Shown here in pieces: positions 1-61,759 of a stretch of DNA of 61,759 nt. The stretch's first letter is position 1; each line of letters starts with the position of its first letter. The notes under the pieces were generated by a model, which saw only the letters and a program-made list of their open reading frames with translations, did no database searches and was not told the origin of the DNA. Position numbers and translations under genes: made by a program. This stretch comes from an uncultured Archangium sp. (GTDB taxonomy: Bacteria > Myxococcota > Myxococcia > Myxococcales > Myxococcaceae), in the NCBI GenBank assembly GCA_903905455.1, contig CAIVGN010000148.1:1-61759 (forward strand), given 5' to 3'.

Positions 1-3000
1 GAACTGCGTGTCGAAGAACGGCATCGAGAAGGGCACGGTCAACGAAGCGCCCGCGGTGGTCACGGCGCCATTGGCGAGCGGCACGTAGGCCACCGGCACC
101 GGGCCGACGACCTGGTACTGCGCGAGCGCGGCGACCGGGAGGATGGCCACCGCGACCGCGAGACCCGCGGCCGCACGGCGCTGGCGCAAGAGCCACGCGA
201 GACCCAGGGCCATCATCGCCAGCGGCGACCAACCGCCCGAGGTGCTGCTGCAGCCAGCGGCGACCGGCGCGCGCTCGACGCGCAGGGAGAGCGGAGTGAG
301 GCCGGTCATGCCCGTGGGGTCACGCGCCTCGACGATGAACGACCAGAGGCCCTCAGACCCGTCGGTGGCGACCGTGCCCGAGATGAGGCCCGTCTCACCG
401 AGGGCCAAACCGGGAGGCAGGGACCCGGTGACGACGCGGTAGGTGGCGGTGGTGCTGGTCGGCGAGACGCCCAACTGGAGCGACACGTCAGCCTGGCCGG
501 GGCGCAGGACGTCGGGGAACGTGGCCGTCACGCGGTAGCGAGGCGGGTGCACCGTCATGGTGAACTCGAGTGAATCGTTGCGGCCATTGTTGTCCTCGAC
601 GCTGATGGTGAAGCTGAAGGTGCCCGACTGCGTGGCGCGACCGCTGACGGTGATCAACTCCGCCTGGGGGGTGACCGAGAGGCCGCCGGGCACGGTGCCG
701 GTCACGCGCCAGAGCAGCGGCTTGACGAGCGCCGAGCCGTCCTGGTTCGCGACCGCGATGTCCTGCAGGTACTCCTGGCCGATGAGCGCGTCGGGGATGG
801 AGACGGTGCGGAAGGTGATCGACCCCGCGGCGATGAGGCGCACCGAGAGCTGGCGCGTGGCACGACCGCCCACGGCGTCACGGACCTCGACGGTGATGGG
901 CAACGAGCCGTTGGAAGCGTTGCGCGGGGCACCGAACAGCGTGCCATCAACGCCCAGGGCCATGCCGGCCGGCAGCGTGCCGCCGACGAGGCGCCAGGCG
1001 TAGGGGCGAACGCCGCCCGCGGCGCCGAGCACGTACTGGTACTGCGACGAGCTGCTGTTGACGACGGCCGGCAGGCTGGAGGTGGTGATCTCCACGCCCG
1101 TGGTGGTGGGCAGCACGCGCAGCGCGAGGCGAACCGCGGCCTGGCGACCCGCATTCTCGAGGACGACGGTCAACCCGACGACCTCGGCGCCGCCGCTCCC
1201 GGAAGGAGTGCCGCTGAGGAGACCGTCGTTCGCGCCGATCGAGAGCCAGGCCGGCGCCGCGCCCAGCGAGGTGTCGATGCGCCAGGTGGAGGCGCCCTGC
1301 TCACCGACGGCCGCGAGGCGGAAGGTGTAGGGGCGGCCGATCACGGCGTCGGGCAGCGTGGTGTTCACCACGCGCAGCGACGACGGGGCGACCACCATGG
1401 TCCGCGAGGCGATGGCGTTGTTGGCGGGGTCGAGATCCTTCCGCACGGTGTGGGTGGGATCGATGACGCAGCCGACGTAGTACGTCCCGGCGGGCATCGT
1501 GCCGGGCAGGCGCACCAACTCGGTGCCGGTGTCGCTGGCGCCGCGCAGCAGCGTCACCATGCCCTCGTCCTTCGCGCCGCCGTTCTCGATGATCTGCAGC
1601 AGCACGTCATCGGTGGTGATGATGTCGTTGGCCGACGCGTAGTACCGGTAGGCGACGGCCGCGGCGTCGAGGTTGCCGATGTTGCGCAGCGTGCGCACCA
1701 CGGGGATGACCTCGCCCACGCCCGCCGAAGCCGGCGCGGTGACGGTGGTCACGGTGAGATCGGGGCCGGGCTCGGTGATGCGGATGGGGCCGACCTGGAG
1801 GCTGTTGTTGGCCTTGTTGCTCTCGAAGACCGCGCCGGTGCTGTCGACGATGCCGAACAGGAAGTACGGGCCGGTGCCGAAGGCCATCATCGCCGCGTTG
1901 GCGAGCGGCAGCGTGCAGTTGAGCGTCACCTCGGTGGAGGTGGTGCTGGGGGGGATGAGCGCGACCACCTGGTCACAGACGTAGGTGTCCGAGAGGAGCG
2001 AGAGCGAGGTGTCGTTGGAGAGGACCATCGCCACGCGGAAGTTGTTGGCGTTGGCGCCGCCGGTGTTGCGGAAGCGGACCTTCATGCGCACCGAGTCACC
2101 GAAGCGGGCGTTCGAGGTGTCGAGGCCGGTGACGGGGTCGACGAAGTTGACCGCCTCGGCGAGCAGGTCGGCGCGACGCACGTCGACCTTGGCGGAGGAC
2201 GCGGCGACGTTGTTCGTCTCGTTGGCCTCGACCACGGTGCCCGCGGGATCCACCTGGATCAGGTAGTAGAACTGCCCGTTGGGCACGTTCGCCGGCATGG
2301 TGACGGCGATGGTCTCGGTGATCGTCTGGCCACCGCTGACGGTGCGGCTGCCGGTGAAAATGGGAAAGTCGGCCGAGTCGTAGACCTGGTCGGTGCTCAG
2401 CAGGATGCGGAAGCCCACGGTGCCCGCCGGCGTGGTGCCGCGGTTGAAGAAGCTGACCGGGATGTTCTCCGCGTTGCCACCACCGGTGGTCGCCGGGCCA
2501 GAGACCGAGGTGGCGACGAGGTCGGTGCCCTGCACGAAGGCGGTGAGCGTGGAGCCCACGTTGTTGGTCTCAGAGGCTTCCATCACCACGTCGGTCGGGT
2601 CGACCTTGACCAGCACGTAGTACTCGCCGGTCGGGGGCGCACTGAGGGTCGCGGCCGAGGCAGTCGCCGAAACGAGGGACAGCCCACCGTCTGGCGCGAA
2701 ACCACCATCGACGCCGGAAAGGCTGTAGGGGCCGCCCTCTGCTACCTGAATGTCGGCTCCGCCATCGGTAACGGTCGTGTCGAGTTGCTGATCGCGGGAA
2801 AGGTAAGCCCGCCAAACGAACGCGTTCGCGTCAGTCCGGCCAAAATTGCGGAGCACTGAAGTGACGTCGAACGTGAGGTTGCCATCCATCGCCAATACGA
2901 AGTTCGCGATCGTTACGGAACTCACCGCGAGGTCGGCTTCGTTCGGTTCCCCCACTCTAACCAAGAGATTGGGTACAAACTGTGTGGTCGTACAGTCTGC

Positions 3001-3609
3001 GACACACCCAGGAATGATATTTGCGCCAAGCGTCCCTGTTTCATTCTCAAAGCCGGCGGAGGCGCTCCAAACCGAGGCGGCACCAGTAAGGCTTCCGTAG
3101 TGCACAGTGAAAGTGCCGGAGGCATCGAGTCGGATCAGAAAGGTCACGACATTCGTGGAAACCGCGCCACTCGTGTACCGCTGCACAGCCGCGTATTCGA
3201 CAGCGAACGTTCCGGGCCCCTGAAGGTAGCGAACCGTACCGGAAGCTCCGACGTCGAGGTCATTCCAGAAGCCAGCAATGATCGGGTTGGGAGTTGCCGT
3301 GGAGGGCATCCCCACGTTGGTAAGACAGCCACTGAAAGCACCCAGACACATGGATGTCGATGCCACTGCCGGGATGATGAACCCGTTCGAATCGACGATC
3401 ACGTGCGTGTAGCTCTGTCCGAGATACGGGAACGAAAATCCGAGGGGAATGAGCACTCCCTCGTCGTCGCCATCCACGAAAGGCACGGTCGTTGCGCCGA
3501 CCAGTGGCTGGTAGGGCTGGTTCGAGTTGATGACCGTGGGCAACTGCGCCCACGCCGAGGTCGAGACCAGCGCAGCAAAGAGAAGGGCCAGCGAGCAGAG
3601 CTTCTTCAC
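1..3609 (-). CDS. Giant exported CARDB / putative-Ig protein with internal MYXO-CTERM-like signal (3' end off window)
   Basis: The minus-strand frame is open from here to the window edge, giving 1203 visible residues and no stop. I start it at GTG 3609 (MKKLCSL..., signal peptide ending near AWA-Q) because GGAG lies about 7 nt upstream; an in-frame ATG at 3621 lacks a ribosome site. After the signal comes a beta-sandwich region (about 25-200). Four CARDB-like repeats follow, from about 225, 358, 480 and 615, each with an NETNNV-type ending. Four putative-Ig (He_PIG-like) repeats start near 742, 837, 927 and 1022. At about 1118-1145 there is a MYXO-CTERM-like block: GCSST, a hydrophobic stretch, then RQRR. 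The frame does not stop there. It continues into a second signal-peptide-like segment (AVAILPVAALAQ) and more secreted-type sequence. The product is probably cell-surface or adhesive. The missing 3' end prevents a full description. Confidence 0.85.
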   Translation of the reverse strand, partial: MKKLCSLALLFAALVSTSAWAQLPTVINSNQPYQPLVGATTVPFVDGDDEGVLIPLGFSFPYLGQSYTHVIVDSNGFIIPAVASTSMCLGAFSGCLTNVGMPSTATPNPIIAGFWNDLDVGASGTVRYLQGPGTFAVEYAAVQRYTSGAVSTNVVTFLIRLDASGTFTVHYGSLTGAASVWSASAGFENETGTLGANIIPGCVADCTTTQFVPNLLVRVGEPNEADLAVSSVTIANFVLAMDGNLTFDVTSVLRNFGRTDANAFVWRAYLSRDQQLDTTVTDGGADIQVAEGGPYSLSGVDGGFAPDGGLSLVSATASAATLSAPPTGEYYVLVKVDPTDVVMEASETNNVGSTLTAFVQGTDLVATSVSGPATTGGGNAENIPVSFFNRGTTPAGTVGFRILLSTDQVYDSADFPIFTGSRTVSGGQTITETIAVTMPANVPNGQFYYLIQVDPAGTVVEANETNNVAASSAKVDVRRADLLAEAVNFVDPVTGLDTSNARFGDSVRMKVRFRNTGGANANNFRVAMVLSNDTSLSLLSDTYVCDQVVALIPPSTTSTEVTLNCTLPLANAAMMAFGTGPYFLFGIVDSTGAVFESNKANNSLQVGPIRITEPGPDLTVTTVTAPASAGVGEVIPVVRTLRNIGNLDAAAVAYRYYASANDIITTDDVLLQIIENGGAKDEGMVTLLRGASDTGTELVRLPGTMPAGTYYVGCVIDPTHTVRKDLDPANNAIASRTMVVAPSSLRVVNTTLPDAVIGRPYTFRLAAVGEQGASTWRIDTSLGAAPAWLSIGANDGLLSGTPSGSGGAEVVGLTVVLENAGRQAAVRLALRVLPTTTGVEITTSSLPAVVNSSSSQYQYVLGAAGGVRPYAWRLVGGTLPAGMALGVDGTLFGAPRNASNGSLPITVEVRDAVGGRATRQLSVRLIAAGSITFRTVSIPDALIGQEYLQDIAVANQDGSALVKPLLWRVTGTVPGGLSVTPQAELITVSGRATQSGTFSFTISVEDNNGRNDSLEFTMTVHPPRYRVTATFPDVLRPGQADVSLQLGVSPTSTTATYRVVTGSLPPGLALGETGLISGTVATDGSEGLWSFIVEARDPTGMTGLTPLSLRVERAPVAAGCSSTSGGWSPLAMMALGLAWLLRQRRAAAGLAVAVAILPVAALAQYQVVGPVPVAYVPLANGAVTTAGASLTVPFSMPFFDTQF

Positions 3610-3621
3610 GTCGTTCTCCAT

Positions 3622-3664
3622 CAAAACAAACGCGGCTCACGACCCGGCAAAGCGGGTCATGAGC
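3622..3664 (-). terminator. Intrinsic terminator after the ASH/VWA lipoprotein gene
   Basis: Read on the minus strand, GCTCATGACCCG pairs with CGGGTCGTGAGC around a 6-nt loop. This gives a 12-bp stem with one U-G pair, at 3635-3664. CGCG and then TTTGTTTT follow it. It lies between the stop of the upstream lipoprotein gene (3689) and the start of the downstream exported protein (3609), so it can end the first transcript or attenuate read-through into the second. Confidence 0.75.
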
Positions 3665-3688
3665 GCGGGGCAGAAGTTCACGACTGCA

Positions 3689-6600
3689 TCACGGGATGCA
3701 GGCAGCCACGTAGGTCACGGTCAGCGTCTTGCCGGGCTCAGGCACGTAGAGCGGCTCGAAGTTGATCGAGTTGTTGGTCGCGTCGTAGTCCCAGATGCGC
3801 GAGGCCAGGTTCGGGTCGGGGTCGACGGAGGGGATCGGCATGCCGTCGATGGCCACCTGGATGCCCATCGCCGCCGCCAGGTCGGGGCGCGAGGTCAGGA
3901 AGAAGTTGGTGCGGTACCCGAAGGCGTTCTTGCCGATGCGCTCGAGCGCGACGGCCCAGTTCGGGGTGCAGATCTCTTCCTTCACGCCGTTGGTCTGCGA
4001 GACCATGAAGTCGTGACGGCCGTCGTTCGGGTCGTCGTAAGCGCAGCCCGAAGGCGACGTGGGGAGGAACGGACCGACCACGTTGTAGGTGAACTGGCTG
4101 GAGCGCTGGGCGCCTTTGATGTTGAGCAACTGGTTCAGATAGAAGACCGGGGCCTGGGGCGCCTGGTCGCGCGCGTCGGTGACGCACACCACCGCGAGCA
4201 CCGCCTCGTTGCGCAGGAAGCCCGCGTTCTTGGTCGGATCGGTGATGAACGGCGCGGTCAGCGCGCGGGTCGCCGGCTCCATGCACGACTCGGAGAAGCC
4301 GTCGGTGCCGACGTTCACCAGGGTCGAGAACTCGGTGTTCAGGTTGGGCGTCGTGGGGCGGAGGATCTTGTTGCCCGCAGGCGTCACCTTGAGCTCGCCG
4401 CGCGTGGGGTCAGTCAGCTCGGTGTTGGTCACGCCGATCTGGAAGTCGACCTGGTTGCTCGTCGCGTACTGGAGGAACGCCGACATGTTCTGGGCCAGCG
4501 CGGTCTGCTTGTCGCCCATGGAGCACGAGTCGTCGATCACCAGGAGGATGTCGGCCTTGGGCTTGGTGTCCTGGCGGAAGGTGTCGGTGTTGAGGCCGTC
4601 CATGTCGCCCTTGCCCTGCAGCGCCACCACGTAGTCGAGCGGCTGCCCGCCCTGGGTGACGCTGATCACGAAGGCGCCGGTGTCCGGGCCGTAGTTGATG
4701 GGCCGGTACTTGAGCGAGAAGGTGATGGGGGTGGTGCTGCCGGGGAGCACGCGCGTACCGCCGGCGATGCCCGCGACCACGAAGAACTCGGGGCACGGCG
4801 AGGTGCCGGGGCAGTTGGGGCCGCCGGGGCCCTCGCCCGCGGCCGAGCCCATGGAGGCGGTGTTGATCATCACCTCGGTGGAGCACGAGTTGTAGATCTG
4901 GAAGTTCCGGTTGGGCGAGTTGCAGTCCTTCTTCACCGTGCCGAAGTCGAGGGTGCTGGGCGAGATGGTGAGGCAGCTGTTGGCGATGGTCGCCGAGAGC
5001 GCGACCTCACGCAGCGGCGAGACCGGGTCCGCGGCGTTGAAGGAGACCTTGCCGACGACCTGCGCGGGCTGCGGCGGGAGCTGGCCCTGGGGCCAGGCAC
5101 GCACCATCACCTGGCGGGTCTCGCCGGGCTGGAGCTCGAGCTCGTTCTGCGGGTGGTTGGGGCCGGTGAAGTCCGCGGGCAGCGAGAAGACCGCCGGCAT
5201 GCCCACCGGCGTGCCCGTCTCGGGCTGGAGCTGGAGGTTCGAGAGGAGGCAGATGTCGTTGGCGCCGGTGAGGCGGTTGCGGATGGAGAACCCGAGGTCC
5301 TTGATCGACGGCGGCGAGACGATGCCGAACTGCAGCGCGATGGGGGTGATCTCCACGTCGCACGGGGGCAGCACCACCGAGTTCGCGGTCACGTTGATGG
5401 TGGTGACGGCCTCGTCGGGGTCGTTGGAGAAGATCTTCACCTGGAACTCGCGGGTGCCCAGGCCGTTGGGCGTCACGCGCACCGGGAGGTCGAGGATGCT
5501 GGTCGCCCCACCCGCCTCGAGCCCCTGGGAGGGGTTGTAGCTGCCGGCGCCGGTGGCGGGCAGGTCGTTGGTGCAGGTGTTGGTGGCGGTGTCGAACACG
5601 CCGACGCAGATCTCGCTCAGGTCGGAGCCGGTCATCGCGGTGACTTCCCAGTACGGCTTGATGAAGCCGCCGGCGCCGTCGGAGACGCCGAGCTTCAGGT
5701 TCGCGCGGGGGTCGGCGGGCGTGGGCCGCGTGCCGACGTTCTGCACCACGATCTTGCGGTTGGCGAACGAGGCGGGCGAGGCGTTGGCGAACCAGGCCAC
5801 GCGACCGAAGTTGAGGGTCGGCGAGGGGCGCGCGTCGATGTCAGGGCCGCCACCGACGCCGCGGAGGTTGACGCTGATGGACGCCTGGCTGACGAGGGCA
5901 GTGGTCGCAACGAGCTGGCCCGAGCGGGGACCGAGCACCAGGGGCTTGAAGGTGAGCTTGGCCTTCACCGTGCCGGGGACGATCATGTTCGACGCGTCAC
6001 GCACGCCCTTGGGCACGGTGAGCTTGGTGAGGTCGCCCATGTTGGCCTCGATCACCTTGAAGACGACGCTGGGGTTGGCGCCCTCGCGGGTGGCCAGCGC
6101 GTTGAGGGTGATGTCCTGGAGCGAGAGGTTGCTGAAGGTGATCTCGCCGTTGACCACGGTGCCGGGGGGCGCGTAGCCGAAGTCGAGGGTCGCAGGCGTC
6201 CACTTGAGCACCGCGTCGACGCCGGTGCCGATGAGGCGCACGGGCTTCTCGGGGCAGCCGTCGGCGCGGCGCATGCGCACCGTGGCGATGTACTCGCGCT
6301 GCTCGGTCGGCTTGAAGGTGAAGGTGGCCGTCTTGGTGCGCATCGCGCCGATCAGGAACTCACCGCGGGGCGAGTCCGGCGAGATGATGAAGATGCCGTC
6401 GCCCTGCTGCGACTCGACCGCGCCGAGGTAGCCGTGGGTCTCGATGGGGCGCGGGTTGACGTAGTCGAAGGTCTGCACGAACGAGTCGCCGCGAGCGACC
6501 GCGCCGAAGTCGATGCTCGTGGGGAGGTCACACTCGCCGGACACCGCGACGCCCTTGAGGGTGATTTGGGCGTTCTCCTTGCCGATCTCGGTGTCACCCG

Positions 6601-7048
6601 AGGTCATGACGAGGACGGTCTCGTGCTCGACCTGGGCCACGCCCTCCTTCACGGGGGGCATGAAGTCGATGTTGAACTCGACCGATTCGCCCGAGGTCAC
6701 GGACGTCTCGGTCTCGAAGCCGACGCCGAACACCGGGGCCGGGTCGTCGACGAAGGTGCCGACCTTCGCCGCGTCGCCGCTCTGCTTGGCGAACTTCTGG
6801 ATGGTCAGCGTGCCGAGGCCGACGTTCTGCACGGTCAGCTTCTGGCTGACCGTCTTGCCCATGGACACGGTGCCGAAGTCGTAGACGCCGTTGTCGCCGG
6901 ACATCTGGATGTTGTTGAGGTCCGTATAGATGATGCGGACTTCACCCTTGGCGCCGGGCGGCTTGGTGGGTCGGCAACCTTCGCAGCCTTGGGTCAACAG
7001 CGCGAGGAACGACCCCAACACGAGCAACTGCATCGACGACTTGTTCAT
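3689..7048 (-). CDS. Large lipoprotein with ASH/hydin-type repeats and a VWA-like domain
   Basis: The product has 1119 residues from ATG 7048, which has GGAG about 8 nt upstream; the longer upstream extension is not signal-like. The N-terminus is a lipoprotein signal ending LTQGC-EGC. Residues of about 35-820 hold serial choice-of-anchor/ASH (hydin-like) beta-sandwich repeats, recognisable by recurring 'LDFG.V', 'V.NVG' and 'I.FSN' phrases. A von Willebrand A-like domain follows from about 830, with a MIDAS motif DDSCS near 838 and a conserved-type TDA..Q later. Such proteins are usually surface-exposed binding proteins. The function here is not assignable. The gene is followed by an intrinsic terminator and a second giant exported protein on the same strand. 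Confidence 0.88.
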   Translation of the reverse strand: MNKSSMQLLVLGSFLALLTQGCEGCRPTKPPGAKGEVRIIYTDLNNIQMSGDNGVYDFGTVSMGKTVSQKLTVQNVGLGTLTIQKFAKQSGDAAKVGTFVDDPAPVFGVGFETETSVTSGESVEFNIDFMPPVKEGVAQVEHETVLVMTSGDTEIGKENAQITLKGVAVSGECDLPTSIDFGAVARGDSFVQTFDYVNPRPIETHGYLGAVESQQGDGIFIISPDSPRGEFLIGAMRTKTATFTFKPTEQREYIATVRMRRADGCPEKPVRLIGTGVDAVLKWTPATLDFGYAPPGTVVNGEITFSNLSLQDITLNALATREGANPSVVFKVIEANMGDLTKLTVPKGVRDASNMIVPGTVKAKLTFKPLVLGPRSGQLVATTALVSQASISVNLRGVGGGPDIDARPSPTLNFGRVAWFANASPASFANRKIVVQNVGTRPTPADPRANLKLGVSDGAGGFIKPYWEVTAMTGSDLSEICVGVFDTATNTCTNDLPATGAGSYNPSQGLEAGGATSILDLPVRVTPNGLGTREFQVKIFSNDPDEAVTTINVTANSVVLPPCDVEITPIALQFGIVSPPSIKDLGFSIRNRLTGANDICLLSNLQLQPETGTPVGMPAVFSLPADFTGPNHPQNELELQPGETRQVMVRAWPQGQLPPQPAQVVGKVSFNAADPVSPLREVALSATIANSCLTISPSTLDFGTVKKDCNSPNRNFQIYNSCSTEVMINTASMGSAAGEGPGGPNCPGTSPCPEFFVVAGIAGGTRVLPGSTTPITFSLKYRPINYGPDTGAFVISVTQGGQPLDYVVALQGKGDMDGLNTDTFRQDTKPKADILLVIDDSCSMGDKQTALAQNMSAFLQYATSNQVDFQIGVTNTELTDPTRGELKVTPAGNKILRPTTPNLNTEFSTLVNVGTDGFSESCMEPATRALTAPFITDPTKNAGFLRNEAVLAVVCVTDARDQAPQAPVFYLNQLLNIKGAQRSSQFTYNVVGPFLPTSPSGCAYDDPNDGRHDFMVSQTNGVKEEICTPNWAVALERIGKNAFGYRTNFFLTSRPDLAAAMGIQVAIDGMPIPSVDPDPNLASRIWDYDATNNSINFEPLYVPEPGKTLTVTYVAACIP

Positions 7049-7247
7049 CAATGTCTCCACCGAGGATGGCGAGGCAGGTGTCGGGACCCGGCGCGAACCC
7101 GACACAAACCTGAAACGGTTCAGGGCACTTGGCACAAACCCGAACGAACGGTCAACTCCTCGTGGTGCGCAAATGGGGCACGCTGCCCTACCTCATTTGT
7201 AAATTCCGCTGGCACGCACGGGCGGCTTGAACCAGAGACGGGACACC
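7049..7247. promoter_or_regulatory. Divergent intergenic region with inverted and direct repeats
   Basis: About 200 bp separate the divergent lipoprotein and MutS-like genes. Visible structure includes TGTCGGG...CCCGACA (7079-7104, 12-nt spacer), the 16-bp palindrome CCTGAAACGGTTCAGG (7109-7124), and a repeated element ACAAACCYGAA at about 7103 and again at about 7134. These resemble operator sites. I could not identify convincing -35/-10 or sigma-54 elements. Confidence 0.4.
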
Positions 7248-9050
7248 ATGACGCAGGCGCGCACGGAGTACGAGTCACGGGTGACGCAGTACCGGAACGA
7301 GCTCGTTCATCTCGATCGCCAGGGCGACCGGTTGGCGAACCTGAGAACGGTGACCTTCCTGGGGTTCATCGGCCTGGGCCTGGCGGTGGGCATGACGTGG
7401 ATCGCGGCGCCCTGGCTGGTGGCGGCCGTGGCCTCGCTGGCAGGGTACATCGCGCTGGCCATCGTCCACGCGGGGGTGATCCGCCGCGAGGAGTTCGCGA
7501 AGGTGCGCCTGTCCCTCAACGAGCGCGGGGTGCTGCGGCTCGACGGCAAGTGGCACGACTTCCCGTCGACCGGCGCGGGCCTGGTGCCCGACGGACACCT
7601 GTACGCCGGCGACCTCGACATCACCGGCAAGGGCAGCCTCTTCCAGCGCCTCGACGACACGGGGACGTCGGCTGGTGAGCAGCGACTCCTGGGCTGGCTG
7701 CTGCGGCCGGCCGACAGCGCGGCGCAGATCACCGCCCGCCAGGACGCGGTGAAGGAGCTCGCGCCGCTGCTCGACTTCCGCCAGTCGCTGGTCGCCGAGG
7801 CCCGGCTCGCGGGTAAGAAAGACAAGGCGGACCCCTCACGGTTCATGACCTGGGCCGAAGCACCGTCGACGCTGACCCCGATTCGTTGGGCCTGGCCCAT
7901 CGCCCACGTGTTGCCCGCCTTCACGCTCGGCGCGGGGTTTCTCTCGGCCAACGGGGTGATCAGCGCCCTGCCCTTCTGGATCGGGCTGATCATCCAGATC
8001 GCGATCGTCGTCATCACCCGCAAGCCCATCGCCGCCATGTGGGAAGCGCTGTCCATGGGCGAGCGGGGATTCGTACGCTTCGAGGAAACGTTCCGCGCCA
8101 TCGACGCGCAGAAGTTCCAGGGCACGTGGCTCGCGGCGCTGCAGCGGGGGCTGATGAACGGCCCGCCGGTGTCGGTGCGGCTGCACCAGTTCGCGCGGCT
8201 CATGGGCTTCGCGGAGCTCAAGCACTCGGGCCAGATGCACCCGCTGATCAACGCCCTGACGCTGTGGGACCTGCTGGTGCTCTTCCGCATCGATCGCTGG
8301 CGCGAGGCCCATGGAAAGGGCGTGCGCAACTGGTTCGAGTCGCTGGCCGAGCTCGAGGCCCTCTCCTCTTTCGCCGCCTGGCACTTCGAGCGGCCCGAAG
8401 ACGCCTTCCCCGTGATCGACGACGGGCCGGTGCACCTCGAGGCCGTCGCGCTGGGTCACCCGCTGCTGGAGAAGCCGGTGCGCAACGACGTGACCTTCAA
8501 GGGGCCGGGATCGGCCCTCATCATCACCGGCTCGAACATGAGCGGCAAGACGACCCTGATGCGCGCCACCGGGCTCAACACGGTGATGGCGCTGGCGGGG
8601 TTGCCGGTGTGCGCCCAGGCGATGAAGGTCTCGCGGGTGCAGGTGCTCACCAGCATGCGCGTGAAGGACTCGCTGGAGCGAGGGGTCTCGTACTTCTACG
8701 CCGAGGTGCAGCGCATCAAGACGGTGCTCGACACCGCGAAGACGCACCGCGATCGCTGCCTCTTCTTCCTCGACGAGCTGTTCATGGGCACCAACGCCAG
8801 GGAACGGCAGATCGCCAGCAAGCAGCTGCTCTTGATGTTGCTCGACCTGGGCGCGGCGGGCGCGGTGACCACCCACGACCTGAGCATCTGCGAGCTTTCG
8901 GCCGAGCGCCCCGAGACGATCCGCAACGTGCACTTCCGCGACGAGATCAAGGACGGCGACATGAGCTTCGACTACCGGCTGCGCGAGGGCGTGGTGCAGA
9001 CCACCAACGCGCTCGAGGTGCTGCGGCGCGCCGGCGTGGAGATCGGCTGA
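7248..9050 (+). CDS. Membrane-anchored MutS-family ATPase
   Basis: The 600-residue product starts at ATG 7248; an in-frame TTG at 7227 would add 7 residues. Two predicted membrane helices lie at about 35-80 and another pair at about 205-255. A MutS core and ATPase domain follow. Walker A is GSNMSGKTTLM near 428, Walker B is LFFLDELFMGT near 505, and the TTHDLSICEL segment after it matches the MutS H-loop region. The N-terminal mismatch-recognition domain of classical MutS (Phe-X-Glu motif) is absent, so a role in ordinary mismatch repair is doubtful. Related membrane-bound MutS-like ATPases occur in other bacteria with no settled function. The gene ends 1 bp from the convergent CBS-domain transporter gene. 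Confidence 0.88.
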   Translation: MTQARTEYESRVTQYRNELVHLDRQGDRLANLRTVTFLGFIGLGLAVGMTWIAAPWLVAAVASLAGYIALAIVHAGVIRREEFAKVRLSLNERGVLRLDGKWHDFPSTGAGLVPDGHLYAGDLDITGKGSLFQRLDDTGTSAGEQRLLGWLLRPADSAAQITARQDAVKELAPLLDFRQSLVAEARLAGKKDKADPSRFMTWAEAPSTLTPIRWAWPIAHVLPAFTLGAGFLSANGVISALPFWIGLIIQIAIVVITRKPIAAMWEALSMGERGFVRFEETFRAIDAQKFQGTWLAALQRGLMNGPPVSVRLHQFARLMGFAELKHSGQMHPLINALTLWDLLVLFRIDRWREAHGKGVRNWFESLAELEALSSFAAWHFERPEDAFPVIDDGPVHLEAVALGHPLLEKPVRNDVTFKGPGSALIITGSNMSGKTTLMRATGLNTVMALAGLPVCAQAMKVSRVQVLTSMRVKDSLERGVSYFYAEVQRIKTVLDTAKTHRDRCLFFLDELFMGTNARERQIASKQLLLMLLDLGAAGAVTTHDLSICELSAERPETIRNVHFRDEIKDGDMSFDYRLREGVVQTTNALEVLRRAGVEIG

Positions 9051-9051
9051 G

Positions 9052-10395
9052 CTACTTCGCCGGTTCGGGAGAAGGCGACGAAGGTGACGGGTTGGGGATG
9101 CGCGGCTCGATGCGCACCGTGACCACGCGCGGCCCGTCGGTGGTGATGGTCACCACGCGGTAGTCTTCCATCATCCACACGTCACCGGGCACGGGCACCC
9201 GGCCCAGCTTGGCCATGAGAAAGCCGGCGATGGTGGTGACCTGCGACTTGTCGACGTCGAACTCGACCTCGAGGGTGTGCTCGATGTCGTCGAGCTGCGC
9301 GGTGCCGGGCAGCTCCAGCTTGCCGCCGGGGAGCTTCTGCATCGGCTCGACCTTGCGCCCCAGTTCGGCGACCTTGCCCACCAGCTCGGCGACGAGGTCG
9401 GCGAGGGTCACCAGGCCCGAGGTGCCGCCGTGCTCGTCGACCACCACGGCGATCTGCTTGTTGCGCCGCTTGAACTCGGCGAGCAGCTGCTCGAGGGTGA
9501 TGTTCTCGGGCACGAAGAGCACCGGGCGCTGCACCTGGCCGAGCGACTTCAGCTCGTGGCGGCCGTGGAGGTAGAAGAGCTCCTTGACGTTGACCAGGCC
9601 CTCGACGCGGTCGAGCGAGCCGCGGATGACGGGCAGCCAGGTGTGGCCCGAGGCGTAGGCCGCGGCGAGGTTCTCTTCGACGCTCAGCTCGAGGTCGAGG
9701 GCCTTCATCTGGGAGCGCGGCACCAGCACCTGGCGGGCCGTCTTCTCCATCATCGACAGGGCCCGCTCGAGCAGCTCGGCGCGCTGCTTGTGGATCGCCC
9801 CGGCCTCGGCCGAGGTATTGAAGATCATGCGCAGCTCGTCTTCGGAGAGCGCCTCTTCGTGATCGGCCTTGGCCTTGAGCCCGAAGAGCCGCAGCACGAA
9901 CTTGGTGCCCCCGTTGAGCAGGGTGATCACCGGGTAGAACAGCACGTAGAAGACGCGCATCGGCCACGAGAGGATGAGCGCGGTGCGTTCCGCCTGGGCG
10001 ATGGCCAGCGTCTTGGGCACCTGCTCGCCCACCACGATGTGGAGGAAGGTGATGATCGAGAAGGCCAGGAGCACCCCGATGGTCTTGGCGATGGCCTGGC
10101 TGCTCTCGCCCTCGGGGGCGATCTTCTGCAGCGCCGGCGCGATGAAGTGCGCGAAGGCGGGCTCACCGACCCAGCCCAGGGCGAGCGACGCGAGGGTGAT
10201 GCCCACCTGAGAGGCCGAGAGCCACACGTCGAGGTTCTGACGCATGGTCAGGGCGAGCGTGGCGCCCGGGCGGTCCTGCTCCACGAGGGCCTCGAGCTGA
10301 GTGGTGCGCACCTTCACCAGCGCGAACTCAATCGCCACGAAGAAGCCGTTCGCCAGCACGAGGGCCAGCGCACCCAGCAGGGCCCACACCTCCAT
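9052..10395 (-). CDS. CNNM/CorC-HlyC family membrane protein with CBS domains
   Basis: The protein has 447 residues. An N-terminal CNNM (DUF21) transmembrane domain occupies about 1-195 and starts with a hydrophobic helix containing the typical NGFFVAIEFALV. A pair of CBS domains spans about 205-330, and a C-terminal CorC_HlyC transporter-associated domain about 345-430. The family is linked to Mg2+/Co2+ efflux or homeostasis at the inner membrane. The ATG start at 10395 shares one base with the TGA of the upstream TPR gene (TGATG), so the two are translationally coupled. Confidence 0.93.
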   Translation of the reverse strand: MEVWALLGALALVLANGFFVAIEFALVKVRTTQLEALVEQDRPGATLALTMRQNLDVWLSASQVGITLASLALGWVGEPAFAHFIAPALQKIAPEGESSQAIAKTIGVLLAFSIITFLHIVVGEQVPKTLAIAQAERTALILSWPMRVFYVLFYPVITLLNGGTKFVLRLFGLKAKADHEEALSEDELRMIFNTSAEAGAIHKQRAELLERALSMMEKTARQVLVPRSQMKALDLELSVEENLAAAYASGHTWLPVIRGSLDRVEGLVNVKELFYLHGRHELKSLGQVQRPVLFVPENITLEQLLAEFKRRNKQIAVVVDEHGGTSGLVTLADLVAELVGKVAELGRKVEPMQKLPGGKLELPGTAQLDDIEHTLEVEFDVDKSQVTTIAGFLMAKLGRVPVPGDVWMMEDYRVVTITTDGPRVVTVRIEPRIPNPSPSSPSPEPAK

Positions 10396-11210
10396 CAGCG
10401 CAGCGCCTCGAACTCAGCGTCACCCTCGAGGGAGTCGAACATGGGGTCGGCCTTGAGCCAGTCGAGCACCTTCGCCCGGTCGAGCTTGACGGCGAGCTTC
10501 AGGCTCTCGAGCGCGTCGGCCTTGCGCCCCCACTGCGCGAAGAGCGCGGCGAGGTTGTAGGTCAGGAGCAGGTCGTCGCCCTTGAGGGCCCTGGCCAGCT
10601 CGTAGGCGCGCTCCGCCTCGGCGTAGAAGCCCTTCTGCGCGTAGCAGATGCCCAGGTCGAGCCAGCCTTCGAAGTTCTCGGGCTCGAGGCGGGTGACTTC
10701 CTTGAGCTGGGCGATGGCGGCGCGGTAGTCGCCCTCCTCCATCTGCAGGCCGGCGAGCTCGTGGCGCGGGAAGGCGTCGGTGGGCTCGAGCTCGATGGCG
10801 GTCTTGAGCTCGGCGAGGGCCTCGGGGGTACGGCCGGCGTCGGCGTAGGTGAGGCCGAGGTTCAGGTGCGCGTCGGGGTAGTCGGCCTCGAACTCGATGG
10901 CCGTCTGGTACTCGGCGATGGCGAAGTCGAGGGCGTGGGCCGAGAGGAAGCAGGCCAGGTTGTAGTGGCCGGTGGCGCTGTCGGGCTCGAGGCGCAGCGA
11001 GGTGAGGTACGCGTCGAGCGCCTCGCGGAACTGCTTCTTCTCGGCGTGCACCGTCGCCAGGTTGTCGTAGGCGTGCGACGAGTTGGGGTCGAGCTCGATG
11101 GCCTTCTTGAATTCCTTGAGGGCCTCGTCGAGCCAACCACGATCGGCCAGCTCGATGCCTCGAGCGTTGTGCTCGTCAGACGAAGCGATGGAGTCCTTCT
11201 CACGAGACAT
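10395..11210 (-). CDS. TPR-repeat protein
   Basis: I chose ATG 11210 (271 residues, MSREKDS...); the open frame extends only to a TTG at 11228. The protein is a run of about seven tetratricopeptide repeats. Phrases such as 'ELDPNSSHAYDNLA', 'HYNLACF', 'AHLNLGLTYADAG' and 'GWLDLGICYAQKG' follow at 34-residue spacing. There is no signal peptide, so it is probably a cytoplasmic scaffold. It is coupled to the CBS-transporter gene by a TGATG overlap. Its start lies 5-20 bp from the divergent CapA-like gene, leaving almost no intergenic promoter space. Confidence 0.9.
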   Translation of the reverse strand: MSREKDSIASSDEHNARGIELADRGWLDEALKEFKKAIELDPNSSHAYDNLATVHAEKKQFREALDAYLTSLRLEPDSATGHYNLACFLSAHALDFAIAEYQTAIEFEADYPDAHLNLGLTYADAGRTPEALAELKTAIELEPTDAFPRHELAGLQMEEGDYRAAIAQLKEVTRLEPENFEGWLDLGICYAQKGFYAEAERAYELARALKGDDLLLTYNLAALFAQWGRKADALESLKLAVKLDRAKVLDWLKADPMFDSLEGDAEFEALR

Positions 11211-11215
11211 GCAGG

Positions 11216-12337
11216 ATGCTGTTACCAAGAATGCTCGCCCTCGTCCTGCCGCTCGTGATCGCCGCTGCCCCGGCCCTCCCCGCTGAAGTGTCAGTGCTCG
11301 TCGCCGGAGACGTCACGCTCGGCTACCACTACGAGGAATACGTGGACGAGCAGGTCAAGAAGGGCAAGCCGCGCGACGAGATGCTCGCCTGGGGCTTCGC
11401 CAGCGTCCGGGACCTGACGACGAAGGCCGATCTCTTCGTGGTGAACCTCGAGTGCCCCTTCACGGAGCACGGGGAGAAGATCGCCAAGAACTTCAACTTC
11501 CGCGCGCGGCCCGAGCTGGTGGCGGCGCTGGTGGCCGGCGGGGTCGACGTGGTGAGCCTCGCGAACAACCACATGCTCGACTACGGGCCCGAGGGGCTCT
11601 TCGACACCCTCAACACGCTCGACACGCACCACGTCGTGCACTTCGGGGCCGGCCGTTCACTGGTCGAAGCCCGGGCCCCGGCGATCGTGGAGAAGAAGGG
11701 CGTGACCATCGCCTTCCTCGGCTACTTCTTCCTGGGCGACCGCAACATCGAGCCGGCCGAGGTGATCGCCACGGGGGACCAACCGGGCGTCGCGGGGCAC
11801 TTCAGCGACACGGCGGCGCTCAAGGCGATGCTGGAAGCCGACATTCGTGCGGCCAAGCAGAAGGCCGACCACGTGATCCCCTTCTTCCACTGGGGGCGGG
11901 AGAGCAAGGGGCAGCCCGAGGCGTACCAGGTGGAGGTGGGGCACTACGCTGTCGAGCTGGGGGCCTCGGCGGTGCTGGGCTCGCACCCGCACGTGCTCCA
12001 GGGCATCGAGGTCTACCGGGGGGCGCCCATCGTCTATTCGCTGGGCAACTTCGTCTTCGGCGGCAACTGGGACCCGAAGGACAAGAGGACGGCCCTGGTG
12101 GAGCTCAAGCTGACGAAGGCCGCGGTGAAGGCGGTTCGGGTCATCCCTGCCACCAGCGACGCCTTCCCGGAGGTGCCGGTGCAGCCGTCGCTTGCCCAGG
12201 GGGAAAAGGCCGACGCGGTGCTCTCGCACCTCGCGGGGCTGTCGAAGGCGTTCCCGGCCACGATCCCCCAGCTGAAAAACTTCAAGCCGGCCCCGGACGA
12301 CTTTCGTCCAGATGCCGGCTCGGCGAACGCTCCCTGA
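11216..12337 (+). CDS. CapA family protein (poly-gamma-glutamate biosynthesis-type metallophosphatase fold)
   Basis: The protein has 373 residues from ATG 11216; ATG 11231 is an alternative, and neither has a convincing ribosome site. An N-terminal signal peptide ends near ALPAE. The CapA (PGA_cap) signature runs throughout: VAGDVTLGY, VNLECPFTEHG, VSLANNHMLDYG, IPFFHWGRE, GSHPHVLQGIEVYRG and IVYSLGNFVF. These carry the His/Asp/Asn residues of the metal site typical of the calcineurin-like CapA fold. The family acts outside the cytoplasmic membrane on capsule-type polymers. No capBC genes lie nearby, so the substrate is unknown. Confidence 0.9.
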   Translation: MLLPRMLALVLPLVIAAAPALPAEVSVLVAGDVTLGYHYEEYVDEQVKKGKPRDEMLAWGFASVRDLTTKADLFVVNLECPFTEHGEKIAKNFNFRARPELVAALVAGGVDVVSLANNHMLDYGPEGLFDTLNTLDTHHVVHFGAGRSLVEARAPAIVEKKGVTIAFLGYFFLGDRNIEPAEVIATGDQPGVAGHFSDTAALKAMLEADIRAAKQKADHVIPFFHWGRESKGQPEAYQVEVGHYAVELGASAVLGSHPHVLQGIEVYRGAPIVYSLGNFVFGGNWDPKDKRTALVELKLTKAAVKAVRVIPATSDAFPEVPVQPSLAQGEKADAVLSHLAGLSKAFPATIPQLKNFKPAPDDFRPDAGSANAP

Positions 12338-12349
12338 AGGGAAGTCAGT

Positions 12350-12466
12350 TCAGTACTTGCCCTTGGCCTTGCGGGCGCGGACACGACGGCGCTTGAGCAC
12401 CAACTTCTTGGTCTTCGCGCGGTTCTTGAGCTTCTTCTTGCTCCGGTTCGACTTGACGGCGGCCAT
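12350..12466 (-). CDS. Small basic AURKAIP1/COX24-domain protein (putative small-subunit ribosomal protein)
   Basis: This is a 38-residue, extremely Lys/Arg-rich protein starting MAAVKSNRSKKK and ending RARKAKGKY. It starts at ATG 12466, with GGAG 8 nt upstream. It matches the short bacterial AURKAIP1/COX24 (mS38/bS22-like) family, whose members bind 16S rRNA near the decoding-site helix. It stands alone and is convergent with the CapA-like gene, 12 bp apart. It is divergent from prfA, so the translation genes face each other across a 109-bp gap. It is shorter than most gene-calling cut-offs. Confidence 0.75.
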   Translation of the reverse strand: MAAVKSNRSKKKLKNRAKTKKLVLKRRRVRARKAKGKY

Positions 12467-12537
12467 GAGAGATCTCCGGTACTGCGATGGTGTGGGGGGC
12501 TGACTACCTGAGAGCGCGCGACGCGGCAACATCACCG

Positions 12538-12575
12538 TTGCTCCCTGTCGAGCCTGCGCGTACACCCCCCCGGCT
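12538..12575 (+). promoter_or_regulatory. Possible sigma-70-type promoter of prfA
   Basis: TTGCTC (12538-12543) and TACACC (12561-12566) are separated by 17 nt. Transcription would begin within a few bases of the TTG start codon of prfA, giving a near-leaderless message, in keeping with the absence of a Shine-Dalgarno sequence. The match is weak, about four of six in the -35 box. Confidence 0.3.
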
Positions 12576-13646
12576 TTGATCGAGAAGCTCGAAGAGGTCG
12601 AACAACGCTTCGAGCGGCTCACAGCCGACCTCTCGAACCCCGCTGTCATCAGTGATTCCACGCGGCTGCAGAAGCTCTCGCGGGAGCGCGCCTCGATTGA
12701 GCGGCTGGTCGAGACCTGGCGCACCTTCAAGCGGCTGCGCTCCGAAGTGGCGGGCAACGAGGAGCTCCTCGAGTCGTCCGACGCGGAGATGAAGGCCCTG
12801 GCCCGAGAAGAGCTGCCGGCGCTCAAGGCAAGGCAGGCGGTCCTGGAAGAGGAGCTGCGGCTCCTGCTGGTGCCCAAGGACCCCAACGACGAGAAGGACG
12901 TCATCATCGAGATCCGCGCGGCGGCCGGGGGTGACGAGGCGGGGCTGTTCGCCGAAGAGGTGATGCAGATGTACCTGCGCCACGCCCAGCGCAAGGGGTG
13001 GAAGGCGGAGATCATCGACCTCACCTCGGGGAACCAGGGCGGCATCAAGGACGCCACCATCACCCTGGCGGGCACGGCGGTGTATTCGTCCATGAAGTGG
13101 GAATCAGGGGTGCACCGGGTGCAGCGGGTGCCGGCCACCGAGACCCAGGGGCGCATCCACACCTCGACGATCACCGTGGCGGTGATGCCGGAGGCCGAAG
13201 AGGCCGACGTGAGCATCAACCCGGCCGACATCGAGATGCAGGTGATGCGCTCCACGGGCGCCGGCGGCCAGAGCGTGAACACCACCGACTCGGCGGTGCG
13301 CCTCATCCACAAGCCCACGGGCATCGTCGTGAAGTGCCAGCAGGAGAAGAGCCAGCTCAAGAACCGGGTGATGGCGCTCAAGATGCTGCGCACGCGCCTG
13401 TATGAAGCGGAGCAGGAGAAGATCCGCAACGAGCGGGACGCCCTGCGCAAGGGGCACGTGGGCAGCGGCGACCGGAGCGAGAAGATCCGCACCTACAACT
13501 TCCCCCAGGACCGGATGACGGATCACCGCATCGGCTACACGCGGCACAACCTCCCGGCGGCGATGGCGGGCGAGCTGGACGACGTGATGACGGCCCTGCA
13601 GACGTTCTTCCGCGCCGAGGCCCTCAAGCAACAGGAGCGCGCGTGA
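12576..13646 (+). CDS. prfA: Peptide chain release factor 1
   Basis: The 356-residue product is full length for bacterial RF1. It shows the anticodon-mimic PAT tripeptide ([11 protein letters not shown]1-type PxT), the universal GGQ motif in [15 protein letters not shown], and the C-terminal [14 protein letters not shown] segment. RF1 reads UAA and UAG and hydrolyses peptidyl-tRNA. Translation appears to begin at TTG 12576 ([12 protein letters not shown]), which matches the family N-terminus. No ribosome-binding site is visible. The end overlaps the start of prmC by 4 nt (GTGA). Confidence 0.97.
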
Positions 13647-14500
13647 GCACCGAGACGTGGAGCATTCGCCGGGTCCTCGACTGGACCCGGGGTCACTTCG
13701 AGAAGCAGAAGATCGACGACCCGCGGCTGACCTCGGAGATCCTGCTGGGTCACGTGCTCGGCCTGGCCCGGGTGAAGCTGTACATGGACCTCGACCGGCC
13801 GCTGTCGAAGGAAGAGCTTTCCACCTTCCGCGCCCTCATCCAGCGGCGCCTCGCCTTCGAGCCCACCCAGTACCTCGTGGGATCCCGCGAGTTCTACGGG
13901 CGGCGCTTCGCGGTGGACGCGCGGGTGCTCATTCCCCGGGGCGAGACCGAGCTGCTGGTGGAGGCGGCCCTGCGCGACGTGAAGAAGGACCAGCCCTCGC
14001 GGGTGCTCGACCTGTGCACCGGCTCGGGCTGCGTGGCGATCACCATCGCGGCCGAGCGGCCACAGGCCTCGGTGTGGGCGACCGACCTCATGCCCGGGCC
14101 GATCGAGGTCGCGAAGGCCAACGCCGAGAAGCTGGGCGTCGACGGCCGGGTGACCTTCTTCCAGGGCGATCTCTTCGCCGCGGTGCCCGAGGGCGCCACC
14201 TTCGACGTGATCGTCTCGAACCCGCCCTACGTAAAGTCGGGGGAGATCGCGACCTTGCAGAAGGAAGTGCAGAAGGAACCCCGCGCCGCCCTCGACGGTG
14301 GTGCCGACGGCCTGGACCTCATCCGCAAGCTGGTGGTCGACGCCCTGCCCCGGCTCAAGCCCGGCGGCCTCCTTGCAATGGAGATCGGCGAGGACCAGGG
14401 AGAAGCAGTCAAGGAACTCATGACGCGGGCCGGTTGCCGCGACGTGCGCATCGAAAAAGATCTCGCCCGCCACGATCGCATCGCGCTCGGGCGCGCCTGA
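13643..14500 (+). CDS. prmC: Release factor glutamine N5-methyltransferase
   Basis: The 285-residue product starts at GTG 13643, overlapping the prfA stop by four bases, with AGGAG just upstream. It has an N-terminal helical substrate-binding region, then a class I SAM-binding fold with [13 protein letters not shown] near 121 and the catalytic NPPY motif in IVSNPPYVK. PrmC methylates the Gln of the GGQ motif of release factors, so the coupling to prfA puts enzyme and substrate in one transcript. The family's PRGETE motif is also present, at about residue 97. Confidence 0.96.
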
Positions 14501-14508
14501 AGGGACAC

Positions 14509-15780
14509 ATGGATTCGATCGTCGTCAAAGGCAACGGACCGCTCAAGGGTGTGACCTACGCGTCGGGGGCGAAGAACGCGGCGCTGCCGATTCTCGCCAG
14601 CGCGCTGCTCGCCCCGGGTGAACACACCTTCCGCAACGTGCCCGGCCTGGCCGACGTGAAGACCATGCTCGAGGTGCTCGACACCATGGGCTGCGAGTCG
14701 CAGCGGCACACCGGCAAGAAGAGCGACGTGGTGACCATCAAGGTGCCGGCCAGGGGCATCACCCCCGAGGCGCCCTACGAGCTGGTGAAGACCATGCGCG
14801 CGTCGGTGCTGGTGCTCGGCCCCCTGCTCGCCCGCTACGGCCGGGCGCGGGTGTCCATGCCCGGAGGCTGTGCCATCGGCGCCCGCCCCATCGACCAGCA
14901 CCTCAAGGGGCTGGAGGCGCTCGGGGCGGAGATCGATCTCCAGGAAGGCTACGTGGAGGCCCGGGCGAAGCGGCTCAAGGGCAACACGGTCACCTTCGAC
15001 CTGATCACCGTCACCGGCACCGAGAACGTGATGATGGCGGCGGTGCTGGCCAAGGGCCGGAGCATCATCGAGAACGCCGCCCGCGAGCCGGAGATCGAAG
15101 AGCTGGCGCGGGTGCTCAACAAGATGGGCGCGCACATCAGCGGCGCGGGCAGCGACATCATCACCATCGACGGGGTCGACGATCTCCACCCGGTGGACCA
15201 CGCGATCATCCCCGACCGCATCGAGGCGGGCACCCTGCTGGTGGCCGCGGCGATCACCGGGGGCGACGTGCTGGTCACGCGCACCGCGCCGGAGCACCTC
15301 GAGCCGGTGATCCAGAAGCTGCGCGAGGCGGGCTGTCACATCACCGTCGAGGGCGATGGCGTGCGCTGCGTGGTGAAGGAGCCGCTGCGCGGGGTGGACA
15401 TCAAGACCCGCGAGCACCCGGGCTTCCCCACGGACATGCAGGCGCAGCTCATGGCGCTGCTGTGCACCGCGAAGGGCACCTCGGTGATCACCGAGAACAT
15501 CTTCGAGAACCGCTTCATGCACGTCGCCGAGCTGCGCCGCATGGGCGCGGACATCACCGTGGACGGTCACACGGCGGTGGTCCGCGGCGTGTCCAGGCTC
15601 TCGGCCGCCCCGGTCATGGCGACAGATTTGCGCGCCTCCGCGTCGTTGGTGCTCGCGGGGCTGTCGGCCGAGGGGAAGACGACGATCGGGCGGGTGTACC
15701 ACCTGGATCGTGGCTACGAGCGGCTCGAGAAAAAACTGCGCGCCCTCGGTGCTGACATTCGGCGCGTGAAAGGCCGTTGA
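14509..15780 (+). CDS. murA: UDP-N-acetylglucosamine 1-carboxyvinyltransferase
   Basis: The 423-residue product starts at ATG 14509, 8 bp after prmC, with AGGGA upstream. Two EPSP-synthase-type domains span the protein. Diagnostic motifs are GAKNAALPI near the N-terminus (catalytic Lys) and the loop [15 protein letters not shown], whose Cys is the residue attacked by fosfomycin. The C-terminal [11 protein letters not shown] and [15 protein letters not shown] segments are also typical. MurA commits UDP-GlcNAc to peptidoglycan synthesis. Retaining Cys rather than Asp predicts fosfomycin sensitivity of the enzyme itself. Confidence 0.97.
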
Positions 15781-15887
15781 CTTCGCCGGGGCCGCGCCCA
15801 TGGGTGGCCCTGCACGAATGACGCGCGACGCTCCTTGCGTTCCCCGATCACGCCTCGCTACTGTTCGTCCTCAAACCCCAACAGGAG

Positions 15888-16307
15888 ATGAACCCCACAA
15901 TGAGGTGCCCCAGCTGCGACGTCGACATGGTCGTTCTCGAAGGTGAAGACCAGACGCTTCGCAAGTGTAGTGACTGCGGGGGATTGTGGGTCGATGTCTC
16001 CGACCTCAACCGCATGCTGCTCCACCACAACCTCCCCGGCCTCGAGAGCATCGGCGGGAAGGTCGACCCGGATGCGATGTGTGGCCAGTGCACGGACTGC
16101 CTGGTCGATCTCGTGCGCGTGGTGACCGGCGATAAGAGCAACCCGATGAGCTACGACACCTGCGAGTCGTGCGGCGGGATCTTCCTCGAGGCGGAGTTCA
16201 CGGACGCCACGGACGCCACGAACTACGCCGGCGCGAAGAAGGAGATCATCGACTTCTTCACGCGCTGGTCTTCGAAGGGCAAGAAGCGCGTCGCTGCCCA
16301 CGCCTGA
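15888..16307 (+). CDS. Double zinc-ribbon (zf-TFIIB-type) protein
   Basis: The 139-residue protein has two TFIIB-like zinc ribbons. The first is CPSC...CSDCGG followed by LWVDVSDLNRML, and the second is CGQCTDC...CESCGG followed by IFLEAEF. The pattern CXXC-X(n)-CXXCGG-hydrophobic-(D/E) is characteristic of the family, whose function is not known. The ATG at 15888 abuts AGGAG, while ATG 15900 is 12 nt from it, so the exact start is uncertain. It ends 15 bp from a convergent exported-protein gene, with a hairpin spanning both stop codons. Confidence 0.85.
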   Translation: MNPTMRCPSCDVDMVVLEGEDQTLRKCSDCGGLWVDVSDLNRMLLHHNLPGLESIGGKVDPDAMCGQCTDCLVDLVRVVTGDKSNPMSYDTCESCGGIFLEAEFTDATDATNYAGAKKEIIDFFTRWSSKGKKRVAAHA

Positions 16308-16327
16308 ACCTGCCGCACCGGTTCAGG
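16303..16327. terminator. Hairpin between convergent genes
   Basis: CCTGAACC and GGTTCAGG form a perfect 8-bp inverted repeat around a 9-nt spacer, covering the stop codons of both convergent genes. There is no T tract on either side, so it may be a weak bidirectional terminator or an RNA 3'-end stabiliser. Confidence 0.4.
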
Positions 16328-17168
16328 GAACGCTGCGCCAGGGCCCCTTGAGATCCTCAGGGAGCTCTCCCTCGAAGGTGAGCGTCGAGCCCGCCTTCCT
16401 GGCCGCATCTTTGGAGAACTTCACGCCGTGCTTCTTGCCGGCGATGTCGAACACGATGCGGGACGACGAGGGGTCGTAGGTGCCCTGCACCGACTTCTCC
16501 TGGTTGCGCTTGGTGTCGAAGGGCTCGTAGCTGTAGCGGAAGGTGCCGTCGAAGTTGAGGCTCAGGAACCGGTCGGGGGTGCCCTCGAAGCCGGCGAACC
16601 AGGTGCCCATCACGGCGGCCGTCGACTTGTCGAACTTGAGCTTGGTGGTGAGCCAGGGGCCGTTGAGCGCCTTGCCCTCGGAGACGAAGACCACGTCGGT
16701 GAGGCACACCGAGGCGTCGGGATCTTCGGCCGGGTAGTGATCGAGCACCTCGATGGTGAAGCGCGAGCCGAGCATCGGGGGGGTGAGGGCCACGGTCTGT
16801 ACGCCGCGCAGGTCCTCGACGGACACGGTCTGCGACTGCTTGCCGCTGCGGACCACGAGCTTGCGGGCGCGGCCGTAGTCGTTCCAGGTGCTCTCGTCGA
16901 AGTTGTTCCCGGACGAGATGCGCAGCTCCTCGAGCTTGATGGGCGCGTTGAAGCCGAAGCTCAAGAGCTCGCTGAGCGGGTCGGAGGTGGGGCTGCACCA
17001 GGCGGTGGCGTCGCGACCATCGAGGAGGTTGAGCGGCTGGTAGAGCGTGGGCCGGGAGTCCTTCTTGAAGTAGCCGGTGGCCTGCGCGTAACCGATGGTG
17101 TTGCCCGCGAACGCCGGCAGCGCGAGCAGCGCGGCCAGGGCAGAGCTGAGCAGTCTCGAGGTCGACAT
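16323..17168 (-). CDS. Exported discoidin-like (NADase-type glycan-binding-like) protein
   Basis: The 281-residue product starts at ATG 17168, with AAGG upstream; the longer open frame has no signal-like start. A signal peptide ends at about AFA-GN. Residues of about 25-185 look like a galactose-binding/discoidin-type beta-sandwich. YQPLNLLDGRDATAWC and the N-D-Y-G-R-A-R-K-L stretch are typical of the secreted glycan-binding domain found in myxobacterial proteins. The last 85 residues (MGTWFAGF..., then SLNFDGTFRYSY) suggest a small lipocalin-like beta module. It is divergent from an EPN-repeat lipoprotein gene, with 66 bp between the starts. Its role may be surface polysaccharide binding, which is inferred. 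Confidence 0.75.
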   Translation of the reverse strand: MSTSRLLSSALAALLALPAFAGNTIGYAQATGYFKKDSRPTLYQPLNLLDGRDATAWCSPTSDPLSELLSFGFNAPIKLEELRISSGNNFDESTWNDYGRARKLVVRSGKQSQTVSVEDLRGVQTVALTPPMLGSRFTIEVLDHYPAEDPDASVCLTDVVFVSEGKALNGPWLTTKLKFDKSTAAVMGTWFAGFEGTPDRFLSLNFDGTFRYSYEPFDTKRNQEKSVQGTYDPSSSRIVFDIAGKKHGVKFSKDAARKAGSTLTFEGELPEDLKGPWRSVP

Positions 17169-17234
17169 GGCCTTACTATGCCATGGAAGATCTCCACTCT
17201 TGCGGTGTTCCCATCCCGTGGCATGACGCCCCGC

Positions 17235-18986
17235 ATGAATCGACGAGTCCTCGCAGCGATCATCGCGGTCGCCCTCTCCTCTTGCCAGGCGTGCGGAGGC
17301 CACGACGCCATCGACGCCGGCCCCGTGGATGCGGGCCCGCCGGTGCTCGCGGAGAAGGAGCCCAACGACAGCGCCGCGAGCGCGCTCTCCATCGAACGGT
17401 CGAGCCTGGTGGAGGCGAACCTCGGCGCGGACCCGCAGAAGCCCGACGTCGACTGGTACGTGCTCAAGGCGTCGCTGCCGCGCACGGTGGACTTCCAGGC
17501 CACCTGCCCCAACGGAGGCGACATCAGCCTCGAGGTGGTCGACGAGACCGGCTCGGTGTTGGCCACGGTGAACGCCGGGGGCGTGGGCGGGAGCGAGCGG
17601 CTGCCGAACCTCGACGTCTCGTCGAAGACCTTCGTGCGGGTGGTGGCGATCAAGAAGGGCGTGGGCGGCGCGTACACCGTGACCGCGAAGTTCGGCGAGC
17701 GCATGCCCGGCTACGAGCTCGAGCCCAACGAGCGCAAGGTGGACGCGACGCCGGTGGCGCTGGGCCAGGCAATCTCCGGCACCGTGAGCCACGGAAACGA
17801 CGTCGACTACTACCGCTACGAGCTGCCGTCCGACGAGCCGCCCGCGCTGGCGCCGCTCGAGGGCGACGACGCGGGTGAGCCCCTGGACGCGGGCCTCGCC
17901 GACGCGGGGGCCCTGGACGCCGGGGTGGTGCCCGAGAAGCGCCTGGCGCTGCGCGTGGACATCAGCGCCGTCGAGGGCGTGTCGATGGACCTGCAGATCC
18001 TCACCGAGGCCGAGGCGGTGCTCTTCTCGGCGCGCTCCAAGGAGAACGGCCCGCTGTCGCTGCGCAACGTGGGCGTGCGCGCGGCCGACCGGGTGATCTA
18101 CCTCGCGGTGCGCAGCGCCCCCATCGGCGCCGGGAAGGACGCGCTCAAGGGAGCCAACGCCGACCTCTCGTACACCCTGACGGTCGCCCCGGAAGACTCG
18201 GGCGGCAACGCGGAGTTCGAGCCCAACGACGAGATCAGCCGCGCCACCGAACTGCCGGCCAACAGCTACCGTGACGGCTTCATCAGCCCCAAGGGCGACG
18301 TGGACGTGTTCCGCCTGGTGACCGATGGCCCGTCGATCGCCAAGCTGCAGGTCTCGGGGGTGGACAAGGTCGACCTCGTGCTCTCGGTGGTGCAGCCGGT
18401 GGCGGGCAAGGCCGACGAGGTGGTGCTCAAGGCGAACGAGGGCGTGGCCCGCGAGCCCGAGCAGCTCAACAACGTGGCCTGCAACGGCGTGTGCTTCATT
18501 CGCGTGGAGGCGGCGGCGAGGAAGGTCGACGGCAAGTGGGTGAAGGAGGACGAGAACGCCGACCAGGCCTACCGGCTCAACGCCACGGTGGTACCCGACG
18601 ACGGCACCGAAGAGAAGGAGCCCAACAACGCGGCCCCCAGCGCGACCCCGGTGAGCTTCGGCAAGCCCATGCGCGGCACGATCTACCCGAAGAAGGACAC
18701 CGACTTCTTCGCCCTCGACCTGCGCGAGCGGCCGGTGAAGACGGCGATCAAGGCCACGGTGTTGGGGGTGCTCAAGGTCGACGTGGGGCTCTACCTCCAC
18801 CGGGTGGAAGCCGACGGCAAGCTGACCCTGGTGCAGACCAGCGACTCGGCGAAGGGCGACAAGCCCGAGACGGTGCGCTTCGCCGCCGAGCCGGGGCTGT
18901 ACGTGCTCGAGGTGCGCGACGCGAAGAACCGCGAGGCGAACTTCCAGGACAGCTACCAGTTGAGCGTGGACGAAGGCGAAGAGTGA
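17235..18986 (+). CDS. Lipoprotein with four EPN/PPC-like beta-sandwich repeats
   Basis: The product has 583 residues from ATG 17235 (587 from ATG 17223). The signal ends in the lipobox-like ALSSC, followed by a Cys- and DAG-rich linker. Four repeats each begin with an E-P-N-(D/E/N) motif, near residues 42, 163, 329 and 461, and continue into 'DVDWY', 'DVDYYRYELP' or 'DVDVFRLV'. This is the pattern of bacterial pre-peptidase C-terminal (PPC) domains. A DAG-rich insertion interrupts the second repeat. PPC domains normally accompany secreted proteases, but no protease domain is present here. It precedes nadA by 31 bp in the same direction. Confidence 0.82.
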   Translation: MNRRVLAAIIAVALSSCQACGGHDAIDAGPVDAGPPVLAEKEPNDSAASALSIERSSLVEANLGADPQKPDVDWYVLKASLPRTVDFQATCPNGGDISLEVVDETGSVLATVNAGGVGGSERLPNLDVSSKTFVRVVAIKKGVGGAYTVTAKFGERMPGYELEPNERKVDATPVALGQAISGTVSHGNDVDYYRYELPSDEPPALAPLEGDDAGEPLDAGLADAGALDAGVVPEKRLALRVDISAVEGVSMDLQILTEAEAVLFSARSKENGPLSLRNVGVRAADRVIYLAVRSAPIGAGKDALKGANADLSYTLTVAPEDSGGNAEFEPNDEISRATELPANSYRDGFISPKGDVDVFRLVTDGPSIAKLQVSGVDKVDLVLSVVQPVAGKADEVVLKANEGVAREPEQLNNVACNGVCFIRVEAAARKVDGKWVKEDENADQAYRLNATVVPDDGTEEKEPNNAAPSATPVSFGKPMRGTIYPKKDTDFFALDLRERPVKTAIKATVLGVLKVDVGLYLHRVEADGKLTLVQTSDSAKGDKPETVRFAAEPGLYVLEVRDAKNREANFQDSYQLSVDEGEE

Positions 18987-19017
18987 AATCTCGCCCGGTC
19001 GGAGCTAGAGAGCCGTG

Positions 19018-19935
19018 ATGGATCTGGAGCTGGAGATTCAGAAGCTGAAGAAGGATCTCAACGCCGTCATCCTGGCGCATTACTACCAGGAGTCCGAGAT
19101 CCAGGACGTCGCCGACTTCGTCGGTGACTCGCTCGCGCTCGCGCAGCAGGCCGAGAAGACGAAGGCCGACGTGATCGTCTTCTGCGGCGTGCACTTCATG
19201 GCCGAGACGGCGAAGATCCTGAACCCGAACAAGCTGGTGCTGCTGCCGGATCTCGCGGCCGGCTGTTCGCTGTCGGATCGCTGCCCGCCCGACGCCTTCA
19301 AGGCGTTCAAGGACCAGCACCCCGATCACTTCGTCGCCACCTACGTGAACTCGTCGGCGGCGGTGAAGGCGATGAGCGACGTGATCGTCACCAGCTCCAA
19401 CGCGGTGAAGATCGTCTCGAAGATCCCCAAGGACCGGAAGATCATCTTCGCGCCCGATCAGCACCTCGGGCGCTGGGTGAGCCAGCAGACGGGCCGCGAG
19501 ATGGTCTTGTGGCCGGGCAGCTGCATGGTGCACGAGATCTTCAGCGAGAAGCGCCTGGTGCAGCTCAAGGTCGAGCACCCGGGAGCCAAGGTGATCGCCC
19601 ACCCGGAGTGCGAGGCGGCGGTGCTCCAGCACGCGGACTACATCGGCTCGACCAAGCAGCTGCTCGAGTACACCCAGCAGGACCCCGCGACGAAGTTCAT
19701 CGTGGTGACCGAGTCCGGCATCCTCCACCAGATGGAGAAGGCCTCGCCGGGCAAGACGTTCATTCCCGCGCCGCCGGACAACGGGTGCTCGTGCAACGAG
19801 TGCCCGCACATGCGGTTGAACACGATGGAGAAGTTGTATCGCTGCATGCGTGATCGCACGCCGCGTCTCGAGTTGCCGCCCGGGTTGTCCGAAGCGGCGC
19901 TCAAACCCCTGAAGTTGATGCTCGAGTGGAGCTGA
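19018..19935 (+). CDS. nadA: Quinolinate synthase
   Basis: The 305-residue product starts at ATG 19018 (GTG 19015 is immediately upstream). It condenses iminoaspartate with dihydroxyacetone phosphate to quinolinate for NAD synthesis, using a [4Fe-4S] cluster. Family motifs are [68 protein letters not shown] and [12 protein letters not shown]. The three cluster cysteines are expected in the AGCS, PEC and NEC segments. Its last 10 bases overlap the next gene. No nadB or nadC is nearby. Confidence 0.96.
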
Positions 19936-20468
19936 CCTTGTTCCGTTTCTATGCTGTGCCCGCCTGGCATCTCCTCGAAGACAAGCAGGCCAAGGCCGAG
20001 GCCACGACGACCGAGGTCGAGCTCCGGCCGACCGAAGGCGTCCCCGAGGTGATGGAGGCCGCGCTGGCCCAGGTGGAGTACCGCGACGCCTGGGCGGCCG
20101 ACCGCGCCAGGGAATTGCTCGCGACCTCCGACCCTGCCATCTACGCGCGCTCGCCCAACGATCTCCCGGCGCTGCTGCGCACGGCCGACCAGCTCCAGGC
20201 GCGCTCGCGCGTGGTGGCCGGGGAACGGGCCACGGTGTGGCGCTGCTCGTGTGGGACCCGCTTCGCGGTGCCGGTGACGCTGGTGAAGCCACTGAACGTG
20301 AAGTGCGAGAAGTGCGGCAAGACCGCCGATCTCGGGCCCGGCCTCAAGCCCGACCCGGCCCAGGTCACCACCGAGGTCTTCAGCGTCAACGCCACGCGGC
20401 GCTCGGTGTCGGAGTTCTTCCGCGAGGCCATGGCCCGCGGTTGGCCCGTGCTCGTCACCAAGGCCTGA
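19926..20468 (+). CDS. Conserved hypothetical with CXC/CXXC zinc-ribbon-like motif
   Basis: The 180-residue protein starts at GTG 19926, overlapping the nadA stop by 10 nt. A later TTG at 19938 is possible. I do not recognise the N-terminal half. The centre carries WRCSCGTRF and, 20 residues later, [11 protein letters not shown], which looks like a zinc ribbon. No catalytic motif is evident. It sits 3 bp ahead of a methyltransferase gene that has its own zinc-ribbon, so nadA, this gene and the methyltransferase look like one transcript. Confidence 0.7.
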
Positions 20469-20471
20469 CTC

Positions 20472-21269
20472 ATGCGTCGCGCGACGCTCGATCTCCTGCG
20501 CTGCCCCAAGTGCGGCGCAGGCAGCCTGGTGCCCGAGGCCGACGTCGCGGACCTGGCGATGTCCTTCGGGCCGGCGCGGTGCCTGGGCTGCAGCGCGCGC
20601 TTCCCGGTCCATGACGGGCTCATCGACTTCGTAGGCGATCGCGCGCGGTTGGGGCCCCTGCAGCAGGCCATGGAGCAGCCGTGGATCGCGAGGTCCTGGG
20701 AGCGCTACGTGCGCCCGGCCGTGGACACGGTGCTCAGCCAGGGCCGGCTGGATCACGACAGCGAGTACACCGTGTTGCGCAACCTGCTGGGGTCGCCCCC
20801 GGGGCCGATCGTCGATCTCGGCTGCGGCGCGGGGCTCATCTTGCGCAGGCTCTCGCGGGACTTCCCCAGCCTCCCGGTGATCGGCGTCGACGTGTCGCGG
20901 CCGATGCTCGAGGAGGCGATGGCGCAGCTGCGGGAGCACGCCGAGGCGGCCGACTTCGTGCGCGCCCAGGTGCCGGGGTTGCCCTTCAACGACGCCTCGC
21001 TGGGCGCGGTGGTGGCGGTGGGCCTGGTGCACCTGCTCGACGACCTCGACACCCTGCTCTCGGAGGTGGCGCGGGTGCTCAAGCCCCGGGGCCGCTTCGT
21101 GGCGACGACCTACGAGGTGGGGGCGATGACGAGGCCGCTGCACCGGGGGGTGGGCTTGCACCCGCGAAGCGAGGCGACGCTGCGAGGCATCTCGAGCCGC
21201 GCGGGCCTGGTGGCCTTCGAGCGGGTGAAGGTGCCGCCGTTCGTGTTGTGGAAGGTCGAGCGCCCCTGA
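20472..21269 (+). CDS. SAM-dependent methyltransferase with N-terminal Trm112-like zinc ribbon
   Basis: The 265-residue product has an N-terminal ribbon CPKCG...CLGC (about 11-45) with the closing 'VHDGLIDF' typical of Trm112p-like domains. It is followed by a class I methyltransferase with IVDLGCGAGLILRRL near 115 and VIGVDVSRPMLEEA, a Methyltransf_11-type core. The layout resembles RlmA- or BioC-type small-molecule or rRNA methyltransferases. The substrate cannot be read from the sequence. It is the third gene of the nadA run. Confidence 0.85.
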   Translation: MRRATLDLLRCPKCGAGSLVPEADVADLAMSFGPARCLGCSARFPVHDGLIDFVGDRARLGPLQQAMEQPWIARSWERYVRPAVDTVLSQGRLDHDSEYTVLRNLLGSPPGPIVDLGCGAGLILRRLSRDFPSLPVIGVDVSRPMLEEAMAQLREHAEAADFVRAQVPGLPFNDASLGAVVAVGLVHLLDDLDTLLSEVARVLKPRGRFVATTYEVGAMTRPLHRGVGLHPRSEATLRGISSRAGLVAFERVKVPPFVLWKVERP

Positions 21270-21278
21270 GGGGTCAGC

Positions 21279-21548
21279 TCAGAGGAACACGCCGCCGCGC
21301 GCGTCGTAGCGGGCGGTGTCGGGGAGCTGGGTGGTCTCGCTGCTGCCCTTGAGCGCGTCGAAGACCCGGGCCTTGTTGTTCCCACAGCTCTTGCACTTGC
21401 ACTGGCCGCGGGGACACGTGCAGTCGCCCTTGCCCTTGCACGAGCAGGTCGCCTGAGGGGTCCCGAAGAGCGTCTTCTCGACCGAGGCCGCGCCCGCGGT
21501 GGACGCCAGGAACAACGCACCGACCGCGATGCTCTTGAGGGTCTGCAT
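21279..21548 (-). CDS. Small secreted Cys-rich protein (metallothionein-like cluster)
   Basis: The 89-residue product starts at ATG 21548. A signal peptide MQTLKSIAVGALFLASTAGA is followed by about 15 residues and then the cluster CSCKGKGDCTC-PRGQCKCKSC. This holds seven cysteines in CXC spacings within 23 residues, interleaved with Lys. The remaining tail is uncharacterised. CXC spacing in a short basic protein suggests soft-metal binding or a disulfide-rich peptide outside the cytoplasm. It is convergent with the methyltransferase gene and 54 bp from the divergent membrane-protein gene. Confidence 0.75.
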   Translation of the reverse strand: MQTLKSIAVGALFLASTAGAASVEKTLFGTPQATCSCKGKGDCTCPRGQCKCKSCGNNKARVFDALKGSSETTQLPDTARYDARGGVFL

Positions 21549-21602
21549 GGCGGCCGCACTAGCGCACAATGTGGGCACTTGCCAACTCGACGGCGGGCCT
21601 CC

Positions 21603-23228
21603 ATGGTCCGCGCCCTCGTGCGTCGCCCCACCCCCGAGCAGTTCGCCTGGTTTGCCGCGTTGATCTGCGGAGTTGCGCCGCTGTGGGCGACCCACGCCCT
21701 GCCGCTGGTCGATCTCCCCCAGCACCTGCACCTGATCTCGGTGCTGCACCGCATCCACGACGCCTCGACGCTCTACCCGGAGATCTTCGCGCGCAGGCCC
21801 GAGCTCACGCCGTACCTCGGCTACTACTACGTGGTCAGCCTGCTCAACTGGCTGCTGCCGCTGGAGCTGGCGAACCGGGTGTTCCTGTCGGTGTACGTGG
21901 CAGGGCTGCCGCTCTCGCTGGCGTTCCTGCTCAAGAGCCTCAAGCGGCCGACGTGGCCCGCGCTGCTCGCCCTGCCCTTCGCCTACGGCGACAGCTTCGC
22001 CTGGGGCTTCATCAACTACTGCGCGTCGCTGCCGCTGGCCCTGGTGACGTGCGGGCTCTTCGTGCGGGCCATCGACACCGAGGTGGGCCAGCGCAGGCCC
22101 TGGGCCATCGGCCTCGCGGTGAGCCTGGTGGCGGTGCTGCTCTTTCACGTGCAGGCCTTCGCCTGGCTCGGCGTGGCGCTGCCCTTCCTGCTGCTGACGA
22201 CCCCGGCGCCCGAGGGGAAGACGTGGCGGGCGCGGGTGCCGGCGCTGCTGGGGGTGAGCCCCGGCGTGCTGCTCTTCGTGTTGTGGATCGGCCTGCGCGT
22301 GGGCCAGCCGCAAGAGGTCGCCCCCGGGCAGCCGTGGCGCTCGTGGGGCCCGATGCTCTCGCAGGAGAACCTCGGCTGGAAGTCGTTCGACCAGAACGTG
22401 GCCGAGTTCATCTCGGTGCCGCGCAACCCGGGCGGGGGCGTCGAGCTGGGCAACGTGAACTTCCCCATCCTCGCGGGCATCGTTCCCGACGGCAGCGATC
22501 AGCGCTCGGTGCGCGTGGTGTTCCTGCTGGCGCTCGCCGCCGTGGTCATGCGCTTGACCCGGGGCTTCAAGAGCCAGCCCGAGACGCTGGAGGGCCCGGT
22601 GGCGCGGTGGCGCATGGCGGGGCTCGCGGCGCTGGCGCTGCTCCTCTACTTCGCCCTGCCCTTCGATATCCGCGGGTACATGTATTACCTCAACACGCGC
22701 TACGCCCATCTCGCGGCGGCGCTGTTGGTGGCGGCGGTGCCGGTGCTCCCCGCGCTGTGGACGCGCCGCCTGACCTTCGCCGCGGCGGCCAGCGCGCTGG
22801 TGCTGGTGGGGCCGCTGTGGGGCGCGTTCAAGGCCTTCGACGTCGAGTCGGCCGCGCTGACCGAGCTGGCGAAGAGCGCCGGCCCGAAGCCGCGGGTGAT
22901 GGGCCTCGTGTACGCCACGGGCTCCCGCGCGGTGACGCACCCGGTGTATCTCCACGCGGCCTGCGTGGTGGCGCGCGAGGGCGGCGGGCTCACCAACTTC
23001 TCGTTCGCCCTGACGCCGCACAGCCCGCTGATGTACCGCGGCGCGCCGCCTCCGACCTTCGCCAGCGAGTGGCGCCCCGACCAGATGCAGTGGGAAGCAC
23101 AGGGCCGGCACTACGACACCTTCGTGCTGCGCGGCCCGCGGCCCGAGCAGGTGTTCGGCGAGCGGCTGCAGACCGAGCTCTACGTGGCGGCCCAGGCCGG
23201 TGACTTCTTCCTCGTGCGGAGGCGCTGA
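21603..23228 (+). CDS. Polytopic membrane protein, GT-C-like
   Basis: The 541-residue product starts at ATG 21603; the frame extends to a TTG at 21579. About ten to twelve hydrophobic helices are visible. An early acidic-His stretch VDLPQHLHLI follows the first helix, as in GT-C lipid-linked sugar transferases, whose first loop carries acidic residues. The C-terminal 150 residues are soluble. No family motif proves the activity, so glycosyltransferase is only a possibility. The start is 54 bp from a divergent gene. Confidence 0.7.
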   Translation: MVRALVRRPTPEQFAWFAALICGVAPLWATHALPLVDLPQHLHLISVLHRIHDASTLYPEIFARRPELTPYLGYYYVVSLLNWLLPLELANRVFLSVYVAGLPLSLAFLLKSLKRPTWPALLALPFAYGDSFAWGFINYCASLPLALVTCGLFVRAIDTEVGQRRPWAIGLAVSLVAVLLFHVQAFAWLGVALPFLLLTTPAPEGKTWRARVPALLGVSPGVLLFVLWIGLRVGQPQEVAPGQPWRSWGPMLSQENLGWKSFDQNVAEFISVPRNPGGGVELGNVNFPILAGIVPDGSDQRSVRVVFLLALAAVVMRLTRGFKSQPETLEGPVARWRMAGLAALALLLYFALPFDIRGYMYYLNTRYAHLAAALLVAAVPVLPALWTRRLTFAAAASALVLVGPLWGAFKAFDVESAALTELAKSAGPKPRVMGLVYATGSRAVTHPVYLHAACVVAREGGGLTNFSFALTPHSPLMYRGAPPPTFASEWRPDQMQWEAQGRHYDTFVLRGPRPEQVFGERLQTELYVAAQAGDFFLVRRR

Positions 23229-23249
23229 GGCTCGGGCAAGGTTCGCCTC

Positions 23250-24272
23250 ATGGACTTCTTGTCGATGACGGCCCCGCAGGTCGAAGCGCTTCCCGAAGAC
23301 AAGGCGCAGGAGGTGCTCGCCGCCTGGGTGAAGGCGAAGCAGAGCGCGCTCCCGCTGGCGTTGACCCAGTCGAGTTCGAAGGTGCACGCCAAGCTGGCGA
23401 AGAAGGCGCTGTACCAACTGCAGTCGAGCGGCGTGCAGGCGGTGATCGAGAAGAAGGCCGAGCCCAGCGTGGCCGTCGTCGCCGAGCCGCAGAAGAACGA
23501 GTTCCCCGCGGTGCTCTCGATGCAGCTGGGCACCGGCGAGCGCGCGTTCCTCTTCGCCTCGCCGATCAAGGGCGGTGGGCTCGAGGTGTTTCAGGGCATC
23601 GTGCACGACGAGCTGGGGCTGGCGCAGTTCGGCTCGGAGCGCAGCAACCGCAGCCGGTACCGCCGGCGCATGGACGAGGTCGAAGGCGACCAGTCGGCCC
23701 GCGTGATGCTGGTGCCCTTCGAGCGCATGCAGCTCGAGCTGGGCCGGGCGATCACCCTCAACGAGCGCGTCGGGGCCACCTACGGCTCGGACATCGCGCA
23801 GGCGCTCGCCGAGCTGGGGGTCACCGCGCAGGATCCCGACGTGGTCATTCCCCCGCTGGAGTCCGGCGACGTCGAGGCGGCCGAGGACGGGGCGAAGTTG
23901 CACGCGCTCTTCGAGGTCGAGCAGTGGTTTCCCTCGGAGCCCGACCTGGTCAACCTCACCAACCGGGTCGACGCGATCCGCATGATCCCCATCCCCGAGG
24001 CGCAGAAGGCCGAGAAGCTCGAGAAGGTGGCCCGGGAGCTCAGCAAGGAGGTCTTCACCCCGACCGTGCGGGCCGTCTACGCGCGGCGCCTCTGGTACAC
24101 GGCCGAGGTCGTGGAGTTCCAGGAGCGCCCGGCGGACGTCGCCATGCTGCGGGCCGAGGCGCGCCGGTTGATGCACCACGAGGGGCCCAACCGGTTCGCC
24201 GAACAGCTCTTCGTCAAGGTGATCGCGACGCTCAAGCCGACGGCCGGCGCGATGCCCTCGATGAAGGGGTAG
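23250..24272 (+). CDS. Conserved hypothetical protein
   Basis: This soluble protein of 340 residues has no signal peptide. I do not recognise the family. The N-terminal 75 residues look helical and Lys-rich. A central part contains ERAFLFASPIKGGGLEVFQG and an Arg-rich patch SNRSRYRRRM. The C-terminal third is helical, with EAQKAEKLEKVARELSKEV. It starts 21 bp after the membrane-protein gene and abuts the convergent exported-protein gene with no spacer. Confidence 0.7.
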   Translation: MDFLSMTAPQVEALPEDKAQEVLAAWVKAKQSALPLALTQSSSKVHAKLAKKALYQLQSSGVQAVIEKKAEPSVAVVAEPQKNEFPAVLSMQLGTGERAFLFASPIKGGGLEVFQGIVHDELGLAQFGSERSNRSRYRRRMDEVEGDQSARVMLVPFERMQLELGRAITLNERVGATYGSDIAQALAELGVTAQDPDVVIPPLESGDVEAAEDGAKLHALFEVEQWFPSEPDLVNLTNRVDAIRMIPIPEAQKAEKLEKVARELSKEVFTPTVRAVYARRLWYTAEVVEFQERPADVAMLRAEARRLMHHEGPNRFAEQLFVKVIATLKPTAGAMPSMKG

Positions 24273-24935
24273 TCATTCAGCGTTCCAGTCCGACGCGGGC
24301 ATGATCTTCCATCCCGTGTCGACCTTGGGCGACTTGAAGCGGATGACGCGCAGCGGCCACGAGCGCGCGGTCTTGGCCGGGCCCTCGGTGGTCTCGATCA
24401 TCCAGCGGTGGACCTCGACGCTGTACTTGCCCTGGGTGCCGGCCTTGGCCAGCACGGCGCGCATGGGGTTCTTGGGGTGCCAGTACACTTCCTTGCCAGC
24501 GCGCAGGGCGTAGGAGAGCACGGGGTGCTTGGTCTGGAGGGCGGTGACGCGCTCGCGGGAGGGGGCGAGGAGCTTGGTGGCGTCGGCCTGGCTGACCTCG
24601 ACCATCTTCAGATCGTCGCCGACGGCCTCGACGCCCATCAGCTTGGTGAGCGCGGTGCGCCCGGCCTTGTCGAGATCGTTGATCATCTGCACCGCGTGGG
24701 CGAGGTCGCCCTCTTCCTTCTTCACCGGGTCCTTGCTCTTGAAGGACCAGTTCTCGAGGCTGAAGAGCTGGGCGTTCATGGTGACGCCGCCGAGCAACAG
24801 GTCCTTGCCGGCCTCGTCACCGGTGCCGGTCAGCGCGTTCAAGTACGTCTCGGCGACCTTCTTGGCGTCGTCGTCCTGCGCGAAGGCGGGAACACTCAAG
24901 AGCAGGACCAGGGCACCAGGAAGCAGACGTGACAT
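24273..24935 (-). CDS. Exported hypothetical protein
   Basis: The 220-residue product starts at ATG 24935, a Met immediately before a clear signal peptide (SRLLPGALVLLLSVPAFA-QDDD), with GAGGGA upstream; the longer frame upstream is shadow. The mature protein is Lys/Glu-rich, mixed alpha/beta, and ends DTGWKIMPASDWN. It resembles periplasmic lipid- or stress-type proteins of the 'AETYLNALTGTGDEAGK' style (NTF2-like start). I do not assign a function. Confidence 0.75.
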   Translation of the reverse strand: MSRLLPGALVLLLSVPAFAQDDDAKKVAETYLNALTGTGDEAGKDLLLGGVTMNAQLFSLENWSFKSKDPVKKEEGDLAHAVQMINDLDKAGRTALTKLMGVEAVGDDLKMVEVSQADATKLLAPSRERVTALQTKHPVLSYALRAGKEVYWHPKNPMRAVLAKAGTQGKYSVEVHRWMIETTEGPAKTARSWPLRVIRFKSPKVDTGWKIMPASDWNAE

Positions 24936-25057
24936 GAATTTTTCCCTCGGGGAGGCAGCGAGACGCGGGCGAGACACCCGTGGGGCGGGAAGATTCACCA
25001 AACCGCGCCCCGCTTCCACCTGAACCCGCGCGGTGGTGCTGCCGAAGCTGTTGGGGT

Positions 25058-25990
25058 ATGCGCGCCGCCATGCGCTTGACGTTCGTTTTCGCCCTGGTCG
25101 TGTCGATGTGCTTCGTGCTCGGGACGGCCGCCTGTGGCGCCGCCAAGACCTGCTCCCCGCAGAGCTGCGCGACGGGCTGTTGCTCGGCGACCGGCGAGTG
25201 CGTGGGCGGCGCCGTGACCTCCGCCTGCGGCAGCAGCGGTGACACGTGCGTCGACTGCGCGCTGACCAGCCAGGTGTGCGGCAACCAGGTCTGCATCGCG
25301 GCCCCCGTCGAGGTGGTGGATGCGGGCGTCGACGCCGGGACCCCCTTCGTGTGCGCCCGCAGCGCGGTGACCTGCTCCGACCAGGCGATCGCCGAGCTGG
25401 GGCTCTTCGCCAACATGAGCACCGGCGCCGTCACCAACGCCGCCGACACCACGGGCTTCGTGGCCACGGTGGACACGCGCGCGGGCGGCGTCACCGCCAC
25501 CGAGAGCTACGTGTACGCGAAGTTCGGCGAGCTGGGCCTCGAGAAGCTGGCGCTCAGCGACATGACGGCGCTCGACTCGATGGACTGGGACATCGCCTTT
25601 CGTCGCTTCGTGATTCGCATCAACAGCGGCAACTCCGGCCCCTCGTGCGTGGGCGCGCAGCTGCAGACGGTGCCCTACGACAACATCACGTTCGTGCCGG
25701 CGAACTTCGTGGCCGAGTCGGACGACTTCCTGAGCAAGACCAGCTGCGCGCTCATCCCCGACGGGTCGGGGCTCACCACGTCGCCGCGCACCGCGCTCGC
25801 GAGCTTCTATCGCTACGACAGCTGCGTCGCGATGACCGGCAACGCCTTCGTCATCCGCTCGCACACCGGCCGGCACCTCAAGCTGGTGGTCAGCTCGTAT
25901 TACGCGGCCGGCCAGGACGGCTGCAACACCGCGGGCACGCCGGGAACCATGGGCGGCACGATGAAGGTTCGCTGGCAGTACCTGGACTGA
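25058..25990 (+). CDS. HmuY-like lipoprotein with N-terminal Cys-rich segment
   Basis: The 310-residue product starts at ATG 25058, with GGGG upstream. The signal leads to the lipobox-like GTAAC. Residues of about 28-85 hold twelve or so cysteines (KTCSPQSCATGCC..., DTCVDC), followed by a short VDAGVDAG linker. The rest matches the HmuY fold family, with DWDIAFRRFVIRINSGNSGP as the family hallmark and a late ASFYRYDS segment. HmuY proteins bind haem at the outer surface, but here the Cys-rich domain is extra and haem ligands cannot be confirmed. It lies 4 bp before a metalloprotease gene. Confidence 0.8.
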   Translation: MRAAMRLTFVFALVVSMCFVLGTAACGAAKTCSPQSCATGCCSATGECVGGAVTSACGSSGDTCVDCALTSQVCGNQVCIAAPVEVVDAGVDAGTPFVCARSAVTCSDQAIAELGLFANMSTGAVTNAADTTGFVATVDTRAGGVTATESYVYAKFGELGLEKLALSDMTALDSMDWDIAFRRFVIRINSGNSGPSCVGAQLQTVPYDNITFVPANFVAESDDFLSKTSCALIPDGSGLTTSPRTALASFYRYDSCVAMTGNAFVIRSHTGRHLKLVVSSYYAAGQDGCNTAGTPGTMGGTMKVRWQYLD

Positions 25991-25994
25991 GCCG

Positions 25995-27554
25995 ATGCGC
26001 GCTTCTGCCCTGCTGTGCGTGGTGCTGTGCGCCTGTGGTGACGAGGCGGCCCGGCGAGCACCCATCGTCCACTCGAAGCAGGCAGCGCTTCGCCCCACGG
26101 ACACCACCGCCACCGAGCTGATGTGGCGGTACCTGGGCACCGACGTGGTCGAGGCCACGGCCTCGGACGGCGGCTCGTTCAAGGTGCACTACACGCGGTC
26201 GGGCCTCAACGCGGTGCCGGCGCTCGACGCCGACGACAGCGGCGTGCCCGACTTCGTGGAGCGCGTCGACGAGACCTACGAAGCGGTGGGCGCGCTGTAC
26301 CACGGGCCCCTGGGCTTCCGGACTCCGCTGACCGACGGGACCATCGGCGACAACGGTGGTGACGCGCGCTTCGACGTCTACCTGCTGGACTTCGCGCGCT
26401 CGGCCGACGGCGCCTTCCGCGTCGACCAGTGCCCGCCCTCGCAGCTCGATCGGTGCCTAGGCTACGTGGTGCAGGAGAACGACTTCGCCGGCTACGGGTA
26501 CCCGAACACCACCGTGGCCACCCGCATTCTCGGCAGCCACGAGTACTTCCACGCGGTGCAGGCGGCCTACGACAACAACCAGGGCGTGGTGATCAGCGAA
26601 GGCACGGCGGTGTGGGCCACCGAGCGCTTCGACCCCTCGACCAACGACTTCGAGCTCTTCATCGACGGCTACCTCGACCGGCCCGATCGCTCGATCGACT
26701 CGCCGCCGCCGGGGCCGGTGCCCTCGTTCGCCTATGGCTCGGCGATCTTCTTCAAGTTCCTCACCGAGCGTCACGATGACGCCCTGGTGCGCAAGCTGTG
26801 GGAGCACCTCGAGAACGGCCACGGGGACCCGCTGGAGCCGGCGGACCTGGCCGACCCGACCTTCGTGGTGCAGCTCGATGCGCTGCTCAAGCGCGACTAC
26901 GGCTCGTCGTTCGCCGAGGAGTTCGCCGAGTTCGCGCGCTGGAACCTCTACCTGTCGACCGCGGGTGACCCGGCGCAGGCCTACGTCGAGGGGCGCAGGT
27001 ACCCGGCGGCGGCGAGCACGGCGGTGACCCTGCCCTTCCAGCTCGATGGCCAGCGCGTGTTCTACGCCTCGGCGCAGTACTTCAAGGCCCCGGCCGCGGG
27101 TCGCACCCGGGTGACCGCGGCGCTGGTCGACAGCACGCTGACGCCCACCGACGATCTCGACGGGCTGGTGCTCTGGCTGGCGGCGCGCAAGGTGGGCCGC
27201 AACACCGAGGTGATCCGCGTGACGGCCGGCCAGACGGTCGACGTGACGGACGGCGAGGTGATCGCAGTGGTGACCAACACCCACCGCGGGCCCACCGGCA
27301 CCACCCTGAGCCAGCGCCCGGGCCTGTGCCTCGGTACCCCGGCGGAGGTGGCCGCGTGCGTGGTGCTGACCCAGGGCGGCGTGGTGGATGCCGGGGTCGA
27401 CGCGGGGGTGATCGAGCCCGCGCCCGACGCGGGGGTGGTGGCCGACGCGGGCGTGCCGGAGCCGACGCCGCCGGCCGGGTGTGGCTGCGGAATGGGGACC
27501 ACGCCCCTGTGGTTCCTCGCCGTGCTCGTGGGCCGCCGTCGCCGCACGAATTGA
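25995..27554 (+). CDS. Putative secreted metalloprotease with DAG linker and MYXO-CTERM
   Basis: The 519-residue product begins MRASALLCVVLCACGDEA, a short signal with a lipobox-like LCAC. The catalytic motif is SHEYFHAVQ at about 181-189 (HEXXH), followed about 20 residues later by ISEGTAVWATE, which supplies a Glu as in gluzincins. The layout resembles the myxobacterial 'MXAN_6640-type' putative metalloproteases. The C-terminus has a VDAGVDAG...PDAG linker and then AGCGCGMGTTPLWFLAVLVG and RRRR. This is a MYXO-CTERM signal for processing before Cys. It therefore seems to carry two lipid-type anchoring signals. Confidence 0.85.
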   Translation: MRASALLCVVLCACGDEAARRAPIVHSKQAALRPTDTTATELMWRYLGTDVVEATASDGGSFKVHYTRSGLNAVPALDADDSGVPDFVERVDETYEAVGALYHGPLGFRTPLTDGTIGDNGGDARFDVYLLDFARSADGAFRVDQCPPSQLDRCLGYVVQENDFAGYGYPNTTVATRILGSHEYFHAVQAAYDNNQGVVISEGTAVWATERFDPSTNDFELFIDGYLDRPDRSIDSPPPGPVPSFAYGSAIFFKFLTERHDDALVRKLWEHLENGHGDPLEPADLADPTFVVQLDALLKRDYGSSFAEEFAEFARWNLYLSTAGDPAQAYVEGRRYPAAASTAVTLPFQLDGQRVFYASAQYFKAPAAGRTRVTAALVDSTLTPTDDLDGLVLWLAARKVGRNTEVIRVTAGQTVDVTDGEVIAVVTNTHRGPTGTTLSQRPGLCLGTPAEVAACVVLTQGGVVDAGVDAGVIEPAPDAGVVADAGVPEPTPPAGCGCGMGTTPLWFLAVLVGRRRRTN

Positions 27555-27567
27555 AGGAGGTCTCGCC

Positions 27568-28848
27568 ATGACGTCGATGTTGGTGCTCGCCCTCTCGCTG
27601 GTCTCGGGCGACGTGAACAGCCGCCGCAGCCCGGTGGTGCAGGTGGTGGAGAAGGTGTCGCCGGCGGTGGTCTACGTGGGCACGGTGTCGGTGGTGGAGA
27701 CGCGCTTTCGCAGTCGCGCCTTCGACGACTTCTTCTTCAGCCCGCAGGAAGAGCGCCGCGCGGTCGAGGGCCTCGGCTCGGGGGTGATCATCGACGCCGC
27801 GGGGCTGATCATCACCAACGAGCACGTGATCCGCGGGGCCTCGGAGATCCACGTGGTGCTCGCCGACGGGCGGCAGGTGGACGCCGAGGTGATCGGCAGC
27901 GACTCCGACACCGACCTCGCGGTCCTGAAGATCAACGTCAAGGGCGCGCTGCCGGTGGCGAAGCTGGGCACCTCGGCCGACCTGATGATCGGCGAGAGCC
28001 TGGTGGCGATCGGCAGCCCGCTGGGCCTCAAGAAGACGGTGACCGTGGGCGTGGTGTCGGCGCTGGGTCGCACCATCCGCAACGAAGATCGGGTGTTCAA
28101 CGACTTCATCCAGACCGACGCGTCGATCAACCCGGGCAACTCCGGGGGGCCGCTGCTGAACATGGACGGCGAGGTCATCGGCATCAACTCGGCGATCATC
28201 GCCTCGGCGCAGAACATCGGCTTCGCCATTCCCGCCGACAAGGTGCGGCGCATCGTCACCGAGCTGACCCAGTTCGGGAAGGTGCGGCCGGCCTGGGTGG
28301 GCCTCGACGTGCAGCCGCTCTCGCTCGAGCTCTCGCGGCGCCTGGGGTGGGACCGCACGTACGGCGCGCTCATCAACTCGGTCGAAGAGGGCAGCCCGGC
28401 CCAGGCGGCGGGCTTCCAGCGGGGGGACATCGTGGTGCAGGTGGGCTCGACGCAGATCGAGAACGCCGACGACCTGAAGAGCCGGGTGCGCAGCGCAACG
28501 GCCAAGAGCCCGCTGAGCATGAAGCTCTTCCGGGCCGGACAGGAGCTGGCCGTGGAGGTGACGCCCATCGAGTTCCCCCAGAAACTGGTCGATTCCACGG
28601 TGTGGGACCGGCTGGGCCTGAGACTCAAGGCGGCGCCCGGGGCCATGGTGATCACCGCGGTGCGCCCGGGGACGCCGGCCAGCCGGGTGGGGCTCGAGCC
28701 GGGTGACGCCCTGCTGCGCGTCAACCAGCAGCCGGTGGGCACCTCCGAGAGCTTCCGGGAGGCGATCAGCCAGGCGCGCGGGAAACAGAGCGTGCTGCTG
28801 CTGGTCAAGCGCGGCACCCGTGGCTACTACCTGACGCTGCCCTTCTGA
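27568..28848 (+). CDS. HtrA/DegP-type serine protease with two PDZ domains
   Basis: The 426-residue product starts at ATG 27568 with an ideal AAGGAGG seven bases upstream. A short signal is followed by a trypsin-like domain carrying the triad His (TNEHVI, about 85), Asp (SDTDLAVLKI, about 115) and Ser (NPGNSGGPLL, about 191). Two PDZ domains follow, at about 235-325 and 340-420, with EEGSPAQAAGFQRGDIV and RPGTPASRVGLEPGD. The family degrades or refolds damaged envelope proteins. It follows the metalloprotease by 13 bp, so the three genes from 25058 may form one envelope-protein unit. Confidence 0.95.
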   Translation: MTSMLVLALSLVSGDVNSRRSPVVQVVEKVSPAVVYVGTVSVVETRFRSRAFDDFFFSPQEERRAVEGLGSGVIIDAAGLIITNEHVIRGASEIHVVLADGRQVDAEVIGSDSDTDLAVLKINVKGALPVAKLGTSADLMIGESLVAIGSPLGLKKTVTVGVVSALGRTIRNEDRVFNDFIQTDASINPGNSGGPLLNMDGEVIGINSAIIASAQNIGFAIPADKVRRIVTELTQFGKVRPAWVGLDVQPLSLELSRRLGWDRTYGALINSVEEGSPAQAAGFQRGDIVVQVGSTQIENADDLKSRVRSATAKSPLSMKLFRAGQELAVEVTPIEFPQKLVDSTVWDRLGLRLKAAPGAMVITAVRPGTPASRVGLEPGDALLRVNQQPVGTSESFREAISQARGKQSVLLLVKRGTRGYYLTLPF

Positions 28849-28877
28849 CCTCGCAGGTATTTGATTTGACGGGGGGC

Positions 28878-28896
28878 GGCAGGCCCGTAGCCTGCC
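28878..28896 (+). promoter_or_regulatory. Hairpin just upstream of the pseudokinase start
   Basis: GGCAGGC-CCGTA-GCCTGCC is a perfect 7-bp stem with a 5-nt loop, and it ends 3 nt before the ATG at 28900. It occupies the place where a ribosome-binding site would lie, and no Shine-Dalgarno is visible. It could be an operator or a translational control hairpin. Confidence 0.35.
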
Positions 28897-28899
28897 TCC

Positions 28900-30768
28900 A
28901 TGCCTACGTACCGGTACCAGGCCCTCGGCCCTCTCCAGGCCGGCGAGGGCTCACGCGCGTTCCTCGGGTTGGCGATCAGCCCCGACAACAAGGCCCGCCC
29001 GGTGGTGATCATCTGGGTGCCCGAGGCCGCTGAGCGAGACGCCACGCTGCTGGCGAAGATCCGCAAGGAGACCGAGCACGCGGCGCTGCTGGATCACCCG
29101 CACATCGTGACGGTGATGGGCTTCGCGAAGCTCGACGAGGGGCACGCGCGCGTCGTGGAGTTCGCCGACGGCGAGTCCCTGCGGCGGATCCTCGAGACCT
29201 GCAAGAAGATGCCGATCCGCATCGCCACCCGGGTGGCGCTCGATGCGTGCACCGCGGTGCACTACGCGCACGTGGCGGGCAACGACGACGGCGCGCCCCT
29301 GGTGCACGGAGATCTGCGCCCCGAGACGATGCTCATCTCGTTCCAGGGCACCACCAAGATCACCGGCTACGGGGCCCTGGCCTTCGCGCCGCGCGAGGTG
29401 GGCGGCCAGCGGGTGAAGGGGCGCCGCGTGCACTCCGCGCCCGAGCAGATCATCGGCGGGCGTGACGCGGTCAGCGTGGCCACCGACGTCTACCTGCTGG
29501 GCATCATGCTCTACGAGTGCCTCACCGGCGCCGTGCCGTGGGCCGAGCAGGCGGAGTTCTTCGACCACGCGGTGCTGACGCTGCCGTTGCCGCCGGCGAC
29601 GCCCGGGGAGATCCCCGAGGGCTTCGAGCCGATCATCCAGAAGGCGTGCGCCAAGAAGGCAGCCGACCGCTACGCCTCCCCGCTGGCCATGCGCGAGGCC
29701 CTCGAGCAGGCCGCGGGCACCGAGGTCGCCTCCGACGAGGAGCTGGCGAAGTTCCTCGAGACGTTGTTCCCGCAGTCGCACCAGCTGCGCGCCGCGCGCC
29801 GGCACACCATCGACGCCGGCATCGCCGACTTCGTGCGGCGCCAGTGGGCCGACCAGGACCGCAAAGAGACGACGCCGATGATGCGCGCCGTCGAGGTGCC
29901 GGCCTCGATGATCCCGCCCGGGGTCCCCGCGCCGATGGCCGCGCCCCCACCCGCGCCCGTTCCCGCGCCGATCGCGCCTCCGGTGGCCGCGCCGGTGGCC
30001 CCGGTTGCCAAGCCGCCCGTCGCCAAGGCCCCGCAGAAATGGACCCAGCCTGAGGAGGACGACGACGCGCGGCGCGACGAAGGGCGCTCGACGCCCTGGC
30101 TCATCGCGCTCGCGGTCTTCATCGCGATCATCGCGGGCTGGTGGGCGTGGCGGAAGGCGCACGAGCCGATCCCCGGCGCGGACATTCTCGATGCGCCCAG
30201 GCAAGTGAAGGTCGTGATCGACGCTGGCCCTCCGCCGGAACCCGACGCGGGCCTTTCCGAGCCCGATGCCGGCACCGACGCGACCGACGCGGGCGCCCCG
30301 GCAGACGACGCGGGCCTGGCGGCGGTCACCGTCGATGCGGGCGCTCCGGTAGCCGTGGTGGCCACCGAGGTCACGGTGACCATCGAGTCGAACCCCGGCG
30401 TGGACCTGCTGCTCGACGGCAAGCTGCTGGGCCACACGCCGTGGACGGGCACCCTGCCCCCCGGCCGCAAGGTCTTCACGCTGCAGAACAAGGCGCTGGC
30501 GATCTCGGCGACGCGGGCGATCACCCTGAAGAACGAAGCCGTGACCGAGAGCTACGCCTTCGAGAAGGGCTTCGTGGCGGTCAAGGCGCCCGACGGCGCG
30601 GCGATCTTCATCGACGGCAACCGCGTGGGCACCGCGCCGATTCGCGGCGAGATCCCCGTGTACGAAGGCAGCCACCGCATCCAGGTCACGGTGGGCCAGT
30701 CGAAGTGGAGCGAGCCCTTCACGCTCTACGGCGCCCAGCGGGTCTCGTTCAACGTCGAGCTGCAGTGA
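28900..30768 (+). CDS. Ser/Thr kinase-like pseudokinase with TM helix, DAG linker and PEGA-like repeats
   Basis: The 622-residue product has an N-terminal protein-kinase fold (about 5-270). The beta-3 Lys is missing (PVVIIWVPEA), the catalytic loop reads VHGDLRPETM (HRD-K-N changed to HGD-R-T, near 135), and DFG is replaced by GYG (KITGYGALA, near 155). ATP transfer is therefore unlikely. SAPEQI and TDVYLLGIMLYECL, the APE and F-helix regions, are intact. A Pro/Ala-rich linker leads to one membrane helix (about 397-417). A DAG-rich segment and two PEGA-like repeats follow (VDLLLDGKLLG.TPW; AAIFIDGNRVGTAPI). The predicted topology is kinase fold inside, PEGA outside. Confidence 0.87.
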   Translation: MPTYRYQALGPLQAGEGSRAFLGLAISPDNKARPVVIIWVPEAAERDATLLAKIRKETEHAALLDHPHIVTVMGFAKLDEGHARVVEFADGESLRRILETCKKMPIRIATRVALDACTAVHYAHVAGNDDGAPLVHGDLRPETMLISFQGTTKITGYGALAFAPREVGGQRVKGRRVHSAPEQIIGGRDAVSVATDVYLLGIMLYECLTGAVPWAEQAEFFDHAVLTLPLPPATPGEIPEGFEPIIQKACAKKAADRYASPLAMREALEQAAGTEVASDEELAKFLETLFPQSHQLRAARRHTIDAGIADFVRRQWADQDRKETTPMMRAVEVPASMIPPGVPAPMAAPPPAPVPAPIAPPVAAPVAPVAKPPVAKAPQKWTQPEEDDDARRDEGRSTPWLIALAVFIAIIAGWWAWRKAHEPIPGADILDAPRQVKVVIDAGPPPEPDAGLSEPDAGTDATDAGAPADDAGLAAVTVDAGAPVAVVATEVTVTIESNPGVDLLLDGKLLGHTPWTGTLPPGRKVFTLQNKALAISATRAITLKNEAVTESYAFEKGFVAVKAPDGAAIFIDGNRVGTAPIRGEIPVYEGSHRIQVTVGQSKWSEPFTLYGAQRVSFNVELQ

Positions 30769-30774
30769 ACGGCT

Positions 30775-31920
30775 TCAGCGCTGGGGCGCCTTCCGCGCGC
30801 GGATGAGCGCCTCGTAGCTGCGCGCGACGCTCTGGGAGAGGATCAGCAACTCGCCCACGTCAGGCGGGGTCAGCTGGTCGGGCCCGGCGTCGACGTAGAG
30901 CAGGTGCACCAGCTTCTCGCGCACCAGCAGCGGGAGGATCACCGCCGTCTGCGGGTAGCCGCCGCCGAGCATCTTGTAGAAGACCGCCATGCCCGGCGTG
31001 CGCTTCATGGGGCCGATGAAGTGCGACTTGAGATCGCGCACCAGCTTGAAGGTGTTCTGCTCGCGCAGGGTCACGCCGATGCGGGCCACCGACCGCTGCG
31101 AGACGCCCTGCCCCATCCCGCGCCACCCGCTCACCAGGTCGCCCTGCACGTTGAGCAGCAGCGCCCGGCGGAACTTGCTCTTGGCGAACTGGAGCACGGT
31201 GCGCGCGATGTCTTCGCGGTTGCTGCTCGACTGCAGGTGCTTCTGGGCCTCGGCGAAGGTGAGCGGCGGCGCGGGCGTCTCGCTGGTGGCGACGCCGATG
31301 ATGCCCACCGCGGGCACTTCTTCCTCGAGGACGGAGCCCTCGATGACCTCTTCGTCCTCCGCGCCGTCGATGGCGCTGGCGTAGATGCGCGCGAAGTCGT
31401 CTTCGTTGATCAGCTCGCCGATGTCGCCCGGTGACGGCACCTTCTCGTCGACCTTCTTCGACGGGCGCAGGGTGTTCATGTCGATGGGTCGCATCGGCCG
31501 GAACGCCTTGCAGTACGTGCGCAGCAGCTGGTTCATGCGGAATTCGGGGATGACCACGGACACCACGCGCTTACCCGCCTTGAAGCCCAGCGCGTCGAGG
31601 GCCTTGACCTGGTTGGGGCCCAGCACCGCCACCGTCAGGCGCGTGGCCTCGATGCGCATGGGGAGCACGTCGGCGTCGTCGTAGAACTGGCGCGGCACCA
31701 GCGCGAGCGCGGCCGGGTCGGGCACCATCTCGCCCGAGGCGTAGGGGAGGCTGTGCTGGCGCCCGAGCACGCGCGCGAGATCGAGTTCCTTGAGGAAGCC
31801 GAGTTCGACCAGGTTGGTGCCGAGGCGACCGCCGTGAATGACCTGCGTCTCGAGGGCCTCCTCGAGCTGCGCCGCCGTCACCAGCTTCTCTTCGAGCAAC
31901 AGCTCACCGAGTCGCGCCAC
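30775..31920 (-). CDS. MshEN (GspE N-terminal) domain protein with C-terminal GAF-like region
   Basis: The protein has 381 residues. The N-terminal MshEN/T2SSE-N domain (about 1-135) starts RLGELLLEEKLVTAAQLEEAL, with the 'LG..LVELGF' and 'DLARVLGRQHSLPY' repeats that in MshE bind cyclic di-GMP. A low-complexity acidic linker follows. A C-terminal region (about 225-375) shows FAKSKFRRALLLNVQGD and VREKLVHLLYVDAG, which suggests a GAF-like fold. No ATPase motor is present. The start overlaps the end of the VOC gene by 17 nt, making it the last gene of the six-gene run. Confidence 0.85.
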   Translation of the reverse strand: MARLGELLLEEKLVTAAQLEEALETQVIHGGRLGTNLVELGFLKELDLARVLGRQHSLPYASGEMVPDPAALALVPRQFYDDADVLPMRIEATRLTVAVLGPNQVKALDALGFKAGKRVVSVVIPEFRMNQLLRTYCKAFRPMRPIDMNTLRPSKKVDEKVPSPGDIGELINEDDFARIYASAIDGAEDEEVIEGSVLEEEVPAVGIIGVATSETPAPPLTFAEAQKHLQSSSNREDIARTVLQFAKSKFRRALLLNVQGDLVSGWRGMGQGVSQRSVARIGVTLREQNTFKLVRDLKSHFIGPMKRTPGMAVFYKMLGGGYPQTAVILPLLVREKLVHLLYVDAGPDQLTPPDVGELLILSQSVARSYEALIRARKAPQR

Positions 31921-32335
31921 GTTCGCCTCCCGTTCCCGCCACTGCGTCGTCTGGATGATGCGAGAGCCCCACGAGGTTCCCCTCGGGATCGCGGAAGTAG
32001 GTCGTCCACCCGGTCTGCTTCTCGATCACCACGCCGCGCTGGATGAGCGCCTCGACGATGGCCGGGCGCGAGGCCGCGGAGATGCGCAGGGCGAGCATCG
32101 AGAACCCCAGCACGCCGTCGGGGGTCTCGGCGGGCGCGGCTTCGACGGCGAGGAAGCCAGCGGCGCGAGACGGCTCGGAGGCCACGCTCACCCAGACGCT
32201 GCGCAGCGAGCCGTCGTCGCGTTGAAAGCGACGCACTTCAGGGAGCCCCAGCACGTCGACGTAGAACGCGGCGACGCGCGCCACGTCGCGCACCTGCACG
32301 GCGACGTGATGAAAGCCTTCGATCGGGAGCAGCAC
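31904..32335 (-). CDS. VOC-family (glyoxalase/dioxygenase-fold) protein
   Basis: The 143-residue product starts at GTG 32335 (MLLPIEGFHHVAVQV); the longer upstream frame lies inside the preceding gene. The fold pattern is two beta-alpha-beta-beta-beta modules with FHHVAVQVRDVARVAAFYVDVLGL at the first and a closing TTYFRDPEGNLVGL. The His of FHH and the Glu of DPEGN are the usual metal ligands. The substrate is unknown. It starts 10 bp after the repeat-protein gene and overlaps the MshEN gene. Confidence 0.85.
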   Translation of the reverse strand: MLLPIEGFHHVAVQVRDVARVAAFYVDVLGLPEVRRFQRDDGSLRSVWVSVASEPSRAAGFLAVEAAPAETPDGVLGFSMLALRISAASRPAIVEALIQRGVVIEKQTGWTTYFRDPEGNLVGLSHHPDDAVAGTGGERGATR

Positions 32336-32345
32336 GCCGCGGAAG

Positions 32346-35300
32346 CTACTCCTCTCGGCGGCGACGGCGCGCGAGAACGAGCAGGCAGGCCGCGAGCATC
32401 GACCCGGTGCTCGAGCACCCACACCCGGTCGGCGCGCTGGCGCCCGGCGCCGAGGTGGAGACGAGGAGCCCACCGAGCGAGGCGATCGGCTCGGCGCCAG
32501 GGATCGCCAGCAGCCGGGCCCGGGCTCCGACGCGGACCACGGTGCGCCCGTCCGCGGGGAGCGTGAGGTCCTCGAGGACCAACGTCGAGCCGTCGATCCG
32601 GGCGGTGGCCTTCACCCCGTCGACGAGCACCGCCCCCGGAAGGGGCGTCGCGCCCCTGAGGGGCACTTCGACCTTCAGCCCCTGGACCGCGCAGGCCGTG
32701 GTGTTGCGCAGCGAGACCTCGAACTCGATGGCCGACTCCTCGAGATGGAGCGCGGGGCTCGAGCGCACGCTGACCTCGACGAAGGCCTGCACCCCGATGT
32801 CGATGGTGCGCCGCTCGGTGGCGAGGTTCGATCCGCCGCCGTCCACGGTCCACTCGATGACGAGCTGCTGGCCGACGGTCGAGAAGTCGGTCGCCTGTGA
32901 CTGGAGCGCGAAGGTGGTCCCCGTGCCGGAGGCCGCCGCGAGCGCGGGACCAGAGATCACCCGCCACGAGGTCTCGGTGGCCTGGCAGGCGCCATCGACG
33001 GGCGAGAGGGAGACGGCAGCCTGCACGCCGGCCCCGCAGCGGGCATCGGTGCGGGCGACCCCCTGGGCCCCGACCGCCACCGGGAGGACCGAGAGCTCAA
33101 CCTGTGCGCTCGCCACGGCCCCCGTGAAACCACCGTCTTCGAGGAGCCGCGCCACGATGTCCCGCCGCCCGCCGGCGCAGCCACCGGGCACCGGGAGCGA
33201 CCAGCCACCGCCCAGGGCGAAGACCTCCGTGGCCACCGTCGTCGGGCCGTCGAGCACCGAGACCTCGGCGCTCAAGGTGCGCTGGTCGAGACAGCTCGCG
33301 CTCACCGCGAAGCCACCAGAGAGGATGCCTGCGTCCGCCGCGGCGGTGACCATGAAGGGCGTCGTCGCGCCGAGCGCCGGGACGTCGGCCGCGATGATGA
33401 CCTGCGCGGTCGCCGTGGCCCCGGTGAAGCCGCCGTCTTCCAGGAGCCGCGCCACGATGTCTCGCCGCTCGCCGACGCACCCGAGGGTCACGGGGATCGA
33501 CCAGCCCCCATCCAGGGCGAAGACGTCCGACTGGATCGTGGTCGTGCCGTCGAGCACTGACACCTCGGCGCTCAAGGTGCGCTGGTCGAGACAGCTCGCG
33601 CTGACCGCGAAGCCGCCCCAAAGGAGGCCCGCGTCGGCGGCGGCGGTGACCATGAAGGGCGTCGTCGCTCCGAGCGCCGGGACATTGGCCGCGAGGCTGA
33701 CCTGGGCGGTCGCCGTGGCCCCGGTGAAGCCGCCGTCTTCCAGGAGCCGAGCCACGATGTCGCGCCGCCCGCCCACGCACCCGGGGGCCACGGGGAGCGA
33801 CCAGCCACCATCCACGGCGAACACGCCCGACTGGACCGTGGTCGTGCCGTCGAGCACCGACACCTCGGCGCTCACGGTGCGCTGGTCGAGACAGCTCGCG
33901 CTCACCGAGAGGCCGCCAAAGACGGAGCCTGCGTCGACCGCGGCCGTGACCCCGAAGGGCGTCGCCGCGCCGAGCGCCGGGACATTGGCCGTGAGGTTCA
34001 CCACCAGCAACCCGGCGTCGGAGATCCGCCCATGTTGTTCACCCACCACGCGGCGGCGCGCACTGGCGATCACCTGGCCGCTGAAGCACTCCGGAGCCTC
34101 GATGCGGAGGCCCCCGTCGAGGGCCGTGACGGGAATCGCGCCCGCATCGATGGGCCCCCAGAGCAGCTCGGTTCCCGGGAACCCTCCCGAGAGCACGCAG
34201 GCATGTTGCGAGTCGACCGGGGTCCAGGTGACCGACGTGCCGCCCACCTGGGTTGCTGGCTGCGTGAAGCGCGGTACCTCCGGCGTGCCCCACGGGAGCA
34301 CGGTCACCTGCTGGGCTGCAGTGGAAGTCGGGGGGGAGCGCTTGGCCCAGGCGGCCGTGGCCGTCAGCGTCACTTGAGCGCCCGCCGCGTTGCAGACGGT
34401 GGCCGGCGGGCGCCAGTCGAACTGGGCAACGCCCGAATCCTGCCCATCGTCCGACAGCCACGAGAGACTCGCGAGGTCGCAGCCGCCGTCGAGGAACGCC
34501 GAGACGCGGACCGGGGGCCCACCCGCGTACACCGGGGCGCTGGGCCCGAGCGTCTGCAGGACACCACGGCCGACGATCTCGATGAAGACCCGGCTGGGGG
34601 TCGCGTGCAGGCCGTCGCGCGGAGTGACATCGACGGCGAACGGTCCGCAGACGGCGTCCGTCGGCACCGTGACGTCGATCGACAGGCCATCGTCGGAGCC
34701 CACGACGGGAGTCAACGTCGCGCCGGCAGCGCTCCAGGACAGGAAGAGCGGATCTCCGTCGATGTCGCCAGCGTCGGCGAAGAGCCGCACCGTCGCTCCC
34801 GCGGTCGCTTCCGCAGGCAGTACCGCCACCGTGGGCGCCGCGGCGTTCTCGTAGAGAAACACGACGCCCGCGCCGGAGATCGCCGCGCACCAGCGGGCGT
34901 CGAGGCAGTGCACGCGATCGGTCATCAGCGCCGGAACGCCCGTTCGGGTGCGCCACACCTGCGCCACGCGCGCGGGGTCTGGCAAGGGTGAGAGAAGGTC
35001 GCCGGTGAGGGTGCTCAGCACTCCCGTGCCCGCGGCCATGCTGACGTAGCGGGCCGTCAACGGCGGGGCGATGGTCAGCGTCTGCGAGGTGGCGACGCGA
35101 AGGTCGGGAAACAACACCAGCACCGGCGTCGCGACGTTGGTCAGCCCCAGCAGCGCGGGGACGCCACCGCGGTCGAAGGGCGAAGCGTCACGCAGCGTCG
35201 TGCCGGCGACCCCGATCGGCGTGCCCCCGTCGACGCTGTACTGGTGGCTCGCGATGGCGGCGTTGGCGACATGGAAGTCGACGCCGCCCACGCGCGCGCT

Positions 35301-35768
35301 CTGGAGGCTGCGGGTCGCGCTGCCGGTCCACGAGGTGCCGGCCGGAGGGATGGAGGTCGCCGAGACGGGCACCACGCGCAGGCTGTCGGAGATGGCCCCC
35401 GTGGTGGCCACGAATACGAGCTGGTCGCCGCCGAAGACGCGCAGGCGCCGCGCGGTGGTGCTGCCCGTCCCCAGCGACGTGCCACAGCCGGGAGAGAAGA
35501 CGATGTTGTTCGAGCTCTCGAAGGCGGCGATGCAGCCACCGTCGAAGAGCCCCGCCCCCACGTAGGCGCCGGCGAGGCTGTTGACGAGGCTCACGCCGCC
35601 GTCGGTCTCGAGCTTCCACGCCGACACGCCGGTGGTGCCGGTCGCGACGACCAGCCCCGCATCGGCGACGACCACGTCTTGCGAGGTGCCCGACAGAGAC
35701 CCGAGCTGGTGCCAGCCCGCGAAGGCGACCGCCGGGAGCAACAGGATGAGGAGCCGCAGCGCGCGCAT
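32346..35768 (-). CDS. Large exported MYXO-CTERM protein with three 100-residue tandem repeats
   Basis: The 1140-residue product starts at ATG 35768, sharing a base with the upstream gene's TGA. A signal peptide ends VAFA-GW. Residues of about 20-320 look like a beta-propeller or similar all-beta region. Ig/PKD-like segments (about 320-590) follow, and then three near-identical 100-residue units at about 595-894, each containing SASCLDQRTxSAEVSVLDG and RRDIVARLLEDGGFTGA. A DUF11-like stretch (RNTTACAVQGLKVEVPL) precedes the C-terminal MYXO-CTERM: TGCGCSSTGS, a hydrophobic stretch, RRRRRE. It is predicted to be cleaved before Cys and surface-displayed. Confidence 0.87.
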   Translation of the reverse strand: MRALRLLILLLPAVAFAGWHQLGSLSGTSQDVVVADAGLVVATGTTGVSAWKLETDGGVSLVNSLAGAYVGAGLFDGGCIAAFESSNNIVFSPGCGTSLGTGSTTARRLRVFGGDQLVFVATTGAISDSLRVVPVSATSIPPAGTSWTGSATRSLQSARVGGVDFHVANAAIASHQYSVDGGTPIGVAGTTLRDASPFDRGGVPALLGLTNVATPVLVLFPDLRVATSQTLTIAPPLTARYVSMAAGTGVLSTLTGDLLSPLPDPARVAQVWRTRTGVPALMTDRVHCLDARWCAAISGAGVVFLYENAAAPTVAVLPAEATAGATVRLFADAGDIDGDPLFLSWSAAGATLTPVVGSDDGLSIDVTVPTDAVCGPFAVDVTPRDGLHATPSRVFIEIVGRGVLQTLGPSAPVYAGGPPVRVSAFLDGGCDLASLSWLSDDGQDSGVAQFDWRPPATVCNAAGAQVTLTATAAWAKRSPPTSTAAQQVTVLPWGTPEVPRFTQPATQVGGTSVTWTPVDSQHACVLSGGFPGTELLWGPIDAGAIPVTALDGGLRIEAPECFSGQVIASARRRVVGEQHGRISDAGLLVVNLTANVPALGAATPFGVTAAVDAGSVFGGLSVSASCLDQRTVSAEVSVLDGTTTVQSGVFAVDGGWSLPVAPGCVGGRRDIVARLLEDGGFTGATATAQVSLAANVPALGATTPFMVTAAADAGLLWGGFAVSASCLDQRTLSAEVSVLDGTTTIQSDVFALDGGWSIPVTLGCVGERRDIVARLLEDGGFTGATATAQVIIAADVPALGATTPFMVTAAADAGILSGGFAVSASCLDQRTLSAEVSVLDGPTTVATEVFALGGGWSLPVPGGCAGGRRDIVARLLEDGGFTGAVASAQVELSVLPVAVGAQGVARTDARCGAGVQAAVSLSPVDGACQATETSWRVISGPALAAASGTGTTFALQSQATDFSTVGQQLVIEWTVDGGGSNLATERRTIDIGVQAFVEVSVRSSPALHLEESAIEFEVSLRNTTACAVQGLKVEVPLRGATPLPGAVLVDGVKATARIDGSTLVLEDLTLPADGRTVVRVGARARLLAIPGAEPIASLGGLLVSTSAPGASAPTGCGCSSTGSMLAACLLVLARRRRREE
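33087..33986 (-). repeat. Three in-frame 300-bp tandem repeats
   Basis: Units occupy 33986-33687, 33686-33387 and 33386-33087, each exactly 300 bp (100 codons), with near-identical DNA over long stretches such as the block around 33121, 33421 and 33721. They encode a repeated secreted beta-domain. The high nucleotide identity suggests recent duplication or homogenisation. Confidence 0.9.
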
Positions 35769-38700
35769 CAGTAGGCGACCTCCGTGCGCAGGTAGACGCG
35801 ATCTCGCGAGGTCGTCGCGCCCGAGTCCAGCCCCGTGCCCGAGAAACCAAAGGCGTTGTACCCAGCGCCCACGAAGAAGCGGTGATCGAAGCGGTATCCG
35901 AGTTCCCCGCGCACCGAGGCCCAGGAACCGCCGTCGGGGGCCAGCGAACGGGCTGCGACTTCACCCGCCACCTCGAGGCCTTCCCACACCCGCACCGAGG
36001 GTCGCAGGGACGCGGAGAGGATGGGACCGGCCACGGTGAAGCCGAGGTGACCGCCGGCCGCCAGGGCGAACCGGTCTCCGAAGCGCATCGCGGGGAGCAC
36101 CGAGATCACGTGGAGCCGCTGCTCGAGAATCGGCGCCCAGCTCTGCGTGTAGGCGTAGCGCACGAGCACCGCGCCGCTGGCAAAGCGCCAGGCGATGGCG
36201 GCCGTCGCGTCGACGGTGCGGCCCACCATCGCATCGCTCGACACCGAGTGGGTCCACAGCGCGCGGGCGGTCACCGAGACGTCGCGGTGCGCGCGCCATT
36301 CGCCGCCGCCCGAGGCCACGAACTGGCGCAGCGATCGCGCGCCCTGCTCGTCCCTCACTTCTCCGCGCGCGAACAGCCTCACCGTCTCCTGCTCCCACGC
36401 CACTGACAGCCCGCCGGCATTGCGAGAGACGTCGGGGCCCAGGCCGTCAAGGGCCCGCGCCCCGTGCTCGTAGCGAGCGCTGAGGCTGAACGCCTCTCCC
36501 AGGCGCTGCGAGACGCCGACCGCGCGCGCGAGCCGCAGCCCGTTGACGTCGGTGGCCGAGACGTCCTCGGCGAACACCGCCGTGTCGGCGTCGACCTGCT
36601 GGCGAACGCCGGTGACCAGCCGCCGCTCGCCCGCCCCCGGCGCGTCGGCGTCGATGGCGTGCACGCCGTACCAGGTCTCGTCGCCGCGGCTCCACGACAC
36701 GTTGCCCCAGACCTGGGGACCGAGCGCTGGCCCCCACCCACCGCGCAGGCCGAGTTCGAGCTTCTCCGTGGGCTTGACGTCGACGCCCAGGGTGGCGAAC
36801 GAGAGCTCCATGCCACCCAGGGAGAGCAACTGCTGGCGATACCCGGCGCGCAACTGCAGCCACGAGGTCAACCGGTAGCGCCCCGCGAGCCCGAGGGTGA
36901 AGCCGCCGCGCGTGCCCTCGAGCAGCGTCTGCTGGAACTCGCGCGCCTCGATGCGCACACCCCAGTCAGCCCGCTCGTAGCCCACGCCACCGCCCAGGGT
37001 TCGGCCCTGCACGCGCGCTCCCGAGAACGGGTCTCGCGGGTCGGGCATGTCGCGGAAGTCGATGAGCGCGGCGACCACCACCGGACCCAGCGGCTGTTCC
37101 CCGCGCAGCGAGACCTGGTTGAGGGCGCCGAGCTGGGCGACGTCTTCGAAGCCGCTCTGCCGCCAGCGCCACGCCGCGTCCCACGAGCCCTTGCCGAAGA
37201 GCCCTTTCGAGCGGGCGCGCAAGGTGACGGCCCAGCCCGCGGTCTCAGCGGCAGACACCGCGGCGAGCTGTTGGGTCAGGCCGCCGTCGCGGGAGAACGA
37301 AAGCCCCTGCACGCCGCCCTGGCTCCGCGCGGCCTCGGCGCTCAGCCACACCGGCCCCAGCTTCGCCTCGGCCGCGCCGCGCAAGAGCCCGTAGCTCCCG
37401 TCACGAAACGCGCTCGCGGAGACCTTCACCGGGCCCAGGCGACCGCGCACGTCCCCACCGAAGACGGCGTCGCCGGGCCCGCTGGCGTCGAGGTACTCGT
37501 AGTCGACCAGCAGCACCGCCACGAGGCCGGAGGTGAGCGGATCTGCCTGCAGGAGCGACTCCCCGACGAAGAACGAGAGCGGCCTCGCCAGGAGCACGCG
37601 GCCGGACAACGCGTCGAGGGTGTAGTCGCGCAGACGCTGGAGGTGCACCTCGCGCACCGGCAACTGGGTGACCGCGTCGCGCCACTCGATGCGCAGGGCC
37701 TCGCTGCCGGTGACCACGGAGTTCTTCGAGAGGAAGAAGAGGCTCCCGCCGGTGCTCTCGAAGCGTTCGTGCATGGGCCGGCGAGAGAGCCCGGAGAGCA
37801 CGTCGGTCTGCGAGGGCGCCGCGACGCCGCGCAGGCTGACGCCGAAGGGGCTGAGCTGCGAGGGGGTCTCGAGTTCCAGGAATGCGCCCTGCAGCGCCCG
37901 GTGGGCCCGGCCCGCGTCGGCGGAGGCCTGGAACCACCGCGTGCTCCCGTAGCCCAGGCGGCCCCAGCCCTCGCGGGCCAGCTCGAGGCGCAGTCGCCCC
38001 TCGGAGGGGTTGGTGGCGATGGTCGCCGAGTCGTCGGCCCAGGCGCTCTGCGCGCGCATGGGGTCCAGTTGGCGCGCGAAGACGTCGACCCGCCGGGCAT
38101 CGAGCACGGTGCGGGCCTGCAGCGCGGTGAGATCGGTGTCGCGCAGATCGATCTCCGCGCCCAGCTTGAAGCCGGCGACCGACGCGCGCGCCGAGGCCGC
38201 CCCTCGCCCCGAGACCGAGAAGGCGCCGCGCTTCACGTCGTAGTTCGCCTCGAGATCGAGCAGGCCGACGACGAAGAGCCCGCTCGCGCCGAGCCGTTGC
38301 AGGGGCTGGGCCCACCGCGCGCCACTGACCACGAACTCCAGGGGCGTCACGTCACCGGGCATGGGCCGCCCCCCCCGCCCCGACGCGTCGAGCAGCGGCA
38401 CACCGGCGAGCAGCAGTTGCGCGCCCGCGGCCATCGCCGCGGAGACGATGCCGGTCGAAGACCACGTGACCTCGCCCATGGGCTCGAGGCCGCGGGGGAT
38501 GACGAGGGTGCTCCCGGCGCGGCTGACGACCTCGAAGCGGTGGAGCCAGAGACGAAGCTGGCCGGGTCGCCCCGAGGTCACGGGCACCAGGTTCGATCCG
38601 ACGACCAGCGGGACCCAGGCGCGGCCCCCCGGGGCCGTGACGCCGTTGATTGCCAGCGACTCACCCGCCGGCACGTCGAGGGCGAGCTCCAGCTGGAGTG

Positions 38701-39145
38701 CGTCGGCAGCCCGGCGAAACCCGGGGCTCTCGGGGAGCAACGCCGGGGACTGGCTGTCGCCCCGGGTCAACGCGAAAGCGACGTGGACCGCGGCGCCAGC
38801 CGGCACCTCGAGGGTTTGCCCGCGCTCTGTCCCGCCCCAGGTGCCGAGCAACGATCCGGGGTCGACCTTCACGCGATGGCGGCCCGGTGGCAGCCGGCCT
38901 CCGGCGAACGAGTCAGCGACCCGCGCACCGACGCCCGCGAAGTGGAACCGGCCCTCGCGATCGGTGACGGCCTCGAGACCGGTCTCGAGGAGCACCCGGG
39001 CCCCGACGACGCCGGGCTCTTCTGCCGCGCAGCGCCCGTCGCGGTCGACGTCTTCACACACGCGCCCGACGATGGCGCCGTCGTCGAACTGGCTGACCAG
39101 CGGGGCCTGCGCGAGCACCACCAGCGACCACAGCGCGGCGATCAC
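35768..39145 (-). CDS. Outer-membrane beta-barrel protein with N-terminal SdrD-B-like domain
   Basis: The 1125-residue product starts at GTG 39145, overlapping the preceding stop as GTGA; the longer frame upstream is shadow. After a short signal (ALWSLVVLAQA), an SdrD-B/CNA-B-like domain (about 20-115) has GRVCEDVDRDGRCAAEEPGV and VTDREGRFHFAGV. The middle includes LRDYTLDALSGRVLLARPL and AVLLVDYEYLDA, as in large surface proteins with 'conserved repeat' usher-like plugs. The C-terminal two thirds alternate hydrophobic and polar residues and end in an aromatic-rich strand, YLRTEVAY, as an outer-membrane barrel does. The position between an Ig protein and a MYXO-CTERM protein suggests an export or display role, which is inferred. 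Confidence 0.85.
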   Translation of the reverse strand: MIAALWSLVVLAQAPLVSQFDDGAIVGRVCEDVDRDGRCAAEEPGVVGARVLLETGLEAVTDREGRFHFAGVGARVADSFAGGRLPPGRHRVKVDPGSLLGTWGGTERGQTLEVPAGAAVHVAFALTRGDSQSPALLPESPGFRRAADALQLELALDVPAGESLAINGVTAPGGRAWVPLVVGSNLVPVTSGRPGQLRLWLHRFEVVSRAGSTLVIPRGLEPMGEVTWSSTGIVSAAMAAGAQLLLAGVPLLDASGRGGRPMPGDVTPLEFVVSGARWAQPLQRLGASGLFVVGLLDLEANYDVKRGAFSVSGRGAASARASVAGFKLGAEIDLRDTDLTALQARTVLDARRVDVFARQLDPMRAQSAWADDSATIATNPSEGRLRLELAREGWGRLGYGSTRWFQASADAGRAHRALQGAFLELETPSQLSPFGVSLRGVAAPSQTDVLSGLSRRPMHERFESTGGSLFFLSKNSVVTGSEALRIEWRDAVTQLPVREVHLQRLRDYTLDALSGRVLLARPLSFFVGESLLQADPLTSGLVAVLLVDYEYLDASGPGDAVFGGDVRGRLGPVKVSASAFRDGSYGLLRGAAEAKLGPVWLSAEAARSQGGVQGLSFSRDGGLTQQLAAVSAAETAGWAVTLRARSKGLFGKGSWDAAWRWRQSGFEDVAQLGALNQVSLRGEQPLGPVVVAALIDFRDMPDPRDPFSGARVQGRTLGGGVGYERADWGVRIEAREFQQTLLEGTRGGFTLGLAGRYRLTSWLQLRAGYRQQLLSLGGMELSFATLGVDVKPTEKLELGLRGGWGPALGPQVWGNVSWSRGDETWYGVHAIDADAPGAGERRLVTGVRQQVDADTAVFAEDVSATDVNGLRLARAVGVSQRLGEAFSLSARYEHGARALDGLGPDVSRNAGGLSVAWEQETVRLFARGEVRDEQGARSLRQFVASGGGEWRAHRDVSVTARALWTHSVSSDAMVGRTVDATAAIAWRFASGAVLVRYAYTQSWAPILEQRLHVISVLPAMRFGDRFALAAGGHLGFTVAGPILSASLRPSVRVWEGLEVAGEVAARSLAPDGGSWASVRGELGYRFDHRFFVGAGYNAFGFSGTGLDSGATTSRDRVYLRTEVAY

Positions 39146-40743
39146 GGGGCGACCTCGACGACGGCGCTGACCCGGCTCTGCACGTCGGTGATCGAAAAGA
39201 GCCCGGCGGCGGCGCGCTCGACCGTCTGCCCGTGGCTCACCCGCCGCCGCGTTCCATCCGGGGCCCGTACGTCGACGTCGCGCCCTTCGAGGACCTGGCC
39301 GTCGACCGACTCGACCCACCACGCGAAGCCGTCCGCCCGCTGCGACACCTTGACGTTCACCGGCACCGGAGGCCCGACGCGGACGGGGACCGTGGCTCCG
39401 ACGCGCGGACGTGCGGTCTCCAGGCCCCCGTCGAAGGCGAGCCGCAGCCCGGGCCACTCGACGTGGTGCAGTTCGCCCGCGCCCGGAGCGGGCCGCCACT
39501 CGGCGACGCCGTCGGCCCCGGTGGTGACCTCGACGCCCCCGGCGCTGACCCGCTGCGTGGGCACCGGGAGCCCCGAGAGGTCGGTCACCAGCACCCCGAG
39601 CCCTCCGTCGGTGCGCCAGGCCTGCACCCGGGCCGGCTCGTGGCCGCTGGGGCCGGAGGCGGAGATCGTCAGCGATTGAGACCCCTGGGGCTCCTGGACC
39701 GCCACCGGCCATCGCAGCGACGCCTCACCTCGCTCGTCGGTCAAGACCGGCGCAGCCCGGGGCACCGACACCGTGACGCCGGCCAGGGGGCGCCCGAGCT
39801 GGTCGCGGGCCAGCGCCTTCGCGCGCCAGACGCCGCCGGCGTGCACCAGCGCCTCTTCGGGGGTGACCGTGAGGGTGCGCACCGGCCCCTGGGCCAGCGC
39901 CATGGTGAGCTCTTCGACCGAGTCGACCGGACCCTGCTTCCAGCTGGCCACCATGCGCTCGAGGCCCGAGCCGACCTCGCGGGGGGCGGTCCAGGTCCAC
40001 TCCTGCACGCCGTCACCCAGCTCCCGGGGCACGCTGAAGGACCCCCGCCCGCCCTTCCACTGCACGCGGGCCCCCTGGGTGGGGTTGCCGAAGCGGTCTG
40101 ACGACGCGCACAACACGCGGGCCCGGGAGACCCCGTCCGCCGGCAAGCGCGTGGGGGTCACCACGCAGGCGAGTTGGTCGGTCGGGGGCAGCATCAGGTC
40201 GAGCTTCGCGGAGCGCTTGTTGCCCACGCGGTCGCGCGTCACGGTGGTGGCGATGCCGTACCCGGGGGGCACCACCACCGGCAGGCGGAAGGTGCCGTCG
40301 GCGCCCGCCAGCGAAGGGCCGAAGGTCGAGGCCCCGAGCGTCAACGTCACCTCGGCGCCCCGCTCGGCCCGCCCGGGCACCTCGACGGCGCTGGCGATGG
40401 GCACGCGCAGCACCCCGAAGGCCCCTTCGACCGACTGGGGGTGGGGCCAGGGGGCGAAAGCGACGATGATCGCCACTTCGGGGAAGCGCGTGGTGGGCAG
40501 CAGGTAGCGGGCGCGAAACCGGCCCGGCCCGAGCCGCTCCACCGAATCAATGGTGCCCACGTTGGCGCGGAGCACCGGGGGCGCGGGCTGTTCACCGCCG
40601 ATGGAGATCTCGAGCACCGCCGCGGTGTCGCGCCCCTTCACCGGCGCGCGCGGGTTCAACGTCAAGGCGACGGACTGGGCCCCCACGGCGGAGGCCGCGA
40701 GGCCCAGCACCAGGATCAACCACCGAGGGGCACCACCGCGCAT
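39142..40743 (-). CDS. Exported Ig-like (Big_1/invasin-type) protein
   Basis: The 533-residue product has a signal peptide ending SAVGA-QS. Successive Ig-like domains are visible. LACVVTPTRLPADGVSRARVL and RVLCASSDRFGNPTQGARVQW form a Big_1-type unit at about 185-285, and a second, ALARDQLGRPLAGVTVSV, sits at about 300-380. No MYXO-CTERM or lipobox is present, so it should stay periplasmic or be secreted. Its stop overlaps the GTG start of the barrel protein (GTGA). It begins immediately after the beta-propeller gene ends. Confidence 0.85.
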   Translation of the reverse strand: MRGGAPRWLILVLGLAASAVGAQSVALTLNPRAPVKGRDTAAVLEISIGGEQPAPPVLRANVGTIDSVERLGPGRFRARYLLPTTRFPEVAIIVAFAPWPHPQSVEGAFGVLRVPIASAVEVPGRAERGAEVTLTLGASTFGPSLAGADGTFRLPVVVPPGYGIATTVTRDRVGNKRSAKLDLMLPPTDQLACVVTPTRLPADGVSRARVLCASSDRFGNPTQGARVQWKGGRGSFSVPRELGDGVQEWTWTAPREVGSGLERMVASWKQGPVDSVEELTMALAQGPVRTLTVTPEEALVHAGGVWRAKALARDQLGRPLAGVTVSVPRAAPVLTDERGEASLRWPVAVQEPQGSQSLTISASGPSGHEPARVQAWRTDGGLGVLVTDLSGLPVPTQRVSAGGVEVTTGADGVAEWRPAPGAGELHHVEWPGLRLAFDGGLETARPRVGATVPVRVGPPVPVNVKVSQRADGFAWWVESVDGQVLEGRDVDVRAPDGTRRRVSHGQTVERAAAGLFSITDVQSRVSAVVEVAP

Positions 40744-42537
40744 TCAGCTCGAGACTCTACGTTGCTCCCGTCGCACCACGAGCCGAATCGCCGCGGGCCG
40801 CCGGAGCATGAGCGCCATGAAGGCCAAGAGCGCCAGCACCGGGGCCAGCGTGCCACCCGAGCTCGAGCAACCAGCGGCGGCGTCGGGGCCCTCGGGCGCA
40901 CCGGCGGCCTGCAGCGGGTACTGGTGCGTCGCCGTGGCGCAGACCTGGGCGAGGCTCACCCGAACGCGCGTCATCGGCTGGTGGTTGTCGCCGTCGATGA
41001 CGTGGAGCGTGACCGAGGACGCCGACACGACGGTGCCCACCGACCAACTGGCGCCGGTCTGCCCGAGGTGGCGACCGTGGCCACCCTCGTCTTCGTTCTC
41101 GGCTTCGTCGTCGCCTTCGTCGTCACAGCCCGCGGCGTCGCGGCAGCCGGCGAACGAATACTGGGCGGCGAGGGCCAGCTGGGCCGCCGTACGCGGGTGC
41201 GGCTGCGAGGAGCCGCTGCGGTAGGTGCAGATGATCCGCCGTCCACCCGAAGCGAAGGTCAGCGAGGCCGACTTGTTGCCCGCGTTGCCCGCGACGACCG
41301 GGAGCACCGCCGGGATGACGAAGCTGGACGCCGTGGGGAAGCTCGCCTGCCCGTCGGTGGAGCGCTTGGGCGAATACGTCTGGGTGGCCTCGAGGGTGAC
41401 GGAGCTGCTGGTGCAGGCCGGGAGGCCCGCGTCGGGAGCGCCGGCGTCAGGGGCGCCCGCGTCGGCGACACCCGCGTCGGGAGCCGGCGCGGCGGGGAGC
41501 ACGAAGGTCGCGCCGTAGATGTTGCTCAGGAGGTCGACGCCGTCGTTGGCCTGCCACACCAGCCGCACTTCGCCGTTGGGGAGCACCGTCACGTCGTTGA
41601 GGGTCTCGTTGACGGTCGCCGTGTTGGTGACCTGGAACAGCCGGTTGGTCACCAGGTCGATGACGTAGATGTCGGAGCGGGTCGCGCCCACCGCGCGGTT
41701 CTCGAAGGCGACCAGCTGGCCGCGGATGGAGGGCTGGCGCTGCTCACCGGCAATCTCCAGCACGGTCTCCGGGCCGCCCGCGACGGGGACGATCACCAGG
41801 TCGGTGCCCGTGGGCCCGTAGCCGGTGCGCTCGTAGACGACCTGGGTGCCGTTGGTGTCGGCGTTGGTCTCGTTGAGCAGCGAAGTGGTGAGGGCCAGGG
41901 GCGCCGACCAGCCCGCGCCGGTGCGGGTCGAGGTGTAGATGTCGCAGTTGGCCTGGCTGACGGGGCAGCGCTCCCAGGTGATGATGGTGCCGTCGGGAGA
42001 CACGGCGGGGTTGAAGTCGGTGACCGTGTCGTTGGTGAGCCGCGCGACTCCGCTGCCGCCCAGGTCGAGGGTCATCAGCTCGCCGCTGCCGTCACCGGAG
42101 AGCCCGTAGTCGATGAAGGCCGCGGTCTGGGCGCCGAGCGCGACGCCCAGGCGCTGCGTGTTGGGGCCGGGGGCCAACTCGGTGACCGCGTTCGAGGCCA
42201 CGTCGAAGAGCAGGATGCCCGAGGTGCCGTCGTTGAAGATGCGGGTGAAGACGATGCGGCCCTGGTCGACGTCGCTCAGGAAGTCGCGCCCCGTGCCGCC
42301 GTCGGCTTGCACGTTGGGGATGGACCGGTCGAGGCCGGTGGAGAACTCGTAGAACCGGATCTGCTCGCCGATGGGGTCCACGAAGCTGGAGTAGGCCGCG
42401 AGGTCCTGGTCGACGTGGGGATCGTACTGATCGCCCAGTTGCCCATTGATGGTGATCTGGGGTGGGACCAGCACCCCGCCGTCGAGCGGGGTGATCGAGA
42501 GCAGCACCGTGACCATCGTCGCGAACCCTGAAACCAT
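40744..42537 (-). CDS. Exported TolB-type beta-propeller protein with MYXO-CTERM
   Basis: The 597-residue product starts at ATG 42537, with AGGAGG at a five-base spacing. It is the first gene of the operon. Signal-like residues 1-20 lead to a repeated beta-propeller (about 30-360) with DYDPH, DIYTS, FNPAVSPDGTIITWERC and SDIYVIDLVTNRLF blades of TolB/WD40-type. A DAG linker (about 362-390) follows, then a second domain with an acidic patch CDDEGDDEAENEDEGGHGRH. At the C-terminus AAAGCSSSGG, a hydrophobic stretch and Arg residues form a MYXO-CTERM-like signal. The tail after it (AAIRLVVRREQRRVSS) is longer than usual. Confidence 0.86.
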   Translation of the reverse strand: MVSGFATMVTVLLSITPLDGGVLVPPQITINGQLGDQYDPHVDQDLAAYSSFVDPIGEQIRFYEFSTGLDRSIPNVQADGGTGRDFLSDVDQGRIVFTRIFNDGTSGILLFDVASNAVTELAPGPNTQRLGVALGAQTAAFIDYGLSGDGSGELMTLDLGGSGVARLTNDTVTDFNPAVSPDGTIITWERCPVSQANCDIYTSTRTGAGWSAPLALTTSLLNETNADTNGTQVVYERTGYGPTGTDLVIVPVAGGPETVLEIAGEQRQPSIRGQLVAFENRAVGATRSDIYVIDLVTNRLFQVTNTATVNETLNDVTVLPNGEVRLVWQANDGVDLLSNIYGATFVLPAAPAPDAGVADAGAPDAGAPDAGLPACTSSSVTLEATQTYSPKRSTDGQASFPTASSFVIPAVLPVVAGNAGNKSASLTFASGGRRIICTYRSGSSQPHPRTAAQLALAAQYSFAGCRDAAGCDDEGDDEAENEDEGGHGRHLGQTGASWSVGTVVSASSVTLHVIDGDNHQPMTRVRVSLAQVCATATHQYPLQAAGAPEGPDAAAGCSSSGGTLAPVLALLAFMALMLRRPAAIRLVVRREQRRVSS

Positions 42538-42815
42538 CGTGCCTCCTGCCGGTCCAGACTGCTCCGGCACCTCTGGTCTCCAGCTCAGGGCACGGGTGGC
42601 TACGGGCCACTCGCTTCTCCAGGCGACCACGGCCGACCGCTTCGTTCCGACTGCGACGAAGTGAGGCCCCGCGGCTTTGCGACCCCAGGGTTTCCCCGGG
42701 TGTGCCCTGATGCAGGAGACGATGTTGGTCAGGATGGTATCGGGGTCTCGTCACTCACGTCAAACACACCTCTTGCGACACACCGCGACACCATGTAAGG
42801 CGCGCGCACATTCTC
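42538..42815. other. Intergenic region upstream of the surface operon and tRNA
   Basis: These 278 bases lie between the start of the minus-strand surface operon and the plus-strand tRNA. The operon's AGGAGG lies at the left end. I see no convincing gene here and no strong promoter for the operon. Confidence 0.5.
42773..42799 (+). promoter_or_regulatory. Possible tRNA promoter
   Basis: TTGCGA (42773-42778) is followed after 15 nt by TGTAAG (42794-42799). The tRNA begins about 17 bases downstream. Both boxes deviate from consensus, so this is a weak call. Confidence 0.3.
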
Positions 42816-42889
42816 GGCCAAGTAGCTCAGCTGGTTAGAGCGGCGGTCTCATAATCCGCAGGTAGTCGGTTCGAGTCCGACCTTGGCCA
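42816..42889 (+). tRNA. tRNA with CAU anticodon (Met elongator, or Ile2)
   Basis: The 74-nt cloverleaf has acceptor stem GGCCAAG/CTTGGCC, D-arm GCTC...GAGC, anticodon loop CTCATAA (CAU), and T-arm GTCGG-TTCGAGT-CCGAC. The discriminator is A and CCA is not encoded. The last anticodon-stem pair (31-39) is U-U. CAU is read as Met unless the wobble C becomes lysidine (Ile2), and the acceptor bases do not settle which. Confidence 0.93.
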
Positions 42890-42897
42890 CAGGACCG

Positions 42898-42933
42898 CAG
42901 CCCTCGATGCGAACCATCGAGGGCTGTTTTTTT
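42898..42933 (+). terminator. Strong intrinsic terminator after the tRNA
   Basis: A perfect 12-bp stem, CAGCCCTCGATG/CATCGAGGGCTG, with a 5-nt loop is followed directly by seven T. It ends the tRNA transcript 8 bp after the tRNA. Confidence 0.93.
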
Positions 42934-43011
42934 GACGTGTTGGGCAAGCGACTGTCTCATCGCGTTGCAGGTTCGTAGCGACCTGTAGCGATACCCGATG
43001 GGGAGAAACGC

Positions 43012-43257
43012 ATGCACGACACGACGATGGGCGTACGCACCGCAGAGCAGAGTGACCTTCAGCAGCACACCTCTGCGCACGCAGTGGAGGTGGAGAAGCT
43101 GATCAGCGAGGTGGTGAGCACGCACGTGCTGGTCGAGCAGCAGAAGGTCGACCTGCTGCGCGAGCTGTCGCGGCGCACGCGCATCGCCCAGAGCGAGTAC
43201 CTGCGCGAGGCGGTCGACGACCTGCTCAACAAGTACGAGAAGAAAGAGGAGCCCTGA
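43012..43257 (+). CDS. Ribbon-helix-helix domain protein
   Basis: The 81-residue protein starts at ATG 43012. The C-terminal 45 residues fit a ribbon-helix-helix DNA-binding fold: a short strand VLVEQQKVDLLRELSRRT followed by RIAQSEYLREAVDDLLNKY, where Q-S-E-Y-L-R-E-A-V matches the conserved second helix. The N-terminal 35 residues (polar, His/Gln-rich) are unlike the family. It overlaps the next small gene by one base (TGATG). It is probably a small transcription regulator, and the target is unknown. Confidence 0.8.
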   Translation: MHDTTMGVRTAEQSDLQQHTSAHAVEVEKLISEVVSTHVLVEQQKVDLLRELSRRTRIAQSEYLREAVDDLLNKYEKKEEP

Positions 43258-43412
43258 TGCCTCCGCGCCCTGCCCCGGTGCTCGACCTGCCGACCTACGA
43301 CTTCACCGGCCGCCGCACGCGCCTGGTGCCGCCGCCGCCCGCGCTGCCGATGGACGCCGAGCCGTCTCCCCTGCTCGACGCGATCCGCAAGTACCTCGAC
43401 CGCGTCAGCTGA
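43257..43412 (+). CDS. 51-residue Pro-rich protein coupled to the RHH gene
   Basis: The ATG at 43257 shares one base with the TGA of the ribbon-helix-helix gene and has GAGGAG seven bases upstream, which argues that it is translated. The product is MPPRPAPVLDLPTYD... with a PPPPAL stretch and a C-terminal amphipathic helix, LLDAIRKYLDRVS. I recognise no family, and it does not look like a known toxin. Its last 8 bases overlap the convergent DedA gene. Confidence 0.65.
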   Translation: MPPRPAPVLDLPTYDFTGRRTRLVPPPPALPMDAEPSPLLDAIRKYLDRVS

Positions 43413-44091
43413 CCTTCGAGGGGGGCGGCCCCTCGAGCTGTTTCTCGATCACCTCGGCGTTGGCCTTCTTCTCGCGGCGCGCACGCCAGCGGTTGAAGAC
43501 GAGGCCGATGGCCACCAGTGACAGCAGGCCGATGATGACGTTGCGCTCGCCGGCAGCCACGCGCGTGAGCAGCGACTCGATGTCGGCCCCGAAGTACGAC
43601 CCGAGGACCACGAAGATCGGCGCCGACGCCAGGGCGGCGATCGAGTCGTAGAGCAGGAACCGGGCGTAGTTCATGCCGACCGAGCCAGCGGTGAAGTACG
43701 TGACCGTGCGAATGCCAGGCAGGAAGCGCGCGAGCATCACGATCTTCTCGCCGTGCTTCTTGAAGAGGCCCTCCACGCGGGCCCGCGAGGCGGGCGAGAC
43801 GATGCGCGCGAAGAACCCGGTCCTGGGCGTCGAGCCCACCTTGCTGCCAAAGCGGCGGCCCAGGCCGAACATCACCGAGTCGCCGATCACGATGCCCAGG
43901 TAGCCGACGACGATCATCGTCGCGAGATCGGCCTGGCCCCGGTACACGAGCACCCCGCCCATCACGAGGGGGATGTCTTCAGGCAGCGGGAGCCCGAACC
44001 CTGCCGCGAGCAGGATCAGGAACACCAACCCATAGGCGGTGACGCCCGCGGTGCTGGCGAGCAGTGCGATCAACCATTGCTTCACGGTCAC
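43405..44091 (-). CDS. DedA family membrane protein
   Basis: The 228-residue product starts at GTG 44091, overlapping the upstream stop as GTGA; GTG 44085 is an alternative. Family motifs are FGLPLPEDIPLVMGGVL in the first half and the R-x(3)-P-G-x-R motif (RFLPGIRTVTYFTAGSVGM) in the second. These re-entrant helices are typical of the DedA/VTT fold, and more hydrophobic helices flank them. DedA proteins act in lipid-carrier (undecaprenyl phosphate) recycling and membrane homeostasis. The C-terminal tail (RARREKKANAEVIEKQ) is cytoplasmic. Confidence 0.92.
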   Translation of the reverse strand: MTVKQWLIALLASTAGVTAYGLVFLILLAAGFGLPLPEDIPLVMGGVLVYRGQADLATMIVVGYLGIVIGDSVMFGLGRRFGSKVGSTPRTGFFARIVSPASRARVEGLFKKHGEKIVMLARFLPGIRTVTYFTAGSVGMNYARFLLYDSIAALASAPIFVVLGSYFGADIESLLTRVAAGERNVIIGLLSLVAIGLVFNRWRARREKKANAEVIEKQLEGPPPSKVS

Positions 44092-45083
44092 TTCTTCGCG
44101 GGGCGGCGGGTCTCGATCTTCTGCATGGCGTCCAGCACGAGGGCGTCGAGCGGCTTGCCCTCGTCGAACAGCTTCGAGATGTCCTTGATTCCGTAGTACC
44201 CGCGGGCCGCGGTGGCCTCCCAGGTGGCGTCCGGGGCCTCCAGGGCGCGCAGGGCGACGGCGGTGCAGATGGTGGCGGTGGCGTAGTCCTGGAGCGTCTG
44301 CTCGGTGGCGCCCGCCAGCTGCGCTTCCTTGAGCACGGCCACGCCGCCCGCCCACTTGGTGACCTGCCGGGCGATGATCGGCTCGAGGGTGAGGCGCGCG
44401 TACTCGCGGATGACGCCCTCGAGGTTGGGCTTGTCGCTGGGGCCGACGATGAGGAACGCCTCACCGGCCTCGCCGGACACGCCGCGCACCTGGTCCTGGG
44501 CGTCGAGGAGGTTCACGACGATGAGCGACTCCTGAGACTCGGGCACCTTGAGCAGCGCGCGGGTCCGGGCGAGCGGGAAGTCGGTGCCGGCGAGGTACGA
44601 CTTGAGCACCTTGCGGTACTCGACCTGCACCGAGGCCATGAGTTCCTCGAGCTTCCAGCCGGTCCACGCCTTGCCGAGCAGCTGCTCGAGGCCCTTGAGC
44701 TCCTGGAGCTCCTTCGCCTTGGCGCCGGCGGTGAACGGGGGCTGATCGCCGGCCACCACGTACGACAGGTAGCGGCGGATGGACGTGGGGTGCGCGTCGA
44801 AGAAGGCGTCGGCGGCCTTGCGGACCTCGGGATCGCCGCCGATGACCCGGCCGCGGACCTGCTGACGCACCGGGTGGTAGACCACGCGGGGGATGGGGTC
44901 CTTGCGCGTCACCGGGCCCTGGTCGAAGCCCATGGCGTTGAAGATCGCAAAGAGGGTGAAGACGCGCTCGTCGTTGCGCAGCTCGACGCCTTCACCCGTG
45001 TAGAGGCTGGCGAACCAGTCACCCTTCGAGCCGGCGAATGCAGGAGATCCGACGAGCACCAGCAGCGCGAGGAGACGAACCAT
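44088..45083 (-). CDS. Exported hypothetical protein
   Basis: The 331-residue product starts at ATG 45083 with a signal peptide MVRLLALLVLVGSPAFA-G. The mature protein is mostly helical, with ELRNDERVFTLFAIFNAMGF near the N-terminus and a charged C-terminus ending ETRRPAKK. I see no catalytic motif, and the family was not recognised. It is coupled to the DedA gene by a GTGA overlap, which suggests a shared envelope role. Confidence 0.75.
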   Translation of the reverse strand: MVRLLALLVLVGSPAFAGSKGDWFASLYTGEGVELRNDERVFTLFAIFNAMGFDQGPVTRKDPIPRVVYHPVRQQVRGRVIGGDPEVRKAADAFFDAHPTSIRRYLSYVVAGDQPPFTAGAKAKELQELKGLEQLLGKAWTGWKLEELMASVQVEYRKVLKSYLAGTDFPLARTRALLKVPESQESLIVVNLLDAQDQVRGVSGEAGEAFLIVGPSDKPNLEGVIREYARLTLEPIIARQVTKWAGGVAVLKEAQLAGATEQTLQDYATATICTAVALRALEAPDATWEATAARGYYGIKDISKLFDEGKPLDALVLDAMQKIETRRPAKK

Positions 45084-45144
45084 GGCCAGCGAGGTAACCC
45101 ACCCCACCTGAGGCTTCAAGGGGCTTCCGAGCAGACCTGCCGGG

Positions 45145-45597
45145 TCAGCCGCGGGCGACGAGCGAGCGGAGCGCGTCCTTGTTGGCCATGACCTTCATGC
45201 CGAACTGGGTGCAGATGGCCATCATCAGCTTCATGCAGGCCTGGGGCTTGGTGGCCACGAGCTTCTGGAAGTCGGCCTGGCGGATCTCGAAGGCGGTGAC
45301 GGGGGCGGTGGCGCTCGCCGAGCACATGCGCTGCCCGGGGTTGATGAGCGAGAGTTCGCCCAGCCAGTCGCCGGGGCCCAGTTCGCCCAGGGGGAGATCG
45401 CCGCGTTCACCCTTGGTGGAGAGCGCCACGTGCCCTTCGCCGACGATGATCATCGAGTCGGACATCATGCTCTCGGCGAACAGCAGGGCCCCCGCGGGGT
45501 AGCTGCGCGACGTACAGATGCCCGCGAGGATCTGGATCCCCGTGTCGGTGAAGCCTGAAAGGAGCCCGCAAGCGCGGAGCGCTTCCGCTGCCGTCAT
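45145..45597 (-). CDS. Cyclic-nucleotide-binding (cNMP) domain protein
   Basis: The 150-residue protein is a single cNMP-binding beta-roll domain. A hydrophobic N-terminal helix leads to SYPAGALLFAESMMSDSMIIV. The phosphate-binding cassette reads GDWLGELSLINPGQRMCSAS, and helices follow. The GEL...R core is kept, so ligand binding is possible. No DNA-binding HTH follows, so unlike Crp/Fnr it must signal by protein contact. It lies between the exported unknown (61 bp downstream) and the DUF4145-like gene (55 bp upstream). Confidence 0.87.
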   Translation of the reverse strand: MTAAEALRACGLLSGFTDTGIQILAGICTSRSYPAGALLFAESMMSDSMIIVGEGHVALSTKGERGDLPLGELGPGDWLGELSLINPGQRMCSASATAPVTAFEIRQADFQKLVATKPQACMKLMMAICTQFGMKVMANKDALRSLVARG

Positions 45598-45652
45598 GGC
45601 GCGAAACCTACCACCGAAGAAGCAAGGCGGCGCTTTTCCCGACAGCCGGTGC

Positions 45653-46837
45653 TCATGGGCACTTGAACTGGAGCTGCTCGAGCTTCTCGCGCGCCTGGGC
45701 CGACCCCAGCGCCGTCGCCTTGCACAGGTCGAGCATCGCGGCGTCCTGGGCGTGGTCGAGGGCCTTCAGCGAGAAGCGCAGCAGGTAGCCCGGCGCGTAG
45801 TCAGGCGCGGCAGCGACCAGGGCGTCGATCTCCTTCCCGGCGGCGTCCTTGTGGTCGGTCTGGAGCAGCACGCCGGCGAGCCGGGCCCGGTTGTCCAGCC
45901 AGGTGGGGGCCTCGCGACGCGCCACCTCGAGGTGCTGCTGGGCGTCGGGCAGCCGGCCCTCGGCGATGGCCACCAGGCCCGCGAGGTGCTCGGCGGCGGC
46001 GAACCCCGGGCACTTCAGGGCGGCGTCGAGGGCGGGCGACTTGCGCTTCAAGTCCTCGAAGGTGACGAAGGCGAGGAGAAACGCGGCCTCGGGCGAGGGG
46101 TTCTCGATGAGGCCCAGGGCCTGGGCATCGGTCGCGTTCTTCGCCAGCTGGGTGGCCTCGTCGGCGCGGCGGCAGGCGGCCGGGGGGAGCGGGTGCTTGC
46201 GCGTGGCGTAGACCGCATCGAGGGCGGAGAACGAGGGCTCGACCTTCGCGACCTCCACGGGCTTCGGGGTCTCGACGGCGGGCGCGCGGAAGACGAGGAG
46301 CGCGATGAGGCCCGCGATCCCCAGCACGCCCGCGCCGATGAAGAGCGGCAGGCGCGAAGGGGGCGTGACGGCCGCTGCGGGGACGCGGACCGGCGCCACC
46401 GCGACGAGGTTCTTCTTCTCGGCGTACCAGCCGAGGATGGCCACCAGCGAGTTGAGGCTGGCGACCACCTCGTCCTGGCCGACCTTCACGCCCGAGTCTT
46501 CGAGGCTCCCGGCGTGATCGTGGGCCGAGAGGTTGCCCCAGGCCTGCACGGTGCCCATGTGCGCCAGCACGTTGGTGGGGATGATGCCGAGGTTGGCCTG
46601 CTGCCGGAACTTGGTGACCAGCTCGTCGAGCATGGCCTTGCCGGGGGTCTGCTTCAGATCGTCGGTGATGATCGAGCGCAGGAGCGCCTCGAGCACCAGC
46701 CGGGCGTTCTGCATCACGCCCTTGTAGTCGTGCGCCCGTCCCCGGGTGACCATGGTGTGGAGATCGGCCTCGGCGCGCCCGAAGCGCGGGGCCAGCTCAG
46801 TCAGCTTCTGCAGCAACGGTTCGATGTCGACGGCCAT
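45653..46837 (-). CDS. DUF4145-like membrane protein with C-terminal helical-repeat region
   Basis: The protein has 394 residues. The N-terminal 145 residues are helical and contain YKGVMQNARLVLEALLRSII and NLGIIPTNVLAHMGTVQAWGN. This is the pattern of DUF4145/abortive-infection-type domains. One membrane helix lies at about 166-187 (LPLFIGAGVLGIAGLIALLVF). The rest is an external TPR-like helical region with 'HLEVARREAPTWLDNRARLA'. It begins 3 bp after the upstream CsgG-like gene. Confidence 0.72.
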   Translation of the reverse strand: MAVDIEPLLQKLTELAPRFGRAEADLHTMVTRGRAHDYKGVMQNARLVLEALLRSIITDDLKQTPGKAMLDELVTKFRQQANLGIIPTNVLAHMGTVQAWGNLSAHDHAGSLEDSGVKVGQDEVVASLNSLVAILGWYAEKKNLVAVAPVRVPAAAVTPPSRLPLFIGAGVLGIAGLIALLVFRAPAVETPKPVEVAKVEPSFSALDAVYATRKHPLPPAACRRADEATQLAKNATDAQALGLIENPSPEAAFLLAFVTFEDLKRKSPALDAALKCPGFAAAEHLAGLVAIAEGRLPDAQQHLEVARREAPTWLDNRARLAGVLLQTDHKDAAGKEIDALVAAAPDYAPGYLLRFSLKALDHAQDAAMLDLCKATALGSAQAREKLEQLQFKCP

Positions 46838-46840
46838 GGC

Positions 46841-47518
46841 TCACTTCGTCAACGAGAGGAGATCGAGCTGCGCCAGCTTGAAGTCGGGCTGCTCCTTGAG
46901 GACCTCGCCCAGCAGCCTGGTGGCCGTCACCGGGTCCTTCTTGTCCCTGGCGTCGAGGGCCTTCGAGTAGGCGACGGCGGTCTTCAGGGGCAGCGGGTGG
47001 GTGCGCTTGGCGGGCGGCGCGGGGGCGACGGCGAGGCTGCCCAGCTTCACGAAGAGCGCGCCGAGCTTCTCGACCAACTGCTCCTCGGCGACGAAGACGT
47101 CCTTCGGGTCGAGCATCACGCGGGCGCCGCCGACGGTCTTCGAGGTCTCGACCTTCACCACGTGCGCGTCGAGCGCGAACCGGCCCCCTGCCCCGACCAG
47201 CAGGCCCATCACCAGGTAGTCGACGCCGAGCAGCTTGCCCACCTGCGCGAAGGACCCCTTGTGGGCCGCGCGCGACTCGCCGAGCTTGAGTTCAGCGAGC
47301 ACGGCCTCGAGGCGCTCGCGCTCGAGCACGTCGAGCTGCTCGTTGCTCGAGAGATCGGTGGTCATCAACGCGGCGAGGCCCTTGCTGAAGGCCTGGAGTT
47401 CGACGTCGGTGGTGCCGGTCTCGAAGTAGAGGACCGCGATGCGCGGGCGCGTGCCGGCATCAGCCGCCTGGGCCTGGCCCGACAAGGCGACGATCAGCAG
47501 CGCGAAGAGTCTCACCAT
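46841..47518 (-). CDS. CsgG/FlgO-like exported protein
   Basis: The 225-residue product starts at ATG 47518 with a signal peptide MVRLFALLIVALSGQAQA-AD. The core is the CsgG/TolB-N-type alpha/beta fold: PRIAVLYFETGTTDVELQAFSKGLAALMTTDL, LDVLERERLEAVLAELKLGES and LGVDYLVMGLLVGAGGRFALDAHVVKVETSK. It has no Cys lipobox, so it is periplasmic rather than an outer-membrane lipoprotein like CsgG. It is a shortened paralogue of the adjacent 721-residue protein. The gap to that gene is 35 bp. Confidence 0.82.
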   Translation of the reverse strand: MVRLFALLIVALSGQAQAADAGTRPRIAVLYFETGTTDVELQAFSKGLAALMTTDLSSNEQLDVLERERLEAVLAELKLGESRAAHKGSFAQVGKLLGVDYLVMGLLVGAGGRFALDAHVVKVETSKTVGGARVMLDPKDVFVAEEQLVEKLGALFVKLGSLAVAPAPPAKRTHPLPLKTAVAYSKALDARDKKDPVTATRLLGEVLKEQPDFKLAQLDLLSLTK

Positions 47519-47553
47519 GGCCCCGGGGTTGTAGCAGCTCTGCTCCGGCCCCC

Positions 47554-49719
47554 TCACTGCCGCCGCACGCGGAACTCGCCCCGGGTGATCTCCACGTCGA
47601 CCTTCGACTTGTCGGCCTGCTCGGCCTTCGGGAAGAAGGCCTCGAAGGTACCCTCGTCGAAGCCCGGGGCGTCCCGCGGGGCCTGCTTGCTGAAGGTCAC
47701 GTTGCAGGTGCCCTCGAGGGAGGTGCCCCAGTACCGCCGCCAGCGCGCCTGGGTGCACTTGAGCTTGCCGTCCGGTTGGCGCTCGAAGCGCAGATCGAAG
47801 GACTCCTCCTGCGCGCCCTCGAACATCGGCGCCCCCGCGCTCGCCATCAGGGTGAGCACCGTGTCGTCGGTGGAGAGCACCGAGACACAGTGCCGTTCCA
47901 TGGCCAGCTCGCGGGTGCCCTTGTGCAGCCAGCCCTTGAGGTAGGTCAGGTCCTTCTTGAGTTCGCCCAGCTCGCACCACGGCATGTTCCTGGCGTACGC
48001 GAGCATCTCGGAGACCGAGCCGCCCAGCTCCAGGTAGCGCCGGTAGTACGTGCGGTAGCGGTCGCAGTCTTCCGCGTCCGCAGCGGCGTGCGCGATGCGC
48101 CCGTAGAAGATCGTGTACCCCGAGCGGTTGTGGTTGTTCGGCGGGCACGCCTTCTCGAGCTCCGAGGTGAGCTCCTCGAACGCCTTGAGCCCGCTCTGCC
48201 GCATCTTCCGCTCCAGCATCGACGACGACATGTTGATCTTCATGCCGTCGCAGGTCTTGAGGGCCTCGTCCCACACCTGGAAGTCGTTCAGCTCGTGCAG
48301 GTACGCGCCCTCGAGGAGCTTCTTGATGCGCTCTTCCGCGCGGTGCGAACGCGAATCGGAAGGGAAGGCATCGAGCAGCGCCTGGTCGGCGGTGATGGTG
48401 CCGTCGACGTCGCCCCGCCACAGCGCGAGGTCGGCCTTGAAGTCCATCAGCGCGAAGGCCTCGTTCTGTGCGAACCGTTCGCCCTTCTGGTGCCGCGCCA
48501 GCGCCCGGGCGATCTCCAGGTCGAGCTGGGCGGTGAGCGCCTTGCCTTCCTTCGGATCGGCCGAGGCGAACACCGGCATCACGTGGAAGCTCTCGCCATC
48601 GGTGACGCGCCCGCGGAAGGCGAACTCGAAGAGCTCGAGGTCGGGATCGAGACCGAAGCCGTGGTCACCAATCTTCGACTCGTCCACCAGCTTGGTCTCG
48701 GCCTCGGAGACGCGGAAGTTGGGCGAGAACGGGTACGAGACGCCGCTGTGGACCTCGGTGAACTTCGCGACGGCGCGATCCCGCTCCGAGCTGAAGCGCC
48801 GCTGGTTCTCGACCCAGTCCCGCATCGCCAGCAGCGCCTGCCCTTCCTTGCCCTTGCGGGCGACCCGGTCGCTGCCGCTGCGCGAGACGAAGTGCTGCTT
48901 GAGCACGCGCGCCAGGTAGCGGGCCTTGAGCAGCCGCATGCTCAGGAAGTGCTCGGTCGCGTCCTTGTCGAGGCCGTCGAACTGCGCCTCGTCCTTGAGC
49001 GCCTGGTCGATCACCGCGCCCAGCTCGACGATGGCGCCGGTGACCAGGTCGCGCTTGCGCTTCTGGTACTCCTCGAAGGCCTTCAAGAACTCCTGCTGGC
49101 GCTCCCGGCCGAGGAGGAACGCAGGCGCCTTCGAGACCACCGCGCGCATCGCCGCCTGGGCCTCTTCGACCTTGCCCTGGTCAGCCAGGTCGAGGGCCTT
49201 GCCGTAGGCGATCACCGTCGCGAGATCAGGCACCCTCGCCTTTCGCCGCGCCTGGGCGTTGGCGGAGAGCTTGGCGTCGATCTGCGTCACCAACTGGTTG
49301 GCGAGGCGTTGCTCGAGATCGAAGATCTTGTCGCGCTCGTCTTCTTCCTTGATGGCGATCACCACCGCGCCGTCGGCCGAGCGGACCAGCCGCGCCTGCA
49401 CGATCAACCGCGACCCGCTCTTCAGCAGCGAGCCGTAGATCAGGTAGGTGGCGTTGAGCACCTTGCCCAGCTTCGCGGCGGTCGCCTTGTCGACGTAGCG
49501 GGTCTGCTGGAAGTTGAGCTCCTTGAGCACGTCCTCCAGCCGGGTGCGCTCGACGACCTGCACGCCTTCCCACGCCACGAGGTCGGTGGTGAGCAGGTCC
49601 GCGAGGCCCTTGCGCATGGACTCCAGCTCGGGGTCCTTCGAGTCGTTGTCGAAGTAGAGCACCGAGACGACCGGCGCATCGGCCGCCGCCAGCAACGCCA
49701 CCAGCGAGAGGGCCAGCAT
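47554..49719 (-). CDS. Large CsgG/FlgO-like exported protein
   Basis: The protein has 721 residues. The N-terminal signal (LALSLVALLAAADA) leads to a CsgG-like domain (about 18-165): VVSVLYFDNDSKDPELESMRKGLADLLTTDL, VERTRLEDVLKELNF and LNATYLIYGSLLKSGSRLIVQARLVR. The next 550 residues are a helical, charged region I do not recognise, with several Cys in the last quarter. It starts 4 bp after the FPD-repeat gene stops and precedes a smaller paralogue, so paired CsgG-like proteins share the transcript. CsgG-family proteins form secretion or polymer pores. Confidence 0.82.
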   Translation of the reverse strand: MLALSLVALLAAADAPVVSVLYFDNDSKDPELESMRKGLADLLTTDLVAWEGVQVVERTRLEDVLKELNFQQTRYVDKATAAKLGKVLNATYLIYGSLLKSGSRLIVQARLVRSADGAVVIAIKEEDERDKIFDLEQRLANQLVTQIDAKLSANAQARRKARVPDLATVIAYGKALDLADQGKVEEAQAAMRAVVSKAPAFLLGRERQQEFLKAFEEYQKRKRDLVTGAIVELGAVIDQALKDEAQFDGLDKDATEHFLSMRLLKARYLARVLKQHFVSRSGSDRVARKGKEGQALLAMRDWVENQRRFSSERDRAVAKFTEVHSGVSYPFSPNFRVSEAETKLVDESKIGDHGFGLDPDLELFEFAFRGRVTDGESFHVMPVFASADPKEGKALTAQLDLEIARALARHQKGERFAQNEAFALMDFKADLALWRGDVDGTITADQALLDAFPSDSRSHRAEERIKKLLEGAYLHELNDFQVWDEALKTCDGMKINMSSSMLERKMRQSGLKAFEELTSELEKACPPNNHNRSGYTIFYGRIAHAAADAEDCDRYRTYYRRYLELGGSVSEMLAYARNMPWCELGELKKDLTYLKGWLHKGTRELAMERHCVSVLSTDDTVLTLMASAGAPMFEGAQEESFDLRFERQPDGKLKCTQARWRRYWGTSLEGTCNVTFSKQAPRDAPGFDEGTFEAFFPKAEQADKSKVDVEITRGEFRVRRQ

Positions 49720-49723
49720 CGGC

Positions 49724-50062
49724 TCAGTTCGCGCCGGGGAAGGAGCTCACGTACTGCACCTTCACGTCGGGGAACGAGGTGACGAACTGCACCTTGGTGT
49801 CCGGGAAGCTGGTGACCATCTGCCACTTGCCGCAGGTGTCCGGGAAGGAGCTGACCTTCTGCACCTTGACGTCGGGGAACGAGCTGACGACCTGCACCTT
49901 CACGTCTGGGAAGGACGAGACTTCCTGGATCTTCCCGTAGAGCTTCTTGCCGTTGAAGGTGCAGCTCGACTTGCTGAAGCCACCACCGGCCTGGGCCGAG
50001 AGAGCCACCCCGGCCACGACGGCGAGGATCACGGCGGTTACGGCGGCGAGGACCTGCTTCAT
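49724..50062 (-). CDS. Secreted FPD-repeat protein resembling the 7(1) septoil knot family
   Basis: The 112-residue product starts at ATG 50062, with GGAG about 10 bases upstream. A signal peptide of about 25 residues ends ALSAQA. Residues 33-112 are a compact repeat domain: CTFNGKKLYGKIQ, then six SFP(D)-containing units of 11-13 residues (VSSFPDVKVQ type). Only two cysteines, C34 and C77, are present. From memory this pattern matches the '7(1) septoil knot' domain family, a very deeply knotted beta-structure found in small exported proteins. It precedes a CsgG-like protein by 4 bp, which implies joint expression. Confidence 0.8.
   Translation of the reverse strand: MKQVLAAVTAVILAVVAGVALSAQAGGGFSKSSCTFNGKKLYGKIQEVSSFPDVKVQVVSSFPDVKVQKVSSFPDTCGKWQMVTSFPDTKVQFVTSFPDVKVQYVSSFPGAN
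49727..49924 (-). repeat. FPD repeat region of the knot-like protein
   Basis: Six tandem 33-39 bp units encode XV(S/T)SFP(D)-type repeats at residues of about 47-112. The DNA copies are diverged but recognisable, with GGGAA(G/C)GA on the plus strand in most. One unit carries the extra Cys (TCGKWQ). Confidence 0.85.
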
Positions 50063-50130
50063 GGGAGTGGCTCCGGGGGTGAGCTGCGATGCAGACGATA
50101 CGACCCCGGGCCCCTGCCGCGAGTGAAAAC

Positions 50131-51510
50131 TCAGGCCACGACGCACGACTCGGCGACGGGGGCCACCTCGGGGATCGCCACGTTGGGCAGCGAGATCACC
50201 CGCCCCTGCACCCCGCCCAACGAGCTCTGGCTCGAGGAGTCGACCTTGATCTCCACCAGCGCGCCGATGGGGGCGTCGCCGTCGAAGTTCACCACCCGGT
50301 TGTGCGAGGTGCGGCCGAAGCGCTTGGCCGCGTTGGTGCGCGAGGTGCCCTCCACGAGGACCTCCACCGTGCCGCCCACGTGCTGCGACATGAGGGCCAC
50401 GCTGACCTTCTTCTGCAGGGCGTTGAGCTTCTCCAGGCGCTTGACCTTCACCTCGTGCGCCACCGGGCCCCACTCCGCTTCCTTCAGGCCGGCGATCGTC
50501 TTGGGGCGCGGCGAGTAGACGAAGGTGTACGTGCCGTCGAAGCCGACGTCGACGCACAGCTGGTAGGTCTTCTCGAAGTCTTCCTCGGTCTCGCCGGGGT
50601 AGCCCACGATGATGTCCGTGGTCACCGCGATGTCCGGCCGCACCGCGCGCAGCTTGGCGAGGCGCTCGAGGTAGTTGGCGATGGTGTAGTCGCGCTTCAT
50701 GCGCACCAGCACCTCGTTCGAGCCGCTCTGCACCGGCAGGTGGAAGTGCGACATGATCTTCGGCTCCACGCGGAAGGCCTCGACCAGCTCGTCCGAGAGA
50801 TCGTGCGGGTGGCTGGTGGTGAAGCGCACGCGCTCGATGCCCGGCACCTGGGCGGTGCGCAGCAGCAGCTGGGCGAACGAGATGCCGCCGAGGTAGCTGT
50901 TCACGTTCTGGCCCACGAGGGTCACCTCGCGCACGCCGACGGTGGTGAGCCGCGCCACCTCCTGCAGCACCTCGGTGAAGGGCCGGCTGACCTCGCGGCC
51001 GCGGGTGTGGGGCACCACGCAGAAGGCGCAGACGTTGTCGCAGCCCTTCATCACGGTGACGAACTCGGTGGTCCGGCCCACGGAGCTCCTGGGGTCCGCC
51101 TGGGGGAAGACGTAGCTCTCGGAGTCCACCCACGCGGTCTCCACCACGCGCACCTTCTCGGTCTCGATGCGCGCGATGATCTCCGGGAGCTTGCCGATGG
51201 CGTCGGGCCCGAAGACGAAGTCCACGTAGGGCACCTTCTCGAGGATCTTGTCCTTTTCCTGCTGGGCCACGCAGCCACCGACGCCGATGAGGGCGCCGCG
51301 CTGGAGCTTCACCTGCCGGTAGCGACCCAGGGCCGAGAGCATCTTGTCCTCGGCCTTCTCGCGGATGGAGCAGGTGTTGAGGATGATCAGGTCGGCGTTG
51401 TCGGCCGTGGGGGTGGCTGAATACGACATCGACGCCAGGGCCTCGCCCATGCGGTTGGTGTCGTTGACGTTCATCTGGCAGCCGAAGGTGTGAATGAAGT
51501 ACCGCTTCAT
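50131..51510 (-). CDS. miaB: tRNA-2-methylthio-N6-dimethylallyladenosine synthase
   Basis: The 459-residue product starts at ATG 51510, with AAGG upstream. MiaB adds the 2-methylthio group to i6A37 of tRNAs. The N-terminal auxiliary-cluster cysteines are in TFGCQMN, LNTCSIRE and GVGGCVAQQ. The radical-SAM motif is CDNVCAFC (CXXXCXXC), followed by VPHTRGREVSRP and LVGQNVNSYLG. A C-terminal TRAM domain ends in EVLVEG and GDAPIGALVEIKV. It is 68 bp upstream of the FPD-repeat gene on the same strand. Whether they share a transcript is unclear. Confidence 0.96.
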   Translation of the reverse strand: MKRYFIHTFGCQMNVNDTNRMGEALASMSYSATPTADNADLIILNTCSIREKAEDKMLSALGRYRQVKLQRGALIGVGGCVAQQEKDKILEKVPYVDFVFGPDAIGKLPEIIARIETEKVRVVETAWVDSESYVFPQADPRSSVGRTTEFVTVMKGCDNVCAFCVVPHTRGREVSRPFTEVLQEVARLTTVGVREVTLVGQNVNSYLGGISFAQLLLRTAQVPGIERVRFTTSHPHDLSDELVEAFRVEPKIMSHFHLPVQSGSNEVLVRMKRDYTIANYLERLAKLRAVRPDIAVTTDIIVGYPGETEEDFEKTYQLCVDVGFDGTYTFVYSPRPKTIAGLKEAEWGPVAHEVKVKRLEKLNALQKKVSVALMSQHVGGTVEVLVEGTSRTNAAKRFGRTSHNRVVNFDGDAPIGALVEIKVDSSSQSSLGGVQGRVISLPNVAIPEVAPVAESCVVA

Positions 51511-51543
51511 GGGGGCGCCTTCTGTTGGCACTGGGCCGCGAAG

Positions 51544-53970
51544 TCAACCCGCGGGGGCCTCCCTGGTCAGGGCGGCGGCGGCCCGGTCGAACTCCAGGCG
51601 CAGCCCGGCGGACTCTTCCGGGCGTGGCAGCTCGCCCTGGCGGGCCTTCGCTTCGAGGGCCTTGGCGGCGCGCATCAGCTCCGTGGCGCCGAAACAGACC
51701 GCCGAGCCGGCGATGGCGTGGGCCAGGCGCCCCACGTCTTCGGTCGAGCCGGCGGTGACCGCCGCGCCCAGCTCGCCCACCAGCTGGGGGGTGGTCTCGA
51801 TGAAGCTGCGCACCAGCCCGACGAACCCCGGGCCACTCTGGGAACGCAGGCGGCCGACGAGGCGCAGGTCGAGCGGCGCGGGCAGCGAGGGCAGCGCGGG
51901 CAGCGAGGGCGTGAGCCAGCGCCCCAGCAGCGCGTGGAGCTCGTCGGCCCAGAAGGGCTTGGTGACGTGGTCGTCCATGCCCGCCTCGAAGCTCTGCACG
52001 CGCTCGTCCTTCATGGCGTGGGCGGTGACGGCGATGATCGGGGTCCGGCGCCGCCCGGCTTCGACCTCGAGCGTGCGGATGGCCCGGGTCGCCTCGTAGC
52101 CATCCATCACCGGCATCTGGCAGTCCATCAGCACCAGGTCGAAGGACTCGCGCTGCCAGGCCTCCACGGCCTTCTGCCCGTTCTCGGCGAGCACCACCGT
52201 CAGGCCCACCCACTCGAGCAGCGCCTTGGTGACCTGCTGGTTCGCGAAGACGTCTTCCACCACCAGCACCTTGCGGCCCGCGTAGGCGTTGGCCTTCGGG
52301 GCCTGGAGATCGATGGGGGTCGGGCTGCTGGTGAAGGGCGCGTCCTTGACCACCACCAGGGGCAGGCGCACCACGAAGCGGCTCCCCGCCCCGGGCCGGC
52401 TGGTGACGGTGATCTGCCCGCCCATCAACTCCACGAGGCGCCGCGAGATGGCGAGGCCCAGCCCCGTGCCTCCGAAGCGGCGGGTGGAGCTGGCGTCGCC
52501 CTGGCTGAACGAGGTGAAGAGCCGGGGGAGCACTTCGGCCTCGATGCCGATGCCGGTGTCCTCGACGGCCACGAGGAAGGCGCCGTCCTTCTCCTCGCGG
52601 GTGATCCGCACGTCCACCCGCCCGTGGTCGGTGAACTTCACCGCGTTGCCCACCAGGTTGGTGAGCACCTGGCGCAGCCGGTCGGGGTCGGCCTCCACGA
52701 ACCGCGGCAGGGCCTCCGGGTAGTCGAACTCGAGGCCGAGGGCCTTCTCCTTGGCGGCCGGCTCGTTGACGCGCATCACCTCGTCGACGAGGTTGCGCAG
52801 GTTGATCGCCCGGGGCTGCAGCTCGAGCGCCCCGGCCTCGATCTTCGAGTAGTCGAGCACGTCGTTGATGATGGTCATCAGCGCGCGGCCCGACTTCAGG
52901 ATGCTGCGCAGGTACGACGTCTGGTCCGCGGTGAGCGAGGTCTCCTTGAGCAACTGGGCCATGCCCAGCACCCCGTTCATCGGCGTGCGGATCTCGTGGC
53001 TCATGTTGGCGAGGAAGCGGCTCTTGGCGCGCGTGGCCGCCTCGGCCAGCAGCTTGGCCTCCACCAGCGCGATCTCCGCGGCCTTGCGCTCGGTGATGTC
53101 TTCGATGCTGCCCACCATCCGCAGCGCCTTGCCCTCGGGGCTGCGCTCGACGACGTCGCCGCGGTCGAGCACCCAGATGATCGACCCGTCCGTGCGCCGC
53201 ATGCGGTGCTCGTGGCGGTAGGGGCCCTTGCCTTCCAGCGAGTGCCCGATGGCGCCGAAGATCGCCTCGCGTTCCTCCTCGAGCAGCCGGCTCGAGAAGT
53301 CGGCCAGCTCGTGGCGGCTGTTGAGCGGGTAGCCGAGCACCTCGGACCAGCGCAGGTTGTTGTCGACGCGGCCGGTGGTGATGTCCCAGTCCCACACGCC
53401 GTCGCCGGTGGCCGCGAGCACGTGCTGCAGGCGCTGCTCGCTTTGTTCGAGCTGCCGCTGGGCGCGCTTGAGATCGGTGACGTCGTTGGCGAGCACGAGA
53501 ATGCGGTGCGCCCCGGCCTTGCTGCGCAGCGGCTTCTTGATCGACTGGTAGTAGCGCTTCTCGCCGGTGTTCACGTCGGTCGAGTCTTCGAGGACCACGC
53601 GCGTCTGGCCGCCGAGCATGATCTCCTGCACGTTCTTCCTGAAGAACTCGACCTGCTCGCGGTTCGGGTTGAACGCGCCGTCGTCCTTGCCCACCAGGTC
53701 CTCCGGGGTGGTGCCGTAGAGCTGGGCCAGCGCCCGGTTGCCGACCAGGAAGCGCCCGTCCCAGTCCTTGAGCAACATCACGTTGGGGCTCTCGTCGACG
53801 GCCGAGCGCAGCAGGTCATGCGCGTCGCGCATGGCTTCCAGCTCGGCGTGGCCCTTCGCCTCGGCCTGGCGCACCTGCCCACGGGCCCGAAGCCACAGCG
53901 CGAGCAGGCCCAGCACGGCGACGCACAGCACACCGATCACGGCCCAGGGCGCGGGGCCCGGCGAAGGCAC
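51544..53970 (-). CDS. Hybrid sensor histidine kinase (PAS-PAS-HK-REC-HPt)
   Basis: The product has 808 residues from GTG 53970. One N-terminal membrane helix (VIGVLCVAVLGLLALWL) is followed by two PAS domains (about 55-170, 185-300). The HisKA H-box is FLANMSHEIRTPMNGVLGMA (His near 325). HATPase boxes are LTNLVGNAVKFTDHG, VEDTGIGIE and FGGTGLGLAIS. The receiver (about 560-680) has VLVVEDV and the phospho-acceptor VLMDCQMPVMDGYEA. An HPt domain at the end keeps the acceptor His in LAHAIAGSAVCFGA. All catalytic residues are present, so a complete four-step phosphorelay could run within it; no separate response regulator gene is adjacent. Confidence 0.94.
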   Translation of the reverse strand: MPSPGPAPWAVIGVLCVAVLGLLALWLRARGQVRQAEAKGHAELEAMRDAHDLLRSAVDESPNVMLLKDWDGRFLVGNRALAQLYGTTPEDLVGKDDGAFNPNREQVEFFRKNVQEIMLGGQTRVVLEDSTDVNTGEKRYYQSIKKPLRSKAGAHRILVLANDVTDLKRAQRQLEQSEQRLQHVLAATGDGVWDWDITTGRVDNNLRWSEVLGYPLNSRHELADFSSRLLEEEREAIFGAIGHSLEGKGPYRHEHRMRRTDGSIIWVLDRGDVVERSPEGKALRMVGSIEDITERKAAEIALVEAKLLAEAATRAKSRFLANMSHEIRTPMNGVLGMAQLLKETSLTADQTSYLRSILKSGRALMTIINDVLDYSKIEAGALELQPRAINLRNLVDEVMRVNEPAAKEKALGLEFDYPEALPRFVEADPDRLRQVLTNLVGNAVKFTDHGRVDVRITREEKDGAFLVAVEDTGIGIEAEVLPRLFTSFSQGDASSTRRFGGTGLGLAISRRLVELMGGQITVTSRPGAGSRFVVRLPLVVVKDAPFTSSPTPIDLQAPKANAYAGRKVLVVEDVFANQQVTKALLEWVGLTVVLAENGQKAVEAWQRESFDLVLMDCQMPVMDGYEATRAIRTLEVEAGRRRTPIIAVTAHAMKDERVQSFEAGMDDHVTKPFWADELHALLGRWLTPSLPALPSLPAPLDLRLVGRLRSQSGPGFVGLVRSFIETTPQLVGELGAAVTAGSTEDVGRLAHAIAGSAVCFGATELMRAAKALEAKARQGELPRPEESAGLRLEFDRAAAALTREAPAG

Positions 53971-54132
53971 GAAGACATCGAGCGTCAGCGGCAGGACAGG
54001 CCTCGGGGTCAGGACGGAAGTTCAAGCGTGCGACGGTGCATGACCCGCGCCGCTGGCAAGGCCCCGAACCGACGGGCGCCGCACAGGGGGCGTGCAAGGG
54101 CCCCGCGACCCCGGGCCCGGAAAATGACCCAC

Positions 54133-54606
54133 TCAGCCCACGGCGTGAACGTGCCCCGAGCCTTCTTGCTTCGCGATCGCCCGGTGCAGCTCGAGCAGCT
54201 CCGCTTCCTTCGCCTGGAGCAGCGCGAGGGCCTCCTTGCCGTAGCGATCTTCGAAGGCCGCGAGGCTCTCGAGGCGGGGCAGCTCTTTCTGGGCCCGGGC
54301 GAGCACCAGGGCGTCCTTCTCCGAGGTGCCCTGCTTCGCGCGCTCGATGCGCTCCTGGACCTGGGCCAGCGCCGAGCGCCGGCCGCAGAAGTCACCGACC
54401 AGGGACTTGAGCTTGCCCAGCTCGACCAGGTCGAGCTTCGAGGCGGCCAGGGCGTGGGCGTGGGCGAAGGCGTAGCGGCCGCTCCAGTCGGGGGCCGAGG
54501 CCTTGCCGAGCTCGTCGAGCAGGGTGCGCTGGTAGGTGACGAAGCCGTCGAGCCGTTCGGCGGACAGCTGCAGCGAGGCGAGTCGCAAAGTCTTCAGGTC
54601 CCTCAT
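54133..54606 (-). CDS. Coiled-coil hypothetical protein
   Basis: The 157-residue product starts at ATG 54606 (MRDLKTLRLASLQLS); the open frame runs further upstream into the divergent kinase gene. It is charged, entirely helical and likely coiled-coil, with RSALAQVQERIERAKQGTSE and KEAELLELHRAIAKQ. It has no signal, Cys pair or known domain. It starts 25 bp from the divergent kinase gene and 162 bp upstream of the hybrid kinase gene. Confidence 0.7.
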   Translation of the reverse strand: MRDLKTLRLASLQLSAERLDGFVTYQRTLLDELGKASAPDWSGRYAFAHAHALAASKLDLVELGKLKSLVGDFCGRRSALAQVQERIERAKQGTSEKDALVLARAQKELPRLESLAAFEDRYGKEALALLQAKEAELLELHRAIAKQEGSGHVHAVG

Positions 54607-54631
54607 GGCGCGGAAGGTACACTGAAGCCCC

Positions 54632-57532
54632 GTGTCGAGTACCTGCCCTTCTGACGTCGCCCTCGAGGCCTTTGCGCGTGGCATCGGCGATCCCGAGAGC
54701 CGCGAGCTGCTCGCCACGCACGTGCGCACCTGCGCCGACTGCCAGGCCCGCTTCCTGCCCCTGGCCCTCGAGCACTCGGCGCTGACCCAGACCAGCTTCG
54801 ACTCGCCCGCCGCGAAGCTGCGCAAGCGGAGCCGCGAGACGCCGGTGAGCCTCGACCCGATGCTCTCCACGGACCCCTCGGGGGGCCTCGAAGACACGCA
54901 CGTCTCGGGCGAGACCCCGGCGGCGCGGGTGTTGTCGACCAGCGGGGTGCGCAAGGGCGAGGCGCTCGATCGCTACGTGATCCTCGACCAGCTCGGCGCC
55001 GGCGGCATGGGCGAGGTGTATTCGGCCTGGGACCCGGTGCTCGATCGCAAGGTCGCGGTGAAGGTGCTGCGCGCCGACTTCGAGGGCTCCGACGTCGGCG
55101 AGGAGCTCAAGCACCGCCTGCTGCGCGAGGCCCAGTCGTTGGCCAAGCTCAGCCACCCCAACGTGGTGACGGTGCACGACGTCGGCCTGGCCGGCGACCG
55201 CGTGTTCCTCGCCATGGAGTTCGCCGAGGGGCAGACGCTCAAGAAGTGGCTCGAGCAGAAGCCGCCCCCGAGCTGGCAGCGCACCCTGGAGATCTTCCTC
55301 GCCGCGGGCGAAGGCCTCGTCGCTGCCCACACCCAGGGCATCACCCACCGCGACTTCAAGCCGGACAACGTGGTGGTGGGCTCGGACAACCGGGTGCGGG
55401 TGATGGACTTCGGGCTCGCCCACGGCCAGGCCGCGCAAAAGAAGGACGACAGCCAGGTGCGGCGCACCATCACCCAGCCCGGGGCGATGCTGGGCACGCC
55501 GGCGTACATGTCGCCCGAGGCGCTCCACGGAAGGCCCACCGACTTCCGGTCCGACGAGTTCAGCTTCTGCGTCGCGCTCTTCGAGGCGCTGTACGGGTTC
55601 CGGCCCTTCGCCGGCGCGAGCCCGGGCGCGATCGCGGTGGAGATCGATCAGAACCGGGTGCTCCCCACGCCGAAGGACACCCAGGTGCCCCGGCGCATCC
55701 ACCAGCTGGTGCTCAAGGGCCTGCGCGCCGACCCGGCCGAGCGCTTCCAGACGATGCGCGCGCTGCTGCTGCAGCTGGGTCGGCGCAAGTCGAGCCGCGA
55801 ACAGCAGGTGACGTTGATCTCCATGGCCGCGCTCGCGGTGCTGGCGGCGGGCCTGACCGGCGTCGTCTCGTACCGGAGCCGCACGCGCTGCGCGGAGATC
55901 GACACCCGCCTCAACGGGGTGTGGGACACGAACGTGAAGAAGAAGGCCCACCTGGCCTTCGACCTGACCCAGAAGCCGTGGGCGACGTCGGCGTGGCGCG
56001 AAGTCGAAGGGCGCCTCGACACCTACGCCGCCGAGTGGCTCACCCAGCGGCACGAGGCCTGTGAGAGCAGCGGCGAGCACAACGACGAGCAGCTCGGCCA
56101 ACAGATCCTCTGCCTGAGCCGGCGCCTGTCCGACCTCGAGGCCACCACCGATCTCTTCACCCACGCCGACGGCGACGTGGTCGAGCGCGCCGTCACCACG
56201 GCCACCGCGCTCGCGCCGCTCGAGACCTGCCGCCGCGTGGTGGTCGCGACGAAGTCGGCCACGCCCTCGGAGCCCATGCGGGCGCAGTTGTCGGCGGTGA
56301 AGGCGCGCATCGACGCTGGCAAGTACGCCGACGCCCTGGCCGCCGCCGCGGAGATCGCCGCCCGCGCCGACGCCGCGGGAGACCGGGCGGCCTACGCCGA
56401 GGCGAGGCTGTGGGCGTCGATCGCCAAGATCCGCACCGGTGATGCCAGGGCCGCCGACACGCTGGTCGAGGAGTCGATCCTCGCCGCGGAGATCGCCCAC
56501 GACGACGAGCTCCAGGCCCGCGGGTGGGTCGAGCGGTTGGGCTTCGCGGCGCTCGCCGGGCCCTCCCCCGACGCCGATCGCTGGGCCCGCTTCGCGCGCG
56601 CCGCCCTCGATCGCATCAACTCGCCCCCGGAGCTCGAGGCCTCCTACGCCAACAACCTCGGCGTGCTCGCCTACTACCGGCAGCAGTACGGCGCGGCCAT
56701 CGAGGCCCACCAGCACGCGCTCGCGCTGCGGCGGCAGTTGCTGGGTGAGAAGCACCCGCTGGTGGCGCGCTCGCACTCGAACCTCGGCATCGCCTTCAAG
56801 GGGCTGGGCCGCTTCGACGACGCGCGCGCGCAGTACGAGCAGGCCCTGGCCATCGAAGAGTCGGCCCTCGACCCCTCGCACCCGCAGGTCGCCGAGACGC
56901 TCAACAACCTCGGCAACGTGCTCCAGGCGCAGAACGAGCCCCTGCTCGCGCGCAAGGCCCTCGAGCGTTCGCTGGGCATCAAGGAGGCGGCCTACGGGAA
57001 GGACAGCCTCCCGGCCGCCGTCACGCTCACCAACCTCGGCGCGCTGTTGCTCGACCTGAAGGACCCCGCCGAAGCCGCGGGCTTGCTCGAGCGCGCCGTG
57101 GCCATCAAGGAGCAGCGCGCGGGCCCCGACACGCTCACCGTGGCCATCTCGCTGACCAACCTCGCCCAGGCGCGACGTGGGGCCAGGCGGTGGGCCGACT
57201 CCATCGCCCTCGACGCGCGGGCCCTCGAGATCCGCACCCGGCGGCAGGGCGAAAAGCACCTCGATCTCGCCTTCAACCTCACCGGTCTCGGCGAGGCGCG
57301 CCTGAGGTCGCGAGACGTGCGCGGCGCCCGGGAAGCGCTGGAGGACGCGCTCGCGCTGCGCCGAGACCCGGGGCCTGAGCGCGCGGCGACGGCGTATTGG
57401 CTGGCCGTGGCGCTGGCCGGCACGAAGGACACGCGGGTCCGTTCGCTGCTCGAAGAGGCCGTGGCCGACCTGCCCCGGGGCACGCCCCTGAGGGACGAAG
57501 CCCAGGACGCGCTCGACCGGCTCCACCGGTGA
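54632..57532 (+). CDS. Ser/Thr protein kinase with N-terminal zinc finger and C-terminal TPRs
   Basis: The 966-residue product starts at GTG 54632. An N-terminal zf-HC2-like finger (CPSDVALEAF...HVRTCADC, about 5-45) resembles anti-sigma ZAS domains. The kinase (about 108-370) has all active-site motifs: GAGGMGEVY, AVKVL (Lys near 143), THRDFKPDNV (near 238) and MDFGLA (near 258). A membrane helix (about 392-412) follows. The second half holds TPRs with NNLGVLAYYRQQYGAAIEAH, SNLGIAFKGLGRFDDA and similar 42-residue tetratricopeptide units. It is coupled to a DnaJ-domain gene by GTGA overlap. Confidence 0.94.
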   Translation: MSSTCPSDVALEAFARGIGDPESRELLATHVRTCADCQARFLPLALEHSALTQTSFDSPAAKLRKRSRETPVSLDPMLSTDPSGGLEDTHVSGETPAARVLSTSGVRKGEALDRYVILDQLGAGGMGEVYSAWDPVLDRKVAVKVLRADFEGSDVGEELKHRLLREAQSLAKLSHPNVVTVHDVGLAGDRVFLAMEFAEGQTLKKWLEQKPPPSWQRTLEIFLAAGEGLVAAHTQGITHRDFKPDNVVVGSDNRVRVMDFGLAHGQAAQKKDDSQVRRTITQPGAMLGTPAYMSPEALHGRPTDFRSDEFSFCVALFEALYGFRPFAGASPGAIAVEIDQNRVLPTPKDTQVPRRIHQLVLKGLRADPAERFQTMRALLLQLGRRKSSREQQVTLISMAALAVLAAGLTGVVSYRSRTRCAEIDTRLNGVWDTNVKKKAHLAFDLTQKPWATSAWREVEGRLDTYAAEWLTQRHEACESSGEHNDEQLGQQILCLSRRLSDLEATTDLFTHADGDVVERAVTTATALAPLETCRRVVVATKSATPSEPMRAQLSAVKARIDAGKYADALAAAAEIAARADAAGDRAAYAEARLWASIAKIRTGDARAADTLVEESILAAEIAHDDELQARGWVERLGFAALAGPSPDADRWARFARAALDRINSPPELEASYANNLGVLAYYRQQYGAAIEAHQHALALRRQLLGEKHPLVARSHSNLGIAFKGLGRFDDARAQYEQALAIEESALDPSHPQVAETLNNLGNVLQAQNEPLLARKALERSLGIKEAAYGKDSLPAAVTLTNLGALLLDLKDPAEAAGLLERAVAIKEQRAGPDTLTVAISLTNLAQARRGARRWADSIALDARALEIRTRRQGEKHLDLAFNLTGLGEARLRSRDVRGAREALEDALALRRDPGPERAATAYWLAVALAGTKDTRVRSLLEEAVADLPRGTPLRDEAQDALDRLHR

Positions 57533-57996
57533 CTCGCGCCGGCCTGACCCGCGGCGTCTTCGCCCTCGCCCGCACGAAGCGCAAGCGCTTCATCTGGTGC
57601 GCGTGGTGGACGGGCGAACCCACCGCGAAGCCCTTCCGCGCGCCCGATGCCTGGGGTGGTGGCGCGTTCACCCGCGAAGAGGCGCAGGTGCTCGCCGAGC
57701 GCGCCGCGGGACGACCGCTGACGCCCATCGACGATCACTGGGCCGGGGCCTGGAAACGAAGCCTCGCGGGCCTCGAGCCGTTCCCCAAGCAGCGGGTGCG
57801 CGCGCCGACCACGAGCACCGATCCCTACGTGCTGCTGGGGCTGACGAGCACCGCGACGGTGGAAGAGGTGAAGCGCGCGTTTCGCGCCCGGGCCCTGGCC
57901 CACCACCCCGACCAGGGTGGCTCGGCCGACGAGTTCATGGCGACCAAGCGGGCCTACGACGCGATCATCAAGCGTCGTCACGGCCGCGCGCGCTGA
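57529..57996 (+). CDS. DnaJ (J-domain) protein
   Basis: The 155-residue product starts at GTG 57529, overlapping the kinase stop codon (GTGA). The N-terminal part (RKRFIWCAWWTGEP) is not recognised. A C-terminal J-domain (about 97-150) shows DPYVLLGLTSTATVEEVKRA and the essential HPD in ALAHHPDQGGSADEF. Only the J-domain is present, without the Gly/Phe or zinc-finger regions, so it is a class III type J protein that would recruit DnaK. It is convergent with the cytochrome-like lipoprotein gene, 4 bp apart. Confidence 0.85.
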   Translation: MTRAGLTRGVFALARTKRKRFIWCAWWTGEPTAKPFRAPDAWGGGAFTREEAQVLAERAAGRPLTPIDDHWAGAWKRSLAGLEPFPKQRVRAPTTSTDPYVLLGLTSTATVEEVKRAFRARALAHHPDQGGSADEFMATKRAYDAIIKRRHGRAR

Positions 57997-58000
57997 ACCG

Positions 58001-58972
58001 TTACTTCGCTTGTTCCTTGACCCAGGCGTTCAGGGTGTCGACGGCCGCCTGGTCGACGGTGCTGCGGCCCAACGGAGGCATCGAGCCCTCTTCCGACGCG
58101 GGCCGCGCGACGCGCTTGGCCAGCGAGCTGAACGGCGCCTGCGCGAAGTGGCCGGTGGTGTCGTAGGTCGGCGTTTCCTTCGTCGAGCCCAGCTTGCCCA
58201 CGCGCAGCAGGAGATCGGTGCCGGACAGCGGGTTCTCGCAGCGCAGCTTCGCCTCGTTGTCGATGCGGGCCTGGTTGTGGCAGTTGCCGCAGTTCGCGTG
58301 CAGGTACCCGAGCGCGGCCTGCTCGGTCTGGGTGCCGGGGATCTCCAGCGAGGTGGTGGGCGCCTCGGTGAGCAGGTCGGCAGCCACGAGCGCGGCGAGG
58401 TTGAGCTCTCCCGCGGGCGCGTCGTGGTTGAGCTGGATCGCGGCGAAGCCCAGCACGTGCGACGCCACGTGGGCGTGACAGGCCTGGCAGTCCTCGGCCG
58501 AGGGCACGGTGTGCGTGGTGCCCAGCGCGCCCTCGACGCCTTCGGGGACCGGCGTGGCGTCCGCCTGGTCTTCGGCCCACAGGTAGCTGACCAGCAACCA
58601 GTCCTCGCGGCCCGCGCCGAACTTCTGCATCAGCCGCGTCTCGACGCGCTTGCCGTCGACGCGGAACTCCTTCCACACCTTCGTCCCCTGCGGGAACTGC
58701 CAGAAGTCCATGTTCGCGGTGTCGATGCGCGTGCCCGGGGGCAGGAGGATCCACCGCGACTTCTCGGCGCCGTCGGCCCACAGCTCGAAGCGGGGGCGGT
58801 AGGCCTTCACGTTCGCGGCGAGCACCGAGCTGCTCCCGGCCGCGTAGAGCCCGGTCGCGCTCAACGTCGCGGGGACCTGGTCCAGGGTGGTGCTGGCGAT
58901 GGGCTCACACAGGCCCGCGTCGACACAGCCGAACAGGGACACCGAGAGCAGCAGGGAGACGGTCAGGCGCAT
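58001..58972 (-). CDS. Lipoprotein with two CXXCH heme-binding motifs
   Basis: The 323-residue product has the lipobox-like LFGC at the end of a signal [16 protein letters not shown]. Two c-type heme motifs, CQACH (about 161) and CGNCH (about 231), lie in the second half. The second sits in a [15 protein letters not shown] context seen in large secreted cytochromes. A conserved-type stretch [19 protein letters not shown] and [21 protein letters not shown] precedes them. Such proteins are related to PQQ-dehydrogenase and surface-redox cytochromes. The electron partner is not in the window. It lies 30 bp downstream of the hydrolase gene. Confidence 0.82.
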
Positions 58973-59002
58973 GGCGGCGCTTCTACACGCGAACGAAGGA
59001 GA

Positions 59003-60931
59003 TCAGTCGGGGTTGCACACGCCCGAGCAGAGGTGCGCGATCACCCCGTCATCGAAGAGCCGCGCCGTCTGGTCGATGGTGGGCTGCAACCGGCGCACGC
59101 CGTCGTGCACCCCGCTGTCGAAGGTGGGGAACGCGGCGTCTCGGTTGAGGGCGTCGACGTCGACCCCGAAGTCGAACAACTCCAGCGCGCGGTCGGTCGT
59201 GCCCGTCGCGGCCTCGAGACCCCACACGGGCTTCGGCGCGGGCTGCAGTTGGTTGAGCCCCAGCGTGCGCGCCAGCAGGTAGCTGGCGAAGTTGGGCACC
59301 TCGGTGTCGCCCAGGCCGATCTGCAACAAGACCTGCCGCGCAGGAGAACCCGGCAGGGGCTCCTTCTGCACGTAGCGGGAGAAGGTGTTGGGGTCGATGC
59401 GGTCCATCTGGCGCTGCAGGCTGGCGATGAACTTCTGCTGATCGAGCGGGTCGGAGATGCTGCTGTCGACCAGGTCGAGGAACTGCATGAAGGGCTCGGC
59501 GCGGAACATCATCGCGGTGAAGCCGGAACCGCCGACCTGCATCGCCGCGCGCTTGACGTAGGGGTTCGTCGCCACCATGCCCACGCCGAGGATCGTGCCC
59601 TGGCTGATGCCCAGGTACTTGCTGGCGTCGCCCTCGAGGTACGGCGCGCCGGTGCCGGGGCGCTTGAAGGCGTCGAGCGAGGGGAACACTTTCTCCACGG
59701 CGCTGCCCAGCACGATCCAGTTCGCGTAGCCCTGGTGCACCCGGTCGGTGAACTGCAGCACGCTGGCCGGGTGACCGAGCAGGGCCTCGGCGATCTTGCC
59801 GACGTCCGGCGTGGCCATGCCCCACCACTCGGCGCCGATCATGGTGCGCCCGAGCTTGAACGCGAGGTTGCGGGCCGAGCCGCCGGTCAGCTCGTCGAAG
59901 CCGCCGAAGAAGCCGTGGCCATAGAGGAAGGTGCCCGACACGCCGGTCGCGTCGCGCACCGAGGTGGGCACGATGGCGATGAAGGGGAACACGCTGGTGC
60001 CGTTCTGCGTGACCTGCCCGTCGCTGCCGCGCCTGAGCTTCGCGCCCGGATCGGGGACGTCGGTGAACAGCGGCATCGAGATGGTGCCGTGCACCACGCG
60101 CCACACGTCGGCGTCGGTGTTCTCTTCGACGCCGGTGACGGTCACCTCGGGGGTGTGGCTTTCCAGCCAGGCGATGGTCAGGGCGCGCACGCGCAGCATG
60201 TCGTTGGTGACGTTCTCCTGCGAGCCCACGGTGAACTCCCACGCGAGCTGGAGTTTCGAGCCGTCGATCGCTGCCTTCTTCGCCAGCCCCTTGAGGCGGT
60301 CGTTCCATGCCTCGACCTGCGGCGCGAACGCGGCTTCCCCGCCCGTCAGGCCCTCGCGCACGCGTCGGAACCCCTCGGGCGTCGGGGCGAGCACGCCGGC
60401 CGACTGCACCCCGAAGAGGAAGACGCTGTAGCGGGCCTGGTCGCGCAGCGGCAGCAACGGGTGCAGCACGATGGCCCGCCGCGCGGGGTCGGTGGCGTTC
60501 GGGTCGAGATCGACGAAGTGCGGCACCGGCACGCCGTCCGGGTCGAGGATCAGGGTGTGGCTGGTGGTCGCCGAGAGGCTCAACTCCGGCGCGTCGGGGA
60601 GGTGCACGAAGCCCTCGTCGGTGACGTCGACCGGCAACATGGCGACGATCGGGCTCACCGGGGAGAAGCCGTCGGCGACGAAGGCCTGGTGGGGGTCGGC
60701 GCTCGCCCCGCCCTTGGTCATCACCCGCGCGGCCGGCGAGAGCTCGATGCGGAACCCGGTGACCTTGGTCGCGTCGGGCGAGCGGAAGAAGTCAGAGGGG
60801 TACGGCAGCATGCAGTCGGCGCCGCCCAGCAGTGGCTGGCACCCCGCGGCCAGGTTGAGCGGCGGGGGCGTGGGGGCGCTGCACGAGAAGCAGACCAGCG
60901 AGGTAGCGACGAGCGAACCGACGAGACGCAT
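59003..60931 (-). CDS. Lipoprotein with alpha/beta-hydrolase signature
   Basis: The 642-residue product starts at ATG 60931. The lipobox is LVCFSC. Residues of about 20-300 form a beta-rich N-terminal region with DFFRSPDATKVTGFRIELSP, as in the bacterial virulence-factor lipase N-terminal family. The hydrolase core has YGHGFFGGFDELTG (oxyanion-type HG) and the nucleophile elbow YLGISQGTILG (GXSXG, Ser near 442). A late SGVHDGVRR offers a candidate His. It is probably an outer-membrane-anchored esterase or lipase, with unknown substrate. It follows 76 bp after another lipoprotein gene. Confidence 0.85.
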   Translation of the reverse strand: MRLVGSLVATSLVCFSCSAPTPPPLNLAAGCQPLLGGADCMLPYPSDFFRSPDATKVTGFRIELSPAARVMTKGGASADPHQAFVADGFSPVSPIVAMLPVDVTDEGFVHLPDAPELSLSATTSHTLILDPDGVPVPHFVDLDPNATDPARRAIVLHPLLPLRDQARYSVFLFGVQSAGVLAPTPEGFRRVREGLTGGEAAFAPQVEAWNDRLKGLAKKAAIDGSKLQLAWEFTVGSQENVTNDMLRVRALTIAWLESHTPEVTVTGVEENTDADVWRVVHGTISMPLFTDVPDPGAKLRRGSDGQVTQNGTSVFPFIAIVPTSVRDATGVSGTFLYGHGFFGGFDELTGGSARNLAFKLGRTMIGAEWWGMATPDVGKIAEALLGHPASVLQFTDRVHQGYANWIVLGSAVEKVFPSLDAFKRPGTGAPYLEGDASKYLGISQGTILGVGMVATNPYVKRAAMQVGGSGFTAMMFRAEPFMQFLDLVDSSISDPLDQQKFIASLQRQMDRIDPNTFSRYVQKEPLPGSPARQVLLQIGLGDTEVPNFASYLLARTLGLNQLQPAPKPVWGLEAATGTTDRALELFDFGVDVDALNRDAAFPTFDSGVHDGVRRLQPTIDQTARLFDDGVIAHLCSGVCNPD

Positions 60932-61007
60932 GGGCGCGCGTTTCCGACGAAGCGGCGCGCGACGCAAGCCGCGCCACCGAAACCTCAAGCGCCGTAGGGT
61001 TTTCGTC

Positions 61008-61667
61008 TCAGTATCCGCAGGCGCCGGCGAGGCAGGAGTGCCGGGAGTTGCAGCAGTCCTCGCGCACCACGCAGGCCTGGCCCTCGCCCGAACACGCGGC
61101 CACGGGCGCGAAGTCGAAGTCCACGAAGTGCAGCGCGTCCGGCCCGTCCCACGCGCTCCGGGCGACCCAGATGCGGAACACGCCGTCACGCTCGGTGCGC
61201 ACCACGATCCCCATGCCCACCGCGTCGGGGCTCACCACCGAGGCCACCTGCAGCGAGACCCAGGACACCCACGCCGTGCAGCGCGCCGGGTCGACCTGGG
61301 CCAGCGAGGCCACGCGCCCGTCCATCACGCACAGCCAGTTCCCCGCGGTGCCCAGGCCGAGGAACCGCCCCGTCGAGAGCTGGAGATCCGTGCGCGCCGC
61401 GTCGCCGGTCACCACCCCGCCGTCGCTGGCGAGCACCTGGGTGAGGGTGTCCACCCCGCGGTAGATCGTGCGCGTGGTGAGCACCGCCTGGTCTGCGAAG
61501 CGGAAGCCGTCGTCACCGTTGGCGTACGACGAGGTGAGGTGCACCCGCTGGGGCACGCTCGGCGGCGTCACCTCCGCCGGTGGCGTCACTTGCGCGGGCC
61601 ACGACACCGGCACGTCACGGCCACAACCCACCAGCAGGACCAACGACCACAGGGACCAGGCGCGCAT
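61008..61667 (-). CDS. Hypothetical lipoprotein with C-terminal Cys-rich motif
   Basis: The 219-residue product starts at ATG 61667, with AAAGG upstream. The signal MRAWSLWSLVLLVGC ends in a lipobox. A Pro-rich linker follows. The mature domain is beta-rich, with TDLQLSTGRFLGLGTAGNW. The end carries ACSGEGQACVVREDCCNSRHSCLAGACGY, a knot-like Cys pattern similar to other myxobacterial lipoproteins with CC-type small domains. I do not recognise the overall family. Confidence 0.8.
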   Translation of the reverse strand: MRAWSLWSLVLLVGCGRDVPVSWPAQVTPPAEVTPPSVPQRVHLTSSYANGDDGFRFADQAVLTTRTIYRGVDTLTQVLASDGGVVTGDAARTDLQLSTGRFLGLGTAGNWLCVMDGRVASLAQVDPARCTAWVSWVSLQVASVVSPDAVGMGIVVRTERDGVFRIWVARSAWDGPDALHFVDFDFAPVAACSGEGQACVVREDCCNSRHSCLAGACGY

Positions 61668-61745
61668 GCAGACCTTTCGGTGAGAGATGGCCCTTCGTAC
61701 GCCGCCAGGCCTCTGCGCGAGAATACGCAGCGACGCCCGGCCGCC

Positions 61746-61759
61746 GTGCAAATATGCAC
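61746..61759. promoter_or_regulatory. Palindrome at the right edge
   Basis: GTGCA-AATA-TGCAC is a 14-bp palindrome with 5-bp arms and a 4-bp A/T-rich spacer. It lies about 80 bp upstream of the last lipoprotein gene on the minus strand and is cut by the window edge. It could be an operator. Confidence 0.3.

Follow-up and report, generated by a model that had tools for sequence, protein, structure and literature searches.

The window, by which we mean the whole stretch of 61,759 nucleotides analysed here, comes from a soil bacterium with a genome of 8.6 Mb in 251 contigs, whose relatives include Archangium and Myxococcaceae records. On its minus strand an accessory insertion is bounded upstream by miaB (50131..51531, −) and downstream by a gene encoding a cyclic-nucleotide-binding-domain protein (45145..45597, −; Pfam cNMP_binding, 3.4e-17). 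Its first gene, 68 bp downstream from miaB, is that of a 112-aa, predicted exported protein of a knotted family (49724..50062, −), containing six 11-residue xSFP(D/G) units; it is followed after 4 bp by the gene of a 721-aa putatively exported protein (47554..49719, −) having an N-terminal domain of the CsgG/LpoB/PelC/TolB-N type, a helical, TPR-like central part, and a beta domain at the C-terminus. An ORF for a 225-aa, putatively exported paralogue that shares this N-terminal domain (46841..47518, −; Pfam CsgG) follows at 35 bp, and one for a 394-aa membrane protein (45653..46837, −) after a further 3 bp. A re-reading of the ORFs bore out every coordinate and spacing given in an earlier note on this DNA, including the 112-residue ORF with its six repeats. 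The spacing suggests that the knot gene and the genes downstream are co-transcribed. Scans for promoters and terminators returned no more than in shuffled sequence, and a PADLOC search of the window proteins gave zero defence matches. The genome has only three places with a CsgG domain, of which two are at this locus, so that the adjacency of the knot gene and the CsgG-domain genes is not a matter of background density.

That the SFP(D) repeats are genuine coding sequence is shown by 34 genome-contig loci in which this reading frame is found again, at 41–89% identity. When the 112-aa product was compared with the PDB sequences by phmmer, a single sequence matched, Ureaplasma UU089.1/Q9PR55 (E=1.3e-13), which protein is represented by the entry 8iwa plus four more; the entry 8jrm is entitled "Solution structure of a 7_1 knotted Q9PR55." An AF2 model built from 32 family members had a pLDDT >90 across most of the residues 41–110, a low-confidence N-terminus, and a pTM of 0.64; and with this model Foldseek returned 8iwa, 8iwb, and 8jrm as the sole matches at E≤0.001, with a probability of 1.00. 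In VIA-align the model superposed on 8iwa_A with a Z of 7.7 and an rmsd of 2.6 Å over 68 residues, and on 8iwb_F with the same Z and 2.2 Å over 66 residues. The kinship to the 7(1) septoil-knot family that had been proposed from the letters alone is thus sustained by both the phmmer match and the fold, and the fold prediction suggested at the same time makes a knot likely. The 7(1) knot of Q9PR55 was predicted in PMC9278004, and its crystallographic confirmation is stated in PMC13352647 and PMC11223836. By homology and model we consider the window protein a member of the Q9PR55 knotted fold family but do not claim the 7(1) topology itself, which type is not assured because a 48%-identical pair within that family has differing predicted knots, 5(1) versus 7(1) (PMC9278004): P73136 of Synechocystis, reported as a probable Q9PR55 homologue of 112 aa and 48% identity, carries the predicted 5(1) knot, so that the topology within the family may vary.

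Searches of Pfam and NCBIfam gave no named family for the knot protein. DUF6150 (PF19647) was considered and set aside, as only one flavobacterial member matched it, and weakly (E=0.081; 13.4 versus 27 bits). The window protein did match phrog_6462 (E=3.4e-31), an uncharacterised phage family that the relatives match as well. Searches of a viral structure library and, by tblastn, of annotated phages with the knot protein gave no match. The description of phrog_6462, a family of unknown function, rests on viral sequences; the copy in the window, in contrast, is chromosomal and lies beside miaB.

Relative to UU089.1, with which it shares 45–52% identity over about 68 residues and a matching fold, the window protein differs in three respects. 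A signal peptide, absent from UU089.1, is predicted at residues 1–25 (MKQVLAAVTAVILAVVAGVALSAQA; 49988..50062, −), as read by eye and with an approximate cleavage site; two conserved cysteines align with an Ala and a Thr of UU089.1; and one SFPG unit is added at the C-terminus. The earlier description of the protein as secreted agrees with this predicted N-terminus, and a hydrophobic export-type N-terminus is found in nearly all the relatives. Cys34 (49961..49963, −) and Cys77 (49832..49834, −) are invariant in the alignment A1; and among the 56 family members with full repeats, 50 have both cysteines, five have neither, and one has a single one. This both-or-neither pattern in 55 of the 56 leads us to infer a Cys34–Cys77 disulfide in the window protein. 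Two further family members were observed in the Myxococcota: a second, diverged gene in the genome G002 of the window's genus (L094:4091-4498), with a lipoprotein-type LSGC N-terminus; and a UU089.1-like cytosolic homologue (L095:7986-8237; E=1.5e-22), far from the Mollicutes, which protein is signal-less, lacks the cysteine pair, and is nearer to UU089.1.

The repeats vary in concert. The residue preceding the Phe is identical between the units of one protein at a frequency of 0.857, versus 0.573 upon shuffling, and none of 1000 shuffles reached as high a value, which count is not a strict probability because the proteins are related. Proteins with Ala before the FP (L015, L020, L012, L049, L077, L080) have that Ala in each of the six units or in almost every one, and a Burkholderia member has IAP in place of the motif in all six. 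As the cause of this uniformity in the GC-rich genes, recent gene conversion is less favoured, since synonymous codons carry no signal of it there: their sharing was 0.636 within genes and 0.621 between them, values close enough to favour selection for identical turns, such as would be demanded by a symmetric knotted ring. In the two lower-GC groups the sharing within genes was higher (0.565 versus 0.475 and 0.477 versus 0.357), which excess mixed codon usage may explain, gene conversion being also possible there. In Sutterella (L022) a full, 108-aa knot gene (4070-4396) has upstream from it a 62-aa copy (2514-2702) with the same signal peptide and only two units, which copy might be either a natural unknotted paralogue or an assembly artefact.

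As to the genes that follow the knot gene, the 721- and the 225-aa ORFs both scored above the Pfam CsgG cut-off of 20.8 bits (38.2 and 49.1 bits, respectively); but only the N-terminal part of the profile was covered, at positions 7–98 and 4–98 of 210. The designation "CsgG/FlgO-like" for the longer protein hence holds in its first half and to that extent, FlgO having remained below its cut-off (18.2 versus 22.6 bits). The shorter one, which shares 33% identity with the N-terminal part of the longer, can be kept as a CsgG-like paralogue with the same restriction. The 721-aa protein also matched LpoB in Pfam above the cut-off; and a search of the PDB sequences with the two proteins gave no match. 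The AF2 model of the 721-aa protein consists of an N-terminal alpha/beta domain with a pLDDT of about 45–79, an extended helical central part, and a beta domain at the C-terminus. For this model the best Foldseek matches—to its N-terminal domain—were LpoB, GNA1162, PelC, and TolB, the nearest folds being without a barrel, and CsgG (4uv3) ranked 44th. In contrast to those four proteins, the domain is here fused to the helical and C-terminal beta parts, and a lipobox is absent. The protein is thus probably devoid of a barrel, which absence is not proven because the confidence in the N-terminal domain is modest. Of the third protein, once called a DUF4145-like membrane protein, the membrane assignment is retained by virtue of a single hydrophobic segment at residues 161–179, whereas the DUF4145 match of its N-terminal part was below the cut-off (19.1 versus 23.1 bits) and its C-terminal part matched TPR above it.

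The same features bear on the reading of the earlier note that a CsgG-type pore would secrete the knotted protein, a proposal that could appeal to the CsgG domain above the cut-off and to the 4-bp spacing. The match nevertheless stops at profile position 98 of 210, leaving the second half of the profile unmatched; the nearest folds are those of LpoB, GNA1162, PelC, and TolB; no lipobox Cys occurs in the N-termini of the two proteins, whereas that of E. coli CsgG contains one; and the identity upon alignment to E. coli CsgG, the curli pore, is 14–21%. No CsgA, B, E, or F was found by Pfam among the neighbouring genes. The eyelet of CsgG, about 12 Å wide, is moreover believed to let chains through in the unfolded state (PMC7304575), so that a folded knot would fit poorly, and at no locus away from the Myxococcaceae does such a CsgG gene adjoin the knot gene. 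We thus consider this pore very improbable, and the best reading of the two CsgG-like proteins, from profiles and models, is that they are soluble periplasmic domains rather than dedicated pores; the placing of the knot locus in an envelope gene cluster, for its part, holds.

Within the Myxococcaceae the position of the knot gene is constant: miaB lies upstream at every locus whose contig reaches it. In most of the loci compared, the gene after the knot follows at a gap of ≤10 bp or overlaps. In the window's genus that next gene is the 721-aa one, after 4–5 bp, and the direct knot–CsgG junction was seen in this genus plus one fragment (L054). In sister genera the order is miaB, the knot gene, a lipoprotein trypsin, a membrane caspase, and a CsgG-like gene. 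The two genes thus interposed match Trypsin_2 (1.9e-22) and Peptidase_C14 (5e-12), the trypsins having lipobox-like N-terminal motifs (LFCAC, LLCAC, LCGC) and the caspase one hydrophobic segment; and the full series, as found in L100, comprises miaB, the knot gene, the trypsin, the caspase, a pair of CsgG-domain genes, a CorA-like gene on the opposite strand, an orthologue of the 225-aa CsgG gene, and DUF4145. The caspase is also akin to those of the EACC1-associated caspase/trypsin conflict systems, matching caspase_w_EACC1 at 1.2e-13; but its 51.1 bits stay below the cut-off of 140, and caspase and trypsin genes are absent from the window.

In the relatives that lack the knot, miaB is present in 16 of 16; and of 14 that were fetched, 12 have no trypsin, caspase, or CsgG genes beside it, one (L135) is on a contig that ends too early to judge, and one (L134) has the module of these genes; in 11 miaB is followed by the cNMP-binding gene without the insertion, one of these with a vanZ-like gene between. 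On a MiaB tree the knot carriers required two changes, versus 10.2 with shuffled labels, and L008 and L096, which bear the trypsin and caspase, were sister to the window's genus. Because these sisters keep the proteases, and because the window's own genome has no trypsin homologue of the sister-genus kind at E≤1e-10, we read the window's junction as derived through the loss of the protease pair, which is the best reading by parsimony though not a proof. The conserved synteny to be looked for according to the earlier note is therefore found in part within the Myxococcaceae, as miaB, knot, and module, and fails outside that family.

The trypsin-like lipoprotein of the sister genera might itself be the partner, with the knot as its inhibitor, activator, or protected substrate, and an orphan in the window's genus. 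The genes adjoin, the lipobox of the trypsin makes a shared compartment likely, and a compact two-cysteine fold would suit such a role. Yet the knot is kept without a protease in the window's genus and in two other Myxococcaceae loci (L010 and L099), which have neither CsgG gene nor proteases; a knot-less relative (L134) conversely has the trypsin–caspase–CsgG module; and no such trypsin adjoins the knot in the other Myxococcota loci tested. We hold this partnership to be unlikely.

Outside the Myxococcaceae, knot relatives were found in other Myxococcota, in Alpha- and Betaproteobacteria, in Bacteroidota and Leptospira, and on viral contigs, and none of those loci has miaB, or a CsgG homologue like those of the window, next to the knot gene. 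In another Myxococcota family its neighbour is CarD; Betaproteobacteria encode transporter components and substrate-binding proteins there, Sutterella has a TraR/DksA zinc-finger gene, and in Flavobacteria the knot gene is near tail-like clusters containing DUF6046. The distribution is patchy, with 28 of 195 Myxococcota genomes and two of 274 genomes in the class of G200. The gene being a loner with changing neighbours outside the Myxococcaceae, its basic function cannot depend on the module found in the window.

Several of these loci merit description in their own right. On a Leptospira weilii plasmid an exported homologue (L063:5956-6270) is encoded in a phage-tail operon, between the tail genes and baseplate J, whose gene it overlaps. 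In Aquimarina a tail-like cluster (L031:465-2744 and 7956-8258) holds the knot gene along with a gene for an AHH-nuclease protein and another for a protein with DUF6046; and three flavobacterial genomes (L034, L031, L033) share a syntenic block of about ten genes downstream of the knot gene, in which five L034 proteins without a Pfam match are baseplate-like by order. Seven IMG/VR contigs contain a knot gene, and two viral contigs encode identical, signal-less, cysteine-free family proteins of 83 aa (L105:8022-8273 and L107:4895-5146).

The principal alternative to a role within the module is that of a passenger: an autonomous, horizontally spread exported protein, cargo of phages or other elements—for example an envelope-modifying or superinfection-exclusion protein—whose location next to CsgG genes implies no functional link. 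The viral contigs, the Leptospira phage-tail operon, the flavobacterial tail-like clusters, the TraR/DksA neighbour in Sutterella, the PHROG family of unknown function, and the patchy distribution all speak for it; against it stands the situation in the Myxococcaceae, where the gene keeps to one locus and, in several genera, is closely spaced with the module that comes after it. We would grant the passenger role a substantial chance, though one short of even.

The reading that we prefer, at a probability of roughly one-half, is that an exported protein of the Q9PR55 fold heads an accessory envelope operon and is a ligand of the module encoded there. The observed gene order and insertion site place the knot gene first between miaB and the cNMP-binding-domain gene in part of the Myxococcaceae; and the exported knot, the exported CsgG-domain proteins, the membrane TPR protein, and the sister-genus lipobox trypsin with its caspase together point to an envelope module, in which the compartment of each part and any interaction are what we infer. 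The ancestral order would have been the knot, the lipoprotein trypsin-like protease, the membrane caspase-like protein, one or more CsgG-domain/TPR proteins, then the 225-aa CsgG-domain protein, and last the DUF4145/TPR protein. Loss of the two proteases in the window's genus would, by parsimony, have brought the knot beside the 721-aa protein. After Sec export the chain would fold into a deep knot, which the Cys34–Cys77 bond would lock, so as to yield a protease-resistant ligand in the periplasm or at the surface. The CsgG-domain/TPR proteins would be soluble in the periplasm and, acting as scaffolds or sensors similar in type to LpoB, PelC, and TolB, would receive this ligand and, in the sister genera, relay to the trypsin/caspase pair. 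That the knot is a protease-resistant partner or ligand of the envelope module is probable in our view, with low confidence; and the functional step taken by itself—the knot serving the module as a stable ligand, either in the periplasm or at the surface—we put forward tentatively, as less than likely. The loci with the knot and neither CsgG gene nor proteases, and that with the module and no knot, count against the module reading.

The 7(1)-knotted protein, whose knot is the most intricate known for any protein, counts as a textbook curiosity of topology, and in the papers that we read we found no function reported for it. The knot family is already known, and the window protein is a new form of it, an exported branch that is probably locked by a disulfide and whose neighbourhood in sister genera contains proteases; the operon link is real within the Myxococcaceae without being general, and the analysis corrects the notion of an attached CsgG pore. 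Whether a disulfide locks the knot, whether export requires threading after translocation, and what the binding partner might be are questions that this locus raises. That such an exported, disulfide-locked knot takes part in a protease/caspase relay of the myxobacterial envelope, whether as its regulatory subunit or as an indestructible signal, is a speculation that we think improbable, but which, if true, would give a 7(1)-type knot its first biological role. The operon context, the cysteine pair of the exported form, and the concerted repeats make the question open to experiment, and the exported branch with its sister-genus protease neighbourhood gives a first point of entry to the function of such knots.
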